Of a stretch of DNA of 64,000 nt, positions 1-64,000 are shown one piece after another. The DNA is taken from positions 62,001 through 126,000 of the forward strand of contig FNPA01000002.1 of the NCBI GenBank assembly GCA_900107185.1. The letters are read 5' to 3'. The stretch comes from Ruminococcaceae bacterium YAD3003 (lineage in GTDB: Bacteria; Bacillota; Clostridia; Saccharofermentanales; Saccharofermentanaceae). The position numbers and the translations under genes were made by a program. Every line of letters begins with the position of its first letter. The first letter of the stretch is position 1. Under the pieces are notes generated by a model, which was given only the letters and a program-made list of their open reading frames with translations, searched no databases and was not told where the DNA came from.

Positions 1-681
1 TATGACGTTTCTGCTCTTGATATGATCGATCTTATCAGGATACGTTTTGACAACTATGCTGAGGGTATTGTTCAGCGTTTTTCTGCAGGTGAGTACGATA
101 GTTTCAAGACACTGAATACACCCGGAACCCACTCGGAAAACTATAGCCAGATATATGCCATGATGCCCGTGTGGTTTCTCAATATCGAATATGAGGGTTC
201 CACATATGGTATTGCCGTAAATGGTCAGACGGGAAAAGCGTCAGGTTCATTGCCCATAAGTAAGAAACGGGTTCATGTTCATGCTCTTGGCCGATTGGTT
301 AAGGATGTATTGAAATACGTAGGACTCTCACTTATCGTTCCGGCACTGGTACCGCTTTTTATCTATTCTCTGACCTCAGGAAAAGTATCAGAGACATACT
401 ATATGACGGCATTTTTAATATGCTGGGCGGCTATATTTTTGCTGGGCCTTATATTCTTCATTCCGTTTCTTAAAAGCAAATTCTCGGATGACAGTTTCTA
501 TGAGTCGGTAACCATTGATAAGGCTCCGAATATTGAACAGTATATTGATTTTAATACTAAGTTTAATATGGAGAAAAGAGACAGTTTTCTGTACATGTCA
601 GGTAAATGGTATGATGACGGAACCAAGAGATTTGAACGCGGTTCTATTATCGGAAGGATACTGAATAATATCTTTAAATAA
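1..681 (+). CDS. C-terminal part of a zinc-ribbon membrane protein (5' end outside window)
   Basis: The frame is open from the first base, so the gene begins before the window; the first in-frame ATG (base 22) is internal. The visible 226 residues align end to end with the C-terminal half of the protein at 14466-15908: both have a cytoplasmic segment, a near-identical block PVWF-x5-EG/DG-x-Y-x3-VNGQTG, then two hydrophobic helices (about residues 105-150) and a short polar tail. By that paralogy the missing N-terminus should carry two CxxC zinc ribbons. Function unknown; proteins of this layout are usually annotated 'TFIIB-type zinc ribbon-containing protein'. It ends just before a bidirectional terminator shared with the LysR gene. 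Confident about the coding call and paralogy, not about any activity. Confidence 0.85.
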   Translation, partial: YDVSALDMIDLIRIRFDNYAEGIVQRFSAGEYDSFKTLNTPGTHSENYSQIYAMMPVWFLNIEYEGSTYGIAVNGQTGKASGSLPISKKRVHVHALGRLVKDVLKYVGLSLIVPALVPLFIYSLTSGKVSETYYMTAFLICWAAIFLLGLIFFIPFLKSKFSDDSFYESVTIDKAPNIEQYIDFNTKFNMEKRDSFLYMSGKWYDDGTKRFERGSIIGRILNNIFK

Positions 682-698
682 TTATGTTCAACAAAAAG

Positions 699-733
699 TG
701 CGTCAAACCCAATAGCGTTTGACGCATCTTTTT
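699..733. terminator. Bidirectional intrinsic terminator
   Basis: Perfect 10-bp stem TGCGTCAAAC / GTTTGACGCA (699-708 and 717-726) with an 8-nt loop. It is followed by TCTTTTT on the plus strand and preceded by AAAAA, which gives a U-run on the minus strand. It therefore serves both the upstream zinc-ribbon gene and the convergent LysR gene. Confidence 0.9.
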
Positions 734-760
734 ACATACTTTCGAAAACAAATACGATTA

Positions 761-1645
761 TTACGAATACAGGTTTCTTACATGCTCTATGAACTTCGAT
801 GCCAGAGCGCTCGGCATCTTTTCTTTATCCCATGACAGAACATAATCAACATTAACGTTAGGTGTAATCGGTTTTACTACAACGTTTGAATCTCCTGGAA
901 TGTTTTTAGCGACTGAAGCAGGGAAGATCGCAATACCGATGTTCTGTTCAACGAGTTTTGAAGCGTTGGAAGAGTGCGCGGTTTTTACTATGAAGTGAGG
1001 TTCTTTTCCTGTAGGAACAAACCAGCTCCTGATCTCTTCTTCTCTGGAATGTCTGGATGAAATGATAAGGTCAGTATCTGCAATATCTTTAAGTGAAACA
1101 GTCTGCTTTTTGCTCTTCGCCAGAGGGTGAGTACCCGGAATGATCGCTGCCCATGAATCACTGTATACGGTAATACCGTCTAATTGCTCAGTGTTAAGCG
1201 GAGTCATTGTGATAGCGAGCTCCAACAGTCCGGACTTCATACGGTATGTGAGATCGTCCACGGTACCGCACCAGAGGTTATATGTAATGTTAGGATATTC
1301 CTTCTTAAAACTGGATATCCATTCAGCTGCAAGAGAAGGGCCGTTACTGTCTACGTGTCCTAAATACAGCGTGCCGCTGATACCGTTCTTAACGTCAGCT
1401 ATCTCAGTCTTGGTAATATCTGCGAGAGCCAGGAGTTGCTCGCCGCGACGCTTCAATGCGAGGCCTTCAGGTGTCAGGGTAACGTGACGCTTACCTCTGA
1501 TAATTAATGTACATCCTAATTCTTCTTCGAGATCCATAAGCGCTCTGGAGAGCGGCGGCTGGGACAGGTGTAGACGCTCTGCTGCACGGGTAATATTACG
1601 TTCTTCTGCAACTGTTAAGAAATAACGTATTTGACGCAAATCCAT
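761..1645 (-). CDS. LysR-family transcriptional regulator (GltC-like position)
   Basis: 294 residues, the normal LysR length. An N-terminal winged helix-turn-helix (residues 1-60, with AAERLHLSQPPLSRALMDLE) is followed by the periplasmic-binding-protein-like effector domain. It is transcribed divergently from gltB with a 213-bp intergenic region. This is the same arrangement as gltC-gltAB of Bacillus subtilis, where a LysR protein activates glutamate synthase; that this gene does the same is inference from position. The intergenic region carries the large inverted repeat (arms at 1676-1686 and 1786-1796) that also occurs before amt, so this regulator is the obvious candidate to bind both. A ribosome binding site (AGGAGG-type, read on the minus strand) lies just upstream of the ATG. 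Confidence 0.9.
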   Translation of the reverse strand: MDLRQIRYFLTVAEERNITRAAERLHLSQPPLSRALMDLEEELGCTLIIRGKRHVTLTPEGLALKRRGEQLLALADITKTEIADVKNGISGTLYLGHVDSNGPSLAAEWISSFKKEYPNITYNLWCGTVDDLTYRMKSGLLELAITMTPLNTEQLDGITVYSDSWAAIIPGTHPLAKSKKQTVSLKDIADTDLIISSRHSREEEIRSWFVPTGKEPHFIVKTAHSSNASKLVEQNIGIAIFPASVAKNIPGDSNVVVKPITPNVNVDYVLSWDKEKMPSALASKFIEHVRNLYS

Positions 1646-1669
1646 ACTGTTTTCCTCCTGAAAGTTATC

Positions 1670-1800
1670 ATACTCAAAAGGTATTGTTATACGCTTATGA
1701 TTTGTATTTTATTTCCTACGGCCTAAGCGATAAAATCAGTCGTGAAATCAATCAATGATATTCTAAACGCATTGAGATTGAATATCAATACCTTTTAAGA
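1670..1800. promoter_or_regulatory. Nitrogen-control box upstream of gltB (shared with amt)
   Basis: Arms AAAAGGTATTG (1676-1686) and CAATACCTTTT (1786-1796) are perfect inverted complements 110 bp apart. Between them lie blocks TTTGTATTTTATTT (1701), TGAAATCA (1743), AATGATAT (1754) and GCATTGA (1769). The same blocks occur in the same order at nearly identical offsets before amt (8224-8350). It sits between the divergent LysR and gltB genes. Likely a looped operator or multi-site control region; which protein binds it is not visible. Confidence 0.75.
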
Positions 1801-1807
1801 ATGGTTT

Positions 1808-1845
1808 AGCTTTGGTGGAGATTTAGGTGGTAATTTACCAAAGCT
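1808..1845 (+). promoter_or_regulatory. Alternative hairpins in gltB 5' untranslated region
   Basis: AGCTTTGGT (1808-1816) and ACCAAAGCT (1837-1845) form a perfect 9-bp stem ending three bases before the GGGAGGAG ribosome binding site. The 3' arm overlaps a second, mutually exclusive palindrome TGGTAA-T-TTACCA (1828-1840). This could modulate translation of gltB; no such structure precedes amt. Function is inference. Confidence 0.45.
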
Positions 1846-1858
1846 TCGGGAGGAGAAT

Positions 1859-4800
1859 ATGAGACCTTACGAGAAGAAATACTTGAACGAATGCTATGAA
1901 GCAATGCAACAAGAGCATGATGCTTGCGGAATCGGTTTAGTAGTTAATATCGATGGTAAAAAAGAATATCGTACTCTTGACGACGCATTGTCCATTGTTG
2001 AGAAGCTCGAGCACAGAGCAGGCAAGGACGCTACCGGTGAGGTGGGTGATGGCGTCGGTATTCTCGTTCAGATATCACACAAGTTTTTCAAGAAGGCAGC
2101 TAAGGAAGCTGATATCGAAGTTAAGGACGAAGGCGATTATGGTATCGGAATGTTCTTCCTTCCCCAGGATACAAAGAAGCGCACACTTGCTATGCGCATG
2201 TTCAAGGTAATCTCGGAGAAGAACGGTCTTAACATCATCGGCTGGAGAGAGGTTCCCACAAATCCTGATATCTTAGGTAAGGTTGCAAGAGATGCAATGC
2301 CTGTCATCATGCAATGCTTTGTAGAAAGACCTTCAGATTGCGCTAAAGGACTTGCTTTTGACCGTATGCTCTATGTTGCAAGAAGAGAATTCGAGCAAAG
2401 CACAGATGAAACATATATCACTTCTTTGTCTTCAAGAACTATCGTATATAAGGGAATGTTCTTAGTAGGACAGCTCCGTAAGTTCTATAATGATCTCCAG
2501 AGCAAGAGCTATGAGACAGCAATTGCAATGGTTCACTCAAGATTCTCTACTAACACAACACCTTCATGGGAGAGAGCGCATCCTTACCGTCTGGTTGCTC
2601 ACAATGGTGAGATCAACACTATCAGAGGTAACTTCGACAGAATGCTCGCACGTGAAGAGACATTGTACAGCCCTTCACTCGATAACGATGTAGATAAAAT
2701 CTTCCCGATCATTCATAAGACGGGTTCTGACTCTGCAATGCTCGATAACACATTGGAGTTCTTCATGATGAATGGAATCCCGCTTCCTCTGGCAGTCATG
2801 ATGATGATTCCTGAGCCCTGGAAGAATGATTCATATATGGAGCAGGAGAAGAAGGATTTCTATCATTACTACGCTACAATGATGGAACCTTGGGATGGCC
2901 CTGCAGCAATCCTTTTCACAGATGGTGTCATCGCAGGTGCAACACTCGATCGTAACGGATTGAGACCTTCAAGATATTACATCACAGACGATAACAGACT
3001 TATCCTGTCATCTGAGGTTGGTGTTTTGGATATCGCGCCTGAACATATCGTAAAGAAGTCAAGATTACAGCCCGGCCGTATCCTTTTGATCGATACAGAA
3101 AAGGGATGTCTCGTATCTGATGAAGAGTGCAAGAAGTACTATTCAGAGAAAAACCCTTATGGTGAGTGGCTCGCAATGAATCTCTTACACCTGGCTGAAC
3201 TGAAGATCCCTAACAAGAAGATCCCTGTTCATACACAGGAGATGAGAAATAAGCTCTATAAAGTATTCGGTTATACTTTCGAAGATGTAAAGAACGAGAT
3301 CCTGCCTATGGCAATGAACAAAGTCGAAGCAACGGCTTCCATGGGTACTGATATTCCTCTCGCTGTTTTATCCGAGAAGCATCAGCTCCTGTTCTCATTC
3401 TTTAAGCAGCTCTTCGCACAGGTTACAAACCCGCCGATCGATTCTATCAGAGAAGAGATCGTAACAGATACAACTGTTTACATCGGTTCAGACGGTAACC
3501 TCTTGGAAGATAAGAGTGACAACTGCCGCGTACTCGAAGTTAATAATCCGATCCTCACAGGCGTTGATCTCATCAAGATCAAGTCATTGAACCAACCCGG
3601 ATTTAAGAGTGCAACAGTATCTATTCTCTATTATAAGAACACATCATTAGAGAAGGCATTGGACCAGCTCCTTATCACTGTAGACAGAACATGCAGCAAG
3701 GGTGCAAATATCATCATCCTCTCAGACAGAGGCATCGATGAGAACCATGTTGCGATCCCTTCGCTCCTCGCTGTATCTGCAGTTGAGCAACACTTAGTCC
3801 AGACAAGAAAGAGAACGGCTGTATCTCTCATCATCGAGAGCGGTGAGCCCCGTGATGTTCACCAGATGGCAACACTGCTCGGCTTCGGTGCACGTGCTAT
3901 CAATCCTTATCTCGCACACGAGTGTATCGCAGAGATGATCGACAAGGGAATCCTCGATAAGGATTACCACACAGCAATCGACGATTATAACTATGCGATC
4001 CTTCACGGCATCGTTAAGACATCTGCAAAGATGGGTATCTCCACATTGCAGTCTTACCAGTCAGCAAAGATTTTCGAGGCTGTCGGTATCTGCAAGGATG
4101 TAGTAGATAAGTACTTCACAGGCATCGTAAGCCGTGTAGGCGGAATCGGACTGGATGAAATTTCTGAAGGAATCCTTTTCAGACATGACAAAGCTTTCGA
4201 TCCGATGGGTCTTGAGACAGAGACAACATTGGACAGTACAGGCTTCCATAACTTGAGAAGCGGTGATGACAAGGAAGATCACCTCTACAATCCTAAGACG
4301 ATCGTTGCCCTGCAGAAGGCAGTACGTGAAGGTTCTTATGAACTCTTCAAGGAATATACGGCAATCGTAGATAACGAGAAGCCTCATACATTAAGAGGTC
4401 TCCTCGCTTTCAAGAAGACAGGTAATTCAATTCCTCTTGAAGAAGTTGAACCTGCATCTGAGATCGTTAAGAGATTTAAGACCGGTGCCATGAGCTACGG
4501 TTCAATCTCAAAGGAAGCACATGAGTGCATGGCAATCGCAATGAACCGTTTGGGCGGTAAGTCCAATACAGGTGAGGGCGGTGAATCTCCCGAGAGATTC
4601 GGCACAGAGAAGAACTCTAAGATCAAGCAGGTTGCATCAGGCCGTTTCGGCGTTACGAGCGAATACTTAAACAGCGCTGAAGAGATCCAGATCAAGATGG
4701 CTCAGGGTGCAAAGCCCGGTGAAGGCGGACACCTCCCCGGAAAGAAAGTATATCCCTGGATCGCAGAGAGAAGATATTCAACACCCGGTGTTGCATTGAT

Positions 4801-6400
4801 CTCACCTCCGCCTCATCACGATATCTATTCGATCGAAGATCTGGCACAGCTCATCTACGATCTTAAGAATGCAAACCGAAAGGCAAGAATTTCAGTAAAG
4901 CTTGTTTCTGAAGCAGGCGTAGGAACAATTGCATGTGGTGTTGCAAAGGCAGGCGCACAGGTAATCCTGGTTTCAGGTTATGACGGCGGTACAGGTGCTG
5001 CTCCGGCCAGCTCCATTCATAACGCAGGTCTTCCTTGGGAATTGGGTCTGGCAGAAACACATCATGCACTTATCGAGAACGGCCTTCGTGGAAGAGTTGC
5101 AGTCGAGACAGACGGTAAGCTCATGAGCGGAAGAGATGTTGCGATCGCAGCACTCTTAGGTGCGGAAGAATTCGGTTTTGCAACAGCACCGCTGGTATCC
5201 ATGGGATGCATGATGATGAGAGTCTGCAACAAGGATACATGCCCGTTCGGTATCGCATGCCAGAACGAAGAATTAAGAAAGAGATTTAAGGGTAAGCCCG
5301 AGCATGTTATGAACTTCATGCTCTTCATAGCAGAAGAGTTAAGAGAGATCATGGCAGAGCTGGGATTTAGAACAGTGGACGAGATGGTCGGAAGATCCGA
5401 TCTCTTAAAGGTTAAGGACAAGCAGATAACCAAGAGAGCTGAGATGGTCTCTCTCGCGCAGATTATAGATCCTGAATATGCAGGATCCGAAGTGCGCCAT
5501 TTCGAGCCCGGCCACGTGTTTGACTTTGAGCTCGAGAAGACGATCGACGAGAGAGTATTCCTCCCTGAACTCGCGAAAGGCCTTAAGAAAGGTTCGATCA
5601 AGATCGACAATGTTAAGGTATCGAGTACCGACAGAGCAGTAGGAACTATCTTGGGTTCTGAGATTACTGCAAAGTACGGAACGGATCTTGCCGATGACAG
5701 CGTCATCGTTGAGCTCACGGGCGGCGGCGGACAGAGCTTCGGAGCATTTATTCCGAAGGGCCTTACCATTAAACTCACGGGCGATGCGAATGACGGCTTC
5801 GGCAAGGGCCTTTCCGGCGGCAAGCTCATCATTAAACCCGATGAGAACTCCGGATTTGATGCATCCAAAAACATCATTGTCGGAAACGTCGCACTCTATG
5901 GAGCAACAAGAGGAACAGCTTATGTTTGCGGTATCGCAGGTGAGCGTTTCATGATCAGGAACTCCGGTGCAACAGGCGTATGCGAAGGTACGGGCGACCA
6001 CGGACTCGAATATATGACAGGCGGAAGAGCAGTCATTCTGGGTGAAGTCGGAAAGAACTTTGCAGCAGGTATGAGCGGCGGAATCGCTTATGTATTAGAT
6101 GAACAGCACACTCTCTATACAAAGATCAACAAAGCTCTTGTAGAGATGAGTGAGATTACAGAAGACGCAGATAAGAATGAGCTCAGACAAATCCTCGAAG
6201 GATATGAGCAGGCAACTGGATCTTCTAAGGCTAAGGCTATACTTCAAGATTTCGACAAGTATGTCTCAAGCTTCAAGAAGATCATACCGACAGATTACCG
6301 TCACATGCTTACCTTGATCGCCAAGTACGAAGAACAAGGCATTGCACATGAGCAGGCGGTATACGAAGCGTTCAAAGAGAGCACTAAAGTCGGCGCTTGA
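1859..6400 (+). CDS. gltB: Glutamate synthase (NADPH) large subunit
   Basis: 1,513 residues, full length for the alpha subunit of bacterial GOGAT, which moves the amide of glutamine to 2-oxoglutarate to give glutamate. Domains in order: class II amidotransferase with nucleophile Cys23 (HDACGIG), implying removal of a 22-residue propeptide; central domain; FMN barrel with GGTGAAPASSIHNAG; a 3Fe-4S motif C-x5-C-x4-C (CMMMRVCNKDTC); and the C-terminal beta-helix with repeated GxxG turns (GGGGQSFGAF, GATRGTAY). The start is chosen from the GGGAGGAG site 6 bp upstream. It lies 18 bp before gltD and is divergent from a LysR regulator. The upstream control box shared with amt suggests joint regulation by nitrogen supply. 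Confidence 0.98.
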   Translation: MRPYEKKYLNECYEAMQQEHDACGIGLVVNIDGKKEYRTLDDALSIVEKLEHRAGKDATGEVGDGVGILVQISHKFFKKAAKEADIEVKDEGDYGIGMFFLPQDTKKRTLAMRMFKVISEKNGLNIIGWREVPTNPDILGKVARDAMPVIMQCFVERPSDCAKGLAFDRMLYVARREFEQSTDETYITSLSSRTIVYKGMFLVGQLRKFYNDLQSKSYETAIAMVHSRFSTNTTPSWERAHPYRLVAHNGEINTIRGNFDRMLAREETLYSPSLDNDVDKIFPIIHKTGSDSAMLDNTLEFFMMNGIPLPLAVMMMIPEPWKNDSYMEQEKKDFYHYYATMMEPWDGPAAILFTDGVIAGATLDRNGLRPSRYYITDDNRLILSSEVGVLDIAPEHIVKKSRLQPGRILLIDTEKGCLVSDEECKKYYSEKNPYGEWLAMNLLHLAELKIPNKKIPVHTQEMRNKLYKVFGYTFEDVKNEILPMAMNKVEATASMGTDIPLAVLSEKHQLLFSFFKQLFAQVTNPPIDSIREEIVTDTTVYIGSDGNLLEDKSDNCRVLEVNNPILTGVDLIKIKSLNQPGFKSATVSILYYKNTSLEKALDQLLITVDRTCSKGANIIILSDRGIDENHVAIPSLLAVSAVEQHLVQTRKRTAVSLIIESGEPRDVHQMATLLGFGARAINPYLAHECIAEMIDKGILDKDYHTAIDDYNYAILHGIVKTSAKMGISTLQSYQSAKIFEAVGICKDVVDKYFTGIVSRVGGIGLDEISEGILFRHDKAFDPMGLETETTLDSTGFHNLRSGDDKEDHLYNPKTIVALQKAVREGSYELFKEYTAIVDNEKPHTLRGLLAFKKTGNSIPLEEVEPASEIVKRFKTGAMSYGSISKEAHECMAIAMNRLGGKSNTGEGGESPERFGTEKNSKIKQVASGRFGVTSEYLNSAEEIQIKMAQGAKPGEGGHLPGKKVYPWIAERRYSTPGVALISPPPHHDIYSIEDLAQLIYDLKNANRKARISVKLVSEAGVGTIACGVAKAGAQVILVSGYDGGTGAAPASSIHNAGLPWELGLAETHHALIENGLRGRVAVETDGKLMSGRDVAIAALLGAEEFGFATAPLVSMGCMMMRVCNKDTCPFGIACQNEELRKRFKGKPEHVMNFMLFIAEELREIMAELGFRTVDEMVGRSDLLKVKDKQITKRAEMVSLAQIIDPEYAGSEVRHFEPGHVFDFELEKTIDERVFLPELAKGLKKGSIKIDNVKVSSTDRAVGTILGSEITAKYGTDLADDSVIVELTGGGGQSFGAFIPKGLTIKLTGDANDGFGKGLSGGKLIIKPDENSGFDASKNIIVGNVALYGATRGTAYVCGIAGERFMIRNSGATGVCEGTGDHGLEYMTGGRAVILGEVGKNFAAGMSGGIAYVLDEQHTLYTKINKALVEMSEITEDADKNELRQILEGYEQATGSSKAKAILQDFDKYVSSFKKIIPTDYRHMLTLIAKYEEQGIAHEQAVYEAFKESTKVGA

Positions 6401-6418
6401 TATATCGGGGAGGATCGT

Positions 6419-7885
6419 ATGGGTAAAGCAACAGGGTTTTTGGAATTTAACAGAAGAGAAGATTCCTGGATCAACGAAGAAGAGAGAATCACAAACTTCA
6501 ATGAATTCCACAATCATTTAAACGAAGAAGAGAGACGCTGCCAGGCATCGAGATGTATGGACTGCGGCGTGCCGATGTGCCAGTCGGCTATATGCCTCAA
6601 AGGCATGGTAACCGGATGTCCTTTACATAACGTTATCCCTGAGTGGAATGACGAGATCTACAAAGGCCATTACGAACATGCATTGGCAAGACTTTTACAA
6701 ACATCCAACTTTCCGGAATTCACGGGAAGAGTATGTCCTGCACTTTGTGAGAAGGCATGCGTTAACGGAATAAATACAGGAGCGGTTACGATCCACGATA
6801 ACGAGCTCTTCCTTATCGAAAAAGGTTACGAGATGGGTTACATGAAGCCCAGGATCCCGAAGAACAGATCAGGTAAGAAGGTTGCAGTTATCGGCGCAGG
6901 TCCTGCGGGATTGGCAGTAGCAGACCAGCTTAATCACAGAGGTCATGAAGTAACAGTTTTCGAGCGTGAAGATCAGATCGGCGGTCTTCTGATGTACGGT
7001 ATTCCGAATATGAAACTCGATAAGAGCGTAATTGAAAGAAGAAGAAAACTCATGGAAGAGGAAGGCGTTATTTTTAAGACCGGTGTTGATGTCGGAAACG
7101 GCGCCTCCTTCGACGAGATAGTAAATGAGTTCGATGCTGTTTCGCTTTGCTGTGGTTCAAAGAAAGCAAGAACGATCAACGCAAAGGGTGCAGACGAATG
7201 TAAGGATATGTACCTGGCTGTAGATTTCCTTAAGTCCGCTACAAAGGACCTCCTGAAAGGAAAGGCCGGCAAGTGGACGATAAGTGCCAAAGACAAGAAC
7301 GTTGTTGTTGTCGGAGGCGGTGATACGGGTAACGATTGCGTCGGAACATGTATCAGACAAGGTTGCAAGAGTATCACACAGCTCGAGATGATGGCAAGGC
7401 CGCCTAAAGAAAGACAACAGAATAACCCATGGCCGGAGTGGCCGAAGGTTGAGAAGACCGATTACGGTCAACAAGAGGCTATAAAAGTGTTCGGATCCGA
7501 TCCTCGTATATACGAGACAACAGTAAAAGAGCTCGTAATGCAAAAGGGTAAGCTGACTCAAATCAAGACCGTAAAGGTCAGGTTCGAGGGAAGGAACCTT
7601 GTCGAGGTAGAAGGATCTGAAGAAACATTAAAGTGTGATCTTCTGATAATCGCTGCAGGCTTTGTCGGAGCAGAGGACTACATTGCGAAAGAAAGCAAGG
7701 TAGAGCTGACGCAAAGAGGAACAGTAAAGACAGAACCTGAACAATACCAGACATCTATTCCTAAAGTATTTACGGCAGGAGATATGCACAGAGGTCAATC
7801 GCTTGTTGTGTGGGCCATCACGGAGGGAAGACACTGCGCGGCAGCAATTGATAAGTATTTAATGGGGTACACCCCGTTGATATAA
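6419..7885 (+). CDS. gltD: Glutamate synthase (NADPH) small subunit
   Basis: 488 residues, the expected length of the beta subunit, which passes electrons from NADPH through FAD to GltB. The N-terminal cysteine-rich region (RCMDCGVPMC, GCPLHNVIPEW, CPALCEKAC) ligates the 4Fe-4S clusters. A dinucleotide motif GAGPAGLAVADQL near residue 160 binds FAD, a second motif VVGGGDTGNDC near residue 297 binds NADPH, and the C-terminal TAGDMHRGQSLVVWAI is the family FAD signature. It is co-transcribed with gltB (GGGGAGGA ribosome binding site in an 18-bp gap) and ends 15 bp before an intrinsic terminator. Confidence 0.98.
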   Translation: MGKATGFLEFNRREDSWINEEERITNFNEFHNHLNEEERRCQASRCMDCGVPMCQSAICLKGMVTGCPLHNVIPEWNDEIYKGHYEHALARLLQTSNFPEFTGRVCPALCEKACVNGINTGAVTIHDNELFLIEKGYEMGYMKPRIPKNRSGKKVAVIGAGPAGLAVADQLNHRGHEVTVFEREDQIGGLLMYGIPNMKLDKSVIERRRKLMEEEGVIFKTGVDVGNGASFDEIVNEFDAVSLCCGSKKARTINAKGADECKDMYLAVDFLKSATKDLLKGKAGKWTISAKDKNVVVVGGGDTGNDCVGTCIRQGCKSITQLEMMARPPKERQQNNPWPEWPKVEKTDYGQQEAIKVFGSDPRIYETTVKELVMQKGKLTQIKTVKVRFEGRNLVEVEGSEETLKCDLLIIAAGFVGAEDYIAKESKVELTQRGTVKTEPEQYQTSIPKVFTAGDMHRGQSLVVWAITEGRHCAAAIDKYLMGYTPLI

Positions 7886-7886
7886 A

Positions 7887-8111
7887 ATGGGCAAAGTGAA
7901 CCCCCAAAGTTGGACAAAGACTTTGGGGGTTTTTTATGAAACAACCGCGCAGTCACAGACGATTCGTGAATTCTATAAGTACATGACCGGGAAGTATCCT
8001 ACAGAGTCTCAGATTGTGCAGTACATTGATGTAAGAATGCGTTTCGAAGAGAACCATTTTAAGAATTATTTATTATCGTTTTTTGACTGCAAAATACATG
8101 TTTTTGCTTAA
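7887..8111 (+). CDS. Possible small ORF, or remnant, overlapping the gltD terminator
   Basis: 74 codons starting one base after the gltD stop, without a convincing ribosome binding site. Its first 17 codons are the gltD terminator hairpin itself, so the annotated N-terminus is probably not real. The rest (EFYKYMTGKYPTESQIVQY onward) has protein-like composition but matches no family I recognise. A strong terminator follows at 8133. The start region resembles an IS3-type transposon end, so this may be a decayed fragment. I would not assign a function and regard translation as doubtful. Confidence 0.25.
   Translation: MGKVNPQSWTKTLGVFYETTAQSQTIREFYKYMTGKYPTESQIVQYIDVRMRFEENHFKNYLLSFFDCKIHVFA
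7895..7936 (+). terminator. gltD terminator resembling an IS3-family end
   Basis: Perfect 10-bp stem CCCCCAAAGT / ACTTTGGGGG (7901-7910 and 7920-7929), then TTTTTT. The surrounding text, GTGAACCCCCAAAGTTGGAC, looks like the terminal inverted repeat of many IS3-family elements, which often form such a hairpin. No transposase gene is present. Terminator call is firm; transposon origin is a guess. Confidence 0.85.
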
Positions 8112-8132
8112 TTTTATTTGATTAATATAACA

Positions 8133-8161
8133 GGCTCCGGATGCTCCGGAGCCTTTGTTTT
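8133..8161 (+). terminator. Intrinsic terminator
   Basis: GGCTCCGGA - TGC - TCCGGAGCC stem-loop (8133-8141, 8145-8153) followed by TTTGTTTT. It isolates the amt promoter region from upstream transcription. Confidence 0.9.
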
Positions 8162-8223
8162 GCCTGCAAATGCTTAAAACAGTAGGTGTTTAGGTTTTTG
8201 GGATTTCGGGCAAATATCTAATT

Positions 8224-8350
8224 ATACTCATAAGGTATCATTATGCTTAAACTATTCGTATTTTATTTGTTTTGGAGTTAGGAATACAATTCAACATGAA
8301 ATCAAAAATGATATCCAAAAAGCATTGAATAATAACATCGATACCTTTTG
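8224..8350 (+). promoter_or_regulatory. Nitrogen-control box upstream of amt-glnN
   Basis: Arms AAGGTATC (8232-8239) and GATACCTT (8340-8347) are inverted complements 109 bp apart. Internal blocks TTCGTATTTTATTT (8255), TGAAATCA (8297), AATGATAT (8307) and GCATTGA (8322) match those before gltB in order and spacing (offsets from the left arm 23, 65, 75, 90 here against 23, 65, 76, 91 there). It ends directly before the GGAGGAGGAG ribosome binding site. No confident -35/-10 pair could be chosen. Confidence 0.75.
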
Positions 8351-8375
8351 GAAATGTTTTGGAGGAGGAGAGTTT

Positions 8376-10145
8376 ATGGACACAAATTTAATCAGCAGCT
8401 TGATTGATGAGAAGGTCTTTGGCGTCTGGTTCCTGATCGGCGCAGCATTGGTCTTCTGGATGCAGGCAGGATTCGCGATGGTCGAGTGCGGCTTTGCAAG
8501 AGCGAAGAACGCAGGAAACATCATCATGAAGAACCTCATGGATTTCTGCATCGGTACAGTGGTATTTATCGTAATCGGTTTCGGTTTATTCCTTGGCGAA
8601 GACATGCTTATGGGATTCATGGGTAAACCTAACATTGATATATTTACAAATTACGCAACTTTTGACTGGTCTAACTTCGTATTCAACCTCGTATTCTGCG
8701 CAACAACAGCTACGATCGTTTCCGGAGCTATGGCAGAGAGAACAAGATTCCTCTCTTACTGCGTTTATTCCGCAGTCATCTCAGCAGTCATCTATCCTAT
8801 TGAGGCTCACTGGACATGGGGCGGCGGCTGGCTTGCAACAATGGGCTTCCATGATTTCGCAGGTTCTAACTGCATCCACATGGTAGGTGGTATCTCTGCT
8901 CTTATCGGTGCCGCAATCCTCGGACCCCGTATCGGTAAGTTCGTTAAGGATAAGTCAGGTAAGGTAACAAAGGTTAATGCATTCCCCGGCCACAACATTC
9001 CTATGGGTGCTCTCGGTGTATTCATTCTCTGGCTTGGTTGGTATGGATTCAACGGTGCTGCATGCACAGATATGGCTCAGCTCGGTTCTGTATTCGTAAC
9101 AACAACAATCGCACCTGCGATCGCAACAGTTGTCTGTATGATCTTCACATGGATCAAGTATGGTAAGCCGGATGTTTCAATGTGTCTCAACGCTTCACTC
9201 GCTGGACTCGTTGCAATCACAGCTCCCTGCGACGTAACAGATGCTCTTGGCGCATCAATCATCGGTGCTGTTTCAGGCGTACTCGTAGTATTCGGTGTAT
9301 GGTTCCTTGATAACGTATTGAGAGTTGACGACCCTGTTGGTGCAGTTGCAGTACATATGATGAATGGTATCTGGGGTACGATCGCAGTCGGTCTCTTCGC
9401 AACAGACACAGCTCCTGCTTACTCTATTGTTGATGCTGCAGGCAACACAATGACAGGTTTGTTCTATGGCGGCGGAGTTAAGCTCCTCGGAATCCAGCTC
9501 TTAGGTATGGGCGCTACAGCTGCTTGGACAGCAATTACTATCACAATCACATTCCTTATCATCAAGGCTATCTTCGGTCTCAGAGCTTCTGAGGAAGAAG
9601 AGCTCACAGGTCTTGACGTTACAGAGCACGGTCTTGCAAGTGCTTACTCAGGTTTCTCACTCATGGACGTTTCAGGCGCAATGATGGAAGAGAACGAGAA
9701 TACTGATCTTGGTACAGCTGAATATGCTGAAGCTTCCGAAGCTCAGAAGAATGCAGCAGTCAAGGTTGCAGTTGCTCCCGAACTCGATACAGGTATGCAT
9801 AAGGTTGTTATCATCGCTAAGCTTTCACGTTATGACAAGCTCAGAAAGGCAATGAACGATCTCGGTGTAACCGGAATGACAGTAACTCAGGTTATGGGCT
9901 GCGGCATCCAGAAGGGTGCAGGCGAGAAGTACAGAGGTGTCGAGGTTGACGCTACACTCCTTCCTAAGATCAAGGTTGAAGTTGTCGTATCCAAGATCCC
10001 TGTAGATAAGGTTATCGAAAAGGCAAAGGAAGTTCTTTATACAGGACATATCGGTGATGGTAAGATCTTCGTTTACAACGTAGGCAAGGTCGTTAAGATC
10101 CGTACCGGTGAAGAAAACTACGCTGCTTTGCAGGACGTAGAGTAA
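8376..10145 (+). CDS. amt: Ammonium transporter with C-terminal PII domain (Amt-GlnK fusion)
   Basis: 589 residues. Residues 1-430 are an eleven-helix Amt channel with the conserved twin histidines H168 (CIHMVGG) and H327 (AVHMMNG). After a linker, residues 474-589 are a complete PII signalling domain (KLSRYDKLRKAMNDLGVTGMTVTQV to GKIFVYNVGKVVKIRTGE). In free PII proteins of enterobacteria Tyr51 of the T-loop is uridylylated; here the aligned position in YRGVEVDATLLPK is Val, so that modification cannot occur, while the ATP/2-oxoglutarate-binding framework looks intact. The fusion probably gates its own channel. The ATG at 8376 follows GGAGGAGGAG; an in-frame TTG at 8325 lies inside the control box and is rejected. 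glnN follows after 32 bp. Confidence 0.95.
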   Translation: MDTNLISSLIDEKVFGVWFLIGAALVFWMQAGFAMVECGFARAKNAGNIIMKNLMDFCIGTVVFIVIGFGLFLGEDMLMGFMGKPNIDIFTNYATFDWSNFVFNLVFCATTATIVSGAMAERTRFLSYCVYSAVISAVIYPIEAHWTWGGGWLATMGFHDFAGSNCIHMVGGISALIGAAILGPRIGKFVKDKSGKVTKVNAFPGHNIPMGALGVFILWLGWYGFNGAACTDMAQLGSVFVTTTIAPAIATVVCMIFTWIKYGKPDVSMCLNASLAGLVAITAPCDVTDALGASIIGAVSGVLVVFGVWFLDNVLRVDDPVGAVAVHMMNGIWGTIAVGLFATDTAPAYSIVDAAGNTMTGLFYGGGVKLLGIQLLGMGATAAWTAITITITFLIIKAIFGLRASEEEELTGLDVTEHGLASAYSGFSLMDVSGAMMEENENTDLGTAEYAEASEAQKNAAVKVAVAPELDTGMHKVVIIAKLSRYDKLRKAMNDLGVTGMTVTQVMGCGIQKGAGEKYRGVEVDATLLPKIKVEVVVSKIPVDKVIEKAKEVLYTGHIGDGKIFVYNVGKVVKIRTGEENYAALQDVE

Positions 10146-10177
10146 CAAGGTTTTTAAATTAAAGGAGGAATATATTT

Positions 10178-12280
10178 ATGGAAACGAGATCTGTACCGGA
10201 AATGTTCGGTGAAAACGTATTTGACGACAGAGTGATGAGAGCGGTTTTATCCGAAAAGGTTTATCAATCACTCAAGAAGACTATCGATGAGGGCGCTAAG
10301 CTTGATACCGAAGTCGCAGAACAAGTAGCAGCAGCTATGCGTGATTGGGCTATAGCTAAGGGCGCTACACACTTTACACACTGGTTCCAGCCTTTGACAG
10401 GCATTACGGCTGAGAAGCATGACTCATTTATTGAGCCTTCTCCCGACGGTGGTGTAATCATGGCATTCTCCGGTAAGAACCTCATCCAGGGTGAGCCTGA
10501 CGCTTCATCATTCCCGACCGGTGGCATCAGAGCTACTTTCGAGGCGAGAGGATATACAGCATGGGATCCTACTTCTTATGCATTCATCAAGGATAAGACA
10601 CTTTGCATTCCTACAGCATTCTGCTCTTACACTGGTGAGGCTCTTGATAAGAAAACACCTTTGCTCAGATCAATGGAAGCTCTTAACAAGCAAGCACTCC
10701 GTATCCTCAAACTCTTCGGAAATGAAGATGCAAAGTATGTTCATACATCAGTTGGTCCTGAGCAGGAATACTTCCTTATCACAAAGGAAATGTATGATAA
10801 GCGTCCTGACATCAAGTACACAGGCAGAACACTGTTCGGTGCCAAGGCTCCCAAGGGACAGGAAATGGATGACCATTATTTTGGTGTAATCAAGCCCAGA
10901 GTACAGGAGTTCATGAACGATCTCAACCAGGAACTCTGGAAGCTCGGAATCCTTGCAAAGACAGAGCACAACGAAGTTGCACCCGCACAGCACGAGCTCG
11001 CTCCGATCTATTCTTCAACAAACCTTGCTACTGACCAGAACCAGCTCATGATGGAGATCATGCAAAAGGTTGCTGCACGTCATGGCCTGGTATGCCTCCT
11101 CCACGAGAAGCCTTTCGCAGGTGTAAACGGTTCAGGCAAGCACAATAACTGGTCAATGGCTACAGATACAGGAATCAATCTCCTTTCACCCGGAGCAACA
11201 CCTTATGAGAACGCCCAGTTCCTGCTCTTCCTCTGCGCAGTGATCAAGGCAGTTGATGATTATCAGGATCTTCTCCGTCTCGCAGTTGCTACAGCAGGTA
11301 ACGACCACAGACTCGGTGCTAATGAGGCTCCTCCGGCAATCATCTCAATCTTCCTCGGTGATGAGCTGTCTGCAATTCTTGATGCTATCGAGAATGACAA
11401 GCCTTACGAGGGCGCAGAGAAGAAGATCATGAAGCTCGGTGTTGATGTACTCCCACGTTTTGCACGCGATACAACTGACCGTAACAGAACTTCACCTTTT
11501 GCTTTTACAGGCAACAAGTTCGAGTTTAGAAGCCTTGGTTCTTCCAACAGTATTGCCTGCGCTAACATCATGCTCAATTCAGCAGTTGCTGAATCTTTGA
11601 AGATTTATGCAGACAGACTCGAGGGTGCTGAAGATTTCGAGACAGTACTCCACGATATGATCAAGAAGACTATCAAGGATCACAAGAGAATCCTCTTCAA
11701 CGGCAACGGATATGACGATGCCTGGGTCAAGGAAGCTACAGAAGTCAGAGGTCTCTCAAACTACAAGACAACACCTGACTGTATGCCTCATTTGCTCGAT
11801 GAGAAGAACGTTAAGATGCTCACATCACACAAGGTCTTCACAGAAGCAGAGCTCAAGTCCAGAGTTGAGATTATGCTCGAGAACTACAGTAAGTCAGTTC
11901 TTATCGAAGCTAATACAATGCTCGAGATGAGTAGAAGAATGATCCTTCCTGCAATCGAGTGCTATGAGACTAAACTCGCTGGCGCAGTTGCAGCAAAGAA
12001 GGCCGTATCTCCTTCCGCAGCATGTGTATATGAAGGTGATATCATCGCTAAGCTCTCAGACCTCGCAGATAAGGTTTACTCAGGAGCTAATGATCTTGAG
12101 AAGGCAATCGGCGTAGCAAACGGCGAATCGGATATCATCAAGGAGAGCCTCTCCATTAAGGATAACGTCATCACAGCGATGAACGATGTCCGTAAGGCAG
12201 CAGATGAAGCAGAGACATATGTATCCAAGGAATGCTGGCCGCTTCCTTCATACGGTGATTTGCTCTTCAGTGTAAAATAA
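10178..12280 (+). CDS. glnN: Glutamine synthetase type III
   Basis: 700 residues, the length of GSIII (GlnN), much longer than GSI (about 450). It makes glutamine from glutamate, ammonia and ATP. Family marks: [10 protein letters not shown] and [12 protein letters not shown] for metal and glutamate binding, [28 protein letters not shown], and [20 protein letters not shown]. It follows amt by 32 bp with an AAAGGAGG site and ends at a strong terminator, so it is probably transcribed from the amt control box. With gltBD it completes the GS-GOGAT cycle. It has no adenylylation loop of the GSI-beta type, as expected for GSIII. Confidence 0.97.
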
Positions 12281-12302
12281 CAGATCCTCATATTCCACCC
12301 AA

Positions 12303-12350
12303 CTAAGTAACCCCTGAGGCCTTCGGGCCTTGGGGATTACTTAGATTTTT
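12303..12350 (+). terminator. Intrinsic terminator after glnN
   Basis: Long stem CTAAGTAA-CCCC-(T)GAGGCC / GGCCTT-GGGG-ATTACTTAG around a TTCG tetraloop, then ATTTTT. A very stable hairpin that ends the amt-glnN unit 35 bp before pyrG. Confidence 0.92.
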
Positions 12351-12382
12351 GTATTATGAAATTTATAGAAAAGAGATGATAG

Positions 12383-13978
<1,596 letters not shown>

Positions 13979-14016
13979 AATATTACGCCCTGTTAAATGG
14001 TAAATGATATAATAGT

Positions 14017-14050
14017 CCTGTCTGAGATTTCAGACAGGATTATTTTCTTT
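14017..14050 (+). terminator. Intrinsic terminator after pyrG
   Basis: CCTGTCTGA - GATT - TCAGACAGG (14017-14025, 14030-14038) followed by ATTATTTTCTTTT. A TATAAT at 14008-14013 immediately before it has no good -35 and is not called a promoter. Confidence 0.85.
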
Positions 14051-14073
14051 TGAGAATAGGGTGGATGGATTAA

Positions 14074-14436
14074 ATGAAGAAGTGGTATGACGAAGAGTAC
14101 GAATTCACTGTAGAGGTTACAGGTTATCTTCACGGTGATAAGACTGAGAGATATTGCCGTAACGGTGAAGAAATAGGTGATAAGTATACCTGTACTTACG
14201 GATGTCCCGTTAATCAGGATGGATACGGCATATGTTCCAAGACAATGATGATGCTTTATCCTCTGATGGAAGCCGTAAGAAGCGGCGGTGATCTCGAGAA
14301 TTTAGGCGGAGACAGTAAATATACAAAGACTGTTGTTTGTCCTGACGGCTGCGTTATCTTCAAATTAACTGCCAAGCCTTTGGGAAATGAGAACTTCCAT
14401 AAAGGCGGATTCTGGGATTATCCGGATGCTACCTGA
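14074..14436 (+). CDS. TIGR04076-type small cysteine-rich protein
   Basis: 120 residues. The pattern resembles the TIGR04076 family: an N-terminal beta-rich start (EFTVEVTGYLHG), an internal GDKYTCTYGCPVN, a helical core CSKTMMMLYPLMEAVRSGGDL and a late CPDGCVIFKLTAKPLG. The family is widespread in anaerobes and has no established function; its conserved cysteines suggest metal or redox binding. It lies 30 bp before the zinc-ribbon membrane protein and is probably co-transcribed with it. Start supported by a GGGTGG site. Confidence 0.75.
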   Translation: MKKWYDEEYEFTVEVTGYLHGDKTERYCRNGEEIGDKYTCTYGCPVNQDGYGICSKTMMMLYPLMEAVRSGGDLENLGGDSKYTKTVVCPDGCVIFKLTAKPLGNENFHKGGFWDYPDAT

Positions 14437-14465
14437 AGTTTTGTTTTGATAAGGGAGTTGATTAA

Positions 14466-15908
14466 ATGTCTTTGTGGAATACCAGACCATTAAATACTGC
14501 AGGAAAGGATCCTTTCGGACAAAATCAAGGAGCAGGCGGCAATGAACGTCTGACTGCTGATTCTGCGAAGTGTCCTTCCTGTGGTTCCAACATCACATAT
14601 GAACCTGAATTAGGCTCCATGATCTGCCGCAACTGCGGTAACGTTTATTCAGCTGACACGCTCGAACTGTTGGGTTCTTTTGGTTTTGAAAAAGAACACG
14701 ATTACGTCGGCGACGGCGAAATGTCTGAAGAAGATAAGAAGCGCCATGAGATCGTCTGCAACAGCTGTGGAGCGGCATTGGTAACAGATGAGAATACAAT
14801 GTCTACCATGTGCCCGTTCTGTGGTTCTCCTGCGCTCATTACAAGAAGAATGAGCCGTGAGTTTAAACCTGATTACATTGTTCCGTTTAAGATAGATAAA
14901 GACGAAGCACAGAAGATAATGAAGGATTGGCTCGCGAGCAGAAAATATACACCAAGAGGATTTAATACCAAGAGCCGTCTGAGCAAAATGACTGCTCTGT
15001 ATGTTCCTTTCTGGCTTCTTGACTGTTGTGTTAAAACAGAACTGTCAGGTACGGGCAAGATGATAAGCGGTCTTACCACGACAATATACGAAGTTAATTC
15101 AACCATTAAGTACTATGTCAAAGGGGTACCTTTCGATGCTTCATTAAGTATTGCAAATAAACTAATGGAAGCAGTTGAACCATTTGATTACAGCGAGATG
15201 GTTAAGTTCGAGAGTAAATATCTTCAGGGATTCTATGCTGATAAGTATGACCAGCTGCCGACAGAGATGACGGAGAGAATGATGAGAAGAGTCGATAAAT
15301 ACTCTCGTTCTGAAACTGAACTTATAGCCAAAAAATACTCTGAGTACGAGGAGAGACCTGAGAAGACTTTAAGTCTGTTAAGTGATATCAGTATTAAATA
15401 TTGTCTGCTTCCTGTATGGTTCATGACCGTTGAATTCGACGGCAGACAGTATCAGTTTGCGGTTAACGGACAGACGGGTGAAGCCAGCGGACAGGTGCCT
15501 ACATCGGCAAGAGCTGATCTGTCCGAGAAATTAAATAACAGATTTAGCAAGTTCTCAAAAGCTATTCCGTTATTTGTAATGCTGGTTTGCGGTTTCTTTT
15601 TGTATACTGCGACACAGTCTGATTCCATAAGTGTCCTTAATACGATATTCGTATTCTTCCTGATTATATGTGAACTTCTTGCGTTCGGATTCATTATGTT
15701 TACGAAGATATTAGGAATTACAAGGGCAGTAAAACCGCGCCAGTCTGCTTATGAAGCAAATGATTTCGATGAGGATCCCGGTCTTGACTGTTATTTTGAT
15801 TCAAAACGTCATGCCGATATCCAGGTAAACGAGATGATGCTGCGCCATATCGTTAAGATAACCGATGAGAACGGCAACGTTATCAACGAGCATTCTGTTG
15901 AGGTATAA
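14466..15908 (+). CDS. TFIIB-type zinc-ribbon membrane protein
   Basis: 480 residues. Two zinc ribbons lie at the N-terminus (CPSCGSN...CRNCGN about residues 38-58, and CNSCGAA...CPFCGSP about 98-120). A long cytoplasmic domain follows (PDYIVPFKIDKDEAQKIMKDW, YVPFWLLDCCV), then the block LPVWFMTVEFDGRQYQFAVN also found in the protein at the left window edge. Two hydrophobic helices lie at about 365-415. It is a paralog of the 1-681 product; both lie near the nitrogen genes. Function unknown. The AAGGGAG site supports the start. It converges on the Rrf2 gene with a gap of only 12 bp and no visible terminator. Confidence 0.8.
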   Translation: MSLWNTRPLNTAGKDPFGQNQGAGGNERLTADSAKCPSCGSNITYEPELGSMICRNCGNVYSADTLELLGSFGFEKEHDYVGDGEMSEEDKKRHEIVCNSCGAALVTDENTMSTMCPFCGSPALITRRMSREFKPDYIVPFKIDKDEAQKIMKDWLASRKYTPRGFNTKSRLSKMTALYVPFWLLDCCVKTELSGTGKMISGLTTTIYEVNSTIKYYVKGVPFDASLSIANKLMEAVEPFDYSEMVKFESKYLQGFYADKYDQLPTEMTERMMRRVDKYSRSETELIAKKYSEYEERPEKTLSLLSDISIKYCLLPVWFMTVEFDGRQYQFAVNGQTGEASGQVPTSARADLSEKLNNRFSKFSKAIPLFVMLVCGFFLYTATQSDSISVLNTIFVFFLIICELLAFGFIMFTKILGITRAVKPRQSAYEANDFDEDPGLDCYFDSKRHADIQVNEMMLRHIVKITDENGNVINEHSVEV

Positions 15909-15920
15909 ACAGGCGGGTTA

Positions 15921-16316
15921 TCAGAGCAGGCTCTTTAATGTTCTCCCGTAGAAGTAATCGTGTATTATGCCGTCGAATTCTTCCCACATCGGAAGAGTTT
16001 CGCATTTCTTCTTCCTGGGACATTCGTAAGCATTGTCTGCCAGGCAGGCGACAGAAGACATAGTTCCTTCCATGAGAGTTAAGATCTCGCCAACAGTATA
16101 TTCTTCAGGTTTTCTGATGAGCTTGTAACCGCCACCTTTACCGCTTGAACCGACAATAAGTTTGCCTTCTACCATTCTCTTTACGATTATCTCCAGGTAT
16201 TTCTTGGAGATTTCCTGGCGTTCCGCAATATCTTTGAGAGGTATGAAGTTACCATTGTCGTTCCTGGCAAGGTCGATCATTACTCTTAATCCGTATCTGC
16301 CTTTTGTTGAAATCAT
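15921..16316 (-). CDS. Rrf2-family regulator, IscR-like
   Basis: 131 residues. The winged helix (ISTKGRYGLRVMIDLARN, DIAERQEISKKYLEIIVKRM, VGSSGKGGGYKL) is typical of Rrf2. Three cysteines, C91, C99 and C105 (C-x7-C-x5-C), lie where IscR binds its 2Fe-2S cluster, unlike CymR of Bacillus, which lacks them. It is divergent from iscS-iscU. Palindromes CCTA-N9-TAGG overlap its own -10 (16341-16357) and the -35 of iscS, of the mccBA-metNI operon and of the metQ operon, so it is inferred to be an autorepressor linking Fe-S status to cysteine supply. Which ligand it senses is not shown by the sequence. Confidence 0.9.
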   Translation of the reverse strand: MISTKGRYGLRVMIDLARNDNGNFIPLKDIAERQEISKKYLEIIVKRMVEGKLIVGSSGKGGGYKLIRKPEEYTVGEILTLMEGTMSSVACLADNAYECPRKKKCETLPMWEEFDGIIHDYFYGRTLKSLL

Positions 16317-16340
16317 ATATATTCTCCCTGCGAAAGTTTA

Positions 16341-16382
16341 CCTATTATAACAGTAGGAAATAAACTTTTTCAATAGCAATAA
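16341..16382 (-). promoter_or_regulatory. Rrf2 gene promoter with autoregulatory operator
   Basis: On the minus strand TTGAAA, an 18-bp spacer and TATAAT form a good sigma-A promoter. The palindrome CCTA-TTATAACAG-TAGG (16341-16357) covers the -10, so a bound regulator would block its own transcription. Confidence 0.8.
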
Positions 16383-16415
16383 CCTATTGACATAGTAGGG
16401 AATAGGGATTAAGAT
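16383..16415 (+). promoter_or_regulatory. iscS-iscU promoter with CCTA-N9-TAGG operator
   Basis: -35 TTGACA (16387-16392), 17-bp spacer, -10 TAAGAT (16410-16415). Operator CCTATTGACATAGTAGG (16383-16399) encloses the -35. The same 17-mer recurs exactly at 18034 and 23646. Confidence 0.88.
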
Positions 16416-16446
16416 ATCGGCGTGAATTTTTGAGGAGGTGAAAGCC

Positions 16447-17631
16447 TTGATTTATGTAGACAATGCCGCTACTACAAAGATGAGCGAAGCGGCCATCCGG
16501 ACATTTACAGACCTTATTAGAGATACTTACGGAAATCCTTCCAGCCTCTATGAATTTGGCCAGCAGGCTAAAGATGTTTTAGAGCAGGCCAGAAGAGATG
16601 TAGCAGAAGCAATCGGTGCTCAGCCGAATGAGATCATTTTCACATCAGGCGGAAGTGAAGCTGATAACCAGGCAATTATGTCTGCTGCAAAGATTGGTGA
16701 GATCAGAGGAAAGAAGCACATCGTTTCAACTGCTTTCGAGCATCATGCTGTTCTTCATACCCTTAATAAGCTTAAGAAGCAGGGTTTTGAGATTACACTT
16801 CTTGATGTACATGAGAACGGTATTGTAAACGCTGCTGAAGTTGAAGCAGCTATCCGTGAAGATACTTGCCTCGTAACAATTATGTATGCCAATAATGAGA
16901 TCGGTACTATCCAGCCGATCAAAGAAATTGGTGAGGTATGCAGAAAGCATAATGTTACTTTCCATACCGATGCAGTTCAGGCAGTAGGCCACATCAAAGT
17001 TAATGTTATAGAAGATAATATTGATATGCTCTCAGCATCCGGACATAAGTTCCATGGCCCTAAGGGCGTAGGATTCCTCTATGTTAAGAAGGGTGTCGGA
17101 ATCTTCAGTCTTATTGAAGGCGGCGCTCAGGAGAAGGGTAAGCGTGCAGGTACAGAAAATGTTCCCGGTATTGCTTCAATGGCAGCTGCTCTTAAAGAAT
17201 CTGTTGCTAATCTCGATGCTTACAAAGCAAAGCTCACACCTGTAAGAGACAGGATTATTAAGGGCCTTTCAGAGATCCCTCACTCTGCTCTTAACGGAGA
17301 TGCAAACAATAGAGTTCCTTCCAATGTAAATTATTGTTTTGAAGGAATCGAAGGTGAGTCATTACTCCTTCTCTTAGATGATAAGGGAATCGCAGCATCT
17401 TCAGGCAGTGCGTGCACTTCAGGTTCATTAGATCCAAGCCACGTTTTACTCGCTATCGGCAGAGTACATGACGTAGCACACGGTTCACTCCGTATAAGTC
17501 TTGGTGAAGACATCACTGACGAGGACGTTGAGTACATAATCAAGTCTGTTAAAGAAGTAGTCGAATACTTAAGAGGATTCTCTCCTGTATGGCGTGATCT
17601 GGTTGCAGGCAAGAGAGATTTCATCCTGTAA
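16447..17631 (+). CDS. iscS: Cysteine desulfurase (IscS/NifS)
   Basis: 394 residues. A PLP enzyme that takes sulfur from cysteine for Fe-S cluster assembly. It opens with the family start MIYVDNAATTKMS; the PLP lysine is K201 in SGHKFHGPKG and the sulfur-carrying cysteine is C323 in SSGSACTSG. The start is set at the TTG codon at 16447, 9 bp after GAGGAGG; a GTG at 16438 would be too close to that site. iscU follows 11 bp later. Transcription is from the palindrome-covered promoter divergent from the Rrf2 gene, as in iscRSU systems. Confidence 0.95.
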   Translation: MIYVDNAATTKMSEAAIRTFTDLIRDTYGNPSSLYEFGQQAKDVLEQARRDVAEAIGAQPNEIIFTSGGSEADNQAIMSAAKIGEIRGKKHIVSTAFEHHAVLHTLNKLKKQGFEITLLDVHENGIVNAAEVEAAIREDTCLVTIMYANNEIGTIQPIKEIGEVCRKHNVTFHTDAVQAVGHIKVNVIEDNIDMLSASGHKFHGPKGVGFLYVKKGVGIFSLIEGGAQEKGKRAGTENVPGIASMAAALKESVANLDAYKAKLTPVRDRIIKGLSEIPHSALNGDANNRVPSNVNYCFEGIEGESLLLLLDDKGIAASSGSACTSGSLDPSHVLLAIGRVHDVAHGSLRISLGEDITDEDVEYIIKSVKEVVEYLRGFSPVWRDLVAGKRDFIL

Positions 17632-17642
17632 GGAGGTATAAC

Positions 17643-18023
17643 ATGGCTTTATATAGTGAAAAGGTAATGGATCATTTCAGAAATCCCAGAAACGTCGGCG
17701 TTATCGAGGATGCAAATGGTATTGGTGAGGTAGGTAATGCCAAGTGCGGAGACATCATGAAGATGTACCTTAAGATCGAAGACGGAATTGTCCAGGACGT
17801 TAAGTTCGAAACATTCGGATGCGGCAGTGCAATTGCGTCGAGTTCAATGGCTACTGAACTTATCAAGGGTAAGCCTGTAGAGGAAGCAAGAAAGCTCACA
17901 AACGAAGCGGTAGCTGAAGCATTGGACGGACTCCCGGACTATAAGATGCACTGTTCCGTATTGGCTCAGGAAGCTATTGAATCAGCTCTTAAAGACTATG
18001 AGAGCAGACAGGAACAAAAGTAA
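17643..18023 (+). CDS. iscU: Fe-S cluster scaffold protein (IscU/NifU N-terminal type)
   Basis: 126 residues, a single IscU domain. The cluster ligands are visible: Cys in GNAKCGD, Cys in FGCGSAIASSS and Cys in MHCSVLAQEA. The scaffold receives sulfur from IscS and builds 2Fe-2S or 4Fe-4S clusters. It is the second gene of the iscS operon (AAGGAGG site). No hscBA, fdx or iscA follows; the next element is another CCTA-N9-TAGG promoter after 10 bp, so the operon has just two genes. No clear terminator separates them. Confidence 0.95.
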   Translation: MALYSEKVMDHFRNPRNVGVIEDANGIGEVGNAKCGDIMKMYLKIEDGIVQDVKFETFGCGSAIASSSMATELIKGKPVEEARKLTNEAVAEALDGLPDYKMHCSVLAQEAIESALKDYESRQEQK

Positions 18024-18033
18024 ATTTCATAAA

Positions 18034-18066
18034 CCTATTGACATAGTAGGTAAATAGAAATATAAT
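18034..18066 (+). promoter_or_regulatory. mccBA-metNI operon promoter with Rrf2-type operator
   Basis: Near-consensus promoter: TTGACA (18038-18043), 17-bp spacer, TATAAT (18061-18066). The palindrome CCTATTGACATAGTAGG (18034-18050) covers the -35. Expected start of transcription is near 18073, 34 bp before the leader peptide. Confidence 0.9.
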
Positions 18067-18106
18067 CACCAACATATTTAAAAACCATCGAAAGGAGACA
18101 GTAATT

Positions 18107-18187
18107 ATGAAGTACATGTGTTGTTGTTGTATGAGCATCACACGGGCAATGGACAATTGCTGTCTTAATATGATTCGATGTAATTAG
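18107..18187 (+). CDS. Cysteine-rich leader peptide of the mccBA-metNI operon
   Basis: A 26-codon ORF with an AAAGGAG site and 7 cysteine codons: four in a row at codons 5-8, two at 18-19 and one at 25 (begins MKYMCCCCMSI). It lies between a sulfur-regulated promoter and an intrinsic terminator (18212-18248) and precedes mccB. This is the classic layout of a ribosome-stalling attenuator for cysteine: lack of charged tRNA-Cys should stall the ribosome at the CCCC run. A 5-nt segment CGGGC at 18143, starting 13 nt after the fourth Cys codon, can pair with GCCCG of the terminator's 5' arm. Coding status is inference from position and composition. Confidence 0.85.
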   Translation: MKYMCCCCMSITRAMDNCCLNMIRCN

Positions 18188-18211
18188 AATCATTTAAACT
18201 GTATGGTCTAT

Positions 18212-18248
18212 AAGCCCGGAGCTGAACTAAGCGCCGGGCTTTTTATTT
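18212..18248 (+). terminator. Attenuator terminator before mccB
   Basis: AAGCCCGG / CCGGGCTT (18212-18219, 18234-18241) followed by TTTTATTT. It sits inside the transcript, between the Cys-rich leader ORF and mccB, so it must be conditional for the operon to be expressed. A small hairpin ATGATTC/GAATCAT surrounds the leader stop codon. Confidence 0.88.
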
Positions 18249-18276
18249 CACAAGACATGATCGGGAGGAAAACAAA

Positions 18277-19440
18277 ATGAGTAACACAAACGAGCTTAAA
18301 CTTAATTCTTTACTTATCCATGGCGGTATTGACGGTGATGAGACAACAGGAGCTGTTAATGTTCCGGTTTATCAGACATCAACATATAAGCAGGACGGTA
18401 TTGGTAAAAACAGAGGATGGGAATATTCCAGAACAGGTAACCCGACAAGAGCAGCATTGGAGAAATTAATTGCTGATTTAGAGCACGGTGAATACGGCCT
18501 CGCTTTCGCATCCGGCCTTGCTGCGATCAATACGGTTCTCTCACTGTTTAAGAGCGGTGACAAGCTCGTAGTATCAGATAACATCTACGGCGGAACATTT
18601 AGAATTCTGGATAATGTTTTCAAGAACTTCAACATTACATATGAGATCGTAAACACATCAGATCTCGAAGCTGTCGAGAACGCTATCGATGAGAACGTAA
18701 AAGCAATCTATATTGAGACACCTGCAAATCCTCTTCTTACTATCACTGATATCGAAGCAGTATCAAAGATTGCAAAGAAGCACGATAAACTCGTTATCGT
18801 TGACAATACTTTCCTTACTCCTTATCTGCAGCGTCCTCTTACATTAGGTGCAGATATTGTAATCCATAGCGGTACTAAGTATCTTGGCGGTCACTCTGAT
18901 ACTATCTCAGGTTTTGTTGTTGTAAATGACAAAGCACTTGCAGACCGTCTCTATTATCTCCAGAACGCAATCGGAGGTATTCTCGCGCCCTGGGACAGCT
19001 TCCTTATCATCAGAGGAATCAAGACTCTTGGAGTTCGTATGGACAGACACGTAGCTAACGCAGAGAAAATCGCCCGTTGGCTCGTCGACAGCGGATTTGT
19101 AAGCAAGGTTTACTATCCCGGTCTCGAGACTGATCCCGGTTACGAGGTCCAGAAAAAGCAAGCAGATGGTGCAGGCGCAATGATCTCATTTGTCCTCAAA
19201 GATAAATACGATTACAAGAAGTTTTTCGAGAATTTGAATCTTATTACTCTTGCAGAGAGCTTAGGCGGAGTTGAATCACTCGTATGCCATCCTGCAACGA
19301 TGACTCATGCAGCAATTCCGGCAGATATCCGTAAGGAAGTAGGAATCGTTGATGAACTCATCAGATTCTCAGTAGGTATTGAAGATGTTGACGATCTTAT
19401 AAATGATCTCAAACAGGCAATCGAGAACTCTGCAAAGTAA
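18277..19440 (+). CDS. mccB: Cystathionine gamma-lyase / gamma-synthase family PLP enzyme
   Basis: 387 residues of the Cys/Met metabolism PLP family. The lysine binding PLP is K201 in HSGTKYLGGHSD. Paired with a cystathionine beta-synthase-like gene 15 bp downstream, it matches mccA-mccB of Bacillus, which turn homocysteine into cysteine by reverse transsulfuration; here the order is B-A. Family members with gamma-synthase or methionine gamma-lyase activity are hard to tell apart by sequence, so the reaction is inferred from context. Under a cysteine-type attenuator and an Rrf2-type operator, a role in making cysteine is the most economical reading. Confidence 0.9.
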   Translation: MSNTNELKLNSLLIHGGIDGDETTGAVNVPVYQTSTYKQDGIGKNRGWEYSRTGNPTRAALEKLIADLEHGEYGLAFASGLAAINTVLSLFKSGDKLVVSDNIYGGTFRILDNVFKNFNITYEIVNTSDLEAVENAIDENVKAIYIETPANPLLTITDIEAVSKIAKKHDKLVIVDNTFLTPYLQRPLTLGADIVIHSGTKYLGGHSDTISGFVVVNDKALADRLYYLQNAIGGILAPWDSFLIIRGIKTLGVRMDRHVANAEKIARWLVDSGFVSKVYYPGLETDPGYEVQKKQADGAGAMISFVLKDKYDYKKFFENLNLITLAESLGGVESLVCHPATMTHAAIPADIRKEVGIVDELIRFSVGIEDVDDLINDLKQAIENSAK

Positions 19441-19455
19441 AAAGAGGATAAAGAC

Positions 19456-20370
19456 ATGAATAACGTATATGAAGACATCAGGAGCATGATAGGTAATACA
19501 CCTATCTTAAAGATCAACCATATGGGCGTTAAGCCCGGAGTAAATATTTATGCAAAATTGGAACTTATGAATCCCGCAGGAAGCGTTAAAGACCGTGTAG
19601 GTGTTTACATGATCGACGATGCCAAGAAGAGAGGAATCTTAAAAGAAGGCGGAACGATAATTGATGCTACAGCAGGCAACACAGGTATCGGAATTGCAGT
19701 TGCAGCACTCAATCAGGGCATAAAAGTTATTTTCACTGTGCCTGAGAAATTCTCTATCGAAAAGCAGCAGGTCATGCGCGCTCTGGGCGCGGAGATTATC
19801 CATACATCAAGAGAAGAAGGAATGCTCGGTGCAGAGAATAAGGCAGAAGAGCTCCTTAAGCAGATCGAAGGATCTGTATCTTTAAGACAATTCAGAAATC
19901 CTGCAAATCCTTTGGCACATTATGAGACAACAGGACCTGAGATCTATTCACAGCTCGACGGTAATATTGATTATTTCGTTGCAGGTGCAGGAAGCGGCGG
20001 AACATTCTCAGGAGTAGTTAAGTATTTGAAGGAACAGAACCCTGATATCACAGGCGTTCTCGCAGATCCTTACGGATCAACGATCGGCGGCGGTGAGCAT
20101 TTCGATTATGACATCGAAGGCATTGGTAATGATTTCATCGCTGACACGATGGACATCACACTCGTAGATAAAGTCATTAAGGTAAATGACGATGAAGCAT
20201 TTGAGATGAGCAGACGCCTTGCCAAAGAGGAAGGCATTCTCGCAGGTTCTTCATCCGGTGCGGCTCTTGCAGCAGCTTTTAAACTCGCAGAAGAAATCGA
20301 ATCAGGAAACATAGTAACAGTTTTCCCTGACAGGGGAGACAGATATTTGAGTAAAGGATTATTTAAATAA
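19456..20370 (+). CDS. mccA: Cystathionine beta-synthase / O-acetylserine-dependent synthase
   Basis: 304 residues of the fold-type II PLP family (cysteine synthase/CBS). The PLP lysine is K45 in NPAGSVKDR, and TAGNTGIGIA binds the cofactor phosphate. The C-terminus SSGAALAAAFKLAEE then FPDRGDRYLSKGLF is typical. Its place next to mccB suggests MccA: joins homocysteine to (O-acetyl)serine to give cystathionine. No regulatory CBS domain is present. A plain cysteine synthase (CysK) is the alternative. Its stop overlaps the metN start by one base, so the two are translationally coupled. Confidence 0.88.
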   Translation: MNNVYEDIRSMIGNTPILKINHMGVKPGVNIYAKLELMNPAGSVKDRVGVYMIDDAKKRGILKEGGTIIDATAGNTGIGIAVAALNQGIKVIFTVPEKFSIEKQQVMRALGAEIIHTSREEGMLGAENKAEELLKQIEGSVSLRQFRNPANPLAHYETTGPEIYSQLDGNIDYFVAGAGSGGTFSGVVKYLKEQNPDITGVLADPYGSTIGGGEHFDYDIEGIGNDFIADTMDITLVDKVIKVNDDEAFEMSRRLAKEEGILAGSSSGAALAAAFKLAEEIESGNIVTVFPDRGDRYLSKGLFK

Positions 20371-21368
20371 TGGCTAATGTCTTTGAACTGACAAACGTCT
20401 CCAAGACTTATAAAAACGACGGTAAAGAATTCACGGCACTTAAGAATGTGAGTCTCGAAGTCCGTGAAGGTGAGATATTCGGAATTATCGGAATGAGTGG
20501 AGCAGGAAAATCCACGCTCGTAAGAACGCTTAACCGTTTGGAAGAAGTAACTTCAGGAAGCGTCAGATTCTATGATGAAGACCTGGCATTTCTTAACGCT
20601 AAGCAGCTCCGCGAAGTAAGACATTCAATATCAATGATCTTCCAGAGTTTTAACCTTGTTAATCAGCGTACTGTTCTGTCAAATGTTGAACAGCCTCTGA
20701 AGATTGCGGGCGTTCCCAGAAAAGAACGCAGAGAAAAAGCAAAGCAGATGCTCGAGATCGTAGGGCTTCTTGAAAAGGCCGATGTTTATCCGTCGAGATT
20801 ATCAGGCGGTCAGAAGCAGAGAGTTGCCATCGCCAGAGCATTGGCAGCAGAACCGAAGGTCTTGTTGTGCGACGAAGCTACGAGCGCGTTAGATCCGAAA
20901 ATCACAGGAGAGATATTAGACCTGTTAAAACAGATCAATCAGGAAAGAAAGCTTACAATAGTCATCATCACACATGAGATGTCTGTTGTAGAAAAGATCT
21001 GTGATCGTGTGGCGATAATCGATGACGGTAATCTTGCTGAGGTTGGCGAAGTAACCCAAGTGTTCTCGAATCCTCAGTCGAAGGCCGCTAAAAAACTCGT
21101 GTTCCCGAGCAATCCGTTTGAGCCATCCAACCCTGGCGGCAGAGTTGTCAGACTGGTATTTGACGGTACTCAGTCCAATGTTCCGTTTATTGCTAACCTC
21201 GTTGAGGAGACAGGACTCAAAGTAAACATCCTGAGTGCAAATACAAGAAGTGTCGGCGGCATCGGATATGGTCAGATGATCGTAGAACTTCCTGATTCAA
21301 TAGATGAGCAGAATACGATAATCAGCTTTTTTGAAGAAGGCGGTCTGACTGTTTCGGAGGTGGATTAA
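20370..21368 (+). CDS. metN: Methionine/cystine-type ABC transporter ATPase (MetN)
   Basis: 332 residues. Walker A GMSGAGKST, signature LSGGQKQRVAIARAL, Walker B VLLCDEATSALDP and switch His in IITHEMSVV. The last about 80 residues form the NIL (ACT-like) domain that in MetN binds methionine and inhibits transport. Overlaps mccA and directly abuts metI. The matching binding protein MetQ is encoded about 1.9 kb downstream in a separately controlled operon. Substrate could be methionine or cystine; control by a cysteine-reading leader favours a cysteine source, which is inference. Confidence 0.93.
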   Translation: MANVFELTNVSKTYKNDGKEFTALKNVSLEVREGEIFGIIGMSGAGKSTLVRTLNRLEEVTSGSVRFYDEDLAFLNAKQLREVRHSISMIFQSFNLVNQRTVLSNVEQPLKIAGVPRKERREKAKQMLEIVGLLEKADVYPSRLSGGQKQRVAIARALAAEPKVLLCDEATSALDPKITGEILDLLKQINQERKLTIVIITHEMSVVEKICDRVAIIDDGNLAEVGEVTQVFSNPQSKAAKKLVFPSNPFEPSNPGGRVVRLVFDGTQSNVPFIANLVEETGLKVNILSANTRSVGGIGYGQMIVELPDSIDEQNTIISFFEEGGLTVSEVD

Positions 21369-22022
21369 ATGAGTGATTATATAAAGGAAGCAATAGTAAA
21401 CGGAATATTCGAGACTTTCGAGATGACACTTTTTGCATCTCTTTTCTCATATATTGTAGGAATGCCATTGGGCGTAATTCTCTATGCCACATCCAAAGGA
21501 AGGATTCTCCAAAACAGAATAGTTAACGGCATCATTGGTTTCATCGTTAATGTTGCCAGATCACTGCCGTTCCTTATTCTCCTGGTTCTCCTGATACCTT
21601 TTACGAGATTTGTAGTAGGTTCATCGATCGGTACAGTTGCATCTATCGTTCCACTAACAGTCGGTGCTATTCCAATCGTTGCGAGAATGGTTGAGTCATC
21701 TCTCAATGAAGTTAATCCCGGAATAATTGAAGCTGCAAAATCAATGGGCGCATCTCCGGTTTATACGATCATTCATTTCATTATTCCTGAAGCGGTACCG
21801 TCATTGCTGCAGGGCGGAGCTATCAATATAGCAACGGTATTAGGTTACTCTGCAATGGCAGGTGTAATCGGCGGAGGCGGCCTCGGCGCCATAGCATTGC
21901 AGTACGGTTATTACCGTTATCAGAAAGAAGTATTGTGGACAACGGTTGCTCTTCTTATAGCGATGGTAATGATCATTCAGGAAGTAGGAATAAGGTTGTC
22001 AAAGAAGACAAGGAAAAATTAA
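21369..22022 (+). CDS. metI: MetI-family ABC transporter permease
   Basis: 217 residues, five predicted membrane helices, with the permease coupling motif EAAKSMGASPVYTIIHFIIPEA (EAA loop) at about residues 118-140. It forms the membrane channel with MetN. It starts immediately after the metN stop and ends at a strong terminator. It is the last gene of the mccB-mccA-metN-metI unit. Confidence 0.94.
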   Translation: MSDYIKEAIVNGIFETFEMTLFASLFSYIVGMPLGVILYATSKGRILQNRIVNGIIGFIVNVARSLPFLILLVLLIPFTRFVVGSSIGTVASIVPLTVGAIPIVARMVESSLNEVNPGIIEAAKSMGASPVYTIIHFIIPEAVPSLLQGGAINIATVLGYSAMAGVIGGGGLGAIALQYGYYRYQKEVLWTTVALLIAMVMIIQEVGIRLSKKTRKN

Positions 22023-22027
22023 TTTAG

Positions 22028-22059
22028 CAGAGCATGCTGTATGGCATGCTCTGTTTTTT
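22028..22059. terminator. Terminator between metI and the convergent nuclease-like gene
   Basis: CAGAGCATGC - TGTATG - GCATGCTCTG (22028-22037, 22044-22053) followed by a six-T run. Perfect 10-bp stem; its T-run overlaps the end of the minus-strand gene at 22058. Confidence 0.92.
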
Positions 22060-22846
22060 ATTTGAATTGCGTATTAATCATGTTATCTATCGTTCTAACA
22101 TCGAAAGGGATATTAGATGATTCAAATGTTAGAAACAGATTATCTCCTTGACGGATTCCGGCCAGATTAAAATCATTGATCCTCGTTACAAAATCATTCT
22201 TGTAATCCGGATCATCGATTTTGCCGTTGTGTTCCAGATAGAGGTTCTTTCGCGTGCTGATTTTAAGAATAGTAAAATCAGGATGATATACCTTGCCCAT
22301 AATTTGAATAGGACATTCGTATTTATATGGGATTCCATTCGTATAGAGTCTGTCAGCAATTATCATCTCAGACTTGGAACGGACACGCTCACCATTCATA
22401 GTCAGATAGAAGGGAATACCTTCTCTAATTTCTTTGGGTTTATATGGTTTATTGAGCCATTCTTTAACGTATAATTCGTCTGGCATTACTATCGGTTTTA
22501 TAAGCTTTTTGCGTTCTTCTGTTAATAAGTCAAATACATCTTCGGCGAAAGTATCAGGATAGAGTTCCATCATCTTTTTCAATGCACATAATTCTTTTTG
22601 GGATACTCTCAGAACTTTTTCCAGATAATTCTTTTGAGCTGTCTTTTCGATAAGTTTGATATCAGATTTATTTAGATATCTGTCATTGGAATCTGATCCG
22701 GCAAGATAAAAACCTAAACTATTCTTCCTGTGTCTGATTATGAGTCTTCCGGAAGGGTAGTTATTTATCTTTTTCTCTATTTCTCTCACTAGATTCGATA
22801 TCAATTCAAATCTGTGATTCATGTCGTCTCTAAGATTGTTGTTCAT
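22058..22846 (-). CDS. PD-(D/E)XK-nuclease-like hypothetical protein
   Basis: 262 residues. The C-terminal half has the order typical of endonuclease-like proteins common in Clostridia: RSKSEMIIADRLYTNGIPY (Glu), YHPDFTIL (Pro-Asp), then LYLEHNGKIDDPDY, where EH replaces the usual ExK, and a final Gly-Ile segment. The N-terminal half is basic and helical, with no known domain. The start is the ATG at 22846 preceded by GGAG; a GTG four codons upstream overlaps that site. It separates metI from metQ and its start faces the 52-bp repeat array, so a link between the two is possible but untested. Function unknown. Confidence 0.6.
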   Translation of the reverse strand: MNNNLRDDMNHRFELISNLVREIEKKINNYPSGRLIIRHRKNSLGFYLAGSDSNDRYLNKSDIKLIEKTAQKNYLEKVLRVSQKELCALKKMMELYPDTFAEDVFDLLTEERKKLIKPIVMPDELYVKEWLNKPYKPKEIREGIPFYLTMNGERVRSKSEMIIADRLYTNGIPYKYECPIQIMGKVYHPDFTILKISTRKNLYLEHNGKIDDPDYKNDFVTRINDFNLAGIRQGDNLFLTFESSNIPFDVRTIDNMINTQFK

Positions 22847-22948
22847 GTTATTCTCCACTTTTAGCTCATTATAATTTGCTGTGATGTAGATTTCTTATAT
22901 TTGCAAAAAGTTGAGACTAAATATCAAATGTGGTTGAAAAATGAATGC

Positions 22949-23550
22949 CAGATGCATTTATAAGATGTGTTGCATCTCGAAAGGACTAAGGCATTAATTC
23001 ATTATGCTTTTATATGGAATAATGCATCCTGGATTCTTAACTATTTGAATAAGGGATGCATTTAAATTGTGCGATGCATCCTGAAATCCTATTTTTATGA
23101 ATTTGGGGCGCATTTAGATTGAGCAATGTATCCTAGATTCATAACTATACGAATTAGGGACGCATTTAGATTGAGCAATGCATCCTAAAACTAGAATAGG
23201 GCAAATCTAGGATGCACTTAATATGAAGAATGCATCCTAGATTCTTAAATATTCGAATAAGGGATGCATTTAAATTGTGCGATGCATCCTGAAATCCTAT
23301 TTTTATGAATTTGGGACGCATTTAGATCGAGCAATGCATCCTAAAAATAGAATAGGATAAATTTAGGATGCACTTAATATGAAGAATGCATCCTAATATC
23401 AAAAAATCTCGCAATCGGGTTGCATATGAAAAGAATAATGCATCCCATTATCCACAAATAAAAAAACGCGATACAAGTGAAAATATAAGTGCATCCCATT
23501 ATCTCCAAATAGAGAATTCAGGGTGCAAAATGCCAAATAAACCTCATTCC
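22949..23550. repeat. Array A: about 12 palindromic units of 52-bp period
   Basis: Left arms of the form GGGAYGCAT start at 22949, 23001, 23053, 23105, 23157, 23209, 23261, 23313, 23365, 23417, 23469 and 23521, every 52 bp. The outer units are degenerate. Each central unit is a dyad of about 30 bp (GGGATGCAT - 11 nt - GATGCATCCT) plus a 22-bp AT-rich spacer. Units 23053 and 23261 are nearly identical over about 50 bp, indicating a 208-bp higher-order duplication. This fills most of the roughly 800-bp gap between the nuclease-like gene and the metQ promoter. There is no coding potential and no cas gene; function unknown. Confidence 0.9.
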
Positions 23551-23645
23551 AGGATCCCCATTAAGAGATATCTCCCATTCTCAAACCCAATATTTTCAGG
23601 CGTTTTCACTCCAAAATCGAATAAACCAAAATAAATTATCAAAAA

Positions 23646-23678
23646 CCTATTGACATAGTAGGTAAGTATGATTATACT
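23646..23678 (+). promoter_or_regulatory. metQ operon promoter with Rrf2-type operator
   Basis: TTGACA (23650-23655), 17-bp spacer, TATACT (23673-23678), with the palindrome CCTATTGACATAGTAGG (23646-23662) over the -35, identical to those before iscS and mccB. Confidence 0.9.
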
Positions 23679-23708
23679 TGCACCATCAACGCGAAAGGAG
23701 GCGTGAAA

Positions 23709-23831
23709 ATGTATAGCTCAATCACAATCACAGCAATCAGCATGATGTGTTGTCGAATGCTTAGCTCCCGGGCAAACAAGATGGCCACGGCGATGAGCAA
23801 CGATGTCTCACGCCTTGCAAAACGATGTTGA
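23709..23831 (+). CDS. Cysteine-containing leader peptide of the metQ operon
   Basis: A 40-codon ORF after an AAAGGAGG site. Cys codons 14 and 15 are adjacent (MMCCRM) and the last codon before the stop is also Cys. CTCCCGGGCA inside the ORF (23765-23774), starting 12 nt after the second Cys codon, is perfectly complementary over 10 nt to TGCCCGGGAG of the downstream terminator's 5' arm. A ribosome stalled at Cys-Cys would leave this segment free to form an antiterminator; a ribosome that reads through would cover it and allow termination. The arrangement parallels the leader before mccB. Translation is inferred. Confidence 0.85.
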   Translation: MYSSITITAISMMCCRMLSSRANKMATAMSNDVSRLAKRC

Positions 23832-23859
23832 AGTAATTAATGCTGACAAACATGCCATG

Positions 23860-23897
23860 TGCCCGGGAGTTAAATCTGAATCCCGGGCATTTTCTTT
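23860..23897 (+). terminator. Attenuator terminator before metQ
   Basis: TGCCCGGGA / TCCCGGGCA (23860-23868, 23881-23889) followed by TTTTCTTT. Its 5' arm can instead pair with 23765-23774 in the leader ORF. Confidence 0.9.
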
Positions 23898-23943
23898 GCC
23901 CAAAAAAACATTAATCAAAACAATTCTAAAGGAGAACCGTATT

Positions 23944-24831
23944 ATGAAAACCAACATTATTAAGAAAGCAATCGCTTCAGTACTTACATTTACTTTATTA
24001 GGCTCATTTGCAGCCTGCAACACAAACTCAACAGCTTCAGATTCAGCTACAGTCAGCTCAGCAGCTCAGAACGCTGATATAAGTGAATCTGAAACACAGG
24101 AAAATGTAGTCCTCAGAGTAGGCGCTAACGTAACACCTCACTCAGAGATTTTGGAAGTTGCAAAGCCGATCCTCGCAGAGCAGGGAATTACACTTGAGAT
24201 CGTAGTTCTTGAAGATTCCATCACACCTAACACTGGCGTTATCGAGGGCAGCCTTGATGCAAACTATTTCCAGCATGTTCCTTATCTTGAACAGTTCAAT
24301 AAAGAGAATGGCTCTTCTCTCGTATCAGTTGGCGCTGTTCACTATGAACCGTTCGGCATCTATGCAGGTAAGACAACTGATTTGAAGAACCTTCCTGATG
24401 GTGCAATCGTAGCAGTTCCTAACAACGTAACTAATGAAGCAAGAGCATTGCTCCTCTTAGACCAGGAAGGAATCATTAAGCTCAAGGATGATGCCGGCAT
24501 CAACGCAACAGTAGAAGATATCGTTGAAAATCCCAAGAATATCCAGTTCAAAGAACTCGCACCTGAGCAGCTCGTTGCAGCACTCCCTGACGTAGATATC
24601 GCAGTTATTAACGGTAACTATGCAATTGAAGGTGGTCTCCACGTTAGCCAGGCACTCGCAGTAGAGGCAAATGACGGTCTCGCAGCACAGACATACGGAA
24701 ACATCATCGCTACATCAGCTGATAAGGCAAATGATCCCGCAATTGCAAAGCTCGTTGAAGTTCTCCAAGGTCCTGAAGTAAGTGCTTACATCAAGGCAAC
24801 ATACGACGGTGCTGTTGTTCCTCTTTTCTGA
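23944..24831 (+). CDS. metQ: MetQ/NlpA-family substrate-binding lipoprotein
   Basis: 295 residues. The signal peptide ends in a lipobox with lipidated Cys25 (GSFAAC), then a Ser/Thr-rich linker. The NlpA fold follows: LRVGANVTPHSEILEVAKPIL, DANYFQHVPYL, EPFGIYAGKT, IAVPNNVTNEARALLLL and AVINGNYAIEGGL. It captures methionine or a related sulfur amino acid for MetNI. The ATG at 23944 has AAAGGAGA upstream; the same frame is open upstream through the attenuator, but that extension is not protein-like. Separated from metNI by a minus-strand gene and array A, and independently controlled by an identical operator and its own Cys leader. Confidence 0.93.
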   Translation: MKTNIIKKAIASVLTFTLLGSFAACNTNSTASDSATVSSAAQNADISESETQENVVLRVGANVTPHSEILEVAKPILAEQGITLEIVVLEDSITPNTGVIEGSLDANYFQHVPYLEQFNKENGSSLVSVGAVHYEPFGIYAGKTTDLKNLPDGAIVAVPNNVTNEARALLLLDQEGIIKLKDDAGINATVEDIVENPKNIQFKELAPEQLVAALPDVDIAVINGNYAIEGGLHVSQALAVEANDGLAAQTYGNIIATSADKANDPAIAKLVEVLQGPEVSAYIKATYDGAVVPLF

Positions 24832-24846
24832 TAAGGAGATAAGCCA

Positions 24847-26007
24847 ATGATAGGATTTGAGTACTATAACCCCGCGAAAATAGTTTTCGGCGAAGACAGT
24901 GAGAAAAGTCTTGCCAAGCTCTTAAAGCAATATAACGTAAAGTCACTCCTTCTTGTTTACAGCGGAGATTTCATTAAGACATTAGGCATTTACGATGTAA
25001 TCAAGGATGCTGTTGAAGAGCTTAATATCAAATTCTCCGAGAGCGGGGAAGTTGTGCCAAATCCCAGCATCGAACTGGTTAGAAAGCTTGTCGAGCAGGG
25101 CAAGAAAGATGAAGTAGACTTCGTTCTGGCAGTCGGTGGAGGCAGCTCCATCGACACGGCCAAGGCGATAGCACTCGGTATACCGTACGATGCCGATGTT
25201 TGGGATTTCTTTGATAAGGGAGTTGTGCCCGAACAGGTTCTTAACATCGGAGTTATCGCAACTACGGCATCAAGCGGTTCTGAGACTTCCAACTGCGCAA
25301 TCCTCTCATATGGTGAATGGAAGAAAGGTTTTGAAGACGACCGCATCATTCCTAAATTCGCGATCATGAATCCGAAATATACGGTAAACCTTCCGGCATA
25401 TCAGACATATGTAGGTATTGCAGATGTGTTATCACACCTTCTCGAAAGATATTTCTCCGATGAGAAGAATTCAGATACAACAGACTATCTTATTGAAGGC
25501 GCCGTAAAAGCTTTGCTCATTAACGCACAAAGACTTATTGACGACCCGAAGGATATCAACGCAAGAGCAGAGATCCAGTGGCTCGCTTCAGTTGCACACA
25601 ATAATTTCCTCGATGCAGGAAGACGTGCAGACTGGGGATCACACCGTATCGAACATGAGCTGTCCGCGCAGTACAACATCACACACGGCGAAGGAATGGC
25701 AATCGTTTTCACGGCGTGGACAAAATACATCGCAGAGATAAAGCCCTGGAGACTTGCACTCCTTGCCAGCAGAGTTTACGGCAAAGATCCGTATGACTAT
25801 TCAGAAAAAGAACGCGCACTTTTGCTTTCCGATGAACTCGAAAACTTCTTTAAGAAGCTCGGCGTCAAGACTCATTTAAGTGAACTTGGCATCGACGACA
25901 AGGACTTCGTAGTAATGGCAAACCGTGCAACAGCAGGCGGCACAGTCGGACACTATGTCCCGCTCGACTCCGCCAAGATAATTGAAATTTTAAAGCTCGC
26001 GCTTTAA
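24847..26007 (+). CDS. Iron-containing alcohol dehydrogenase (BdhA/YqhD-like)
   Basis: 386 residues of the group III metal-dependent ADH family. NAD(P) site VGGGSSIDTAKAIA near residue 100; metal ligands Asp and His in GIADVLSHLLERYF (about 183-195), and two His in HRIEHELSAQYNITHGEGMA (about 263-280). These enzymes reduce aldehydes to alcohols with NAD(P)H. It lies 15 bp after metQ (AAGGAG site) and so is under the Rrf2-type and cysteine-leader control, which is unusual for a fermentation enzyme. It may handle an aldehyde from a sulfur compound or adjust redox when cysteine is short; both are speculation. Confidence 0.93.
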   Translation: MIGFEYYNPAKIVFGEDSEKSLAKLLKQYNVKSLLLVYSGDFIKTLGIYDVIKDAVEELNIKFSESGEVVPNPSIELVRKLVEQGKKDEVDFVLAVGGGSSIDTAKAIALGIPYDADVWDFFDKGVVPEQVLNIGVIATTASSGSETSNCAILSYGEWKKGFEDDRIIPKFAIMNPKYTVNLPAYQTYVGIADVLSHLLERYFSDEKNSDTTDYLIEGAVKALLINAQRLIDDPKDINARAEIQWLASVAHNNFLDAGRRADWGSHRIEHELSAQYNITHGEGMAIVFTAWTKYIAEIKPWRLALLASRVYGKDPYDYSEKERALLLSDELENFFKKLGVKTHLSELGIDDKDFVVMANRATAGGTVGHYVPLDSAKIIEILKLAL

Positions 26008-26053
26008 GCATATAAAAATACCGGGAAAAATCGTAAAAAAGGAGATTACTACG

Positions 26054-26608
26054 ATGGCAAGAATCAAATTGGTTGAACAGAATGAAGCAACAGGTGCAGA
26101 GAAGGAGCGTTATGACGAGCTCGCAGGCCGCAACGCAGTTACCAACATGAAGAAGGGACTTCTCAACGACGCAGCTACATATGATGCATACATGGCTTGG
26201 TATACATCATGGAAGAGACTCGTTGAAGTAATCGGCGAAAAGGATGCCATCCTTTATGCTCATAAGATTTCTACAACAAACTCATGCCAGCTCTGCTCTC
26301 TCTTCTTCATCAGTGACGTAAAGGGCCTTGGCCTCGATCCTGCAAACCTCGTTTACGACGAGAAAGAGACAGTCCTCGCTGAACTCGCTGAGCAGTATGT
26401 AAAGAATCCGACAGCAGTATCTGATGATCTTTTCGATAAACTCAGAAAGTTCTTCAATGATCAGGAACTTGTTGTAATTGTAGGATTCGCTGGTCAGATG
26501 ATCGCTACAAACAACTTCAATGCAGTATTCAAGATTGATGTTGATAAGCGTCTCCTGCCGTTGCTCGATGAGTTCAAGCCTGCAACATGGAGAGAGAACA
26601 TTAAGTGA
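26054..26608 (+). CDS. AhpD/carboxymuconolactone decarboxylase-like protein
   Basis: 184 residues, all helical. The AhpD-like redox motif CxxC is present (NSCQLCSLFF, about residues 76-79), preceded by the acidic residue pattern EKDAILYAHKI typical of the family. Such proteins act as disulfide reductases or peroxidase partners. The third gene of the metQ operon, with an AAAGGAG site 46 bp after the dehydrogenase. A thiol-redox protein in a cysteine-controlled operon makes physiological sense. No alkylhydroperoxide reductase (ahpC) is nearby. Confidence 0.85.
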   Translation: MARIKLVEQNEATGAEKERYDELAGRNAVTNMKKGLLNDAATYDAYMAWYTSWKRLVEVIGEKDAILYAHKISTTNSCQLCSLFFISDVKGLGLDPANLVYDEKETVLAELAEQYVKNPTAVSDDLFDKLRKFFNDQELVVIVGFAGQMIATNNFNAVFKIDVDKRLLPLLDEFKPATWRENIK

Positions 26609-26638
26609 TAAAGACATTTTAATACTGATATTTATAGA

Positions 26639-26670
26639 AGAAGCGCACTGATAACGGTGCGCTTCTTTTT
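26639..26670 (+). terminator. Terminator of the metQ operon
   Basis: AGAAGCGCAC / GTGCGCTTCT (26639-26648, 26657-26666) followed by TTTTT. Perfect 10-bp stem. Confidence 0.92.
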
Positions 26671-26682
26671 CCGTTTACATAA

Positions 26683-26850
26683 TTGTTATTCATAGCTGAT
26701 TCTTACGATTCGATGAATTCCAACCGTGTATACCGTAAAAAACTCTCGAAAGAGGATATAATTAATGAGATTGAAAAGAATAGAGGTACGCAGTTCAATC
26801 CTAAGATTGCGGATGTCTTTTTAAAGCTTATTAAGAACGGAAAAGTCTGA
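26683..26850 (+). pseudogene. Remnant of an HD-GYP domain (C-terminal end)
   Basis: An open stretch of about 55 codons reads IADSYDSMNSNRVYRKK, then LSKEDIINEIEKNRGTQFNP and a stop. This is the C-terminal signature of HD-GYP cyclic-di-GMP phosphodiesterases (usual form ADAYDAMTSDRPYRK...GTQFDP). The HD and GYP motifs are missing, a TAA closes the frame just upstream, and the piece follows a terminator without a ribosome binding site. It is therefore a 5'-truncated fragment, probably what is left of a deleted gene at the edge of the c-di-GMP island. Its stop abuts the next gene. Confidence 0.8.
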
Positions 26851-26852
26851 AA

Positions 26853-27497
26853 ATGAAAAGAATACTTTGCTTTGGTGATTCGCTTACATGGGGTTTTGAT
26901 CCTGCAACGCGCACCAGATTTGAAGAAGACAGCAGATGGCCCTGCGTTATGCAGAAGTCACTGGGTGATTCCTACAAGGTTATAGAAGAGGGCCAGAACG
27001 GCAGAACTATTGCTACTGAAGATCCTGCCGAAGGCGAGAAAAACGGACTGACATATATTGGTCCCTGTTTGGAGAGCCATGCGCCACTCGATTATGTGAT
27101 CCTCATGCTCGGCTCTAATGACTGCAAAAGAAAATTCTCATATTCTGCTATGGACATAGCAGGCGAGATGCAGATAATGCTCGAGAAGATCCAGTCTTAT
27201 AACCGTTTCAGATGTAATGACAAAATAAAGGTTATCCTTGTTTCGCCTCCGCACGTTGCTGATTCCATTAAGGATTCCTGGCTTGGCGACAGCTTTGGTT
27301 TTGAAAATGCCGTAAAACTGTCTAAAGAACTGGCTTCGTGGTATAAGCAGCTGGCAGATATGTACGGTTGTATTTATGTTGATGCCGCAGAATATGTGCA
27401 GGTCAGTGACGCTGACGGTGTTCATTTGGACGGTAATGCACAACGTGAACTCGGAAAAATCCTTGCAAATGCTATTTTGAATGCGGAAAAGGTGTGA
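26853..27497 (+). CDS. SGNH/GDSL-type esterase
   Basis: 214 residues. Block I CFGDSLTWGFDP holds the nucleophile serine near residue 10; block II Gly in GQNGRTI; block III MLGSNDCK with Asn; block V DGVHLDGNAQRELG with catalytic Asp and His. No signal peptide, so it is cytoplasmic. The family hydrolyses acyl or acetyl esters of small molecules or glycans; the natural substrate is unknown. It begins 2 bases after the HD-GYP remnant's stop with only a weak GGAAAAG site, and a promoter may have been lost or lie within the remnant. Confidence 0.9.
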   Translation: MKRILCFGDSLTWGFDPATRTRFEEDSRWPCVMQKSLGDSYKVIEEGQNGRTIATEDPAEGEKNGLTYIGPCLESHAPLDYVILMLGSNDCKRKFSYSAMDIAGEMQIMLEKIQSYNRFRCNDKIKVILVSPPHVADSIKDSWLGDSFGFENAVKLSKELASWYKQLADMYGCIYVDAAEYVQVSDADGVHLDGNAQRELGKILANAILNAEKV

Positions 27498-27599
27498 ATT
27501 TAATTGACATCTGATTGATGCTGATTTGATGATTTACACTCATACAATTTAGAAATCCACAAGTAGTGGATAAAAATCTAAATATGAGGACTATTAAAC

Positions 27600-28316
27600 A
27601 TGAAAAAAATAGCAACTGTTTCTATTGCACTGTGCCTGTCTCTTATGGCTGCAGGCTGCAGTGGAAATACAAATTCCCAGACAAGTGAACCTGCCGCTTC
27701 CGTAACCGGTTCTGAAACGTCTGAAACTACTTCGGTTGAAGAGTCACAGGCTTCCCATGTTGTAACTGTAGAGGAGGTTTCTGAAACTCTGGAAGACCAA
27801 TATGGTGAGTATACCTGCATATATCCAAAGATCATCGTTGATGGTGTGGAAGCAACAGAAGCAAATACTTACCTCAGCAGCTACATAAAGGATCAGTATC
27901 CTCTCGAAAAGATCGATGATCAGGTTGAAGGTAATACAGTGAAGTTTAAATGGGGTTCAAATGAGAACACTGTATCCATTATTTTCACCATTGGAGCCAT
28001 TTCTGAAGATTACTATACATTTGAGGTGTTTAACTACGATCTTGACACGCTGACTTTATTGGAAGACAGCGAAGTTACTAAATGCCTAGGCATGACAGAT
28101 TCTGAGTTATTCGATAAGACTAAAGTTGCTTACCAGGAGTTTTTAAAAGGCAAAGACAGTTATGATTTCGACAAGAGTATATCTGATTTAAATTACGATG
28201 TAATCACGCCATATATTACCCCAGAGGGTAATCCAGGTGTTATGGGGCGTGTTTTTTATGCTGCTGATTCACAGTTTAGCGGCATGGAGAGCATGAGATG
28301 TTTCGAACTGGTATAA
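27600..28316 (+). CDS. Hypothetical lipoprotein
   Basis: 238 residues. A signal peptide ends at lipobox LMAAGC (Cys20), followed by a Ser/Thr/Glu-rich linker to about residue 60, then a compact soluble domain (IYPKIIVDGVEATEANTYL, YYTFEVFNYDLDTLTLLEDSEV). The domain loosely resembles DUF3298-like extracellular domains, but I cannot place it. It has its own promoter region (TTGACA at 27503) and terminator. Likely anchored outside the membrane; function unknown. Confidence 0.8.
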   Translation: MKKIATVSIALCLSLMAAGCSGNTNSQTSEPAASVTGSETSETTSVEESQASHVVTVEEVSETLEDQYGEYTCIYPKIIVDGVEATEANTYLSSYIKDQYPLEKIDDQVEGNTVKFKWGSNENTVSIIFTIGAISEDYYTFEVFNYDLDTLTLLEDSEVTKCLGMTDSELFDKTKVAYQEFLKGKDSYDFDKSISDLNYDVITPYITPEGNPGVMGRVFYAADSQFSGMESMRCFELV

Positions 28317-28337
28317 GCAAAAGATAATCAGAAATTT

Positions 28338-28367
28338 AGTCCCGGAAGCAATTCCGGGACTTTTTAT
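28338..28367 (+). terminator. Intrinsic terminator
   Basis: AGTCCCGGAA - GCAA - TTCCGGGACT (28338-28347, 28352-28361) then TTTTTATTT. Perfect 10-bp stem. Confidence 0.93.
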
Positions 28368-28510
28368 TTGGAGTATTAACAACATGTTTATAAGTGCTTA
28401 ATCATTAGTATCAAAAATAAGTGATATAATTTTAGAATAAGGATTTGCTTCTAAAACGGAATGCTTGAGAATTCCGCTTCCTTTTTGAGACATTGGAAAG
28501 GGGAGAATAT

Positions 28511-30196
28511 ATGAATCGTTCAACAGACCTGTATGTAGATGGTAAGCGCCGCATTCTCGTTGCGGATGACGAGATAGTTAACCGTGAGATGCTGGAGAAT
28601 ATCTTATGTGATGAATACGATGTTCTATTGGCAGAAGACGGAGAGAAGGCATACGACCTGATAAGACAGAACCGTAATACCTTATCACTCATACTCCTGG
28701 ACCTCATGATGCCCAAACTCAACGGACTTGATCTTCTGTCACGATTAAAAGAAGATTCTGATCTTAAGGGTATTCCTGTTATTGTCCTTACGTCAGACCA
28801 GGATTCTGAAGTAGAAAGTCTTGTCCGCGGTGCGGCTGATTTTATCCCAAAACCGTATCCTCAGCCTGATGTAATCAGAGCCAGAATATCCCGTTCAATC
28901 GAGCTCGCTGAAGACCGCCAGATAATTAGCGCGACAGAACGTGACGAACTGACAGGCCTTTATTCATATGAATATTTCTCACGTTATGTCGAGCAGTTCG
29001 ATAAATATCATCCGAACTCTGAAATGGATGCTCTCTGCCTTGACGTCAATCACTTCCATATAGTCAACGAGCGCTTCGGGATGGCAAAAGGTGATGAGAT
29101 ATTAAGAAGGATCGCAGACTGCCTTATGACGGTATTCTCAGAGTCTGACAGTGTTATATGCAGAAAGAATGCCGATACATTCCTGGTATATTGTTCCCAC
29201 CGTGATGACTATTCTTCGATAACTGATAAAGTCTCTGAAGTATGCAGCGATATGCCGACTTCTGTAAAACTAAGGATCGGAGTATATGCATACTGCGATA
29301 AGAAACTTGATATCAGAGCCAGATTTGACCGTGCAAAGATTGCAGCCGATCTTATCAGAAATAACTATATGGTATATGTCAGTACCTTCGACGAAACATT
29401 GATGGAGAATGAACTCTTTGCTGAACAGCTGGTCGATGAATTCTCTAAGGCCTTGGCAGAAAAACAGTTCAAAGTTTTCTTCCAGCCAAAGTTCAATATT
29501 GCGGGGGATAAGCCGGTTTTATCGAGTGCGGAGGCACTCGTCAGATGGTTCCATCCGACTCTTGGCATGATTTCTCCTGGAAAGTTTATTCCTCTGTTTG
29601 AAGATGACGGACTCATTGCGCAGCTCGATGAATATATCTGGCGCTGTGCGGCAGAGACTATAGCTGACTGGAAGAGGCGTCTCGGCATTTCGGTTCCTGT
29701 ATCGGTAAATCTTTCCCGCGCCGAGATGTATGACCCTGCACTGGTAAATACTTTCGAGAAGATAACATCAGATTTTGGCATCACATCGAAAGATATTTAT
29801 CTTGAGATCACAGAGTCAGCTTATGTCAGAGATTCTGATCAGATCGTTGACAGAGTTAAAGAATTGAGAAATCACGGATTCTTCATTGAAATGGACGATT
29901 TCGGTTCAGGATATTCATCACTGAACATGATTTCCGAATTGCCGATCGATGCGTTAAAGCTCGACATGATGTTTATCAGGAATGCTTTTGATAAGCAGAA
30001 CGACACGAGAATGATTAGCATCGTAATTGATATTGCGGACTACCTTGGCGTACCAGTAATAGCAGAAGGTGTTGAGACTGAAGAACAGTATCTTGCTCTG
30101 AAGAAGCTCGGATGCACGATAATCCAGGGTTACTACTTCTCGAAGCCGGTTCCGGCTGAAGAGTTCGAGAAATTTCTTGTTGAGAAAGATTCCTGA
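28511..30196 (+). CDS. Response regulator with REC, degenerate GGDEF and EAL domains
   Basis: 561 residues. REC domain with phospho-acceptor D64 (LILLDLMMPKLNG). The GGDEF-type domain (about 150-295) has RKNADTFLVY where an active cyclase has GGDEF, so it should not make c-di-GMP. The EAL domain (about 310-555) keeps E341 in EALVRW, NLSRAEM, LEITES, DDFGSGYSSL, LKLD, AEGVET and QGYYFSKP, so it should hydrolyse c-di-GMP. The ATG follows AAAGGGGAG; an upstream TTG is rejected. An Hpt protein and a hybrid kinase follow, the natural phosphorelay into this REC domain. Confidence 0.94.
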   Translation: MNRSTDLYVDGKRRILVADDEIVNREMLENILCDEYDVLLAEDGEKAYDLIRQNRNTLSLILLDLMMPKLNGLDLLSRLKEDSDLKGIPVIVLTSDQDSEVESLVRGAADFIPKPYPQPDVIRARISRSIELAEDRQIISATERDELTGLYSYEYFSRYVEQFDKYHPNSEMDALCLDVNHFHIVNERFGMAKGDEILRRIADCLMTVFSESDSVICRKNADTFLVYCSHRDDYSSITDKVSEVCSDMPTSVKLRIGVYAYCDKKLDIRARFDRAKIAADLIRNNYMVYVSTFDETLMENELFAEQLVDEFSKALAEKQFKVFFQPKFNIAGDKPVLSSAEALVRWFHPTLGMISPGKFIPLFEDDGLIAQLDEYIWRCAAETIADWKRRLGISVPVSVNLSRAEMYDPALVNTFEKITSDFGITSKDIYLEITESAYVRDSDQIVDRVKELRNHGFFIEMDDFGSGYSSLNMISELPIDALKLDMMFIRNAFDKQNDTRMISIVIDIADYLGVPVIAEGVETEEQYLALKKLGCTIIQGYYFSKPVPAEEFEKFLVEKDS

Positions 30197-30210
30197 GAGG
30201 AGAAATTACA

Positions 30211-30552
30211 ATGCTTACTCTAGATGCTCTTAAACAGTTTGGTGCCGATACGGATGACGGTTTATCCCGTTGCATGGGAAATGAAGCGTTCTACTTCAAA
30301 CTGATCGGCAAGGTCATAGATGATAGTAACTTTAAGATTCTTGAAGATGCTGTTGCGGCCAAGGATCTGGATAAAGCATTTGAAGCAGCGCATTCTCTTA
30401 AAGGTGTGCTCGGTAATCTGGCATTAACTCCAATCTATGAGCCTGTATGTGAGGTAACAGAGCTTTTGCGTGCCAAACCGGATGTTGATTATTCAGAATA
30501 TCTTAAGAAGATATCTGATAAGCGTTCTGAACTCGCCGGGTTATTGAAATAA
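30211..30552 (+). CDS. Free-standing Hpt phosphotransfer protein
   Basis: 113 residues, helical bundle. The phospho-accepting histidine is H61 in the motif AAHSLKGVLGNL. It should carry phosphate from a receiver domain of the hybrid kinase to another response regulator. It lies between the REC-EAL gene (14 bp) and the kinase (14 bp), so all three are one operon and probably one relay. AGAGGAG site. Confidence 0.93.
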   Translation: MLTLDALKQFGADTDDGLSRCMGNEAFYFKLIGKVIDDSNFKILEDAVAAKDLDKAFEAAHSLKGVLGNLALTPIYEPVCEVTELLRAKPDVDYSEYLKKISDKRSELAGLLK

Positions 30553-30566
30553 GTGGAGAAGGGTTA

Positions 30567-33500
30567 ATGGTTCTAAGGTTGAATAAGAGTAAAACTGCAG
30601 CGTTTACGGCAATCATTTGTGTTGCCGTGCTTATTTCTGCTTTGTTCCCTGTAAATGTCAATGCTGCAGGCCCTTCGGGGGATATTGTGCGTGTCGGGTA
30701 TTACGAACAGGAAGTCTTCCAGGAAGGGGCAGCCGATGGTACTGTAAAAACCGGATATGCATATGAGTACTATCAGAAGTTATCTGAATATACCGGTTGG
30801 CGTTATGAATATGTTTACGGAGAATTCGGTGACCTTTACCAGATGCTCCTTGAAGGCGATATAGATTTCCTTGCTGGTCTTGCGTGGAGGGAAGACAGAG
30901 AGGATATTATCGGTTTTCCTGACGCGGCTATGGGCAATGAGACATACAGCCTCGTAAAACACGATGTTGATGATGACATTACACTAGATATTTCCACTTT
31001 AAACGGCAGAAAAATAGGTGTCCTTAACAGTGCCATGGTCGATGTTCTTCAGAACTTCCTGAATGAGCATTCTATCCGCGCAGAAGTTGTTAAGTTCAAC
31101 GATTATGAACCTCTGTTCCAGGCTTTTGATAAGCACGAGATCGACGTTCTGGCAGCAGAAGGTGACGGTGCATATGGCAGGGATCACGCGGAGCTTTTAT
31201 GTCCCTTCGGCACGTCCGAATACTATCTCTGCGTTGCTAAATCCAGGCCCGACCTCCTCGCTGAACTCAATACCGCGCAGACAGAACTTGCGATCAATGA
31301 ACCGAACTACATCAATAACTTAAGAAACAAATACTATCCGGTAAGCATCTCGAGCCGCGCATTTTCCGAAGCTGAAAAGCAGTGGCTGCAAGATCACGAC
31401 GAACTCGTTGTCGGATACCTCAATAACTATCTGCCGTACAGTGATACTGACTCAAACGGTGCAGTCACAGGTCTTGTTAAAGACTATGTTCCGAAGATAG
31501 TCGAACAGCTCGGCATTCAGGATATGAAGGTAACGTACATAGGCTACGACAGTTACGATGCCATGATCTCCAATCTCGAGCAGGGCAACATCGATACTGC
31601 ATTTCCGGTAGGCGGCGGTCTGTTCTACTCGGAGGAGAACGGTATCTTCCAATCGACTTCGGTAATATCCGCAGCAACTGAGATCGTTTATTTTGGTGAT
31701 TATACGGATGACACGCTGAAGAGCTTTGCGGTAAACGAGAATAACCGCATGCAATATTACTTCATCCGCACTTATTATCCTGATGCCGAGATCACTTTCT
31801 ATCCGTCCATCGACGAATGCCTCAAGGCAGTAAGTGAAGGCAAAGTCGGATGCACCACATTAAATGGCCTCAGGGCAAATGACATCCTGAGAAACAGCCG
31901 TTACAAGAGGCTCTCGCAGCTGCAGACTTCCTATCAGGATGACAGATGTTTCGGTGTTCAGATCGGTGATGCCGGACTCTTAAGACTCCTTAACAGAGGC
32001 ATCAGTCTGGCAGGCGCCGATTATGCGCAGAACCTCGCATTCAGATATACTGATCAGCTGTATAAATATAGTGCTTTGGATATGCTTCGTGACAACATGG
32101 CATTTTTCGGAACGGCGATGCTCATTGTTGCGGCGATAATAATTGCTTTGCTCATCCGTGACAAAAGAAGATCCAGGCGAGAGATCATAAATAAAGAAAA
32201 CGCCAGAAAGGATCTGGAGAAGGCAAATGCCGAGATCCTGGAGCAGTACCATCACAGAGAACAACAGGATAAGATGATCACCGCCCTCGCATCAGATTAC
32301 CGATGCGTTTACCACATTGATCTCGATAACGACGATGCCGTTTGCTACAGGGCAGATCCGACTGATAGTGAGCAGCCCGCGGAAGGTAAGTATTTTCCTT
32401 ACTATGAATTCTTCTCAAATTACGCACAGAAACATGTTGCTGAGAGTTACCGTGAAGGATTTATTAAGTTTATAGATCCGGATAATATCCGCAAAGCACT
32501 GGCTGATAATCTTATAATCGTTTACCGCTATCTCGCCCAGAGAGACGGAAGAGAATATTATGAAATGATCAGAATGGCAGGTGTACGTCATCCTGACGAG
32601 CGTGACGATAAGATGGTTCATGCAGTTGGTTTGGGCCTTACCGTAATCGATGAAGAAATGCGCGATACTCTGGAAAAGAATCAGGCTCTCGCTGAAGCTC
32701 TGGAAGCAGCAGAGCAGGCCAACAAAGCGAAAACAGCATTTCTCTCGAGTATGAGCCATGAGATCCGTACACCTATGAATGCGATTATTGGACTTAACAG
32801 TCTTGCCCTCCGTGATGAAACGCTGACTGAAGATACCAGAGAATATTTGGAGAAGATCGGAGGCAGTGCACGGCATCTCTTAGGACTCATCAACGATATT
32901 CTCGATATGAGCCGGATCGAATCAGGCAGACTCATTGTCCGTAAGGAAGAGTTCTCATTCAGTAATATGCTCGAACAGATCAACACAATGGTAATGTCCC
33001 AGTGTAATGAGAAGGGACTCCATTATGAATGCCGTGTAACCGGTGGTGTCAGCGACTACTATATCGGTGATGATATGAAGCTGAAGCAGATCATCATCAA
33101 TATCCTGTCCAATGCAATCAAATTTACTGATGCACCCGGAAGCATTCAGTTCCTTGTCGAGAGAATGGCAGTTTATGGTGATCATTCCACTCTGAAACTT
33201 ACAATTAAAGATACCGGTATCGGAATGGAAAAAGATTTCATACCGAGGATATTTGACACCTTTGCCCAGGAGGACAGCAGCCGTAACAACAGATACGGCA
33301 GTACAGGTCTCGGCATGGCAATTACCAAGAATATCGTTGATCTCCTGAACGGTACGATCTCTGTTGAATCAGAAAAAGGTGTCGGAACTGAATTTACGGT
33401 AATTATTACTCTTAATAACTGTGAGCATCAGTTCCCGGCGACAAACTATATTAATCCGAAAGATTTGAGAATCCTTGTTGTAGACGACGAAGAGATTGCC

Positions 33501-34274
33501 GCAGAACATGCCCGTATCGTTTTGGATGAGGCAGGCATTAAGGCAGATACATGTCACAGCGGACAGGAAGCACTAAACATGCTCGAAGTTTGTCATGCAA
33601 AGCATGAACCTTATAATCTTGTTCTCTTAGACTGGCAAATGCCTGAGATGGACGGTATCGATGTGGCGCGTCAGATCCGTCAGCGTTATGCAAAAGAAAC
33701 TACGGTGATAATCCTTACATCGTTTAACTGGGATGAGATCATGGAAGAAGCTCTCCATGCAGGTGTAGACAGCTTCCTGGCAAAGCCTTTGTTCGCGTCC
33801 AATGTTATTGATGAGTTTGAGCGTATTGCACGTAAGAACAGCATGAGTCTGTTTAAGGAGAAGAGCCGTGCAGACCTGAAGGGAAGACGTATCCTGATGG
33901 CGGAGGATGTACTGATAAACGCTGAGATCATGGAGCAGATCATTATGGTCCGCGGGGCTGAGATCGATCATGCCGAAAACGGTAAGAAAGCTCTCGATAT
34001 GTTTAAGGACAGTGAAGAAGGGTATTACGATGCAATCCTCATGGATGTCCGTATGCCTGAAATGGATGGCCTCGAAGCTACGTTGGCAATACGTGCACTT
34101 GACAGGTCTGATGCGAAGAAGATTCCTATCATCGCTATGACGGCAAATGCTTTCGATGAGGATGTCCAGAGGTCACTGCAGGTCGGAATGAATGCGCATC
34201 TTTCAAAACCCGTTGAGCCTGACCATTTGTATCAGACTTTGGAAGAACTCATTTGGGAGGCTGAAAATGACTGA
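30567..34274 (+). CDS. Hybrid sensor histidine kinase with twin solute-binding sensor domains
   Basis: 1,235 residues. Signal peptide or first helix (about 10-35), two periplasmic solute-binding (SBP_bac_3-like) domains (about 38-240 and 265-500), a membrane helix near 515-540, coiled coil, PAS-like region, HisKA with H731 (SSMSHEIRTPMNAI), HATPase with NILSNAIKFT, DTGIGM and GSTGLGMAI, and two receivers with D1022 (LLDWQMPEMDG) and D1160 (LMDVRMPEMDG). There is no built-in Hpt domain, and the separate Hpt gene just upstream fits that gap. BvgS-like architecture. The ligand is probably a small amino-acid-type solute, by homology of the sensors; inferred output is the REC-EAL phosphodiesterase. 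Confidence 0.94.
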   Translation: MVLRLNKSKTAAFTAIICVAVLISALFPVNVNAAGPSGDIVRVGYYEQEVFQEGAADGTVKTGYAYEYYQKLSEYTGWRYEYVYGEFGDLYQMLLEGDIDFLAGLAWREDREDIIGFPDAAMGNETYSLVKHDVDDDITLDISTLNGRKIGVLNSAMVDVLQNFLNEHSIRAEVVKFNDYEPLFQAFDKHEIDVLAAEGDGAYGRDHAELLCPFGTSEYYLCVAKSRPDLLAELNTAQTELAINEPNYINNLRNKYYPVSISSRAFSEAEKQWLQDHDELVVGYLNNYLPYSDTDSNGAVTGLVKDYVPKIVEQLGIQDMKVTYIGYDSYDAMISNLEQGNIDTAFPVGGGLFYSEENGIFQSTSVISAATEIVYFGDYTDDTLKSFAVNENNRMQYYFIRTYYPDAEITFYPSIDECLKAVSEGKVGCTTLNGLRANDILRNSRYKRLSQLQTSYQDDRCFGVQIGDAGLLRLLNRGISLAGADYAQNLAFRYTDQLYKYSALDMLRDNMAFFGTAMLIVAAIIIALLIRDKRRSRREIINKENARKDLEKANAEILEQYHHREQQDKMITALASDYRCVYHIDLDNDDAVCYRADPTDSEQPAEGKYFPYYEFFSNYAQKHVAESYREGFIKFIDPDNIRKALADNLIIVYRYLAQRDGREYYEMIRMAGVRHPDERDDKMVHAVGLGLTVIDEEMRDTLEKNQALAEALEAAEQANKAKTAFLSSMSHEIRTPMNAIIGLNSLALRDETLTEDTREYLEKIGGSARHLLGLINDILDMSRIESGRLIVRKEEFSFSNMLEQINTMVMSQCNEKGLHYECRVTGGVSDYYIGDDMKLKQIIINILSNAIKFTDAPGSIQFLVERMAVYGDHSTLKLTIKDTGIGMEKDFIPRIFDTFAQEDSSRNNRYGSTGLGMAITKNIVDLLNGTISVESEKGVGTEFTVIITLNNCEHQFPATNYINPKDLRILVVDDEEIAAEHARIVLDEAGIKADTCHSGQEALNMLEVCHAKHEPYNLVLLDWQMPEMDGIDVARQIRQRYAKETTVIILTSFNWDEIMEEALHAGVDSFLAKPLFASNVIDEFERIARKNSMSLFKEKSRADLKGRRILMAEDVLINAEIMEQIIMVRGAEIDHAENGKKALDMFKDSEEGYYDAILMDVRMPEMDGLEATLAIRALDRSDAKKIPIIAMTANAFDEDVQRSLQVGMNAHLSKPVEPDHLYQTLEELIWEAEND

Positions 34275-34340
34275 GATGCCATGTTCACTTATTTGCGTGT
34301 TATAATTTGGATATTCAGGCAGGTGGGTTAAGAGACAGTT

Positions 34341-35423
34341 ATGGTTGTTACAGAATATGTTGTACAAAACTGGGCTTTGATACTGGTCCTATTGGGATTT
34401 GCGACGTCTTTGATCTCAACGGTTTTTCTTGAGAAGAAGACGATTATTCGCATGTATTGTCTTATTGTAGAGGTAGCCCTTCTCTCTGCCGTTGTGTTTG
34501 TTGAGTTTCATCTGGCTGAAACCGGAAAGAATCCGACGCTTAGAGCCATTCTGATTGCGGTCAGATACAGCGCAACACCATTAATCGTTGCGCAGATTAT
34601 TCACACGTTAGTCAAGAAATACAAGTGGCTTGTTTTCATACCTGCTGTTGTTCTAACGGTGATTGATCTTATCTCGGTTCCTACCGGTATTGTATTCAGC
34701 CTGGATGAGCTCGGAACTATGCATCGCGGTATTCTTGGTTTGCTTCCTTACATCGTGGTAGGTGCTTATTGCTTATTGCTCCTCGTTCTCATGATCATTC
34801 ACAGCTCCAAGAATTCAACCGAGAAAATACCGATCGTTTATTTCTGTTTTGCTTTTGCCGCAGGAATCATTATGCCATTCCTGATCGGCAAAGAGTATGC
34901 GCAGCTGTTCTGTGCGACTATCGCTATTTCTGTTTTTGTATATTACGTTTTCTCTATTCTTCAGGTTACGAAGAGAGATCCTCTGACAGGTTTGTTAAAC
35001 CGTCAGGCATATTATTCAGATATCTCAACCGACCCTGGAGATATTTCTGCGCTCGTTTCAATCGATATGAATGGCCTTAAGACTATTAACGATAACGAAG
35101 GACATTTGGCAGGCGATAAAGCAATATCGACGATAGCAGGTTGTTTTCTCAAGGCGACGAAGCGCAGACAGCTGGTATATAGAGTCGGAGGCGACGAATT
35201 TGTTATTGTATGCCGTAAGATCTCTGAAGATGACGTAATCGATCTTACTAAGCGTATCCACGAACTGGTTGATGCTACCCAGTACAGCTGTTCTGTAGGA
35301 TATAGTTATTCTACTGACGGCAAGAAGTCTATCGATGAACTCCTGCGTGAATCTGATGAGAATATGTATTCTGAAAAGCAGCTTTACTATCAGAAGACGA
35401 ATAAAACTCAGAGAACAAATTAA
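34341..35423 (+). CDS. Membrane diguanylate cyclase
   Basis: 360 residues. The N-terminal half has about seven hydrophobic helices with no extracellular domain; the C-terminal GGDEF domain has DPLTGLLNRQAY at its start and an intact active site VGGDEFVIV. It makes c-di-GMP from GTP. No RxxD inhibitory site is visible at the usual spacing before GGDEF. It lies 66 bp after the hybrid kinase with a possible promoter (TTATAATT near 34304). Together with the EAL protein it supplies both synthesis and breakdown of c-di-GMP in one locus. Confidence 0.93.
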   Translation: MVVTEYVVQNWALILVLLGFATSLISTVFLEKKTIIRMYCLIVEVALLSAVVFVEFHLAETGKNPTLRAILIAVRYSATPLIVAQIIHTLVKKYKWLVFIPAVVLTVIDLISVPTGIVFSLDELGTMHRGILGLLPYIVVGAYCLLLLVLMIIHSSKNSTEKIPIVYFCFAFAAGIIMPFLIGKEYAQLFCATIAISVFVYYVFSILQVTKRDPLTGLLNRQAYYSDISTDPGDISALVSIDMNGLKTINDNEGHLAGDKAISTIAGCFLKATKRRQLVYRVGGDEFVIVCRKISEDDVIDLTKRIHELVDATQYSCSVGYSYSTDGKKSIDELLRESDENMYSEKQLYYQKTNKTQRTN

Positions 35424-35454
35424 TACTAATCCTGGTTTACTCAATAAATAAAAA

Positions 35455-35485
35455 CGGCCGGACACTGGTCCAGCCGCTTTTGTTT
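35455..35485 (+). terminator. Intrinsic terminator
   Basis: CGGC-C-GGAC - ACTG - GTCC-A-GCCG stem-loop (35455-35476), then CTTTTGTTTT. Ends the c-di-GMP island. Confidence 0.85.
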
Positions 35486-35536
35486 TGGTGGACGAAATAG
35501 TGAACCAAACGAACACCGATGAATCTGAAAAAGCAA

Positions 35537-35577
35537 TTGACACCGTTAGCAAAGTGTATATAATGTGTATATACACT
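35537..35577 (+). promoter_or_regulatory. Promoter with YtrA-type operator
   Basis: TTGACA (35537-35542), 16-bp spacer, TATAAT (35559-35564). An inverted repeat AGTGTATA-N9-TATACACT (35553-35577) overlaps the -10; written as AGTGTA-N13-TACACT it equals the operator form described for the GntR-family repressor YtrA of Bacillus subtilis. It precedes a YtrA-type gene, so autorepression is inferred. Confidence 0.88.
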
Positions 35578-35658
35578 AATTAGTTTATGCGGTGAAGACT
35601 CTGAATGCGCGCGGAATGTCTGATCCGCTGCAACAAGCGAAGTTGCAAAGAGGTAAGA

Positions 35659-36042
35659 ATGGATATCATCATCAGCAATACTTCCGGTGTGCCCATCTAT
35701 GAGCAGATCGAGGAGCAGATCAAGAGTCAGATCATGACAGGCTCTTTGGTGGCAGGCGAAGCCTTGCCGTCTATGAGAGTCCTGGCAAAAGAACTTAAGA
35801 TCAGCATCATCACCACCAAGAGAGCCTATGAGGATCTCGAGCGTGACGGTTTTATTGAATCTGTAACCGGTAAGGGCAGTTTTGTTAAAGCCGTTAACAG
35901 TGACATCGTCAAAGAGAACATGATGTTTGAGATCCAGGAACTCCTGGATAAGGCCTGTGATAAAGCTGTTATCGGCAAGATTACACGTGATGAGCTCAAG
36001 GAGATGATCGACCTGCTGTACGATGAGAAGCAAGCGGATTAA
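35659..36042 (+). CDS. GntR-family regulator, YtrA subfamily
   Basis: 127 residues. N-terminal winged helix (PIYEQIEEQIKSQIMTGSLVAGEALPSMRVLAKELKIS, TTKRAYEDLERDGFIESVTGKGSFV) and a short C-terminal helical tail, the size of YtrA rather than full GntR proteins. YtrA regulators repress adjacent ABC transporter operons linked to cell-envelope antibiotics. The start is the ATG after AAAGAGG; the upstream frame is not used. The ATPase gene follows after 12 bp, and the promoter holds a YtrA-type palindrome. Confidence 0.93.
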   Translation: MDIIISNTSGVPIYEQIEEQIKSQIMTGSLVAGEALPSMRVLAKELKISIITTKRAYEDLERDGFIESVTGKGSFVKAVNSDIVKENMMFEIQELLDKACDKAVIGKITRDELKEMIDLLYDEKQAD

Positions 36043-36054
36043 TTAGAGGTTTAT

Positions 36055-36924
36055 ATGGATATATATACGAATGTTATTGAGCTTAATAACGTCGTAAAGG
36101 ATTATGGTGATTTTAAGCTCGACAATATAAGTTTTACTGTTCCCAGAGGTTCTGTCTGCGGTTTTATCGGGCAGAACGGGGCAGGTAAGACGACTACGAT
36201 CAGGCTCATGCTTGATGTCATAAAGGCGGACAGCGGTGAGATAAAACTTTTCGGAGAAGATGTTAAAGATAATGCACCTAGACTCAGAGAAGATATCGGT
36301 GTCGTTTATGACGAGATGGGCTTTCATGAATTCATGTCCGGCAAAGACATTAACATTATGATGAAGCACATTTATAAGAACTGGGATGAGGAAGTCTTTT
36401 TCGATTATCTTAAGAAGTTTTCGCTGCCATCGAAAAAGAAGTGTGGGGATTTCTCCCGTGGCATGAGGATGAAACTTCAGATTGCAGTTGCCCTGTCACA
36501 TAATGCCAAACTGCTCGTTATGGATGAACCAACAGCCGGCCTCGATCCCATTGTAAGGAATGAGATCCTCGATATCTTCCGTGAGTTTGTTCTTGAAGAA
36601 GATCACTCGATATTTATTTCCTCGCATATTACCGGTGATCTCGAAAAGATTGCGGATGAAGTAGTCTTTATTGACGGCGGAAAATTATTCCTGCAAGGAA
36701 ATAAAGACGAGATACTGGAAAGACACGGCATTCTAAAGTGCAGAAAAGATGAGATCGGCAGTATAAGCAAGTCATTGATCGTCGGAGTGCAGGAGGGAGC
36801 ATTTGGTGTTGATGTATTGATCAACGACATGAAGGCTGCCGCCAGGCTTTATCCGGAACTTGTGATCGACCGAACAAGTCTTGAGGAGATAATGCTCTTC
36901 TATGTTGCTTCTGCGAGGAGGTAA
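36055..36924 (+). CDS. ABC-2 type transporter ATPase
   Basis: 289 residues. Walker A GQNGAGKTT, signature FSRGMRMKLQIAVAL (a variant of LSGGQ), Walker B LLVMDEPTAGLDP and switch His in SSHITGDLEK. The C-terminal about 70 residues are the extra domain of drug/bacitracin-type ATPases. It powers the two downstream membrane proteins. Part of the GntR operon; the start is 12 bp after the regulator. Confidence 0.94.
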   Translation: MDIYTNVIELNNVVKDYGDFKLDNISFTVPRGSVCGFIGQNGAGKTTTIRLMLDVIKADSGEIKLFGEDVKDNAPRLREDIGVVYDEMGFHEFMSGKDINIMMKHIYKNWDEEVFFDYLKKFSLPSKKKCGDFSRGMRMKLQIAVALSHNAKLLVMDEPTAGLDPIVRNEILDIFREFVLEEDHSIFISSHITGDLEKIADEVVFIDGGKLFLQGNKDEILERHGILKCRKDEIGSISKSLIVGVQEGAFGVDVLINDMKAAARLYPELVIDRTSLEEIMLFYVASARR

Positions 36925-36930
36925 CTTGTT

Positions 36931-37692
36931 ATGAAAGGCTTGATCATAAAAGATCTCATGTGTCTTCGTAAGATGCGTGCTACATTCATTTTCGTGACAG
37001 TGTCATCATTTGTTATTACTGTTATGGCATTGATATCTGCGCGTTGCGGCAACATTGCACTTGCCGAGCAGGAGTATCTTACCGGTGGAAGTGATATGCC
37101 AATATCGCCGGCATACATACTCTGGTATGCGGTAGCGGTAATGGTTCTCCTTCCGCTGGCTTCGATCGGAGATTCACTGATATTGGCTTTTGAAGCTGAT
37201 AAGAATTCGGGTTTTGCTCCTGTAGCAGGTGCGCTTCCGTTATCTGTTAAGCAACGCATTACCGCAAGATTCATAACGTTGTTCCTGACATGCGGAACAG
37301 GCACTTTTATAAGTCTCGCACTGTCGTTTATTTTATCTCTGTTCACTGACATCATGACCTTCGGTGATTTCGCCGGGCTTGTACTGTCGGCGGCCTCGCT
37401 GATCCTGATTTTCTCTGCTTTGGAGATGATACTGATCTTTTTACTTAAGATGAAAAATACCGATTATGTAAGGATAATCTCACTCCTTATCATGTCGGCC
37501 GTTTTTATCGTTAGCATTTTAGGCAGGATAATCGATGCTATACGAGCTGTGAAGCCTACGGAACTTATCACAGACGGGCTGCTCTTCCTTGAGAACAGAT
37601 GGTTCATATTAGCAGCTGCGGCAGCAGTATGTCTTCTTGTCTCTTACTTTGTATCGACCGGTATTGCAGAGAGAAAGAGGGGTGAGATCTGA
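36931..37692 (+). CDS. ABC-2 type permease subunit
   Basis: 253 residues with six hydrophobic helices (for example 20-40, 68-85, 110-135, 145-168, 178-198, 222-243). No conserved enzyme motif; the opening MKGLIIKDLMCLRKMR and the overall pattern are those of ABC-2 family membrane proteins in YtrA-type operons. GAGGAGG site 10 bp upstream of the ATG. Its stop overlaps the start of the next gene. Confidence 0.85.
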   Translation: MKGLIIKDLMCLRKMRATFIFVTVSSFVITVMALISARCGNIALAEQEYLTGGSDMPISPAYILWYAVAVMVLLPLASIGDSLILAFEADKNSGFAPVAGALPLSVKQRITARFITLFLTCGTGTFISLALSFILSLFTDIMTFGDFAGLVLSAASLILIFSALEMILIFLLKMKNTDYVRIISLLIMSAVFIVSILGRIIDAIRAVKPTELITDGLLFLENRWFILAAAAAVCLLVSYFVSTGIAERKRGEI

Positions 37693-38471
37693 TGGGCGGA
37701 TTAATGTATAAAGACTTTGTTGCAATAAAAGGAAAAAGGATCTGTATCATCCTTCTGTCAGTTATTGCGCTTCTCTGCATCATGCGTGTGATCTTTCCGG
37801 GCAGTATGGCTGAAGGGATGGATTTCGTTTTGAAAGACGATGCCGGCACCGAAATAAACGGACTGGATATTATGTTTGTTACGGCTTATTACAGTATAGT
37901 TCTCACAATGGTGTGTTTCATCGATATATGGTGTGCAAGATTATCTGAAGCTGATGCATCATCTGCAAGGATAAGGAACTATGTATCTTCGCTGCCCGTC
38001 TCGGCAAACAGTTATGTTGCTTCCAAATATGTTTTCATCACCATAGCCACATATGTTTTGATCTCTTTACTGAGCATTACAGGTATCGTTTTGGCAGCGT
38101 TTACGGAACCCGGACGGGGACTGGATCTGATCAGGATGTGCGAAGTGCTGATGCTCCCTGTAACATCGCTGCTTATATTAGTAGCTTCGGTAGAATTACC
38201 TTTATATATCCTGCTTGGAAGGGAGAAGGGTAATCTTACAAAGGTTGCAATTGCACTCTTGCTAGTGTTTGTTCTTATCGGCTTTATGCTCTTTGCGGAT
38301 ATAAGCTGGTTATCAGAAAAGACTGAGTTTCTTGTTAGATTCATTAACTGGTATATGAAGTATCAGACAGAGATTACACTGGCATCTTATCTGTCGACGG
38401 TCGTAGATCTCTTTATCTTCTATCTCTCTTACAGGATTACGGTTTTCTTTAAAGCACGTCAGGAGGCGTGA
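37692..38471 (+). CDS. ABC-2 type permease subunit
   Basis: 259 residues with six hydrophobic helices. The opening MGGLMYKDFVAIKGKRI resembles the preceding permease, so the two are diverged paralogs that probably pair as a heterodimer. Its ATG overlaps the previous stop by one base, indicating coupled translation. Confidence 0.85.
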   Translation: MGGLMYKDFVAIKGKRICIILLSVIALLCIMRVIFPGSMAEGMDFVLKDDAGTEINGLDIMFVTAYYSIVLTMVCFIDIWCARLSEADASSARIRNYVSSLPVSANSYVASKYVFITIATYVLISLLSITGIVLAAFTEPGRGLDLIRMCEVLMLPVTSLLILVASVELPLYILLGREKGNLTKVAIALLLVFVLIGFMLFADISWLSEKTEFLVRFINWYMKYQTEITLASYLSTVVDLFIFYLSYRITVFFKARQEA

Positions 38472-38472
38472 C

Positions 38473-39333
38473 ATGAATATCACAAAGAAAAGATTATTGA
38501 TCTATCTCGGACTGTCGTTCGGGATGGCATGGCTCATATTCTTAATTTTTATCTTCACGGGACATACATGGACAGGCAGCTCGCCTGAAATGTTATCTCT
38601 TGTAAGTCTTGGAATGCTCACTCCGGCCATTGCGCATGTAATAACACGCAAGATCACAAATGAAGGATTCCGTTTGACCGGTGAAAATTCCATGATGCTC
38701 GGTATCGACCTGAAGGGAAGAAAATGGGTGTTCTTCCTGTTGGCTGTAATTCTCCCGATTGTATATGCAACGCTGGGAGATGCCGTTATATGGCTGATGT
38801 GTCCGGAGGCTTTTGGCGAAGCTGAAGTCAGTTCATTTGTTGTGATCATATATCCGCTGCTTGCGATCGTTCAAGGTGTTGTGCTGTCTTTTGCCGCCTT
38901 AGGTGAGGAACTCGGCTGGAGAGGCTATATGATGCCCAAGCTCATTGAACTAATGGGTATGCCCAAAGCTATTATTGTTGGAGGAATTATCTGGGGCTTG
39001 TGGCATGCGCCTCTTACCTGTGTGGGACATGATTTTGGAATGGATTATCCGGGGTTTCCTTATGTGGGAATAATCCTGATGTGTATTATGTGTACTGCAT
39101 TAGGAACCGTACTTACTTATGTCACCATAAAGACCAATTCGATATGGCCGGCAGCCTTTATGCATGCTGTGAATAATTCTATGCCCAGTGTTTTGTTATT
39201 ATTCATGAAGCAGAATGTCGAGATTCCATTGTGGATACTTGCTCTTTCATATATCCCGTTGATAATATTAGCGATACTTTGTTTCCGGATGATGATTAAA
39301 GGGAAGAGCATTACAAAAGAGAATACGCATTGA
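38473..39333 (+). CDS. CPBP-family intramembrane metalloprotease
   Basis: 286 residues, about eight membrane helices. Conserved CPBP motifs: EELGWRGYMMPKL (Glu-Glu and Arg), WGLWHAP (His) and FMHAVNNS (His, Asn). The family includes the CAAX prenyl protease Rce1 and bacteriocin self-immunity proteins. Placed as the last gene of an ABC-2 operon, it is plausibly part of resistance to, or processing of, an envelope-active peptide; no precursor peptide gene was seen. It starts one base after the previous stop. Confidence 0.92.
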   Translation: MNITKKRLLIYLGLSFGMAWLIFLIFIFTGHTWTGSSPEMLSLVSLGMLTPAIAHVITRKITNEGFRLTGENSMMLGIDLKGRKWVFFLLAVILPIVYATLGDAVIWLMCPEAFGEAEVSSFVVIIYPLLAIVQGVVLSFAALGEELGWRGYMMPKLIELMGMPKAIIVGGIIWGLWHAPLTCVGHDFGMDYPGFPYVGIILMCIMCTALGTVLTYVTIKTNSIWPAAFMHAVNNSMPSVLLLFMKQNVEIPLWILALSYIPLIILAILCFRMMIKGKSITKENTH

Positions 39334-39380
39334 TCTGTTAGCATTTAATCGAACGAAATGTAATGGTTTTTCAAATAAAA

Positions 39381-39411
39381 AACGACTGGATTATTCCAGT
39401 CGTTTCTTTTT
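39381..39411. terminator. Bidirectional terminator of the CPBP operon and ssrA
   Basis: AACGACTGGA - TTAT - TCCAGTCGTT (39381-39390, 39395-39404). TCTTTTT follows on the plus strand; AATAAAA precedes, giving TTTTATT on the minus strand after the tmRNA. Confidence 0.92.
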
Positions 39412-39789
39412 GGTGGAGATGAGGAGAATCGAACTCCTGTCCGAAACCTCGTCCTCCGGGACAATCTCCGGGTGCAGTCAGTATTTGAATTATTCCAATT
39501 CCCGCGTCATCTGCTGACAGATTGCGGTTCCTGTAGCTTCATAAAGATTTAAGTCGCTATCCGGCGCAAAGCTTAACCGGTAGGACTGCCTGCTTAACCT
39601 CTCTCAGGCGAGGTCTTCGGTGTACATACACTCCCGCGAGAAGATAGGCGGGAGGACGGTAGCCTTAGGCTGCTACGAGCTCTGTGTTGTCTGCAATTAC
39701 TTGCAATTCCTCGTTTATTAAAGAGGCCAACGAGGATCCTCTACCCGCTTTCCCGACCTCAGAAGCCCCGTCGAAACCAGTGCATCCCC
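39411..39789 (-). ncRNA. ssrA: Transfer-messenger RNA
   Basis: On the minus strand the 5' end GGGGATG pairs with the 3' CATCTCC of the acceptor stem, which ends in an encoded ACCA. The 3' part carries a T-arm with GGTTCGAAT-like sequence (GAGTTCGATTCTC), and the 5' part has GGTTTCGACGGGG, both diagnostic. The tag frame reads ADNTELVAA then TAA (39694-39665), giving, with the charged Ala, the proteolysis tag AADNTELVAA. The molecule of about 379 nt is normal for single-piece tmRNA. It rescues stalled ribosomes together with SmpB, which is not encoded here. Confidence 0.97.
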
Positions 39790-39801
39790 AAATCAGAAAA
39801 C

Positions 39802-39839
39802 AATTGCTCCGGTCATGACAACATGTGACCGAAGCAATT
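39802..39839 (-). terminator. Hairpin between the zinc-ribbon gene and ssrA
   Basis: Arms AATTGCTCCGGTCA / TGACCGAAGCAATT with one wobble position, and GTTTTCTG next on the minus strand. Probable terminator of the 39877-40455 gene, just upstream of the tmRNA 5' end. Confidence 0.7.
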
Positions 39840-39876
39840 AAGCTTACGCGTGATTATACAGACTTGGTAATTAAAT

Positions 39877-40455
39877 TCAAGTCTCGTCTTCGAAATTCAG
39901 ATCCTTTGAAACGTCGTAGGGTTCAAAGCTCTTGCTGATAACATCCTGAGCTTCCTTGAATTCCTGTTCTTCAGCTTCAGCATCAGAAACGTATTCGCCG
40001 GGCTGCTCTTCTGTGCCTGTTGCATATGCGTTCTGGTAAGGATCAATGCCGTCGTATTTCTTATAAGGGTTATCCAATACCTCTAAGCCGCAATAGTAAC
40101 ATTTGGAAGTAAAGGGCTTGTTTTCCATTGACTGGAGTCCCTTACCGCAGTTGGGGCAGGTGGTTGTATTCTTATAATCAGTTCTCTTACCGAGAATAAC
40201 TGATTCGGTCAATGCCTTATCAAAATCTTCGTTTGTGAATCCCTTTTCTTTGAGCATGATCCACATAGCGTGAAGGAGATAAGACTGCTTTTCAACGAGC
40301 TTTTTTAAATCTTCAACCTCTTTAAGAGCCTGATAGTCGTTCTTGATTTCCTGATCGTTGTTGCCGCCATTCATTTTACGGATGAGTTCATCAGCCTCAT
40401 TTGTGCTCTTGAGCTTTGACATATCCCTGATGGACATAGGATCGAGTTCTTGCAT
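39877..40455 (-). CDS. Hypothetical protein with one zinc ribbon
   Basis: 192 residues. A helical, charged N-terminal part (about 25-95, coiled-coil-like: NDYQALKEVEDLKKLVEKQS) is followed by a zinc ribbon C-P-N-C...C-Y-Y-C (about 108-132) and a long acidic, probably disordered tail ending NFEDET. No membrane segment. No family recognised. The GGAGG site 8 bp before the ATG is clear. Located between ssrA and an amidase, all on the minus strand; a shared role is not evident. Confidence 0.8.
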   Translation of the reverse strand: MQELDPMSIRDMSKLKSTNEADELIRKMNGGNNDQEIKNDYQALKEVEDLKKLVEKQSYLLHAMWIMLKEKGFTNEDFDKALTESVILGKRTDYKNTTTCPNCGKGLQSMENKPFTSKCYYCGLEVLDNPYKKYDGIDPYQNAYATGTEEQPGEYVSDAEAEEQEFKEAQDVISKSFEPYDVSKDLNFEDET

Positions 40456-40535
40456 AGTTTTACCTCCTGTATGCTGAATTATATAGATACCCTAAATCTA
40501 CTATAACAAACTTTCATCGTTTTGGTTTTTGATAA

Positions 40536-41588
40536 TTAGCCTGCGAGAAAACTTGCAACGGCGGCTGCTGTTTTATAAGCTGTTCCTTCTGCTCCCAAAA
40601 GCGTCTCATCATAGTCGTTGGACAGATAACCGACTACCAGCTGATAGGATCTGATTGAATCAGCGCGGTTAAGACCGGTGTACATATTAGACTGGACTGC
40701 ACCAAGTGAAACAGAACCGATATTGTCTGCAACAGTCTGCGCTAATCTTGCGCCTTCAGATGCTGCGGAAGAAGCATAGTCTCCGGTAGATGGAACATAT
40801 ACTTTTACACCACGGTAATCGTCAGTAGGAGCTGCATCAGCGTGGATTCTAATAAAGTAATCCGCATCATTATCTAGAGCGATCTGAGCTCTGTCTGAGT
40901 TTGAGAGATCAACGTCATTAGTTTCTCTGGTAAGGATTACAGTTGCACCGCAGCCTTCCAGATATCCTTTCATTACGAGAGCGTACTCAAGTGTGAGTTC
41001 ATATTCTTTTACTCCGGTGCTCACTCCGGTTGCTCCGGGTGTAGCTTTTTCTTTTTCTGCAGGAGTTCCGGAACCTATCTCTTCGAGTTCGTGATTGTAA
41101 TTTTCCTGATGTCCCGGATCGATAACTATAACGAGTCCTGTGAGGTCAGGGTGATCGATCGGAACCGGAACGGGTGTGGGTGTAGCTGCTTCAGGAACTG
41201 GAGTAGGAGTGTCGGTAGGGAAGTGTCTTGGCTCAGGTCCTATAATTCCACTCTCATCAGTTTCAGACGCAAATGTCTCATCAGCAGGCATTCCGAACAT
41301 CTGATTGAACTTCTTATCCATTGCAGTCTTATTGAAAACATATACGAAATAAAACAGTCCAACAATAGCGAGAGCTGCCAATACACCGACCAGAATGCTC
41401 TGAACAGAAGAGGCTTTATCCTTGGGTTCTTTCGGAGGTTCGATATAGTATTTATCAACGAAGCCTTCGATGTATGCTTCTCTTTTGGATTCGGGCATAT
41501 CATGAAGACGCTTATAAAGAAACTTCCGCTTGTCCTTGGGAAGCTTATCTAATATTTCCTTAAATTTAGTAAGGTTATCTTCTGCCAT
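40536..41588 (-). CDS. Membrane-anchored N-acetylmuramoyl-L-alanine amidase-like protein
   Basis: 350 residues. A cytoplasmic N-terminus, one helix at about 60-80, a Pro/Thr-rich linker (TPTPVPEAATPTPVPVP) and an Amidase_3 domain outside the cell (VIVIDPGHQ, EYELTLEYALVMKGYL, VILTRETND, YFIRIHADA). Amidase_3 enzymes cut peptides from muramic acid in peptidoglycan. The Zn ligands appear present, but the usual second catalytic Glu (as in LVExGFLSN) aligns with Val in QLVVGYLSND, so activity may be reduced or absent. The start is the ATG at 41588 after GGAGGA; nine codons upstream belong to the leader. Confidence 0.87.
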   Translation of the reverse strand: MAEDNLTKFKEILDKLPKDKRKFLYKRLHDMPESKREAYIEGFVDKYYIEPPKEPKDKASSVQSILVGVLAALAIVGLFYFVYVFNKTAMDKKFNQMFGMPADETFASETDESGIIGPEPRHFPTDTPTPVPEAATPTPVPVPIDHPDLTGLVIVIDPGHQENYNHELEEIGSGTPAEKEKATPGATGVSTGVKEYELTLEYALVMKGYLEGCGATVILTRETNDVDLSNSDRAQIALDNDADYFIRIHADAAPTDDYRGVKVYVPSTGDYASSAASEGARLAQTVADNIGSVSLGAVQSNMYTGLNRADSIRSYQLVVGYLSNDYDETLLGAEGTAYKTAAAVASFLAG

Positions 41589-41698
41589 CTGATCCTCCGT
41601 TACTGATAATAACATTCTTTATCTTTAGGACAAAACGTTTGAGAAACCTTATTTTCGAGCCTCGAAAACAGAGTTTAGGAATTATTCAAAATTTAGTA

Positions 41699-41727
41699 TT
41701 GAACAATAAACAGTAGTGTGCTATAAA
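41699..41727 (+). promoter_or_regulatory. padR operon promoter
   Basis: TTGAAC (41699-41704), 17-bp spacer, TATAAA (41722-41727), about 76 bp before the padR start. Confidence 0.75.
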
Positions 41728-41803
41728 TGATAGTGACGATGGTGGCGTAGAGGAATGAGGGACGCCATCCGCTCGTCAAATCGGAATGAAAGGGGATTTG
41801 CCA

Positions 41804-42139
41804 ATGAACAGCCAAATCAAGAAGGGCATTCTCGACTTATGTGTGCTGGCCTTATTAGAAAAAGGTGACAGTTACGGCTACGACCTCGCAGGTAGCCTTG
41901 CACGCAAAGTTGAAGTAGCAGACGGTACTGTATATCCGATTCTGCGCAAGCTCGCTTCTGAAGGTGTGGTCTCGACATACCTGCAAGAATCACAGAACGG
42001 GCCGCCGCGCAAATACTACCATCTCACAGATGCGGGACGTAGGAAATTGGACAGCGAACGTGATGAGTGGATCAAGTTCTGCGGGGAAGTAAATGAAATA
42101 CTTGAGCGAGGAGAGACTGGAGGAAAAGCCGATGAATAA
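41804..42139 (+). CDS. PadR-family transcriptional regulator
   Basis: 111 residues. Winged helix with the PadR pattern GILDLCVLALLEKGDSYGYDLAGSL, GTVYPILRKLASEGVV and PPRKYYHLTDAGRRKL, then a C-terminal dimer helix. The ATG at 41804 follows AAAGGGGA; an ATG six codons upstream overlaps that site. Its last codons overlap the start of the HAAS gene by 8 bp. PadR-HAAS pairs are common in Bacillota, with the PadR protein repressing its own operon in response to envelope or phenolic stress. Confidence 0.93.
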   Translation: MNSQIKKGILDLCVLALLEKGDSYGYDLAGSLARKVEVADGTVYPILRKLASEGVVSTYLQESQNGPPRKYYHLTDAGRRKLDSERDEWIKFCGEVNEILERGETGGKADE

Positions 42140-42701
42140 GACTGAATATCTTAAGAGTCTCAGCAATGAATTGGGCCATATGCCTTATGGGGACGTTAAA
42201 GATATTATCCAATCCATTGAAGAGCATTTTGATGAAGGCCTTGGTGAAGGCAGAAGTGAAGAAGAGATTGCAGCCAGCCTTGGCGATCCTAAGGAATTGG
42301 CAGCAGAATTCAAAGATGGCGTTAAGTTCAATCAGATAATGAAAAAGCGCAAGAGACTTAAGGATTATGCCGGTCCTGACGGAAGAGGAAGAATCTTCGT
42401 GATCCTGTTCAATGCATTTGTAGGTATTGAGTGCTGGCTTCTCCTTTTGGCGGCGATCATTGCAGCATTCTGTTTCCTCGCAGCTGACTTAGCTTTTATC
42501 GGCCTTATAGTTGCAGGACTGATTACAGGCACATTGACAGAATTCATGGTTCCTTTCATTTTCCTTATTCTGACATTGGCTTGTGTTGCGGTTTTCCTTG
42601 TTGCATTACTGATACTCGGTATCAAGTACTATGCTAAAGGTCTGAAGTCGTACATCAGATGGAACAAGAATATTTGGAACTATGGCTTAGGGGAGGACTA
42701 A
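42132..42701 (+). CDS. HAAS (DUF1700) domain membrane protein
   Basis: 189 residues. The N-terminal HAAS domain (LKSLSNELGHMPYGDVKDIIQSIEEHFDEG, EEEIAASLGDPKELAAEF) of about 75 residues is followed by three to four hydrophobic helices. HAAS proteins form a signalling unit with PadR regulators, usually in operons with envelope proteins. The ATG at 42132 is inside the end of padR and has GGAGGAAA upstream. The next small gene starts 3 bp later. Confidence 0.9.
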   Translation: MNKTEYLKSLSNELGHMPYGDVKDIIQSIEEHFDEGLGEGRSEEEIAASLGDPKELAAEFKDGVKFNQIMKKRKRLKDYAGPDGRGRIFVILFNAFVGIECWLLLLAAIIAAFCFLAADLAFIGLIVAGLITGTLTEFMVPFIFLILTLACVAVFLVALLILGIKYYAKGLKSYIRWNKNIWNYGLGED

Positions 42702-42704
42702 ACA

Positions 42705-42887
42705 ATGGAAAAGAAAGATATCAAAACATTGATCACCGGAGCCATTGCTCTCTTCCTGGCTTGCTTTTTAGGTATTATCACATTGGTTCTGTTTGCAATT
42801 AAATTGGGCGGCAAGGCAATGGAATACGACTGGGAAGGTGCCTTTGGCCAGGTTACTGAACAGGTAGAAGATAGTTTGGGTACATAA
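42705..42887 (+). CDS. Small membrane protein of the PadR-HAAS operon
   Basis: 60 residues with one strong hydrophobic helix (about 8-32) and an acidic C-terminus. It follows the HAAS gene by 3 bp with a GGGGAGGA site, and a terminator lies 22 bp downstream, so it is the last gene of the operon. No family recognised; small single-pass proteins at this position are common in such operons. Confidence 0.75.
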   Translation: MEKKDIKTLITGAIALFLACFLGIITLVLFAIKLGGKAMEYDWEGAFGQVTEQVEDSLGT

Positions 42888-42909
42888 AATCGGGATAGGG
42901 ATAGATGAG

Positions 42910-42945
42910 GGGCTGTCTTGAAAATAAGACAGCCCTTACTATTTT
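42910..42945 (+). terminator. Intrinsic terminator
   Basis: GGGCTGTCTT - GAAAAT - AAGACAGCCC (42910-42919, 42926-42935), then TTACTATTTTT. Confidence 0.9.
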
Positions 42946-42985
42946 TACAGGTATAATAGCTACAGTTTTTTTATGGAGACAATAG

Positions 42986-43141
42986 ATGGATAACGACAAA
43001 GAAATCGAATCCAGGATCGACCAGGTTCTTCAGGCAGAAAAAGAGAACCAGATCCCCCGGATGACAAAGCGTGATTACATCATCGCAGCCGTAATTACGG
43101 TGATCGCTCTATTAGGAATAATCGGAGGATTTTTCTTATGA
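42986..43141 (+). CDS. 51-residue membrane peptide overlapping the permease-acyltransferase gene
   Basis: A short ORF with a GGAG site 9 bp upstream. An acidic/basic N-terminal half (MDNDKEIESRIDQVLQAEKE) is followed by a single hydrophobic helix (about 31-50: IIAAVITVIALLGIIGGFF). Its TGA overlaps the next ATG in the sequence ATGA, the hallmark of translational coupling. It is therefore probably made together with the large fusion protein and may be its membrane partner. No family recognised. Confidence 0.7.
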   Translation: MDNDKEIESRIDQVLQAEKENQIPRMTKRDYIIAAVITVIALLGIIGGFFL

Positions 43142-45798
43142 GCCGTAAGCATGATGTAAACAAAGAAATAGAAAATGAAGTTTATTGTGGAACGCTGCCT
43201 GTTCTGCCCAAAGAGCGAAAGTATGGTTTTATCGATGCGCTCCTCGTTTTATCGGGATACTGCATCGCAACATGGAGTTATACTCAGGGCTCTTATCTCG
43301 CAACATTAGTTGGATTTAAACAGCTCCTTATCGGAGCATTCCTCGCGGCAATTTTCATGCTGATGGTATATCAGCTGCCGGTAATTATGTCAGTCAGATA
43401 CGGTATAGATATCTGGATATGGCTCAGGAGCGTGTTTGGTCCTAAGGGTAATAAGATAGTTACGATAATTATTATTCTCGTAAACTTCCCGTGGTATGCA
43501 GTGTGTTGCGAACTGTTCGCAGATTCTATGGAAAATCTTCTGGGACTGTTCGGAATTCAACTGTTTAACGGAGCACATCTGATCTTAAGTCTGTCATGTG
43601 TAGTTATAGGTACCATCATCGCCCTTCGAGGTGTAGGCACCATCACATGGACAACACGTATTCTCGTTCCGTTGCTCCTCCTTGTTGGCGTTGCAGTAGT
43701 TGTAGTCGGATTTACGTCCGTTCCTATGGATGTCATCTGGAACTATCAGCCTGAGCTCGCCGGTGATGCTGATAAGACGGTTAACTATGTGCTTAATATC
43801 GAAGCAAACTTTGCATTCGTAATTACGCTTGTCGGAGGAATGGCTGAGGTTCCGCGTCTTGCTAAATCTGAGAAGTCAGGTTATTACGCAGGTGTTTTGG
43901 GACAGGGCGCAGCAGGTTCTTTCTTCGTAGTTGTCGGCGCAGTAATGGCAATCGCTATGCGTTATGTAACAGGTCAGATGGTTGATGACCCCACACTCAT
44001 GATGGCTACTTTATCTGCTCCTATTTTGGGCCTTTCATCTTTGCTCCTCGTTGCTTTCGCGAATATCGGAACACAGGCAGTAGGATCTTACATCTACGGC
44101 GTAATGCTCAAATCAACATTTAAGAAGATCTCTTATAAGACTCTTGTCCTCGTGTTGGGCGTGTATGTAGCGCTCCTCTGTGTATGGGGCAAGATCACCG
44201 AGTATTTCGGAAGCTTCCTGACGATCGGCGCATGCGTATATGCTCCTCTTGCAGCGCTGCTCTTTGTGGATTTCTTCCTTATAAGAAAGCAGAAGCTCGA
44301 TCTTAAGAGTGCATATGAACTGCCCGGCCATAATGCTTACCGGTATTCCAAGGGCTTTAATATCGTCGGCATCATCTGTCTGGCATTAGGATTCTGTTTT
44401 ACTCTTGTTATCTACGATCCTATAAAGGGAATCGTCCACAACAAGTTACTGTTCATGCTGACACCTACGCTGGCATCCTTTATCTTCACGGGAGTCCTTT
44501 ATCTGCTCCTCAGCAAGATTCCCGGAATCCGCCGGTATATTAGAAGAGATACTTATGCCAGCCCTGACAAGAGACCTTTCGACAGGGCAAAGGTACCGCC
44601 GAGACAGAATATCTTCTTCCTGCCTCTGATGTGGCTCCTTTGCAAGATGGCCGTATCTCCTTATAAGCTCAAGATCGATAAGCACAACATGGAAGGCATC
44701 AAGCCGCCGTTCCTGGTCTACGGATCACATAATTCCTTCATGGATTTCTATGTAACACCTCTGGCATTAAATCCATATCGTGCAAATTATATTTCTGAAC
44801 TGGAAGGATTCGAGAATTTCGGTGAATGGATATACCGTCAGGCAGGATGCCTTGGTACACGTAAGTTCATCAATGACCAGTCCTTGATCCGCAACATCGC
44901 AAGAGTAATCAAGCGCGGAGACATCATGGTCATTTATCCCGAGGCGAGATATGCTAACGTCGGTACCAATTCACACCTGACGCCTTCCATTGCAAAGCTC
45001 GCCAAGATGCTCAAGGTTCCTGTCGTAACCCTCAACATGCAGGGCAACTATCTGCAGCAGCCAATATGGAATCTTAAGGAGCGCAAGGGCGCAAGACTTC
45101 ACGCTGACCTTAAGTGCGTGGTAACTGCTGATGAGATTGATAAACTCTCTGTAGATGAGATATTGGGCCGTATCTCCAGGGAACTTACTTACGACGAATA
45201 TAAGTACCAGCTCGAAAACAAGATCGTTATCAACGACGAGTGGAGAGCAGAAGGCCTTCATTACCCGCTCTATAAGTGCAGGAAGTGCGGCAAGGACTTC
45301 GCCATGACTTCATCCGGCAGCAAGATTACCTGCAAGTACTGCGGTGATTCTTATGAGATGGATGAACTGGGCCAGCTGCATTCTTCCTCCGGCGAAGTAA
45401 TCCACATTCCCGACTGGTACGAGTGGCAGAGAGGCTTTGTCCACGAGGAGATCCGTGAAGGCCGTTATAAGCTCGACATTCCGGTCAGGGTAGAGGCACT
45501 GCCTAACGCCGTTAACTTCGTCGACTGCGGTATCGGAAGACTTATTCAGGATAACGAGGGTTTCTCGCTGGAGTTTGATAACTACAGGACAGAGAAGCAC
45601 GAGATACTTAAGTTCCCGGCCAAGTCGATGGTATCGCTCCATACCGAATACGATTACCGTGGTAAGTTCGGACCATGCGTAACGCTGTCCACTTACGATG
45701 ACACGTTCTTTATCTATCCGACCGAGGAGAGCAGGGATGTGTTCAATCCGACAAAGATCCAGTTTGCGACAGAGTTCCTCGGAGGGCTATATAGCTGA
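43138..45798 (+). CDS. NCS1-type permease fused to PlsC acyltransferase and zinc ribbon
   Basis: 886 residues. Residues 1-470 look like an NCS1 nucleobase/cytosine permease with about 12 helices (SGYCIATWSYTQGSYLATL, WIWLRSVFG, NFPWYAVCCELFADS). Residues about 505-700 are a lysophosphatidate-type acyltransferase: HX4D motif at H531 (SHNSFMDF), PEARY at E602 in place of PEGTR, and VVTLNMQGNY. A zinc ribbon follows (C714, C717, C732, C735), then about 140 residues of beta-rich domain. I know of no standard protein with this order. It may acylate a lipid or headgroup brought by the permease part. The frame is continuous, with even codon use throughout, so it is a true fusion rather than a frame error. 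Confidence 0.88.
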   Translation: MSRKHDVNKEIENEVYCGTLPVLPKERKYGFIDALLVLSGYCIATWSYTQGSYLATLVGFKQLLIGAFLAAIFMLMVYQLPVIMSVRYGIDIWIWLRSVFGPKGNKIVTIIIILVNFPWYAVCCELFADSMENLLGLFGIQLFNGAHLILSLSCVVIGTIIALRGVGTITWTTRILVPLLLLVGVAVVVVGFTSVPMDVIWNYQPELAGDADKTVNYVLNIEANFAFVITLVGGMAEVPRLAKSEKSGYYAGVLGQGAAGSFFVVVGAVMAIAMRYVTGQMVDDPTLMMATLSAPILGLSSLLLVAFANIGTQAVGSYIYGVMLKSTFKKISYKTLVLVLGVYVALLCVWGKITEYFGSFLTIGACVYAPLAALLFVDFFLIRKQKLDLKSAYELPGHNAYRYSKGFNIVGIICLALGFCFTLVIYDPIKGIVHNKLLFMLTPTLASFIFTGVLYLLLSKIPGIRRYIRRDTYASPDKRPFDRAKVPPRQNIFFLPLMWLLCKMAVSPYKLKIDKHNMEGIKPPFLVYGSHNSFMDFYVTPLALNPYRANYISELEGFENFGEWIYRQAGCLGTRKFINDQSLIRNIARVIKRGDIMVIYPEARYANVGTNSHLTPSIAKLAKMLKVPVVTLNMQGNYLQQPIWNLKERKGARLHADLKCVVTADEIDKLSVDEILGRISRELTYDEYKYQLENKIVINDEWRAEGLHYPLYKCRKCGKDFAMTSSGSKITCKYCGDSYEMDELGQLHSSSGEVIHIPDWYEWQRGFVHEEIREGRYKLDIPVRVEALPNAVNFVDCGIGRLIQDNEGFSLEFDNYRTEKHEILKFPAKSMVSLHTEYDYRGKFGPCVTLSTYDDTFFIYPTEESRDVFNPTKIQFATEFLGGLYS

Positions 45799-45825
45799 GG
45801 CTTAAATAGTTATAAATGTAATGGA

Positions 45826-46055
45826 TACCCACTAAACAGCTTAATTTGTTAGTTTAGTGGGTATTTTCTTGGCGATGATGAGTTGCGGGCACCCACTAAA
45901 AATGTGTTTTTCGCGGTTTAGTGGGTAATGTTCGTTCTTTCGAGGTTTGAGAGAACCCACTATATGTTCAATTTTCGCGGTTTAGTGGGTACCGTTTAAT
46001 CTTTCTATGCTCGAAAATACCCACTAATTTCGCATTTCCCTTATCCTGGTGGGTA
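45826..46055. repeat. Array B: four palindromic units of 64-bp period
   Basis: TACCCACTAAA-like arms start at 45826, 45890, 45954 and 46018; TTTAGTGGGTA-like arms at 45853, 45917, 45981 and 46045. Each series is spaced exactly 64 bp. Each unit is an 11-bp stem with a 16-nt loop; 26-bp spacers differ. The first unit is followed by TTTTCTT and may end transcription of the permease fusion; the others lack T-runs. The array fills the convergent gap of 318 bp between 45798 and 46117. No coding potential. Confidence 0.92.
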
Positions 46056-46067
46056 AGTCAAAACAAA

Positions 46068-46104
46068 ACCGGCCGAAGCACTATGCTTCAGCCGGTCTTT
46101 ATTT
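46068..46104. terminator. Bidirectional terminator
   Basis: Arms ACCGGCCGAAGCA / TGCTTCAGCCGGT (46068-46080, 46084-46096) with one mismatch; CTTTATTT follows on the plus strand and GTTTTGTTTTG on the minus strand. Shared by the permease fusion and the convergent PlsC gene. Confidence 0.88.
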
Positions 46105-46116
46105 AGTATAAATAAT

Positions 46117-46890
46117 TTACTTTGCTTCGAAATTTGTCTCAGGATCCCAATGGAGGTCTTCCTGCTGGTGCATCCAGGCGGAGAGAGCCTCTGTCATCTT
46201 GTGTGCATCGTTGTCGTAATCTTCTCCGTGGAGAGGTTCGCCGACGTAGATCCTGATCTTACGGCGGTGGAGTCCGTTAAGCGGATGAGGCTTTTTGGAT
46301 GTTCTGGGCCAGATCTGGTAAGCGCCAGCGATGTAGACAGGAACCATGGGAACGCCTGCCTTGATAGCAAGATAAGCAGCGCCGTCCTTCATCTCAGCGA
46401 GTTTACCTGTATGTGATCTGGTGCCTTCAGGGAATACGAAGCAGATATTTCCTTTCTCAACTTCCTTCTTGGCCTTAATGAGACCTCTTACAGGGTTGCC
46501 GTAACGGTCAACTGCGATACCTCTGCCGACTCTCATGATCAGACGGCCGAGTTTACCGTGGTTGGTCTCGAGGTCGGAAGCTGCGAGGCAGCACATCCAT
46601 TTGAAGTGTCCCTTAGGAAGATAATCGATAATAAGAACGCCGTCGGGGTAACTCTGGTGGTTAGATGCGACAACGTAAGGGTTGTTCTTAGGGAAATTCT
46701 CTCTGCCGATACATTTCATGTCGCAGAGGATATGTGTTAAGAGAAGGAACCCGTTTTTGGCTACAACGTCCCAAAAACCTCTTTTGGTAGGGTACTTCTC
46801 GTCCAGATGCTTATGATGATCGGCCTTTGACATAGCAGGCTCAGAAGCCTGTTTTACTGTATCTTCGGTCTTAATATTCTCTTCAGACAT
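46117..46890 (-). CDS. 1-acylglycerol-3-phosphate acyltransferase family protein (PlsC)
   Basis: 257 residues. Hydrophilic N-terminal 35 residues, then a PlsC domain with HX4D (NHQSYPDG), the FPEGTRS motif and VPMVPVYIAGAY. It esterifies lysophosphatidate or a related lipid with a second fatty acid. The start is the ATG at 46890 after AGGAGA; an upstream start 12 codons earlier lacks a site. Divergent from an acyl-CoA synthetase gene, consistent with a fatty-acid activation and use module. Distinct from the PlsC domain of the preceding fusion (PEGTR against PEARY). Confidence 0.92.
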   Translation of the reverse strand: MSEENIKTEDTVKQASEPAMSKADHHKHLDEKYPTKRGFWDVVAKNGFLLLTHILCDMKCIGRENFPKNNPYVVASNHQSYPDGVLIIDYLPKGHFKWMCCLAASDLETNHGKLGRLIMRVGRGIAVDRYGNPVRGLIKAKKEVEKGNICFVFPEGTRSHTGKLAEMKDGAAYLAIKAGVPMVPVYIAGAYQIWPRTSKKPHPLNGLHRRKIRIYVGEPLHGEDYDNDAHKMTEALSAWMHQQEDLHWDPETNFEAK

Positions 46891-47045
46891 ATAATCTCCT
46901 GAATAACTTCTGTCATAAATACGCACATAATATAACTCAAAAAAGGCATTTTAGCGAATTATTGTAATTTTATTCTCAAATATGTTATATTTTCAGTTGC
47001 GTTTGTCTTTCTCATAAAGGAAGGCAGGGCATATGGAGGTAATAT

Positions 47046-48914
47046 ATGAATCCTGTTCAGGGTACGCCGGTTTATACAGCTGAGAAATTTACTGACTTAA
47101 GAGAACTGGTTGTTCGTACTTGTTCCAAATACTCTGAGCTTGACGCTTTTATTTTCAGACGTTCACCTAAACTGTCTGAGATCCACAGAAGCTTTTATGA
47201 GTACGGCAATGACATTAAGGGTCTTGCCACATATATCCTTAATAGTAAATATGCAGGACAGCGCCTCGCCGTAGTTGGTGAGAATGCTTATGAGTGGTTT
47301 GTTTCTTATAATGCGATTCTCTCATCTTCTGCCGTAGGTGTTCCTCTTGACAGACTTCTTCCTGAGGACGAGCTCATCCAGCTCCTTCAGAGATCCAAAT
47401 CCCGTGTAATCTTCTATCACCACAAGCACCACAAGATGATGCTTTCTATTGCTGAGAAGATTAAGAAGGGTGAATTGGATATTCCTCTTGATAAGTTTGT
47501 TATTTTTTATAAGGATGGTCTCACAGGTAAGACACCTGATGATACATGGCCTGAGGATGATGAGCGTTTTGCTGATATCTATGACCTGATCAAGGAAGGT
47601 AATTTCCTTGTTGAAGCTGGTGATACGAAGTTCGAAGACACACCTATCGATGTAAATGAGGCTAAGATCATTCTCTTTACATCAGGTACGACATCCATGA
47701 GTAAGGGCGTTTTGCTCTCACACAACAATATTGTTTCCAACGTTCACTCTATTTCACAGACTCTTGATGTAAGAAAAGGCGACAGAGCATTCTCTATCCT
47801 TCCTTTGCATCATACTTTCGAGAATACCTGTGACTTCTTTATCCTCTCATGCGGTGCCTGCATCTGCATGTGCGACGGATTGAGATATATCGTTAAGAAT
47901 ATGGAAGAATGGAAGCCGGATGTTTGTATCTCGGTTCCTCTCCTTTTCGAGAACATCTACTCCAAGATCGAGGACGGAATCAAGGCATCCGGCAAGGAGC
48001 GTATTATCGCCATTGCCAGACCTGTTACGAGATTTCTCAAAAAGTGCGGTTTGGATGTAAGACGTAATGTTTTCAAGGATATCCTTGATAAACTCGGCGG
48101 TAATTTCCGTATGATCGTTATTGGCGGTGCCGGTATCGACAAGAAGTATATTGATGCATTTACAGACTTTGGTCTCCAGTTCTTTATGGGTTACGGTCTC
48201 ACAGAGACATCACCGGTTATTTCAGTTAACACTGAAGTTTGTGATGTCCATGGTTCAGTCGGCCGTCCTATGGCAGGCATTACTGTAGCCATTGATGCTG
48301 AAGGCAAGGGGCCTAAGGCTGTTGGTGAGATCCTTACAAAATCTGACTGTGTCATGCTCGGATACTACGAGAATGAAGAAGCTACTAAAGATGCAATCGA
48401 TGAAGACGGTTGGTTCCATACAGGCGACATGGGTTACATCGATAAGACAGGTTCTATTCACATCACGGGCCGTGTTAAGTCAATGATCGTTCTTACAAAC
48501 GGTAAGAAGGCTTTCCCTGAAGAAATCGAAGCAGTTGTTACTGAGATCAAGGGTGTATCCGAAGCTTTCGTCTGGGGTAACAAGAATGACCGTGAAGCTA
48601 TCGATATCTGCGCTAAGCTTCTTATCAACCGTAAGGTTATCGGTCAGGAACTCGGCATGCAGACTGAGCCTGATGACAGCCAGGTAGAGATGTATCTCAG
48701 CGACAAGATGCACGAGGCTAACCACAAGATGCCTCAGTATAAGATCGTAAGAAACTATGTATTCTCCGAAGAAGAGATGATCAAGACAACGACACTTAAG
48801 ATTAAGCGTCCCAAGGAGCAGGAACATATCGAATCCCGTCTTGCCGAGCTCGGACATACAATGTATGACATGAACGGTAAGAACTTCGATAAGATGATCA
48901 AGTCAAACCCTTAA
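47046..48914 (+). CDS. Long-chain acyl-CoA synthetase (AMP-forming)
   Basis: 622 residues. AMP-binding motif ILFTSGTTSMSKGVLLSH, A5 motif GYGLTETSPVISVN and A8 GWFHTGDMGYID then GRVKSMIVLTNGKKAFPEEIE. It activates a fatty acid to acyl-AMP and acyl-CoA, or loads an acyl carrier protein. GGAGGT site 7 bp before the ATG. Divergent from plsC. Its C-terminal extension after residue 530 (MQTEPDDSQVEMYL...) is a little longer than usual. Substrate chain length cannot be read from sequence. Confidence 0.92.
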   Translation: MNPVQGTPVYTAEKFTDLRELVVRTCSKYSELDAFIFRRSPKLSEIHRSFYEYGNDIKGLATYILNSKYAGQRLAVVGENAYEWFVSYNAILSSSAVGVPLDRLLPEDELIQLLQRSKSRVIFYHHKHHKMMLSIAEKIKKGELDIPLDKFVIFYKDGLTGKTPDDTWPEDDERFADIYDLIKEGNFLVEAGDTKFEDTPIDVNEAKIILFTSGTTSMSKGVLLSHNNIVSNVHSISQTLDVRKGDRAFSILPLHHTFENTCDFFILSCGACICMCDGLRYIVKNMEEWKPDVCISVPLLFENIYSKIEDGIKASGKERIIAIARPVTRFLKKCGLDVRRNVFKDILDKLGGNFRMIVIGGAGIDKKYIDAFTDFGLQFFMGYGLTETSPVISVNTEVCDVHGSVGRPMAGITVAIDAEGKGPKAVGEILTKSDCVMLGYYENEEATKDAIDEDGWFHTGDMGYIDKTGSIHITGRVKSMIVLTNGKKAFPEEIEAVVTEIKGVSEAFVWGNKNDREAIDICAKLLINRKVIGQELGMQTEPDDSQVEMYLSDKMHEANHKMPQYKIVRNYVFSEEEMIKTTTLKIKRPKEQEHIESRLAELGHTMYDMNGKNFDKMIKSNP

Positions 48915-48920
48915 CAGACC

Positions 48921-49640
48921 ATGTCTTCTGTCCGCAAGATCACTCTGGGCAACCGGGAAATCTCAATAGAATTCGAACGCAAGAGAGTAAGGAACATTAA
49001 CGTGCGCGTGCGCCGTGACGGTTCCTTATATTGCTCTCTGCCTTATTATGCTTCAGTAAAAGAAGCCGAGGCTTTCATTGTCTCGAAGCAGGATTATCTT
49101 CTAAAGGCAATTGATAATGTAACAGGTGAAGAGAAGGCGAAGAGCCTGTCCAGACAATACATAGACGGTGAGACTTTTCTTGTGCTTGGAAAGCAGATGA
49201 CTTTGCACGTCGTTAAGGGCGCTAAAAACATTTGCCGCGCTGAGAACGGCATCATTACTTTGGAAGTAACCGATCCTGATAATTTCCGCTCGAAATATAT
49301 GACATATGAGAAGTGGAGAAGATCGGTTATCAGAAGTGTCATCGTGAATTATTGCAACGAGATATACCCATTATTTGAACGCCGCGGAGTTAAGCCGCCC
49401 AGGAAAGTCACGCTTGGCGAATACAAATCATTCTGGGGTGAATGCTTTTCCAAAAGAGGCGAACTCAAATTCAGCTACAGACTATTCGAGAAAGACTTAG
49501 AGCTCATAAGATATGTTGTTGTCCACGAATTTGCACATTTCATTGAGCCCAATCATTCGAGCAGATTCTGGGATGTAGTAAGAGAGATTGTCCCTGATTA
49601 CAAAGAACTGAGAAAACGTTTAAACAGTAACGCTTCTTGA
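48921..49640 (+). CDS. YgjP-like zinc metallopeptidase (DUF45)
   Basis: 239 residues. An N-terminal beta-rich part (RVRRDGSLYCSLPYYASVKEAEAFI) precedes the zinc site HEFAH-x5-H in VVVHEFAHFIEPNHSSRFW, with the family lead-in LGEYKSFWGECFSKRGELKFSYRL. The fold is M48/SprT-like; YgjP proteins are often near helicases or nucleases, and their substrate is uncertain. It begins 6 bp after the acyl-CoA synthetase with no good Shine-Dalgarno, suggesting translational coupling. Its stop is 2 bp from the stop of the convergent gene, with no terminator visible. Confidence 0.9.
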   Translation: MSSVRKITLGNREISIEFERKRVRNINVRVRRDGSLYCSLPYYASVKEAEAFIVSKQDYLLKAIDNVTGEEKAKSLSRQYIDGETFLVLGKQMTLHVVKGAKNICRAENGIITLEVTDPDNFRSKYMTYEKWRRSVIRSVIVNYCNEIYPLFERRGVKPPRKVTLGEYKSFWGECFSKRGELKFSYRLFEKDLELIRYVVVHEFAHFIEPNHSSRFWDVVREIVPDYKELRKRLNSNAS

Positions 49641-49642
49641 AT

Positions 49643-51358
49643 TCAGACAGTTTTTTTTGAGTTAACCTGCAACAGACTTACCATACCAAACAGAACTGCT
49701 AACAGGGATGTAACACATGCCTTGTTAGTGAACCAGAAATGGATCATTGAGTGATTCGTCGCGAAAGCATACCAAATAGCAGGCATCAGTCCGGCAATTA
49801 CAAACGGGAGCAGGATGATCAGTGATTCAGACATTGAAATCTTTCTGTTCTTTAAGAATCTGAAGCAGAGGTATGCGATCAACAAGACAACCAGAATGGT
49901 AACAGGTGTAAATGAGAATGCACCGTAGTTTCTGATTTCAGTTGCATAGAGGCTGAATTTCTCACCGTCATCAGATACTGAAGATGTTCTGATAGCAAAG
50001 AAAGACATCGCTACAGAGAATTCGTTTCGGCCGTTTACTATTGATGCTGCAGCCCATTTCAGGACCCACATTCCGCCAAATCCGACGCCCCAGCAGATAG
50101 CATTTCTTACACTTTGCGAGATCTTTCTTTCGAGCGTTTCATCCTCAGAGAGTAAAAGGAAGAATACGATCGGCACACCGAAAGTGGATATCGGATAAGT
50201 GAGCAGATCGAAGAAAGCGGTCATGATTCCTATCCATAAGAAAACGATAGATGAATGCTTCTGCCTTGTTTCTTTTTTCATCAGCAACAAAGCGATAGAG
50301 CCGAGCGTGAATACGTAGAAGCAGGCAGAGAACTGGATTGATTTTGCCAGAGCAATCGGCATCATCATAAGGAATGACAATGCGTAAGGAATAATGGCCT
50401 TCCTGAATTTGTTCTTAAACAAAAGGAAACAGGTAAGAAGCACCAATATTGCCTGGACAACTCCGTTAATGATGCGGATAGTGCCATAGTTGAAAAACAT
50501 CAGCAGGGGCTTCATCAGAATAAGGAATCCGTGCCAGTATCTGGTATAAGGAACCGAACCGTCGAATCTCTCTCCAAAGTAATAGTGGCTTACGATTACA
50601 TCGATTGAATCTTCTTCACCGACAAGGGGCCTCGGAACATTCATTGCATCCTTGATAGGTGACTCAACTCTTGGACTCGCAGCCTCAAGGACAATGACTG
50701 AATCTGTCCAGTTATCAAGAGTGCTCGTAGCGTAACCGGTTAATTCAGGATAAGAACCCTCCTGGTAAAAAATGAGAGTTGATTTGCCGACGTTTCTGTC
50801 GATCTTATTGATCGGCAGCAGATATACTGCGTAGAGTATGCCGGTCGCGAGGATGCATCCGATTACAAGGTTTGCAACAATGATTGCGAAAGATCTGAAA
50901 AAAGACTTCGCAGATAAACCTTTTACCAGTTCAGACCAGATGCGCTTAATACTGACAGGTTTCAGGTTTTTAACGATATAAGGAATCAGTCCGAAAAAAG
51001 TTACGGCAAACGGGAGACTGATAATGAGGACTAAGACGCTGATTACTATAAGGCCCTGTGAGTAGTCAGGGAAGATCCTTGTTACAAGTGTTCTTACTGT
51101 GTCTTCTGATGAGATCCATGTTCCGTAGAAGGAATAAGCAGCATAGGCACTTAACAGTAATCCTAAGACTATAGAAACCGCTATAACAATCTTGTTCAAT
51201 TTTAGTTTCTTAGAACTCAGGATAATGAATTGGGCAAAGCCCAAAAATGCTCCTGCAAGACATGAAAAGATAAGAGACGAATTAACACATTCGCTCAGTG
51301 AGAAGAACAGGGCAATACCTGAGATGATATTGATGATATACAGAATCTTTTTGGGCAT
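49643..51358 (-). CDS. Polytopic membrane protein, possible GT-C-type glycosyltransferase
   Basis: 571 residues with about 12 hydrophobic helices and one sizeable extracytoplasmic loop (about 195-285, ELTGYATSTLDNWTDSVIVLE to ERFDGSVPYTRYWHG). Integral proteins of this shape next to a polyprenyl-phosphate glycosyltransferase resemble the serotype-conversion (GtrII/Gtr-specific) enzymes that transfer a sugar from undecaprenyl phosphate to a surface polymer. The loop Asp/Glu residues are candidates for catalysis. No clear family match; the functional reading rests on context. It starts 2 bp after the GT2 gene's stop. Confidence 0.7.
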   Translation of the reverse strand: MPKKILYIINIISGIALFFSLSECVNSSLIFSCLAGAFLGFAQFIILSSKKLKLNKIVIAVSIVLGLLLSAYAAYSFYGTWISSEDTVRTLVTRIFPDYSQGLIVISVLVLIISLPFAVTFFGLIPYIVKNLKPVSIKRIWSELVKGLSAKSFFRSFAIIVANLVIGCILATGILYAVYLLPINKIDRNVGKSTLIFYQEGSYPELTGYATSTLDNWTDSVIVLEAASPRVESPIKDAMNVPRPLVGEEDSIDVIVSHYYFGERFDGSVPYTRYWHGFLILMKPLLMFFNYGTIRIINGVVQAILVLLTCFLLFKNKFRKAIIPYALSFLMMMPIALAKSIQFSACFYVFTLGSIALLLMKKETRQKHSSIVFLWIGIMTAFFDLLTYPISTFGVPIVFFLLLSEDETLERKISQSVRNAICWGVGFGGMWVLKWAAASIVNGRNEFSVAMSFFAIRTSSVSDDGEKFSLYATEIRNYGAFSFTPVTILVVLLIAYLCFRFLKNRKISMSESLIILLPFVIAGLMPAIWYAFATNHSMIHFWFTNKACVTSLLAVLFGMVSLLQVNSKKTV

Positions 51359-51360
51359 CG

Positions 51361-52305
51361 TTAATTCCTGCCCAGCTTTCTGTTATACATATCTTCAGTC
51401 ACCTGAAGTCTGAATTCAAAAGCCTGTTTGTCTTTGTGGATCATTGTCTGCAGAATAAGGCCTGCTGTGAATGACAGGAAAGATGCAATGACAACGAAGC
51501 CGCAAACGATCAGGGTAGGGAATCTCAAAACGAGTCCTGTATTGATGTACTCAATGAGGACAGGAATAAAGAATCCTGTTGCAATGAGCAATCCGATAAG
51601 AGACATGAGTCCAAAGAATTCCAAAGGTTTGTAGTTCTTATAAAGATTAAAAATAGTCTTAAGAACCTTGCTGCCATCAGAGAAAGTATTAAGTTTGGAT
51701 TCACTGCCTTCAGGTCTGTCACGATATTGGATAACAACATTTTTGATATACATGTTCTTATCGATAGCGTGAATTGTCATTTCGGTCTCGATCTCAAACC
51801 CCTGAGATAAAACAGGGAATGTCTTTGCGAATCTGAAACTGAATGCCCGAAGACCAGTCATGATGTCCTTGATCTTCGTCTTATAAATCGTGTTAATGAA
51901 AAATCTTGTGATGGAATTTCCGACATTATGGAAAGGTCTCTTGTTCTCCTGGAAATAAGTGGATGAGAGTCTGTCGCCGATAACCATATCAGCCTGGTTA
52001 TTGAGGACTTCAGCTACCAGTTCAGGACCTGATTCGGCAGGGTATGTGTCATCACCGTCGACCATGACATAACATTCTGCATCGATCTCACGGAACATTC
52101 TCCTGATAACATTTCCTTTGCCTTGCATATGTTCATATCTGACAACGGCACCGGCCTCTTTGGCTATTTCTGCTGTACCGTCACTGGAATTGTTGTCGTA
52201 AACGTAAATTACTGCCTCAGGGAGAGACTGTTTCCAATCGAGAACTACCTTTCTGATTGTCTGGCTCTCGTTATAGCAAGGAATTAAAACTGCAATCTTA
52301 TCCAT
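51361..52305 (-). CDS. Family 2 polyprenyl-phosphate glycosyltransferase (GtrB/DPM1-like)
   Basis: 314 residues. GT2 catalytic domain (VLIPCYNESQTIRKVV, YDNNSSDGTAEIA, DGDDTYPAE as the DxD region, MTGLRAFSFRFAKTFP) and two C-terminal helices (about 235-260 and 270-295). Such enzymes move a sugar from a nucleotide donor to undecaprenyl phosphate on the inner face of the membrane. The start is the ATG at 52305 with TTGAGGCG upstream; a TTG start four codons earlier is less likely. Paired with the following polytopic protein, it suggests a two-gene surface-glycosylation unit. No GtrA flippase is present in the window. Confidence 0.88.
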   Translation of the reverse strand: MDKIAVLIPCYNESQTIRKVVLDWKQSLPEAVIYVYDNNSSDGTAEIAKEAGAVVRYEHMQGKGNVIRRMFREIDAECYVMVDGDDTYPAESGPELVAEVLNNQADMVIGDRLSSTYFQENKRPFHNVGNSITRFFINTIYKTKIKDIMTGLRAFSFRFAKTFPVLSQGFEIETEMTIHAIDKNMYIKNVVIQYRDRPEGSESKLNTFSDGSKVLKTIFNLYKNYKPLEFFGLMSLIGLLIATGFFIPVLIEYINTGLVLRFPTLIVCGFVVIASFLSFTAGLILQTMIHKDKQAFEFRLQVTEDMYNRKLGRN

Positions 52306-52409
52306 TTCACGCCTCAAAGAATATAATTAAGAAGTATAACATATAAGCACGATTTCTTATATTTTGTTATAATTTATTTTTGAGAAAAGGCTGTCAGGAG
52401 GCATCACTT

Positions 52410-55400
52410 ATGAGTGAAAACAATCTTGAGATTAGCAATGAGATTAACGTTAAACCCGAAGACGATAAAAAGACCGACAGACTGACTGTTAAATTTGATC
52501 TGTGGGAGCGTAAACTCCTTGATCTCAGTACACGCAATTCGCTGTTAAATCTCAGAATCAAGGGATCTTGCATTCCGTTGTTTGTACCTGACTGTGCCAA
52601 TATTGAAGACTGGATAGCGCAGGATAAGAGTTTCTCCATCAAATCCCGCGGTAAGGATGATGAGACAGAAGAAACTGAAGAGGAGACATCAGAAGAGCAG
52701 CCGGTTCCTTCTGAAGAAAAGCCTGAAGGCAGTCAGATCTCCATAGAGGAAGCAGCTAAATCAGCAGAAGAACCTGCGAAAGAAGCAACTGAAACACCTG
52801 CTGTTGAAATGCCTCCCGTTGAGGCTCCTGCAGAGGTTCCTGCTGAACCTGCCGCTGATGAGAATAAAGAAACAGCCAAGAAAGAGAAAAAGATCAAGGG
52901 TGTTCCTGCCAAGGATTACACAATCGTTGATCTGCCTGAGATAAAAGAATTCGAAGAATACATCACCAAGAATTATGAGAAGGGAATACTGATCTCTTCT
53001 ATAACTGATGCCGTTCTCGAGAAGAACATAAAGACTCTCTACAGAGGTGCCAAGACTTCAATGGAAGAAAATGGTGCCAATACTCTGTATCTTGCATGCG
53101 GTTTCCTTAAGTGGTTTGAGAAAGACCGCAAGGAACCCTGCTTCGCACCTGTTCTCCTTATACCTGTCGAGCTCGTTAAGAAGTTCGGAATCAAGTATAC
53201 GATGAGAAAAAGAGATGAGGACGTTCAGTTCAACGTAACCATTTCTGAGAAACTGAGACAGGACTTTGGTATCGAGTTTGATATGTTCGATAAAAAGCTT
53301 CCCGCAGATGAAAACGGTGTCGATGTTGAGGCTGTTTTCAAAGCTGTTGATGAAGCTATAAGCCCTTTTAAGAATAAAGGCTGGGGAATTGTCAGATCAT
53401 GCGTTTTGGGACTGTTCTCTTTCTCGCAGTTTGTCATGTGGAATGACATGCACAGCCACAGAGATTCCATTGCACAAAATAAGATTGTAAGAAGCCTTAT
53501 TAATGGTGCAAGAGATCCTGAACTGGTTGATTTCCCGAAGCTGGATAAGGTTCCTGAAGAAGACGTATTCCTTCCTATCGTTGCAGACAGCTCACAGCTC
53601 GCTGCTATCAAGGTTGCAGGAGAAGGTAAGAGTTTTGTTCTTCACGGCCCTCCGGGAACAGGCAAATCACAGACAATCACATCTATCATTGCCAACTGTC
53701 TCGCAAACAATAAGAAAGTGTTGTTCGTTGCTGAGAAGAAGGCTGCTTTGGATGTCGTTTATAAGCGACTCGAGAAGATCGGTATTGCTCCGTTCTGCCT
53801 TGAACTCCATTCAAATAAGATTCGCAAGAGTTATGTTTTGGATCAGCTTAAGACTGCAAGTGAAGTAAGACTTAAGTCCCAGGGTGACGGCGATTACAAT
53901 AAGTCATTGGAAGACATTGTTGCCAAGCGTAAGGATCTCGATAAATATGTTGATGAACTGCATGCTCCGAGAACTTATGGAATGACTCTTTATGAGCTCA
54001 TTAATGTATACGCATCAAATCAGTCAGCTCCTGACTGCAGTAAGTTCGACGAAGGTTTTGTTGATGGACTTAATGCTGAGAGAATTAAGGAGATCGAATC
54101 ATCATTAGGCGAGCTCGTTGCTTCCTCAGGTAATCTGGGCGGTAAGCTCCCGTTCGTTAAATCATCTGATTATTCTCAGGATGCAAAGAGTAAGCTTCCT
54201 TCATTGGTTGAAGCATTCGTTTCTGCCTATGATGAATTCGCTGCAAGTGTTACGGGATTCGATAATCTCCTTACATCTTATAACTGCAGGATAGCAGGTG
54301 AGCCCGGAACCATCGGAAGAATTGCCGGCCTTAACTACGCAGGCACATCTATTGCCAAATTGAAGTCGCTCAACATTCCTAAGGGACTCATCTGCTGTGA
54401 CGATACAGAGAGTGCTTATCTTTCGATAAAAGATGCATTGGTCGTTTGCAAGGATGCTCTGGGTAAGAGAACAGAATTGGGCAATTACTGGCATGAAGGT
54501 TTCCTGGATCTTGACGGTGCAGCATTGCTCAGCGAACTCATGACCGCTAAATCCAAGAACGCGTTGATGCGCGGCATGGCTGAGAACAATGTCTATAAGA
54601 AAGTAAAAGCCTACGATATCGATGGTAAGCGTAAAGAGAATCTCGAGCAGGATTTCAAACTTCTTGTCGATTATAAGAATTCAATTCAGAACGCGCAGAA
54701 TTACATAACTTCGATAAGAGGTTATCTTGGTGATCTTTATAATCCTGCAACTATCCTTGGATTCGACATGATCCAGGTTGAACTCCTTAACGAGAATGCA
54801 CATGCTGCATTTGCCGCCTTTGCTGCTTTCGATCCTACAGGTTATGTAAGAAAACTTGTCGGTAATAACGATGCTTCTTTAAGTGATGCGGTTAATGCGT
54901 TTAACACTAAGACTGCTGCATACAGTGCTGCTTATGGCAATCTGAAGAATACATACGGATTTGAGTATGGCGCATTTGAACCTTCTGCAGATCTTATGGA
55001 ATCAAAGAAGCAGATGGCTCAGACGCTTCTTAACGACAGCGATTATCTAAGAGACAGGATGCAGTTTAATCTTATGGCTTCAAGATGCGTTGAATATAAG
55101 ATCTCTAATCTTGTTAAGGCTTATGACGATGGCGTTGTTGACGTTAACTCGATTATAAGTTCATTCCGCAAGGGATACAGTTCACTGCTCATTTCCATTC
55201 TCATTGACGGTTCTGATGTATTGAGAACGTTCAGCGGTCTCGTATTTGAGAAGAAGATCGACGAACTTGCTAAGATTTCTGATGATTTTGAGAAACTCAC
55301 CAGACAGGAGATCTATCTGCGCATCGCAAAGAATCTGCCTGACTTAAGCAAGGATGCAAATGTTTCTTCTGCGTTGGGCATTCTGCAGCATGCGATCAAG

Positions 55401-57566
55401 TCGAGTGGAAGAGGAGTATCTATAAGAACTCTGTTTACACAGATAGGCGATCTTATCTTAAAGCTCTGTCCCTGTGTTCTCATGAGTCCGTTGTCATGCG
55501 CGCAGTTCCTTGATCCGGATAAGTGCGGAATGTTCGACATGGTTGTTTTCGATGAGGCGAGCCAGCTGCCTACATGTAAGGCTATCGGTGTAATTGCAAG
55601 AGGTAAGGAAGCAGTTATCGTCGGCGACCCGAAGCAGATGCCTCCTACGTCATTCTTTACCGAGCAGGTAAATACTGATGATGACAATTTTGAGATTGAT
55701 GATCTGGAGAGTATTCTTGATGACTGTCTCGCTGTCAGCATGCCTGAATTGTATCTTGAATGGCATTACAGGAGCCGTCACGAGAGTCTCATTACTTTCT
55801 CCAATAAGGCTTTCTATGAAGGCAAACTCTTTACATTCCCGTCGCCTGATGACAGACAATCGAAAGTAACCCTTGTTGAATGCGGCGGTACATTTGATTC
55901 CGGTAAGACAAGAACAAATAAGGCCGAAGCTGAGGCTGTTATTGAAGAACTGAAAAAGAGAGCTCACGATCCTGAACTGTCCCGTTACAGCGTCGGTGTT
56001 GTTACTTTCAATATTCAGCAGCAGACTCTTATCGAGGATATGCTCGATGAAGCAGCCAGCAAGGATACCGAACTCGAGAAGTGGGCGTTCGGAGGTGAAG
56101 AACCGGTATTCGTTAAGAATCTTGAGAACGTTCAGGGTGATGAGCGTGACGTTATTTTGTTCTCGATAGGATATGGTAAAGATGAGAACGGTAAGCTCAT
56201 CATGAATTTCGGTCCTCTTAACAGAGATGTCGGCTGGAGAAGATTAAACGTTGCTGTTACCAGATCAAGAATTGAGATGAAGGTGTTTTCTTCTATCTCA
56301 CCTGAAGAACTGCGCATAAATGAGACTGCATCTGAAGGTGTTAAGTCGTTTAAGAGATTTCTGCAGTATGCGGCAGGTAGCACCGTATGGGATCAGGACA
56401 TCGTATCAACAGGTAATTCATCCGATAATTCAGGTTCACCGTTGATCGACAGAAGTGCTGCATTCACCGGTATTGCTGACGACATCTGCGCAAGATTCAA
56501 GGCTATCGGATACGATACAGATAAGGGTGTAGGTAAGTCAGGTTTTAAGATCGATATCGGTGTAGTATCGCCTGATAAGGAAGGCACATACTGCCTCGGT
56601 ATTTTGCTTGACGGTCCTGTTTATGCAGCTTCAGGTACAACAACTTCAAGAGAGGTTTCACAGCTCTCGATGCTCAGGGGCTTCGGTTGGAATATCGTAA
56701 GAATCTGGTCTCTTGAATGGTGGGAGAATCCTGACAAGGTATTCGAGAAACTGGTTGAACTGATCAAGAATTCTGAGAAGACGGAAGAGGCTGCTTCTGA
56801 AGAAACTGTGCCGGAAGATGTAACTTCTGAAACAGAAGAAGTTCCTGCAGATCCTTCTAAGCCTGAACCTGAAATTGTTATATATAACGCCGATTCAGAA
56901 TCAGAAGACGATCAGGCTCAAAAAAAAACAACTGACGTAGAAGAGCAGGAGAGTAACGGTAATCCTGAAACTGTTTATAAACATGCCAATCTGAAGTCGG
57001 TTACGATGACCGCTTCTGATTTTTGCGATCCCAGAAATACCAAGGCATTGCAGGATATGGTAATCGCAATCGTTGAACAGGAATCGCCGATCAGTTCTGA
57101 AGTTCTCGCGAAAGAACTCACCACCATTGCAGGCATCAGTAAGATGAGTCAGAAGCTCCGTGACCGTTGTGATTATCTCGTTAAGAGTATTGAGAAGAGT
57201 GTAAAACTCCAATACACGAATCAGGTTTTGGATCCGACTGTTGATGAACCTGTAGAAGTTATCTTCATGTGGAAAGACGGAACCGAAGTAGGCAAGGTCA
57301 TGGATTACTACAGAGTTCCTGCTGAAGGCGAGAAAGCCAGAAAAGCTACTGACATTCCTGTTCAGGAAGCTGCATGTGCTGCTAAGTATCTTGCTGTGTC
57401 ACAGTACGGTATGCCATATGAGAGCCTTATCGTTGAGACATGCAAAGCGTTAGGTTTGTCCAGAGCACCGGTTGATTCAGATAACTATAAGCTCGGCAAA
57501 CGTGCAGTAGACTACTGTTTGCGTCAGGAATTGCTTACATTGGATGACGACGGGTTTGTTAAGTGA
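52410..57566 (+). CDS. DUF4011 superfamily I helicase with MTES_1575-type nuclease and DUF3320 domain
   Basis: 1,718 residues. DUF4011 start (DLWERKLLDLSTRNSLLNLR), an acidic Pro/Glu/Ala-rich insert at about 80-160, helicase Walker A at 413-420 (GPPGTGKS), a long helical insert, Walker B with DEAS at 1048, GDPKQMPP, YRSRHESLI, VQGDERDVI and NVAVTRSR. A restriction-enzyme-like domain follows with Asp and GILLDG near 1401, then a second acidic linker and a C-terminal DUF3320. Helicase-nuclease proteins of this kind are often found in anti-phage defence islands; here it stands alone. The ATG at 52410 follows AGGAGG. Confidence 0.92.
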   Translation: MSENNLEISNEINVKPEDDKKTDRLTVKFDLWERKLLDLSTRNSLLNLRIKGSCIPLFVPDCANIEDWIAQDKSFSIKSRGKDDETEETEEETSEEQPVPSEEKPEGSQISIEEAAKSAEEPAKEATETPAVEMPPVEAPAEVPAEPAADENKETAKKEKKIKGVPAKDYTIVDLPEIKEFEEYITKNYEKGILISSITDAVLEKNIKTLYRGAKTSMEENGANTLYLACGFLKWFEKDRKEPCFAPVLLIPVELVKKFGIKYTMRKRDEDVQFNVTISEKLRQDFGIEFDMFDKKLPADENGVDVEAVFKAVDEAISPFKNKGWGIVRSCVLGLFSFSQFVMWNDMHSHRDSIAQNKIVRSLINGARDPELVDFPKLDKVPEEDVFLPIVADSSQLAAIKVAGEGKSFVLHGPPGTGKSQTITSIIANCLANNKKVLFVAEKKAALDVVYKRLEKIGIAPFCLELHSNKIRKSYVLDQLKTASEVRLKSQGDGDYNKSLEDIVAKRKDLDKYVDELHAPRTYGMTLYELINVYASNQSAPDCSKFDEGFVDGLNAERIKEIESSLGELVASSGNLGGKLPFVKSSDYSQDAKSKLPSLVEAFVSAYDEFAASVTGFDNLLTSYNCRIAGEPGTIGRIAGLNYAGTSIAKLKSLNIPKGLICCDDTESAYLSIKDALVVCKDALGKRTELGNYWHEGFLDLDGAALLSELMTAKSKNALMRGMAENNVYKKVKAYDIDGKRKENLEQDFKLLVDYKNSIQNAQNYITSIRGYLGDLYNPATILGFDMIQVELLNENAHAAFAAFAAFDPTGYVRKLVGNNDASLSDAVNAFNTKTAAYSAAYGNLKNTYGFEYGAFEPSADLMESKKQMAQTLLNDSDYLRDRMQFNLMASRCVEYKISNLVKAYDDGVVDVNSIISSFRKGYSSLLISILIDGSDVLRTFSGLVFEKKIDELAKISDDFEKLTRQEIYLRIAKNLPDLSKDANVSSALGILQHAIKSSGRGVSIRTLFTQIGDLILKLCPCVLMSPLSCAQFLDPDKCGMFDMVVFDEASQLPTCKAIGVIARGKEAVIVGDPKQMPPTSFFTEQVNTDDDNFEIDDLESILDDCLAVSMPELYLEWHYRSRHESLITFSNKAFYEGKLFTFPSPDDRQSKVTLVECGGTFDSGKTRTNKAEAEAVIEELKKRAHDPELSRYSVGVVTFNIQQQTLIEDMLDEAASKDTELEKWAFGGEEPVFVKNLENVQGDERDVILFSIGYGKDENGKLIMNFGPLNRDVGWRRLNVAVTRSRIEMKVFSSISPEELRINETASEGVKSFKRFLQYAAGSTVWDQDIVSTGNSSDNSGSPLIDRSAAFTGIADDICARFKAIGYDTDKGVGKSGFKIDIGVVSPDKEGTYCLGILLDGPVYAASGTTTSREVSQLSMLRGFGWNIVRIWSLEWWENPDKVFEKLVELIKNSEKTEEAASEETVPEDVTSETEEVPADPSKPEPEIVIYNADSESEDDQAQKKTTDVEEQESNGNPETVYKHANLKSVTMTASDFCDPRNTKALQDMVIAIVEQESPISSEVLAKELTTIAGISKMSQKLRDRCDYLVKSIEKSVKLQYTNQVLDPTVDEPVEVIFMWKDGTEVGKVMDYYRVPAEGEKARKATDIPVQEAACAAKYLAVSQYGMPYESLIVETCKALGLSRAPVDSDNYKLGKRAVDYCLRQELLTLDDDGFVK

Positions 57567-57583
57567 TGTTCAGTGAGTAGCGA

Positions 57584-57660
57584 ATTATATCGCATTGTGA
57601 GTGATTCCGCACAAGCTCGCAACGCGAGCGCGGAGGACCTAACGAGCAATGTGATATAAT
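57584..57660. repeat. 77-bp nested palindrome containing a promoter -10
   Basis: Outer arms ATTATATCGCATTG / CAATGTGATATAAT (one mismatch) enclose CCGC...GCTCGC-AAC-GCGAGC-GCGG. The right arm provides TATAAT (57655-57660), 10 bp before the next ATG. It could be a small mobile (MITE-like) insertion or a cruciform regulatory site. No transposase homology can be judged from this alone. Confidence 0.6.
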
Positions 57661-57669
57661 GAGCAAGTT

Positions 57670-58248
57670 ATGTACGAATACGATGGCATTTTCAAACCAT
57701 ATAAACCGGAGGATGAAGAGACTCCGATTTACGAGCGGCCGGGAAGACTTAATCCCGATCGTCATATTCCGATTGACAAATCGGAAAGTGTTGGCGTAAA
57801 TGTCCATTACGATGAGCAGCAGAAGACCTTTGTAAAAGATTCTGATTCAACTGAGTTTACCGAGATGTCTGCAAATGCCATGAATCCTTTTGAGGACAGG
57901 GCACTGTTGAAGGGCGAGATAAAGCCCAGATCAACCGGCGTTAAGACCGGTGTTCGTAAGGTCGAGAGTAAGATTTTCGTACCGGAAACAGATACTGATG
58001 AAGTTAAGACCAAGATCAAGCAGACTATTAATGAACCTCAGCCGCAGATCTATGTAGCAGAGGAAGATGCAGCTGCTTCCACTGATTTCATTGCCAGTGC
58101 CATGAGCGGTGTTGATACGGTTGAGCAACAGCAGCAGAAATCTGCTTTCGCTGTGGTAGATGTTTCAAGACTTAAGATGTATGCGTGCCTTCTGGCTGTT
58201 GTTATTGTTGTTGAGATTGCAGGCATCGCGCTGCTGATTATTCTGTAA
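57670..58248 (+). CDS. Tail-anchored hypothetical protein
   Basis: 192 residues. A hydrophilic, Pro- and charge-rich, probably disordered first 160 residues (FKPYKPEDEETPIYERPGRL) and a single C-terminal hydrophobic helix (about 168-192) with no residues after it, so a tail anchor facing the cytoplasm. No domain recognised. The ATG lies 10 bp after the TATAAT of the palindrome, with only a weak GAGCAAG site, so translation may be leaderless or the start may be further in. It is isolated between the helicase gene and array C. Confidence 0.7.
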   Translation: MYEYDGIFKPYKPEDEETPIYERPGRLNPDRHIPIDKSESVGVNVHYDEQQKTFVKDSDSTEFTEMSANAMNPFEDRALLKGEIKPRSTGVKTGVRKVESKIFVPETDTDEVKTKIKQTINEPQPQIYVAEEDAAASTDFIASAMSGVDTVEQQQQKSAFAVVDVSRLKMYACLLAVVIVVEIAGIALLIIL

Positions 58249-58280
58249 TTTTTAACTTTTTGAATCTCACGAAAAACAAA

Positions 58281-58385
58281 ACGACGAAACGTTGACGAAA
58301 TTAGGGTAAATCGTCGACGTTTTTGTCAATTTCGGCCTGAATCGACGATTTTGTCGACGAAAAATGCCAAATTCGTCGACAAAAT
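58281..58385. repeat. Array C: two palindromic units of 62-bp period
   Basis: Unit 1: ACGTTGACGA (58289-58298) / TCGTCGACGT (58311-58320), one mismatch. Unit 2: ATTTTGTCGACGA (58348-58360) / TCGTCGACAAAAT (58373-58385), a perfect 13-bp inverted repeat. Corresponding half-sites are 62 bp apart. Further GACGA/TCGAC half-sites lie at 58281 and 58342. It occupies the convergent gap between the tail-anchored protein and uraA, ahead of the terminator. No coding potential. Confidence 0.8.
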
Positions 58386-58398
58386 GGAGAACGATAAA

Positions 58399-58431
58399 AA
58401 GGCTGCCTCACAATGAGACAGCCTTTGTTTT
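58399..58431. terminator. Bidirectional terminator
   Basis: AAGGCTGCCTCA / TGAGACAGCCTT (58399-58410, 58414-58425) with one mismatch, then TGTTTTTG; the plus-strand AAAAA before it gives a U-run for the convergent uraA transcript. Confidence 0.88.
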
Positions 58432-58449
58432 TGTGATTAGCAGAAGAGA

Positions 58450-59916
58450 TTATTTTTTCTTCTTCTTTTCCTTTTCAACCGGTTCAGACTCTATCGTAGC
58501 AATCTTTGCCTGGGCAGCTTTCTGTTTATCTTCGAAAACATAGTCTTTTCCGGGGAGAGCTGCGTTGAGGATGATACCGATCAATGATCCGATAGCCAGG
58601 CCTGACATTGATACAGTAAATGTTGCGAGCATGGGAATATTTACTAACACATCAATGGAACCTGCAGCGCTGTATGTAACACCGATTGAGAGAACGAGGA
58701 TGATTGCAGCGATGATGACGTTTCTTGCCTTCGAGAAATCGATCTGGTTCTCAACAACGTTTCTTACACCGACTGCGGAGATCATGCCGTAGAGTACGAG
58801 TGAGATACCGCCTACTACAGGTGTAGGGATAGCGGCGATGCATGCAGCGAGCTTAGGTGAGAATGAGAATACCATAGCAAAGAGTGCTGCGAGTTCAACT
58901 ACGAGAGGATCGTAAACTTTGGAGAGTGTAAGAACGCCTGTGTTCTCGCCGTATGTTGTGTTAGCAGGAGCGCCGAACAATGAAGCCAATGTTGTGGCGA
59001 GACCGTCACCAGTAAGTGTTCTGTGGAGTCCTGGATCCTTGATGAAGTTTCTGTCAACTGTTGAAGAGATAGCGGAAATATCACCGATATGCTCAACGAT
59101 TGTAGCAAGAGAGATAGGAACGATCGTAAGGACGGATGTAAGGAGCAATCCGCCATCTACATTGCCGCTTGTGAAAATGTTGAATACTGTGTCCTGATAC
59201 TGGAAAGGAACACCGATCCATGCAGCATTCTTGATATTCTCGATGCTTGCGACAGAGAACAGCTGGAAATTAGGGTTACCTGCTATGCAGTAATAACCGT
59301 CTGTTACTGAACCTGTCATGACTGTAAGGAATACGCAAAGTGCGCATGCTCCCAAGACACCAAGGAGAATAGGAGTGATCTTGACCATTCCTTTACCCCA
59401 GATGTTGCAGATAACGATGATTATGATAGCAACTACTGCTACGAGCCAGTTTGTGGAGCAGCTGTTGATAGCCGTACCTGAGAGGCAAAGACCGATAGCG
59501 ATGATGATAGGGCCTGTAACGATAGGCGGGAAGAACTTCATTACACGGTTTACGCCGAATAACTTTATGAGTCCGGCCAAAATGAGATAAACGAGACCGG
59601 CACATGCAACACCGAAGCAGGCATAAGGAAGGAGCTCACGCTCGCCATTAGGTGCTAATGCAAAATAACCTGCGAGAAATGCGAAAGATGAACCTAAGAA
59701 TGCAGGTACCTTTCTTTTGGAAATCAGGTGGAAAAGTATTGTTCCCAAACCTGCGAAAAGAAGTGTGGCTGACACCGACAAACCGGTGAGAGCAGGAACG
59801 AGGACGGTCGATCCGAACATAGCGAACATGTGTTGGAAACCGAGTACAATAACTCGACCGGCACCTAAAGTTTTCGCGTCGTAAACCGGACCGTCCATAA
59901 CTTTGGACTTACCCAT
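58450..59916 (-). CDS. uraA: Uracil permease (NCS2/UraA family)
   Basis: 488 residues, 14 hydrophobic helices of the nucleobase-cation symporter-2 family: LGFQHMFAMFGSTVLVPALTG, FLGSSFAFLAGY, IVEHIGDISAIS and a GENTGVLTLSKVY motif. It imports uracil, probably with protons. The C-terminal tail is very basic (EKEKKKKK). Divergent from upp, which converts uracil to UMP, so together they form a uracil salvage unit. The specificity for uracil rather than xanthine is inferred from that neighbour. The promoter on the minus strand lies about 30-60 bp upstream. Confidence 0.92.
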   Translation of the reverse strand: MGKSKVMDGPVYDAKTLGAGRVIVLGFQHMFAMFGSTVLVPALTGLSVSATLLFAGLGTILFHLISKRKVPAFLGSSFAFLAGYFALAPNGERELLPYACFGVACAGLVYLILAGLIKLFGVNRVMKFFPPIVTGPIIIAIGLCLSGTAINSCSTNWLVAVVAIIIIVICNIWGKGMVKITPILLGVLGACALCVFLTVMTGSVTDGYYCIAGNPNFQLFSVASIENIKNAAWIGVPFQYQDTVFNIFTSGNVDGGLLLTSVLTIVPISLATIVEHIGDISAISSTVDRNFIKDPGLHRTLTGDGLATTLASLFGAPANTTYGENTGVLTLSKVYDPLVVELAALFAMVFSFSPKLAACIAAIPTPVVGGISLVLYGMISAVGVRNVVENQIDFSKARNVIIAAIILVLSIGVTYSAAGSIDVLVNIPMLATFTVSMSGLAIGSLIGIILNAALPGKDYVFEDKQKAAQAKIATIESEPVEKEKKKKK

Positions 59917-59945
59917 AACAGACCCTCCCTTTGGTGAATATTAGA

Positions 59946-59975
59946 TTTATAATAGCACTCTTAAACGGAATTCAA
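59946..59975 (-). promoter_or_regulatory. uraA promoter
   Basis: On the minus strand TTGAAT (59975-59970), 18-bp spacer, TATAAA (59951-59946), about 30 bp before the uraA start codon. Confidence 0.65.
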
Positions 59976-60029
59976 CCTACAAAATGTCATTTGTTTGTAA
60001 TATTTTTCGGGTAGCGCCCGCGCGGTTTA

Positions 60030-60057
60030 TTGACTTAAAAAATCATTCAACTAAAAT
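60030..60057 (+). promoter_or_regulatory. upp promoter
   Basis: TTGACT (60030-60035), 16-bp spacer, TAAAAT (60052-60057), 53 bp before the upp start. No PyrR-type terminator or antiterminator was seen in the leader. Confidence 0.65.
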
Positions 60058-60110
60058 AGTCCAAGAGGAAAGCTCCTACTTAATTATCAGTGTGCGTAAA
60101 GGAGATAAGT

Positions 60111-60755
60111 ATGCAGTACAAGGATTTCAAAAATGTTCAGGTTATGGACCATCCGCTCATCAAGCACAAGATCTCACTTTTGAGAAATGTAAACACAGGT
60201 ACTTATGAGTTCAGACAGCTCGTAGAAGAGATCGCTACACTCGAGGGCTATGAGGCATTAAGAGATCTTCCGCTCAAGGATGTTGAGATCCAGACACCTC
60301 TTGAGAAGACAATGACTCCCATGATCGATGGTAAGAAACTTGCTATTGTTCCTATCCTTCGTGCCGGCCTCGGTATGGTACCGGGTGTACAGGCTCTTGC
60401 TCCTTTGGCTAAGGTTGGACATATCGGACTCTACAGAGATCCTGAGACACATGAGCCTCACGATTATTACTGCAAGCTTCCGGATCCTATTGACCAGCGT
60501 CTCATTGTCGTCGTAGATCCTATGCTCGCAACCGGCGGTTCAGCTGTTGATGCTATCAATTCCATCAAGGCTCACGGCGGTAAGCACATCAAGTTCATGT
60601 GCATCATTGCTGCACCCGTTGGTATTGAGAGACTCGCTAAGGCTCATCCGGACATCGAGATCTATGTCGGAAATGTTGATAGAGAGCTCAATGAAAATGC
60701 TTACATTCTCCCTGGTTTGGGAGATGCAGGAGACCGTATTTTCGGAACAAAATAA
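60111..60755 (+). CDS. upp: Uracil phosphoribosyltransferase
   Basis: 214 residues, normal length. It makes UMP from uracil and PRPP. PRPP-binding loop [17 protein letters not shown] near residue 130, the uracil-binding C-terminal region [19 protein letters not shown], and [11 protein letters not shown]. The ATG at 60111 follows AAAGGAG; a GTG seven codons earlier is rejected. Divergent from uraA. The amino-acid binding lipoprotein follows after 39 bp, possibly on the same transcript since no terminator separates them. Confidence 0.97.
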
Positions 60756-60794
60756 AGGTACGGTTATAAATATACTTTTGGAGGAAAAGTGTTT

Positions 60795-61574
60795 ATGAGT
60801 ATTAAGAAGGTTGTTGCTTCTGTTATGGCAGTTGCTACATTGGCACTTGCTTTTGCAGGATGCGGCAAGAAGGATGACAAGAAGTTTGTTGTCGGTTTCG
60901 ATCAGGAATTCCCGCCTATGGGATTTGTTGCTGACGATGGTTCTTATGTTGGTTTCGACCTTGAGCTCGCTCAGGAGTGTGCAAAGCGTATGGGTATGGA
61001 GTTTGTTGCTCAGCCTATCGCATGGGATTCAAAGGACCAGGAACTCGCTACAGGCAATATCGACTGCATCTGGAACGGTTTCACGATGACTGAAGAGAGA
61101 AATGACAAGTACACATGGTCTGATCCTTATATGGAGAACGCTCAGGTAGTTGTTGTTAAGAACGGTTCAGGAATTACATCTCTTGCTGATCTCGCTGGTA
61201 AGACTGTTGCTGTCCAGAAAGATTCATCAGGTCTTGAGGCACTGAAAGACAATGAGGCTCTTACATCTACATTCGGTGAACTCGTTGAGCTCGATTCTTA
61301 CCTCAACGCAATGATGGAACTCGAGATGGGCAGTGTTGATGCCATCGTTATGGACGAGATCGTTGCACGTTATGAGATCCAGACATCCGGAAAGGACTTC
61401 GCAGTTCTTGATGAAGCAGTTGCTACAGAGCAGTACGGAATTGGTTTTCTGCTCGGAAATACTGCTCTCCGTGACGAAGTACAGAAGACTCTTGAGGCAA
61501 TGGCTGCTGACGGAACAACAGCTAAGATCTCCGAGAAGTGGTTCGGTACAGACATTACCATCATCGGTAAGTAA
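60795..61574 (+). CDS. Amino-acid ABC transporter substrate-binding lipoprotein
   Basis: 259 residues. The signal peptide ends at lipobox AFAGC with Cys23; the domain is SBP_bac_3: VVGFDQEFPPMGFVADDGSYVGFDLELAQECAKRMG, WNGFTMTEERNDKYTWSDPYM and DLAGKTVAVQKDSSG. It binds polar amino acids or cystine. No permease or ATPase gene is adjacent, so it is an orphan in this window. Start at the ATG 10 bp after GGAGG; a GTG two codons upstream is only 4 bp from it. Ligand unknown. Confidence 0.92.
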   Translation: MSIKKVVASVMAVATLALAFAGCGKKDDKKFVVGFDQEFPPMGFVADDGSYVGFDLELAQECAKRMGMEFVAQPIAWDSKDQELATGNIDCIWNGFTMTEERNDKYTWSDPYMENAQVVVVKNGSGITSLADLAGKTVAVQKDSSGLEALKDNEALTSTFGELVELDSYLNAMMELEMGSVDAIVMDEIVARYEIQTSGKDFAVLDEAVATEQYGIGFLLGNTALRDEVQKTLEAMAADGTTAKISEKWFGTDITIIGK

Positions 61575-61600
61575 TCATCAGGAATTTAATCTCGCAAACA

Positions 61601-61636
61601 AGAGGCTGTCTCGGTTTTGAGGCAGCCTCCTTTGTT
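61601..61636 (+). terminator. Intrinsic terminator
   Basis: GAGGCTGTCTC / GAGGCAGCCTC (61601-61611, 61618-61628) with one mismatch, then CTTTGTTT. Confidence 0.87.
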
Positions 61637-61690
61637 TAGAAGTTACAATATAAAAATAGAATGTTCATAAAAGAGTGTTAAAATATTTTT

Positions 61691-64000
61691 ATGATTCAAA
61701 GGGGACACACAGAGAAGAAGCTTTGGAAGAGCGTTCTCGCAACGTTCATGGCGGTTTGTGTCCTTTTTTCTTTGTCAGTTCCATTGTTTGCTGATTCTGA
61801 TGACGATATCGAAGTTGTTGACCCGATAGGCAACATCGAAGGCCATTCGGCTGTTCTTTATGGCAACACTGACGGACTCCCGACATCTGAAGCTAATGCT
61901 ATAACTGCTACTTCTGACGGATTTATCTGGATTGGAAGTTACGGCGGTCTTATCAGATATGACGGTAATACTTTCGAGAGATTCTCATCGACAACAGGTA
62001 TTGCCAGTGTCGTAAGCCTTTATGGTGACAGCAGGAATATGCTCTGGATCGGTACCAATGACCACGGTGCCGCAGTAATTGACAGATATGGTAATATCAC
62101 CATGTTCGGAAAAGATATCGGACTGCCTTCTGCATCAGTAAGAGGTTTTACTGAAGATTCTGAAGGAAATATTTATATGGCTACTACAATGGGTGTGGCT
62201 GTTGTAGATTTAGAGATGAACCTGACAGTTGTTGATGATCCAATGATCAGAAACGAATACATCAGACATATTGAAACCGGTCCTGACGGAATAGTATATG
62301 GACTTACGCAGGATGGTGACGTGTTCGCTTTATCTGGCGGCCGTGTCACCGGATTCTATACTTCACAGGCTCTTGGTCTTGAAGACGCAGTTATCCGTGC
62401 CATGCACGTTGATGAAGATAATCCGGGTTATCTCTATCTCGGAACAGACCGTACGAAGATCTACTACGGCAGCTTCGATACAGGTTTCCCCGGCGATAAG
62501 GCAATCGTTGTTCATCTTAACACCATCAATTCAATTACCAGTGTAGGTGAAGATCTCTGGATCTGCGCAAATAACGGAATCGCTGTTTACCGTGACGGTG
62601 AAGTCCTGCCTCTCGAAAACGTTCCGATGACATCAAACGTTGAAGGATGTATGTGTGACTATCAGGGCAACCTCTGGTTTGTTTCTTCGAGACAGGGTGT
62701 AATGAAGATCGTTCCTGACCAGTTCACGGATCTTTTCGAGAAGTACAATATCGAGAGAGAAGTCGTTAACTCCACATGTTTCTACGACGAAATGCTCTTT
62801 ATGGGAACCGATTCAGGTCTCAGAGTCGGAAATACAGCAGGTGAAGCAGAACGCATTACTATAGACAATGCGGTTACTGCTTCCGGTAATCATCTTGGTT
62901 ACAAAGAACTCCTTACGATGTTTAATGGAGTCAGAATCAGATCGATCATCAAGGACAGCCAGGACAGATTGTGGTTCTCTACATTTGATAAGCTCGGTCT
63001 CGTCAGATATGATCACGGCGAAGTGCTTACTTTCAGCACTGATGACGGAATGCCTTCCAACAGAATCAGAGCCGTAAATGAGATGAGTGACGGTTCTTTC
63101 GCTGTTGCATGTACGGGCGGTGTGGTTGTCATCAAGGGCGATTCCATCGAAAAAGTTTATGACGCGTCTTCAGGTGTCAGCAATACTGAAGTTCTGACTG
63201 TTTCAGAAGGTGAGAACGGAGATATCCTTGCAGGTACTGACGGCGGCGGTATTTTTATTATCGGCAGCTCCGGAGTTACAAACATTGACACTGATAACGG
63301 CCTTTATTCCGATATCGTTATGAGGATCAAGAAGGATAATAAGCGTAACGTTTATTGGATCGTAACATCTAACTCGTTAGCTTATATGACTTCTGATTAT
63401 GAGCCTCACACCATTGAGAATTTCCCTTATTCCAACAACTTCGACATATATGAGAATTCTTTAGGTGAGCTCTGGATCTTAAGCAGTAACGGAATATATG
63501 TAACTACGGCTGATGACTTGATAGCTAACGGTAATATTAATCCTGTTTTCTATGGTATCGACGACGGACTGCCGATCATTGCGACATCCAATTCATACAG
63601 TTATGTAACTGATGAGGGCATACTTTATATTGCCGGCACAACCGGTGTTGCAAAGGTTAATATCGAGACTACTTTCGAGACTGTTTCGAATATAAGAATG
63701 TCCGTACCTTATCTTGATGCAGACGGCGTTAAGATCTATCCGGATGAAAATGGTGTCTTTAATATTCCGACAGATGCAAAGAAGGTAACCATTTATCCTT
63801 ATATCTTTACGTACAGACTCATGAATCCTAAAGTTACTTACTATCTCGAAGGATTCGACAGAGAGCAGATGGTAATCAAGCGTTCTGATCTTACGTCAAT
63901 TGACTATACTAACCTCAGAGGCGGTAAGTACACGTTCAGAATGATCATTTCTGACTCTATGGGGCATGAGAATAATGAGTTCGCAATATCCATTGTTAAG
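61691..64000 (+). CDS. Two-component-type beta-propeller sensor (3' end outside window)
   Basis: 770 codons open to the window's last base. A signal peptide or anchor (residues about 12-36, VLATFMAVCVLFSLSVPLFA) is followed by many Reg_prop propeller blades (GLPTSEANAITATSDGFIWIG, DRLWFSTFDKLGLVRYD, DGMPSNRIRAVNEM) and a Y_Y_Y-like domain near 690-765 (YYLEGFDREQMVIKRSDL, NLRGGKYTFRM). Proteins with this start continue with a membrane helix and a histidine kinase or GGDEF domain, which would lie beyond the window. No Shine-Dalgarno precedes the ATG; TAAAAT ends seven bases before it, so the mRNA may be leaderless. Confidence 0.85.
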   Translation, partial: MIQRGHTEKKLWKSVLATFMAVCVLFSLSVPLFADSDDDIEVVDPIGNIEGHSAVLYGNTDGLPTSEANAITATSDGFIWIGSYGGLIRYDGNTFERFSSTTGIASVVSLYGDSRNMLWIGTNDHGAAVIDRYGNITMFGKDIGLPSASVRGFTEDSEGNIYMATTMGVAVVDLEMNLTVVDDPMIRNEYIRHIETGPDGIVYGLTQDGDVFALSGGRVTGFYTSQALGLEDAVIRAMHVDEDNPGYLYLGTDRTKIYYGSFDTGFPGDKAIVVHLNTINSITSVGEDLWICANNGIAVYRDGEVLPLENVPMTSNVEGCMCDYQGNLWFVSSRQGVMKIVPDQFTDLFEKYNIEREVVNSTCFYDEMLFMGTDSGLRVGNTAGEAERITIDNAVTASGNHLGYKELLTMFNGVRIRSIIKDSQDRLWFSTFDKLGLVRYDHGEVLTFSTDDGMPSNRIRAVNEMSDGSFAVACTGGVVVIKGDSIEKVYDASSGVSNTEVLTVSEGENGDILAGTDGGGIFIIGSSGVTNIDTDNGLYSDIVMRIKKDNKRNVYWIVTSNSLAYMTSDYEPHTIENFPYSNNFDIYENSLGELWILSSNGIYVTTADDLIANGNINPVFYGIDDGLPIIATSNSYSYVTDEGILYIAGTTGVAKVNIETTFETVSNIRMSVPYLDADGVKIYPDENGVFNIPTDAKKVTIYPYIFTYRLMNPKVTYYLEGFDREQMVIKRSDLTSIDYTNLRGGKYTFRMIISDSMGHENNEFAISIVK

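Follow-up and report, generated by a model that had tools for sequence, protein, structure and literature searches.

The classical trp, his and thr leaders combine regulatory codons, a segment that competes for the 5' arm of the terminator, a U-tract and cognate genes. Mycobacterial polycysteine ORFs have reportedly been studied experimentally. Leader-peptide attenuators of the trp and his type are treated in PMC10953045, and Gram-positive examples comprise the His leader peptides of bacilli (PMC2965389) and the Leu/Ile leader of ilv-leu in Staphylococcus aureus (PMC5794164). For cysteine, the uORFC-8-2 motif found upstream of cysS in Rhodobacterales consists of a uORF with two adjacent Cys codons and a terminator, with predicted attenuation by Cys-tRNA (PMC8632094), and Cys-codon leaders precede cys operons and cbs in Actinobacteria (PMC1262725). 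In Clostridium perfringens, charged tRNA-Cys controls cysK/cysP by premature termination at Cys-specific T-boxes, and the same paper ascribes Cys control in the Firmicutes to T-boxes and to CymR-type and LysR-type regulators (PMC2940859). No Cys leader-peptide attenuator of Clostridia was found in the accessible parts of the openly published main texts.

The leader described here precedes a metQ gene in the window, i.e. the whole stretch of 64,000 nucleotides that was analysed, and its features are listed below together with those of related loci. The initial annotation had recognized a 40-codon leader with adjacent Cys codons and an exact 10-nt antiterminator before metQ, which proved right to the base. 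CTCCCGGGCA and TGCCCGGGAG are complementary at 10 of 10 positions, pairing extends to 14 contiguous nucleotides (TTAGCTCCCGGGCA with TGCCCGGGAGTTAA) when G-U pairs are allowed, and when the 60 nt following the Cys codons were dinucleotide-shuffled, 0 of 5000 versions matched the terminator arm equally well. An 11-nt gap separates the Cys codons from region 2, and region 2 is nearly identical to the 3' arm of the terminator, TCCCGGGCA, so that both compete for region 3. As in an attenuator, a Shine-Dalgarno sequence and a short ORF with adjacent cognate codons are associated with an intrinsic terminator before the gene and an exclusive antiterminator pairing just past the stall codons. Upstream of metQ lie genes for an Rrf2-type regulator, a cysteine desulfurase, a NifU-type scaffold, a CGS/CGL-type enzyme, a cysteine-synthase-family protein, MetN and MetI; several enzyme scores in this neighbourhood are below the curated equivalog cut-offs, and the enzyme names are type labels. 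metQ has a promoter of its own, separate from the metN/metI cluster. A strong terminator (22026-22055) is located 3 nt past the metI stop codon. Leader anatomy, exact complementarity, conservation, compensatory change and gene context make it highly probable that the metQ leader is a ribosome-mediated transcription attenuator reading charged tRNA-Cys, with a promoter in a palindrome probably bound by an Rrf2-type regulator; translation, stalling, termination, readthrough, the direction of the response and binding are predicted.

Table. Features of the metQ leader and of related loci in the window.
Feature	Position	Strand	Basis or remark
CCTATTGACATAGTAGG palindrome	23646-23662	+	read from sequence; overlaps -35 box
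Sigma-70-type promoter TTGACA-17-TATACT	23650-23678	+	11/12 consensus match
Shine-Dalgarno AAAGGAGG of metQ leader ORF	23694-23701	+	read directly
metQ leader ORF MYSSITITAISMMCCRMLSSRANKMATAMSNDVSRLAKRC, stop included	23709-23831	+	40 codons; ATG 23709-23711, stop TGA 23829-23831
Regulatory Cys codons TGT TGT	23748-23753	+	TGT in 94/99 and 99/99 relatives
CGA ATG, directly 3' of Cys codons	23754-23759	+	CGA in 99, ATG in 98 of 99 CCR[M/K] leaders
Region 2, antiterminator 5' strand CTCCCGGGCA	23765-23774	+	direct reading, pairing search, alignment, shuffles
P2 5' strand ATGGC	23781-23785	+	partner GCCAT 23854-23858; 93.5% of cells paired in A1
P3 5' strand GGCG	23789-23792	+	partner CGCC 23811-23814; 79.4% of cells paired in A1
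Terminal Arg-Cys codons CGATGT before stop	23823-23828	+	78/78 leaders ending Arg-Cys; TGATGT in L041, L173
Region 3 TGCCCGGGAG, terminator 5' arm and antiterminator 3' strand	23860-23869	+	direct reading, pairing, alignment
Intrinsic terminator hairpin, then TTTTCTTT	23859-23890	+	hairpin search
Region 4, terminator 3' arm TCCCGGGCA	23881-23889	+	read directly
metQ (MetQ/NlpA family lipoprotein)	23944-24831	+	NCBIfam TIGR00363, 163.9 bits, under curated cut-off 228.85
Rrf2-superfamily regulator gene, divergent	15921-16316	minus	NCBIfam rrf2_super
CCTATTATAACAGTAGG, operator-like palindrome 5' of the divergent gene for the Rrf2-family regulator	16341-16357	.	sequence reading
CCTATTGACATAGTAGG promoter palindrome of cysteine desulfurase gene, without Cys leader	16383-16399	+	pattern scan
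CCTATTGACATAGTAGG promoter palindrome of CGS/CGL-type, cysK-type, metN, metI cluster	18034-18050	+	pattern scan
Cys leader ORF MKYMCCCCMSITRAMDNCCLNMIRCN, stop included	18107-18187	+	sequence reading
Antiterminator 5' segment CGGGC	18143-18147	+	partner 18214-18218; weak alone; pairing search, shuffles
Terminator hairpin before CGS/CGL-type gene	18212-18241	+	hairpin search

Relatives were collected with sequence patterns at several taxonomic levels. Among the matches listed, CCTAYTGACNNAGTAGG was found in at least 76 of 115 genomes of the taxonomic family, its reversed control also matching in a number of family genomes, mostly once. CCTATTGACNNAGTAGG matched at least 119 stretches of named genomes, with carriers, among the matches listed, in Saccharofermentans, Lachnospiraceae, Ruminococcus, Mogibacterium, Treponema and Anaerovibrio lipolyticus DSM 3074, the latter belonging to the class Negativicutes. 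In this cultured strain (L058), TGT CGA ATG, CTCCCGGGCA, TGCCAT, TTGCCCGGGAG and a terminator precede an OAHS-type gene. The pattern ATGTGYTGYCGAATG was present in 70 of 188 genomes of the order (6 for the reversed-pattern control) and in 15 of 391 genomes of the class sample, 5 of them from the same genus (1 for the control). Among the ten class loci outside this genus, L262, L263 and L265, which come from other families of the class, are clear leaders of the same build lacking the palindrome, and region 2 is absent from L259-L261, L264 and L270-L272. Model R1, used with strict filters on the phylum sample, was recovered in 2 of 299 genomes, one being the genome under study. The few carriers in the class and phylum samples indicate that the leader family is not general.

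For a finer survey, 30 + 89 stretches were sampled among the matches listed, one of the 89 corresponding to the third locus of the genome itself, and 253 distinct sites were built from these matches after removal of identical copies and of sites with less than 240 nt downstream. Downstream genes were labelled by their best tblastn hit to nine reference proteins at 35% identity or more, some OAHS labels (36-38% identity) being distant paralogues. The strict core TGYTGYCGAATG (Cys-Cys-CGA-ATG) occurred within 260 nt downstream of 101 of the 253 palindromes: 43/43 for MetQ, 31/38 for CGS-type, 15/42 for OAHS-type, 1/16 for CysK, 1/6 for MetN and 10/57 for other genes, with none at the 49 desulfurase (IscS) sites or the 2 Rrf2 sites. 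A looser finder, which accepted any short Cys-rich ORF preceded by an obligatory Shine-Dalgarno-like string, flagged 129 sites, 79 with the core and 50 merely Cys-rich, including all 38 CGS-type sites, 29 of the 42 OAHS-type sites and a single, doubtful one of the 49 desulfurase sites. Nine sites with the strict motif (seven of them MetQ) escaped it, since their cores contain few Cys and have the sequence S-R-V. The other downstream genes that were opened encode LysR regulators, GCS2-type glutamate-cysteine ligases, an ECF transporter S component, an ABC permease, an NlpA lipoprotein and an M20 peptidase; the named genes are mostly devoted to sulfur amino acids and none is a metal gene. At one site (L212, contig C98 of G070), the Cys core is present twice, 127 nt apart with a run of N between, which reflects either an assembly artefact or a tandem leader. 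The family is apparently undescribed and appears to recur upstream of numerous sulfur genes in bacteria of the gut and rumen.

The pairing between regions 2 and 3 was surveyed in 120 of the 129 loosely flagged leaders, the nine missed sites lying outside this set. A permissive finder detected a terminator-like hairpin in 117 of them, and the best complement of its 5' arm, sought within 60 nt past the Cys codons, begins at +6 to +19 after these codons in 110 of the 117, with a mode at +11. In 67 clusters more than 20% apart, own region 2/3 pairs scored modestly higher than swapped pairs (mean 23.5 versus 19.5), a total reached by none of 2000 permutations, and 53 clusters were at p≤0.05 against 100 shuffles each; single leaders are less clear, the own pair being the best of all in 6 of 67 clusters.

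Compensatory change was then followed in alignments of 34 metQ leaders (A1), of 16 of 21 long CGS leaders, the five divergent ones being excluded by hand (A2), of nine LysR and OAHS leaders (A3), and of 15 of the 17 short CGS leaders, to which the 18107 leader belongs, with two excluded by hand (A4); one was excluded from A5. In A1, 93.7% of cells are paired and 21 cells changed on both sides, neither value being reached in 500 shuffles. P1 (regions 2:3) is paired in 98.9% of cells, P2 (ATGGC:GCCAT) in 93.5% and P3 (GGCG:CGCC) in 79.4%, compared with 24-51% when the partner is slid (best slid version, 50.7%); further pair types in A1 were not beyond shuffles (97/500). In A2, 91.2% of cells are paired and 8 changed on both sides (0/500 shuffles for each). 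Pairing reaches 90-94% in its helices, namely P1, P3, an extension of P3, and P4, which surrounds the stop codon (GAUG:CAUC), with two-sided changes located in P1 and the P3 extension and none in P4. Since region 3 is mis-aligned in A3, only the stop-codon helix was counted there: it is 98.4% paired and three sequences show a two-sided change in one pair, a weak signal (28/500 shuffles). In A4, RNAalifold retains a six-pair P1 with a covariation term of about zero. Taken together, the compensatory changes support the pairing of region 2 with region 3, and the alignments indicate that the antiterminator of the relatives is branched and encloses the leader stop codon. Folding of the leader ORF without region 3 gave differing structures between groups, and no conserved anti-antiterminator was adopted. 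Attenuation at the Cys codons, as first put forward, is thus the reading with the strongest support: about 100 relatives keep the segment, where it lies and how it pairs, with compensatory changes, and the downstream genes are mostly sulfur-amino-acid genes; the simple picture of region 2 against region 3 that accompanied it is incomplete, as the structure is branched and includes the stop codon.

A covariance model trained on 32 metQ leaders, taken up to region 3, was searched against 95 sources totalling 785 kb. At E≤0.0011 there were 59 matches, every one starting at the Cys-codon motif or at some variant of this motif. Two of them duplicate a training sequence, four are metQ leaders outside the training set, and the remaining 53 are almost all leaders of non-metQ genes. 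Of the 69 leader-bearing sources, 53 contained matches. Among the leaders left unrecognized at this threshold, in the other 16 sources, are the one at 18107 (L001, E 0.23), the genome's third leader (L007), those of glutamate-cysteine ligase and ECF genes and several loosely Cys-rich ones. The model matched nothing in 400 kb of background from the same genome (20 stretches) and none of six leaderless controls before desulfurase or CysK-type genes (L004, L014, L024, L026, L029, L033), and weak antisense matches to the same hairpins start at E 0.059. The family could enter RNA-family libraries, a model built on metQ already recognizing the leaders of other genes.

Conservation was also observed at the level of codons. 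In 99 CCR[M/K] leaders, the Arg codon is always CGA and the second Cys codon always TGT, CGA being rare elsewhere (3 of the 210 Arg codons counted across 11 genes of the window). Likewise, CGATGT is found in 78 of 78 leaders ending Arg-Cys, optionally followed by one or two residues, a count that covers the leaders with this end and no others. Neither motif is universal, some leaders having another residue after the Cys codons and some other ends. In the metQ leaders L041 and L173, the terminal CGA TGT is replaced by TGA TGT, with an earlier stop and loss of the final Cys codon, which, judged by these two, seems dispensable. OAHS and LysR leaders differ by one nucleotide before region 2 that shifts the frame (NGLTGVSCRCLK versus NRIDRCVIPMFI); the RNA is kept while the peptide changes, so the part 3' of the core seems to be selected as RNA. 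Candidate reasons for the conserved CGA are a slow codon or an RNA contact. A UGUCG:CGAUG helix as its sole reason was discarded, CGA persisting in leaders without the terminal CGATGT (L101, L132, L136, L126); where both strands of this helix are invariant, covariation is uninformative about it. We tentatively propose, as a possibility that is rather unlikely to hold in full, that one module has been copied before many sulfur genes, across Clostridia and at least one strain of Negativicutes, its coding sequence held by RNA function, with UGU-CGA-AUG and the usual CGA-UGU before the stop acting as slow codons, as a competing helix (UGUCG:CGAUG) or as both, and thereby setting the timing of the ribosome relative to RNA polymerase. 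The terminal-motif exceptions L041 and L173 make this proposal slightly less probable. If true, such wide use would imply that leader translation is effectively coupled to transcription in one branch of a phylum for which uncoupling is predicted. The codon-level conservation represents a clear and testable puzzle.

The same data bear on the possibility that the sensor is the Cys-rich nascent peptide itself, an arrest peptide responding to a metal or to the thiol state, and not tRNA-Cys charging. CruR, a uORF product which senses copper via a CXXC motif, provides a precedent (PMC9426467), and the residues C-C-R-M are strongly conserved. We nevertheless regard this explanation as improbable: conservation goes beyond residues to the codon (CGA in 99/99), the one-nucleotide shift between LysR and OAHS leaders keeps the RNA and alters the peptide past the core, the N-terminal residues are highly variable, and the named downstream genes are mostly sulfur genes with no metal gene among them.

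The promoter palindrome is probably the operator of the neighbouring Rrf2-type regulator. This protein passed the rrf2_super cut-off (109.6 versus 73.3) and was not assigned to CymR (85.2, below 195) or IscR (89.2, below 207.55) by the curated NCBIfam cut-offs. In contigs of Treponema (L046, L047, L051, L063, L069, L104), the palindromic promoter element lies before sulfur and transporter-like genes and no Cys leader was flagged, which suggests a spread of the Rrf2-type regulon across phyla. The genome under study contains four exact copies of CCTATTGACATAGTAGG. Cys-rich leaders follow at three of these sites, and the desulfurase site has none. The third leader (L007:1331-1447, minus strand, contig C17, MYDRKFYFQSLVRCNFRCGRMCCSCSNSRCSDSTTITI) is a 38-codon ORF with 6 Cys codons behind a CCTATTGACATAGTAGG palindrome and ends 23 nt upstream of an O-acetylhomoserine-sulfhydrylase-type gene (PF01053). 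A hairpin search at this locus revealed no terminator, so this leader may act on translation. One of its relatives, L207, shows an internal duplication within the Cys-rich part.

The leader at 18107 had been said to match the geometry of the metQ leader while its peptide was otherwise unlike, and the two were counted as independent copies. The leader does exist. Its antiterminator match is limited to 5 contiguous nucleotides (CGGGC:GCCCG), and 428 of 5000 shuffles were as good, which is chance level for this match taken alone. The two peptides align on C-C-x-M-x-x-[S/T]-R-A and end in R-C and R-C-N, contrary to the claimed dissimilarity; independence is not upheld either, both aligning with one homologous leader family, of which, on these alignments, they are members.

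The palindrome further raises the question of whether the hairpin is a simple constitutive or partial terminator, with an incidental Cys leader and control by an Rrf2-type repressor alone. Palindromes before desulfurase genes lack the leader motif (0/49), so the operator can act alone. However, leader, region 2 and terminator arm are conserved jointly across genes with compensatory changes, and the same build exists without a palindrome in L262, L263 and L265, which renders this second explanation quite unlikely. We give hardly any credence to a ligand- or tRNA-binding RNA of riboswitch or T-box type with a fortuitous ORF, despite a branched antiterminator with strongly conserved nucleotide motifs, since the metQ leader has no credible Rfam match (23600-23960, E up to 5) and Shine-Dalgarno, start and in-frame Cys codons are kept in spite of a variable N-terminus, the finder having required a Shine-Dalgarno-like string. 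An Rfam 15 scan of the window returned at gathering score only a tmRNA (39411-39789). A T-box or other known Rfam element was likewise rejected for the metQ leader, with no T-box match in the window at gathering score and nothing credible in the leader interval.

For ribosome-mediated attenuation by charged tRNA-Cys, the following course can be proposed. Transcription would begin at the promoter whose -35 box lies inside the palindrome, probably bound by the Rrf2-type regulator. A ribosome translating the leader would stall on TGT TGT when Cys-tRNA is short, leaving region 2 just past its leading edge and free to pair with region 3 in a structure that encloses P2 and P3; formation of the terminator would thereby be prevented and metQ transcribed. 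With ample Cys-tRNA, the ribosome would cover region 2 and proceed to the stop codon inside the branched antiterminator, region 3 would be left to pair with region 4, and transcription would end. A ribosome at the stop codon would block P3 and P4, a plausible cause of termination after a finished leader.

For the metQ leader of the window, folding with and without the leader segment covered, as suggested with the initial annotation, was computed in a footprint model. P(terminator), which stems here from equilibrium folding with assumed ribosome footprints and not from kinetics, was 0.0004 with the A-site on the first Cys codon and region 2 free, 0.92 with the ribosome over region 2 and 0.91 at the stop on the full transcript. 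It was 0.03 without ribosome, and with the ribosome at the stop the antiterminator is favoured (0.95) until region 4 exists. The picture is less clear-cut for the other leaders. Over 36 metQ leaders, mean P(terminator) was 0.12 at the first Cys codon and 0.32 at the stop, the antiterminator being favoured on average without ribosome (0.81). For 36 leaders of CGS genes the terminator prevails whatever the state (means 0.81-0.95; 0.83 at the stop), so that kinetics must decide there.

Ribosome-mediated attenuation needs a ribosome close behind the polymerase, and the attenuator therefore bears on transcription-translation coupling in rumen and gut Clostridia. Uncoupling is predicted for the Firmicutes (PMC10953045), and timing by the ribosome would then be weaker. 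Of 14 terminators in the window, 1 lies 12 nt or less from a stop codon (the metI pair, 22026-22055), compared with 11 of 46 in 400 kb of the same genome (median 25 nt), where the threshold differs slightly from that of the window; the E. coli comparison comprised 5 terminators, without an uncoupled control.

The mechanism is already known, and what is apparently new is the Cys leader family. Like the trp, his and thr attenuators, the metQ-type leaders have regulatory codons, a competing segment just past them, a U-tract and cognate genes. They differ in that their reading frame ends well beyond region 2, at a stop codon enclosed by a branched antiterminator, in that a separate 1:2 hairpin upstream is not established for them, and in the CGA codon that directly follows the Cys codons. 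His leaders of bacilli and the ilv-leu leader of S. aureus share ribosome-mediated attenuation in Gram-positive bacteria and, as far as described, concern other amino acids and hisS-type genes or one operon, versus a homologous leader before many genes of a regulon (PMC2965389, PMC5794164). The Cys T-boxes of C. perfringens also use charged tRNA-Cys and premature termination in a clostridium, but there the tRNA binds the RNA directly, without translation (PMC2940859). A T-box search of the genome under study gave five matches, one over the cut-off, before trpE-, PheS-, AMP-binding-, Glycos_transf_3- (TrpD-like) and AspS-type genes, and none of the five precedes a Cys gene. A ribosome-read Cys attenuator common to many genes of the regulon would add a layer to Cys control in rumen and gut Clostridia. 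The actinobacterial leaders share runs of Cys codons before sulfur genes, but no conserved terminator hairpins were found for them and Rho-dependent termination is proposed (PMC1262725). The uORFC-8-2 motif shares adjacent Cys codons in a uORF, a terminator and predicted Cys-tRNA attenuation; by its published description it is set apart by its occurrence in Alphaproteobacteria, its restriction to cysS, the dominance of UGC and a first stem that holds the Cys codons (PMC8632094).
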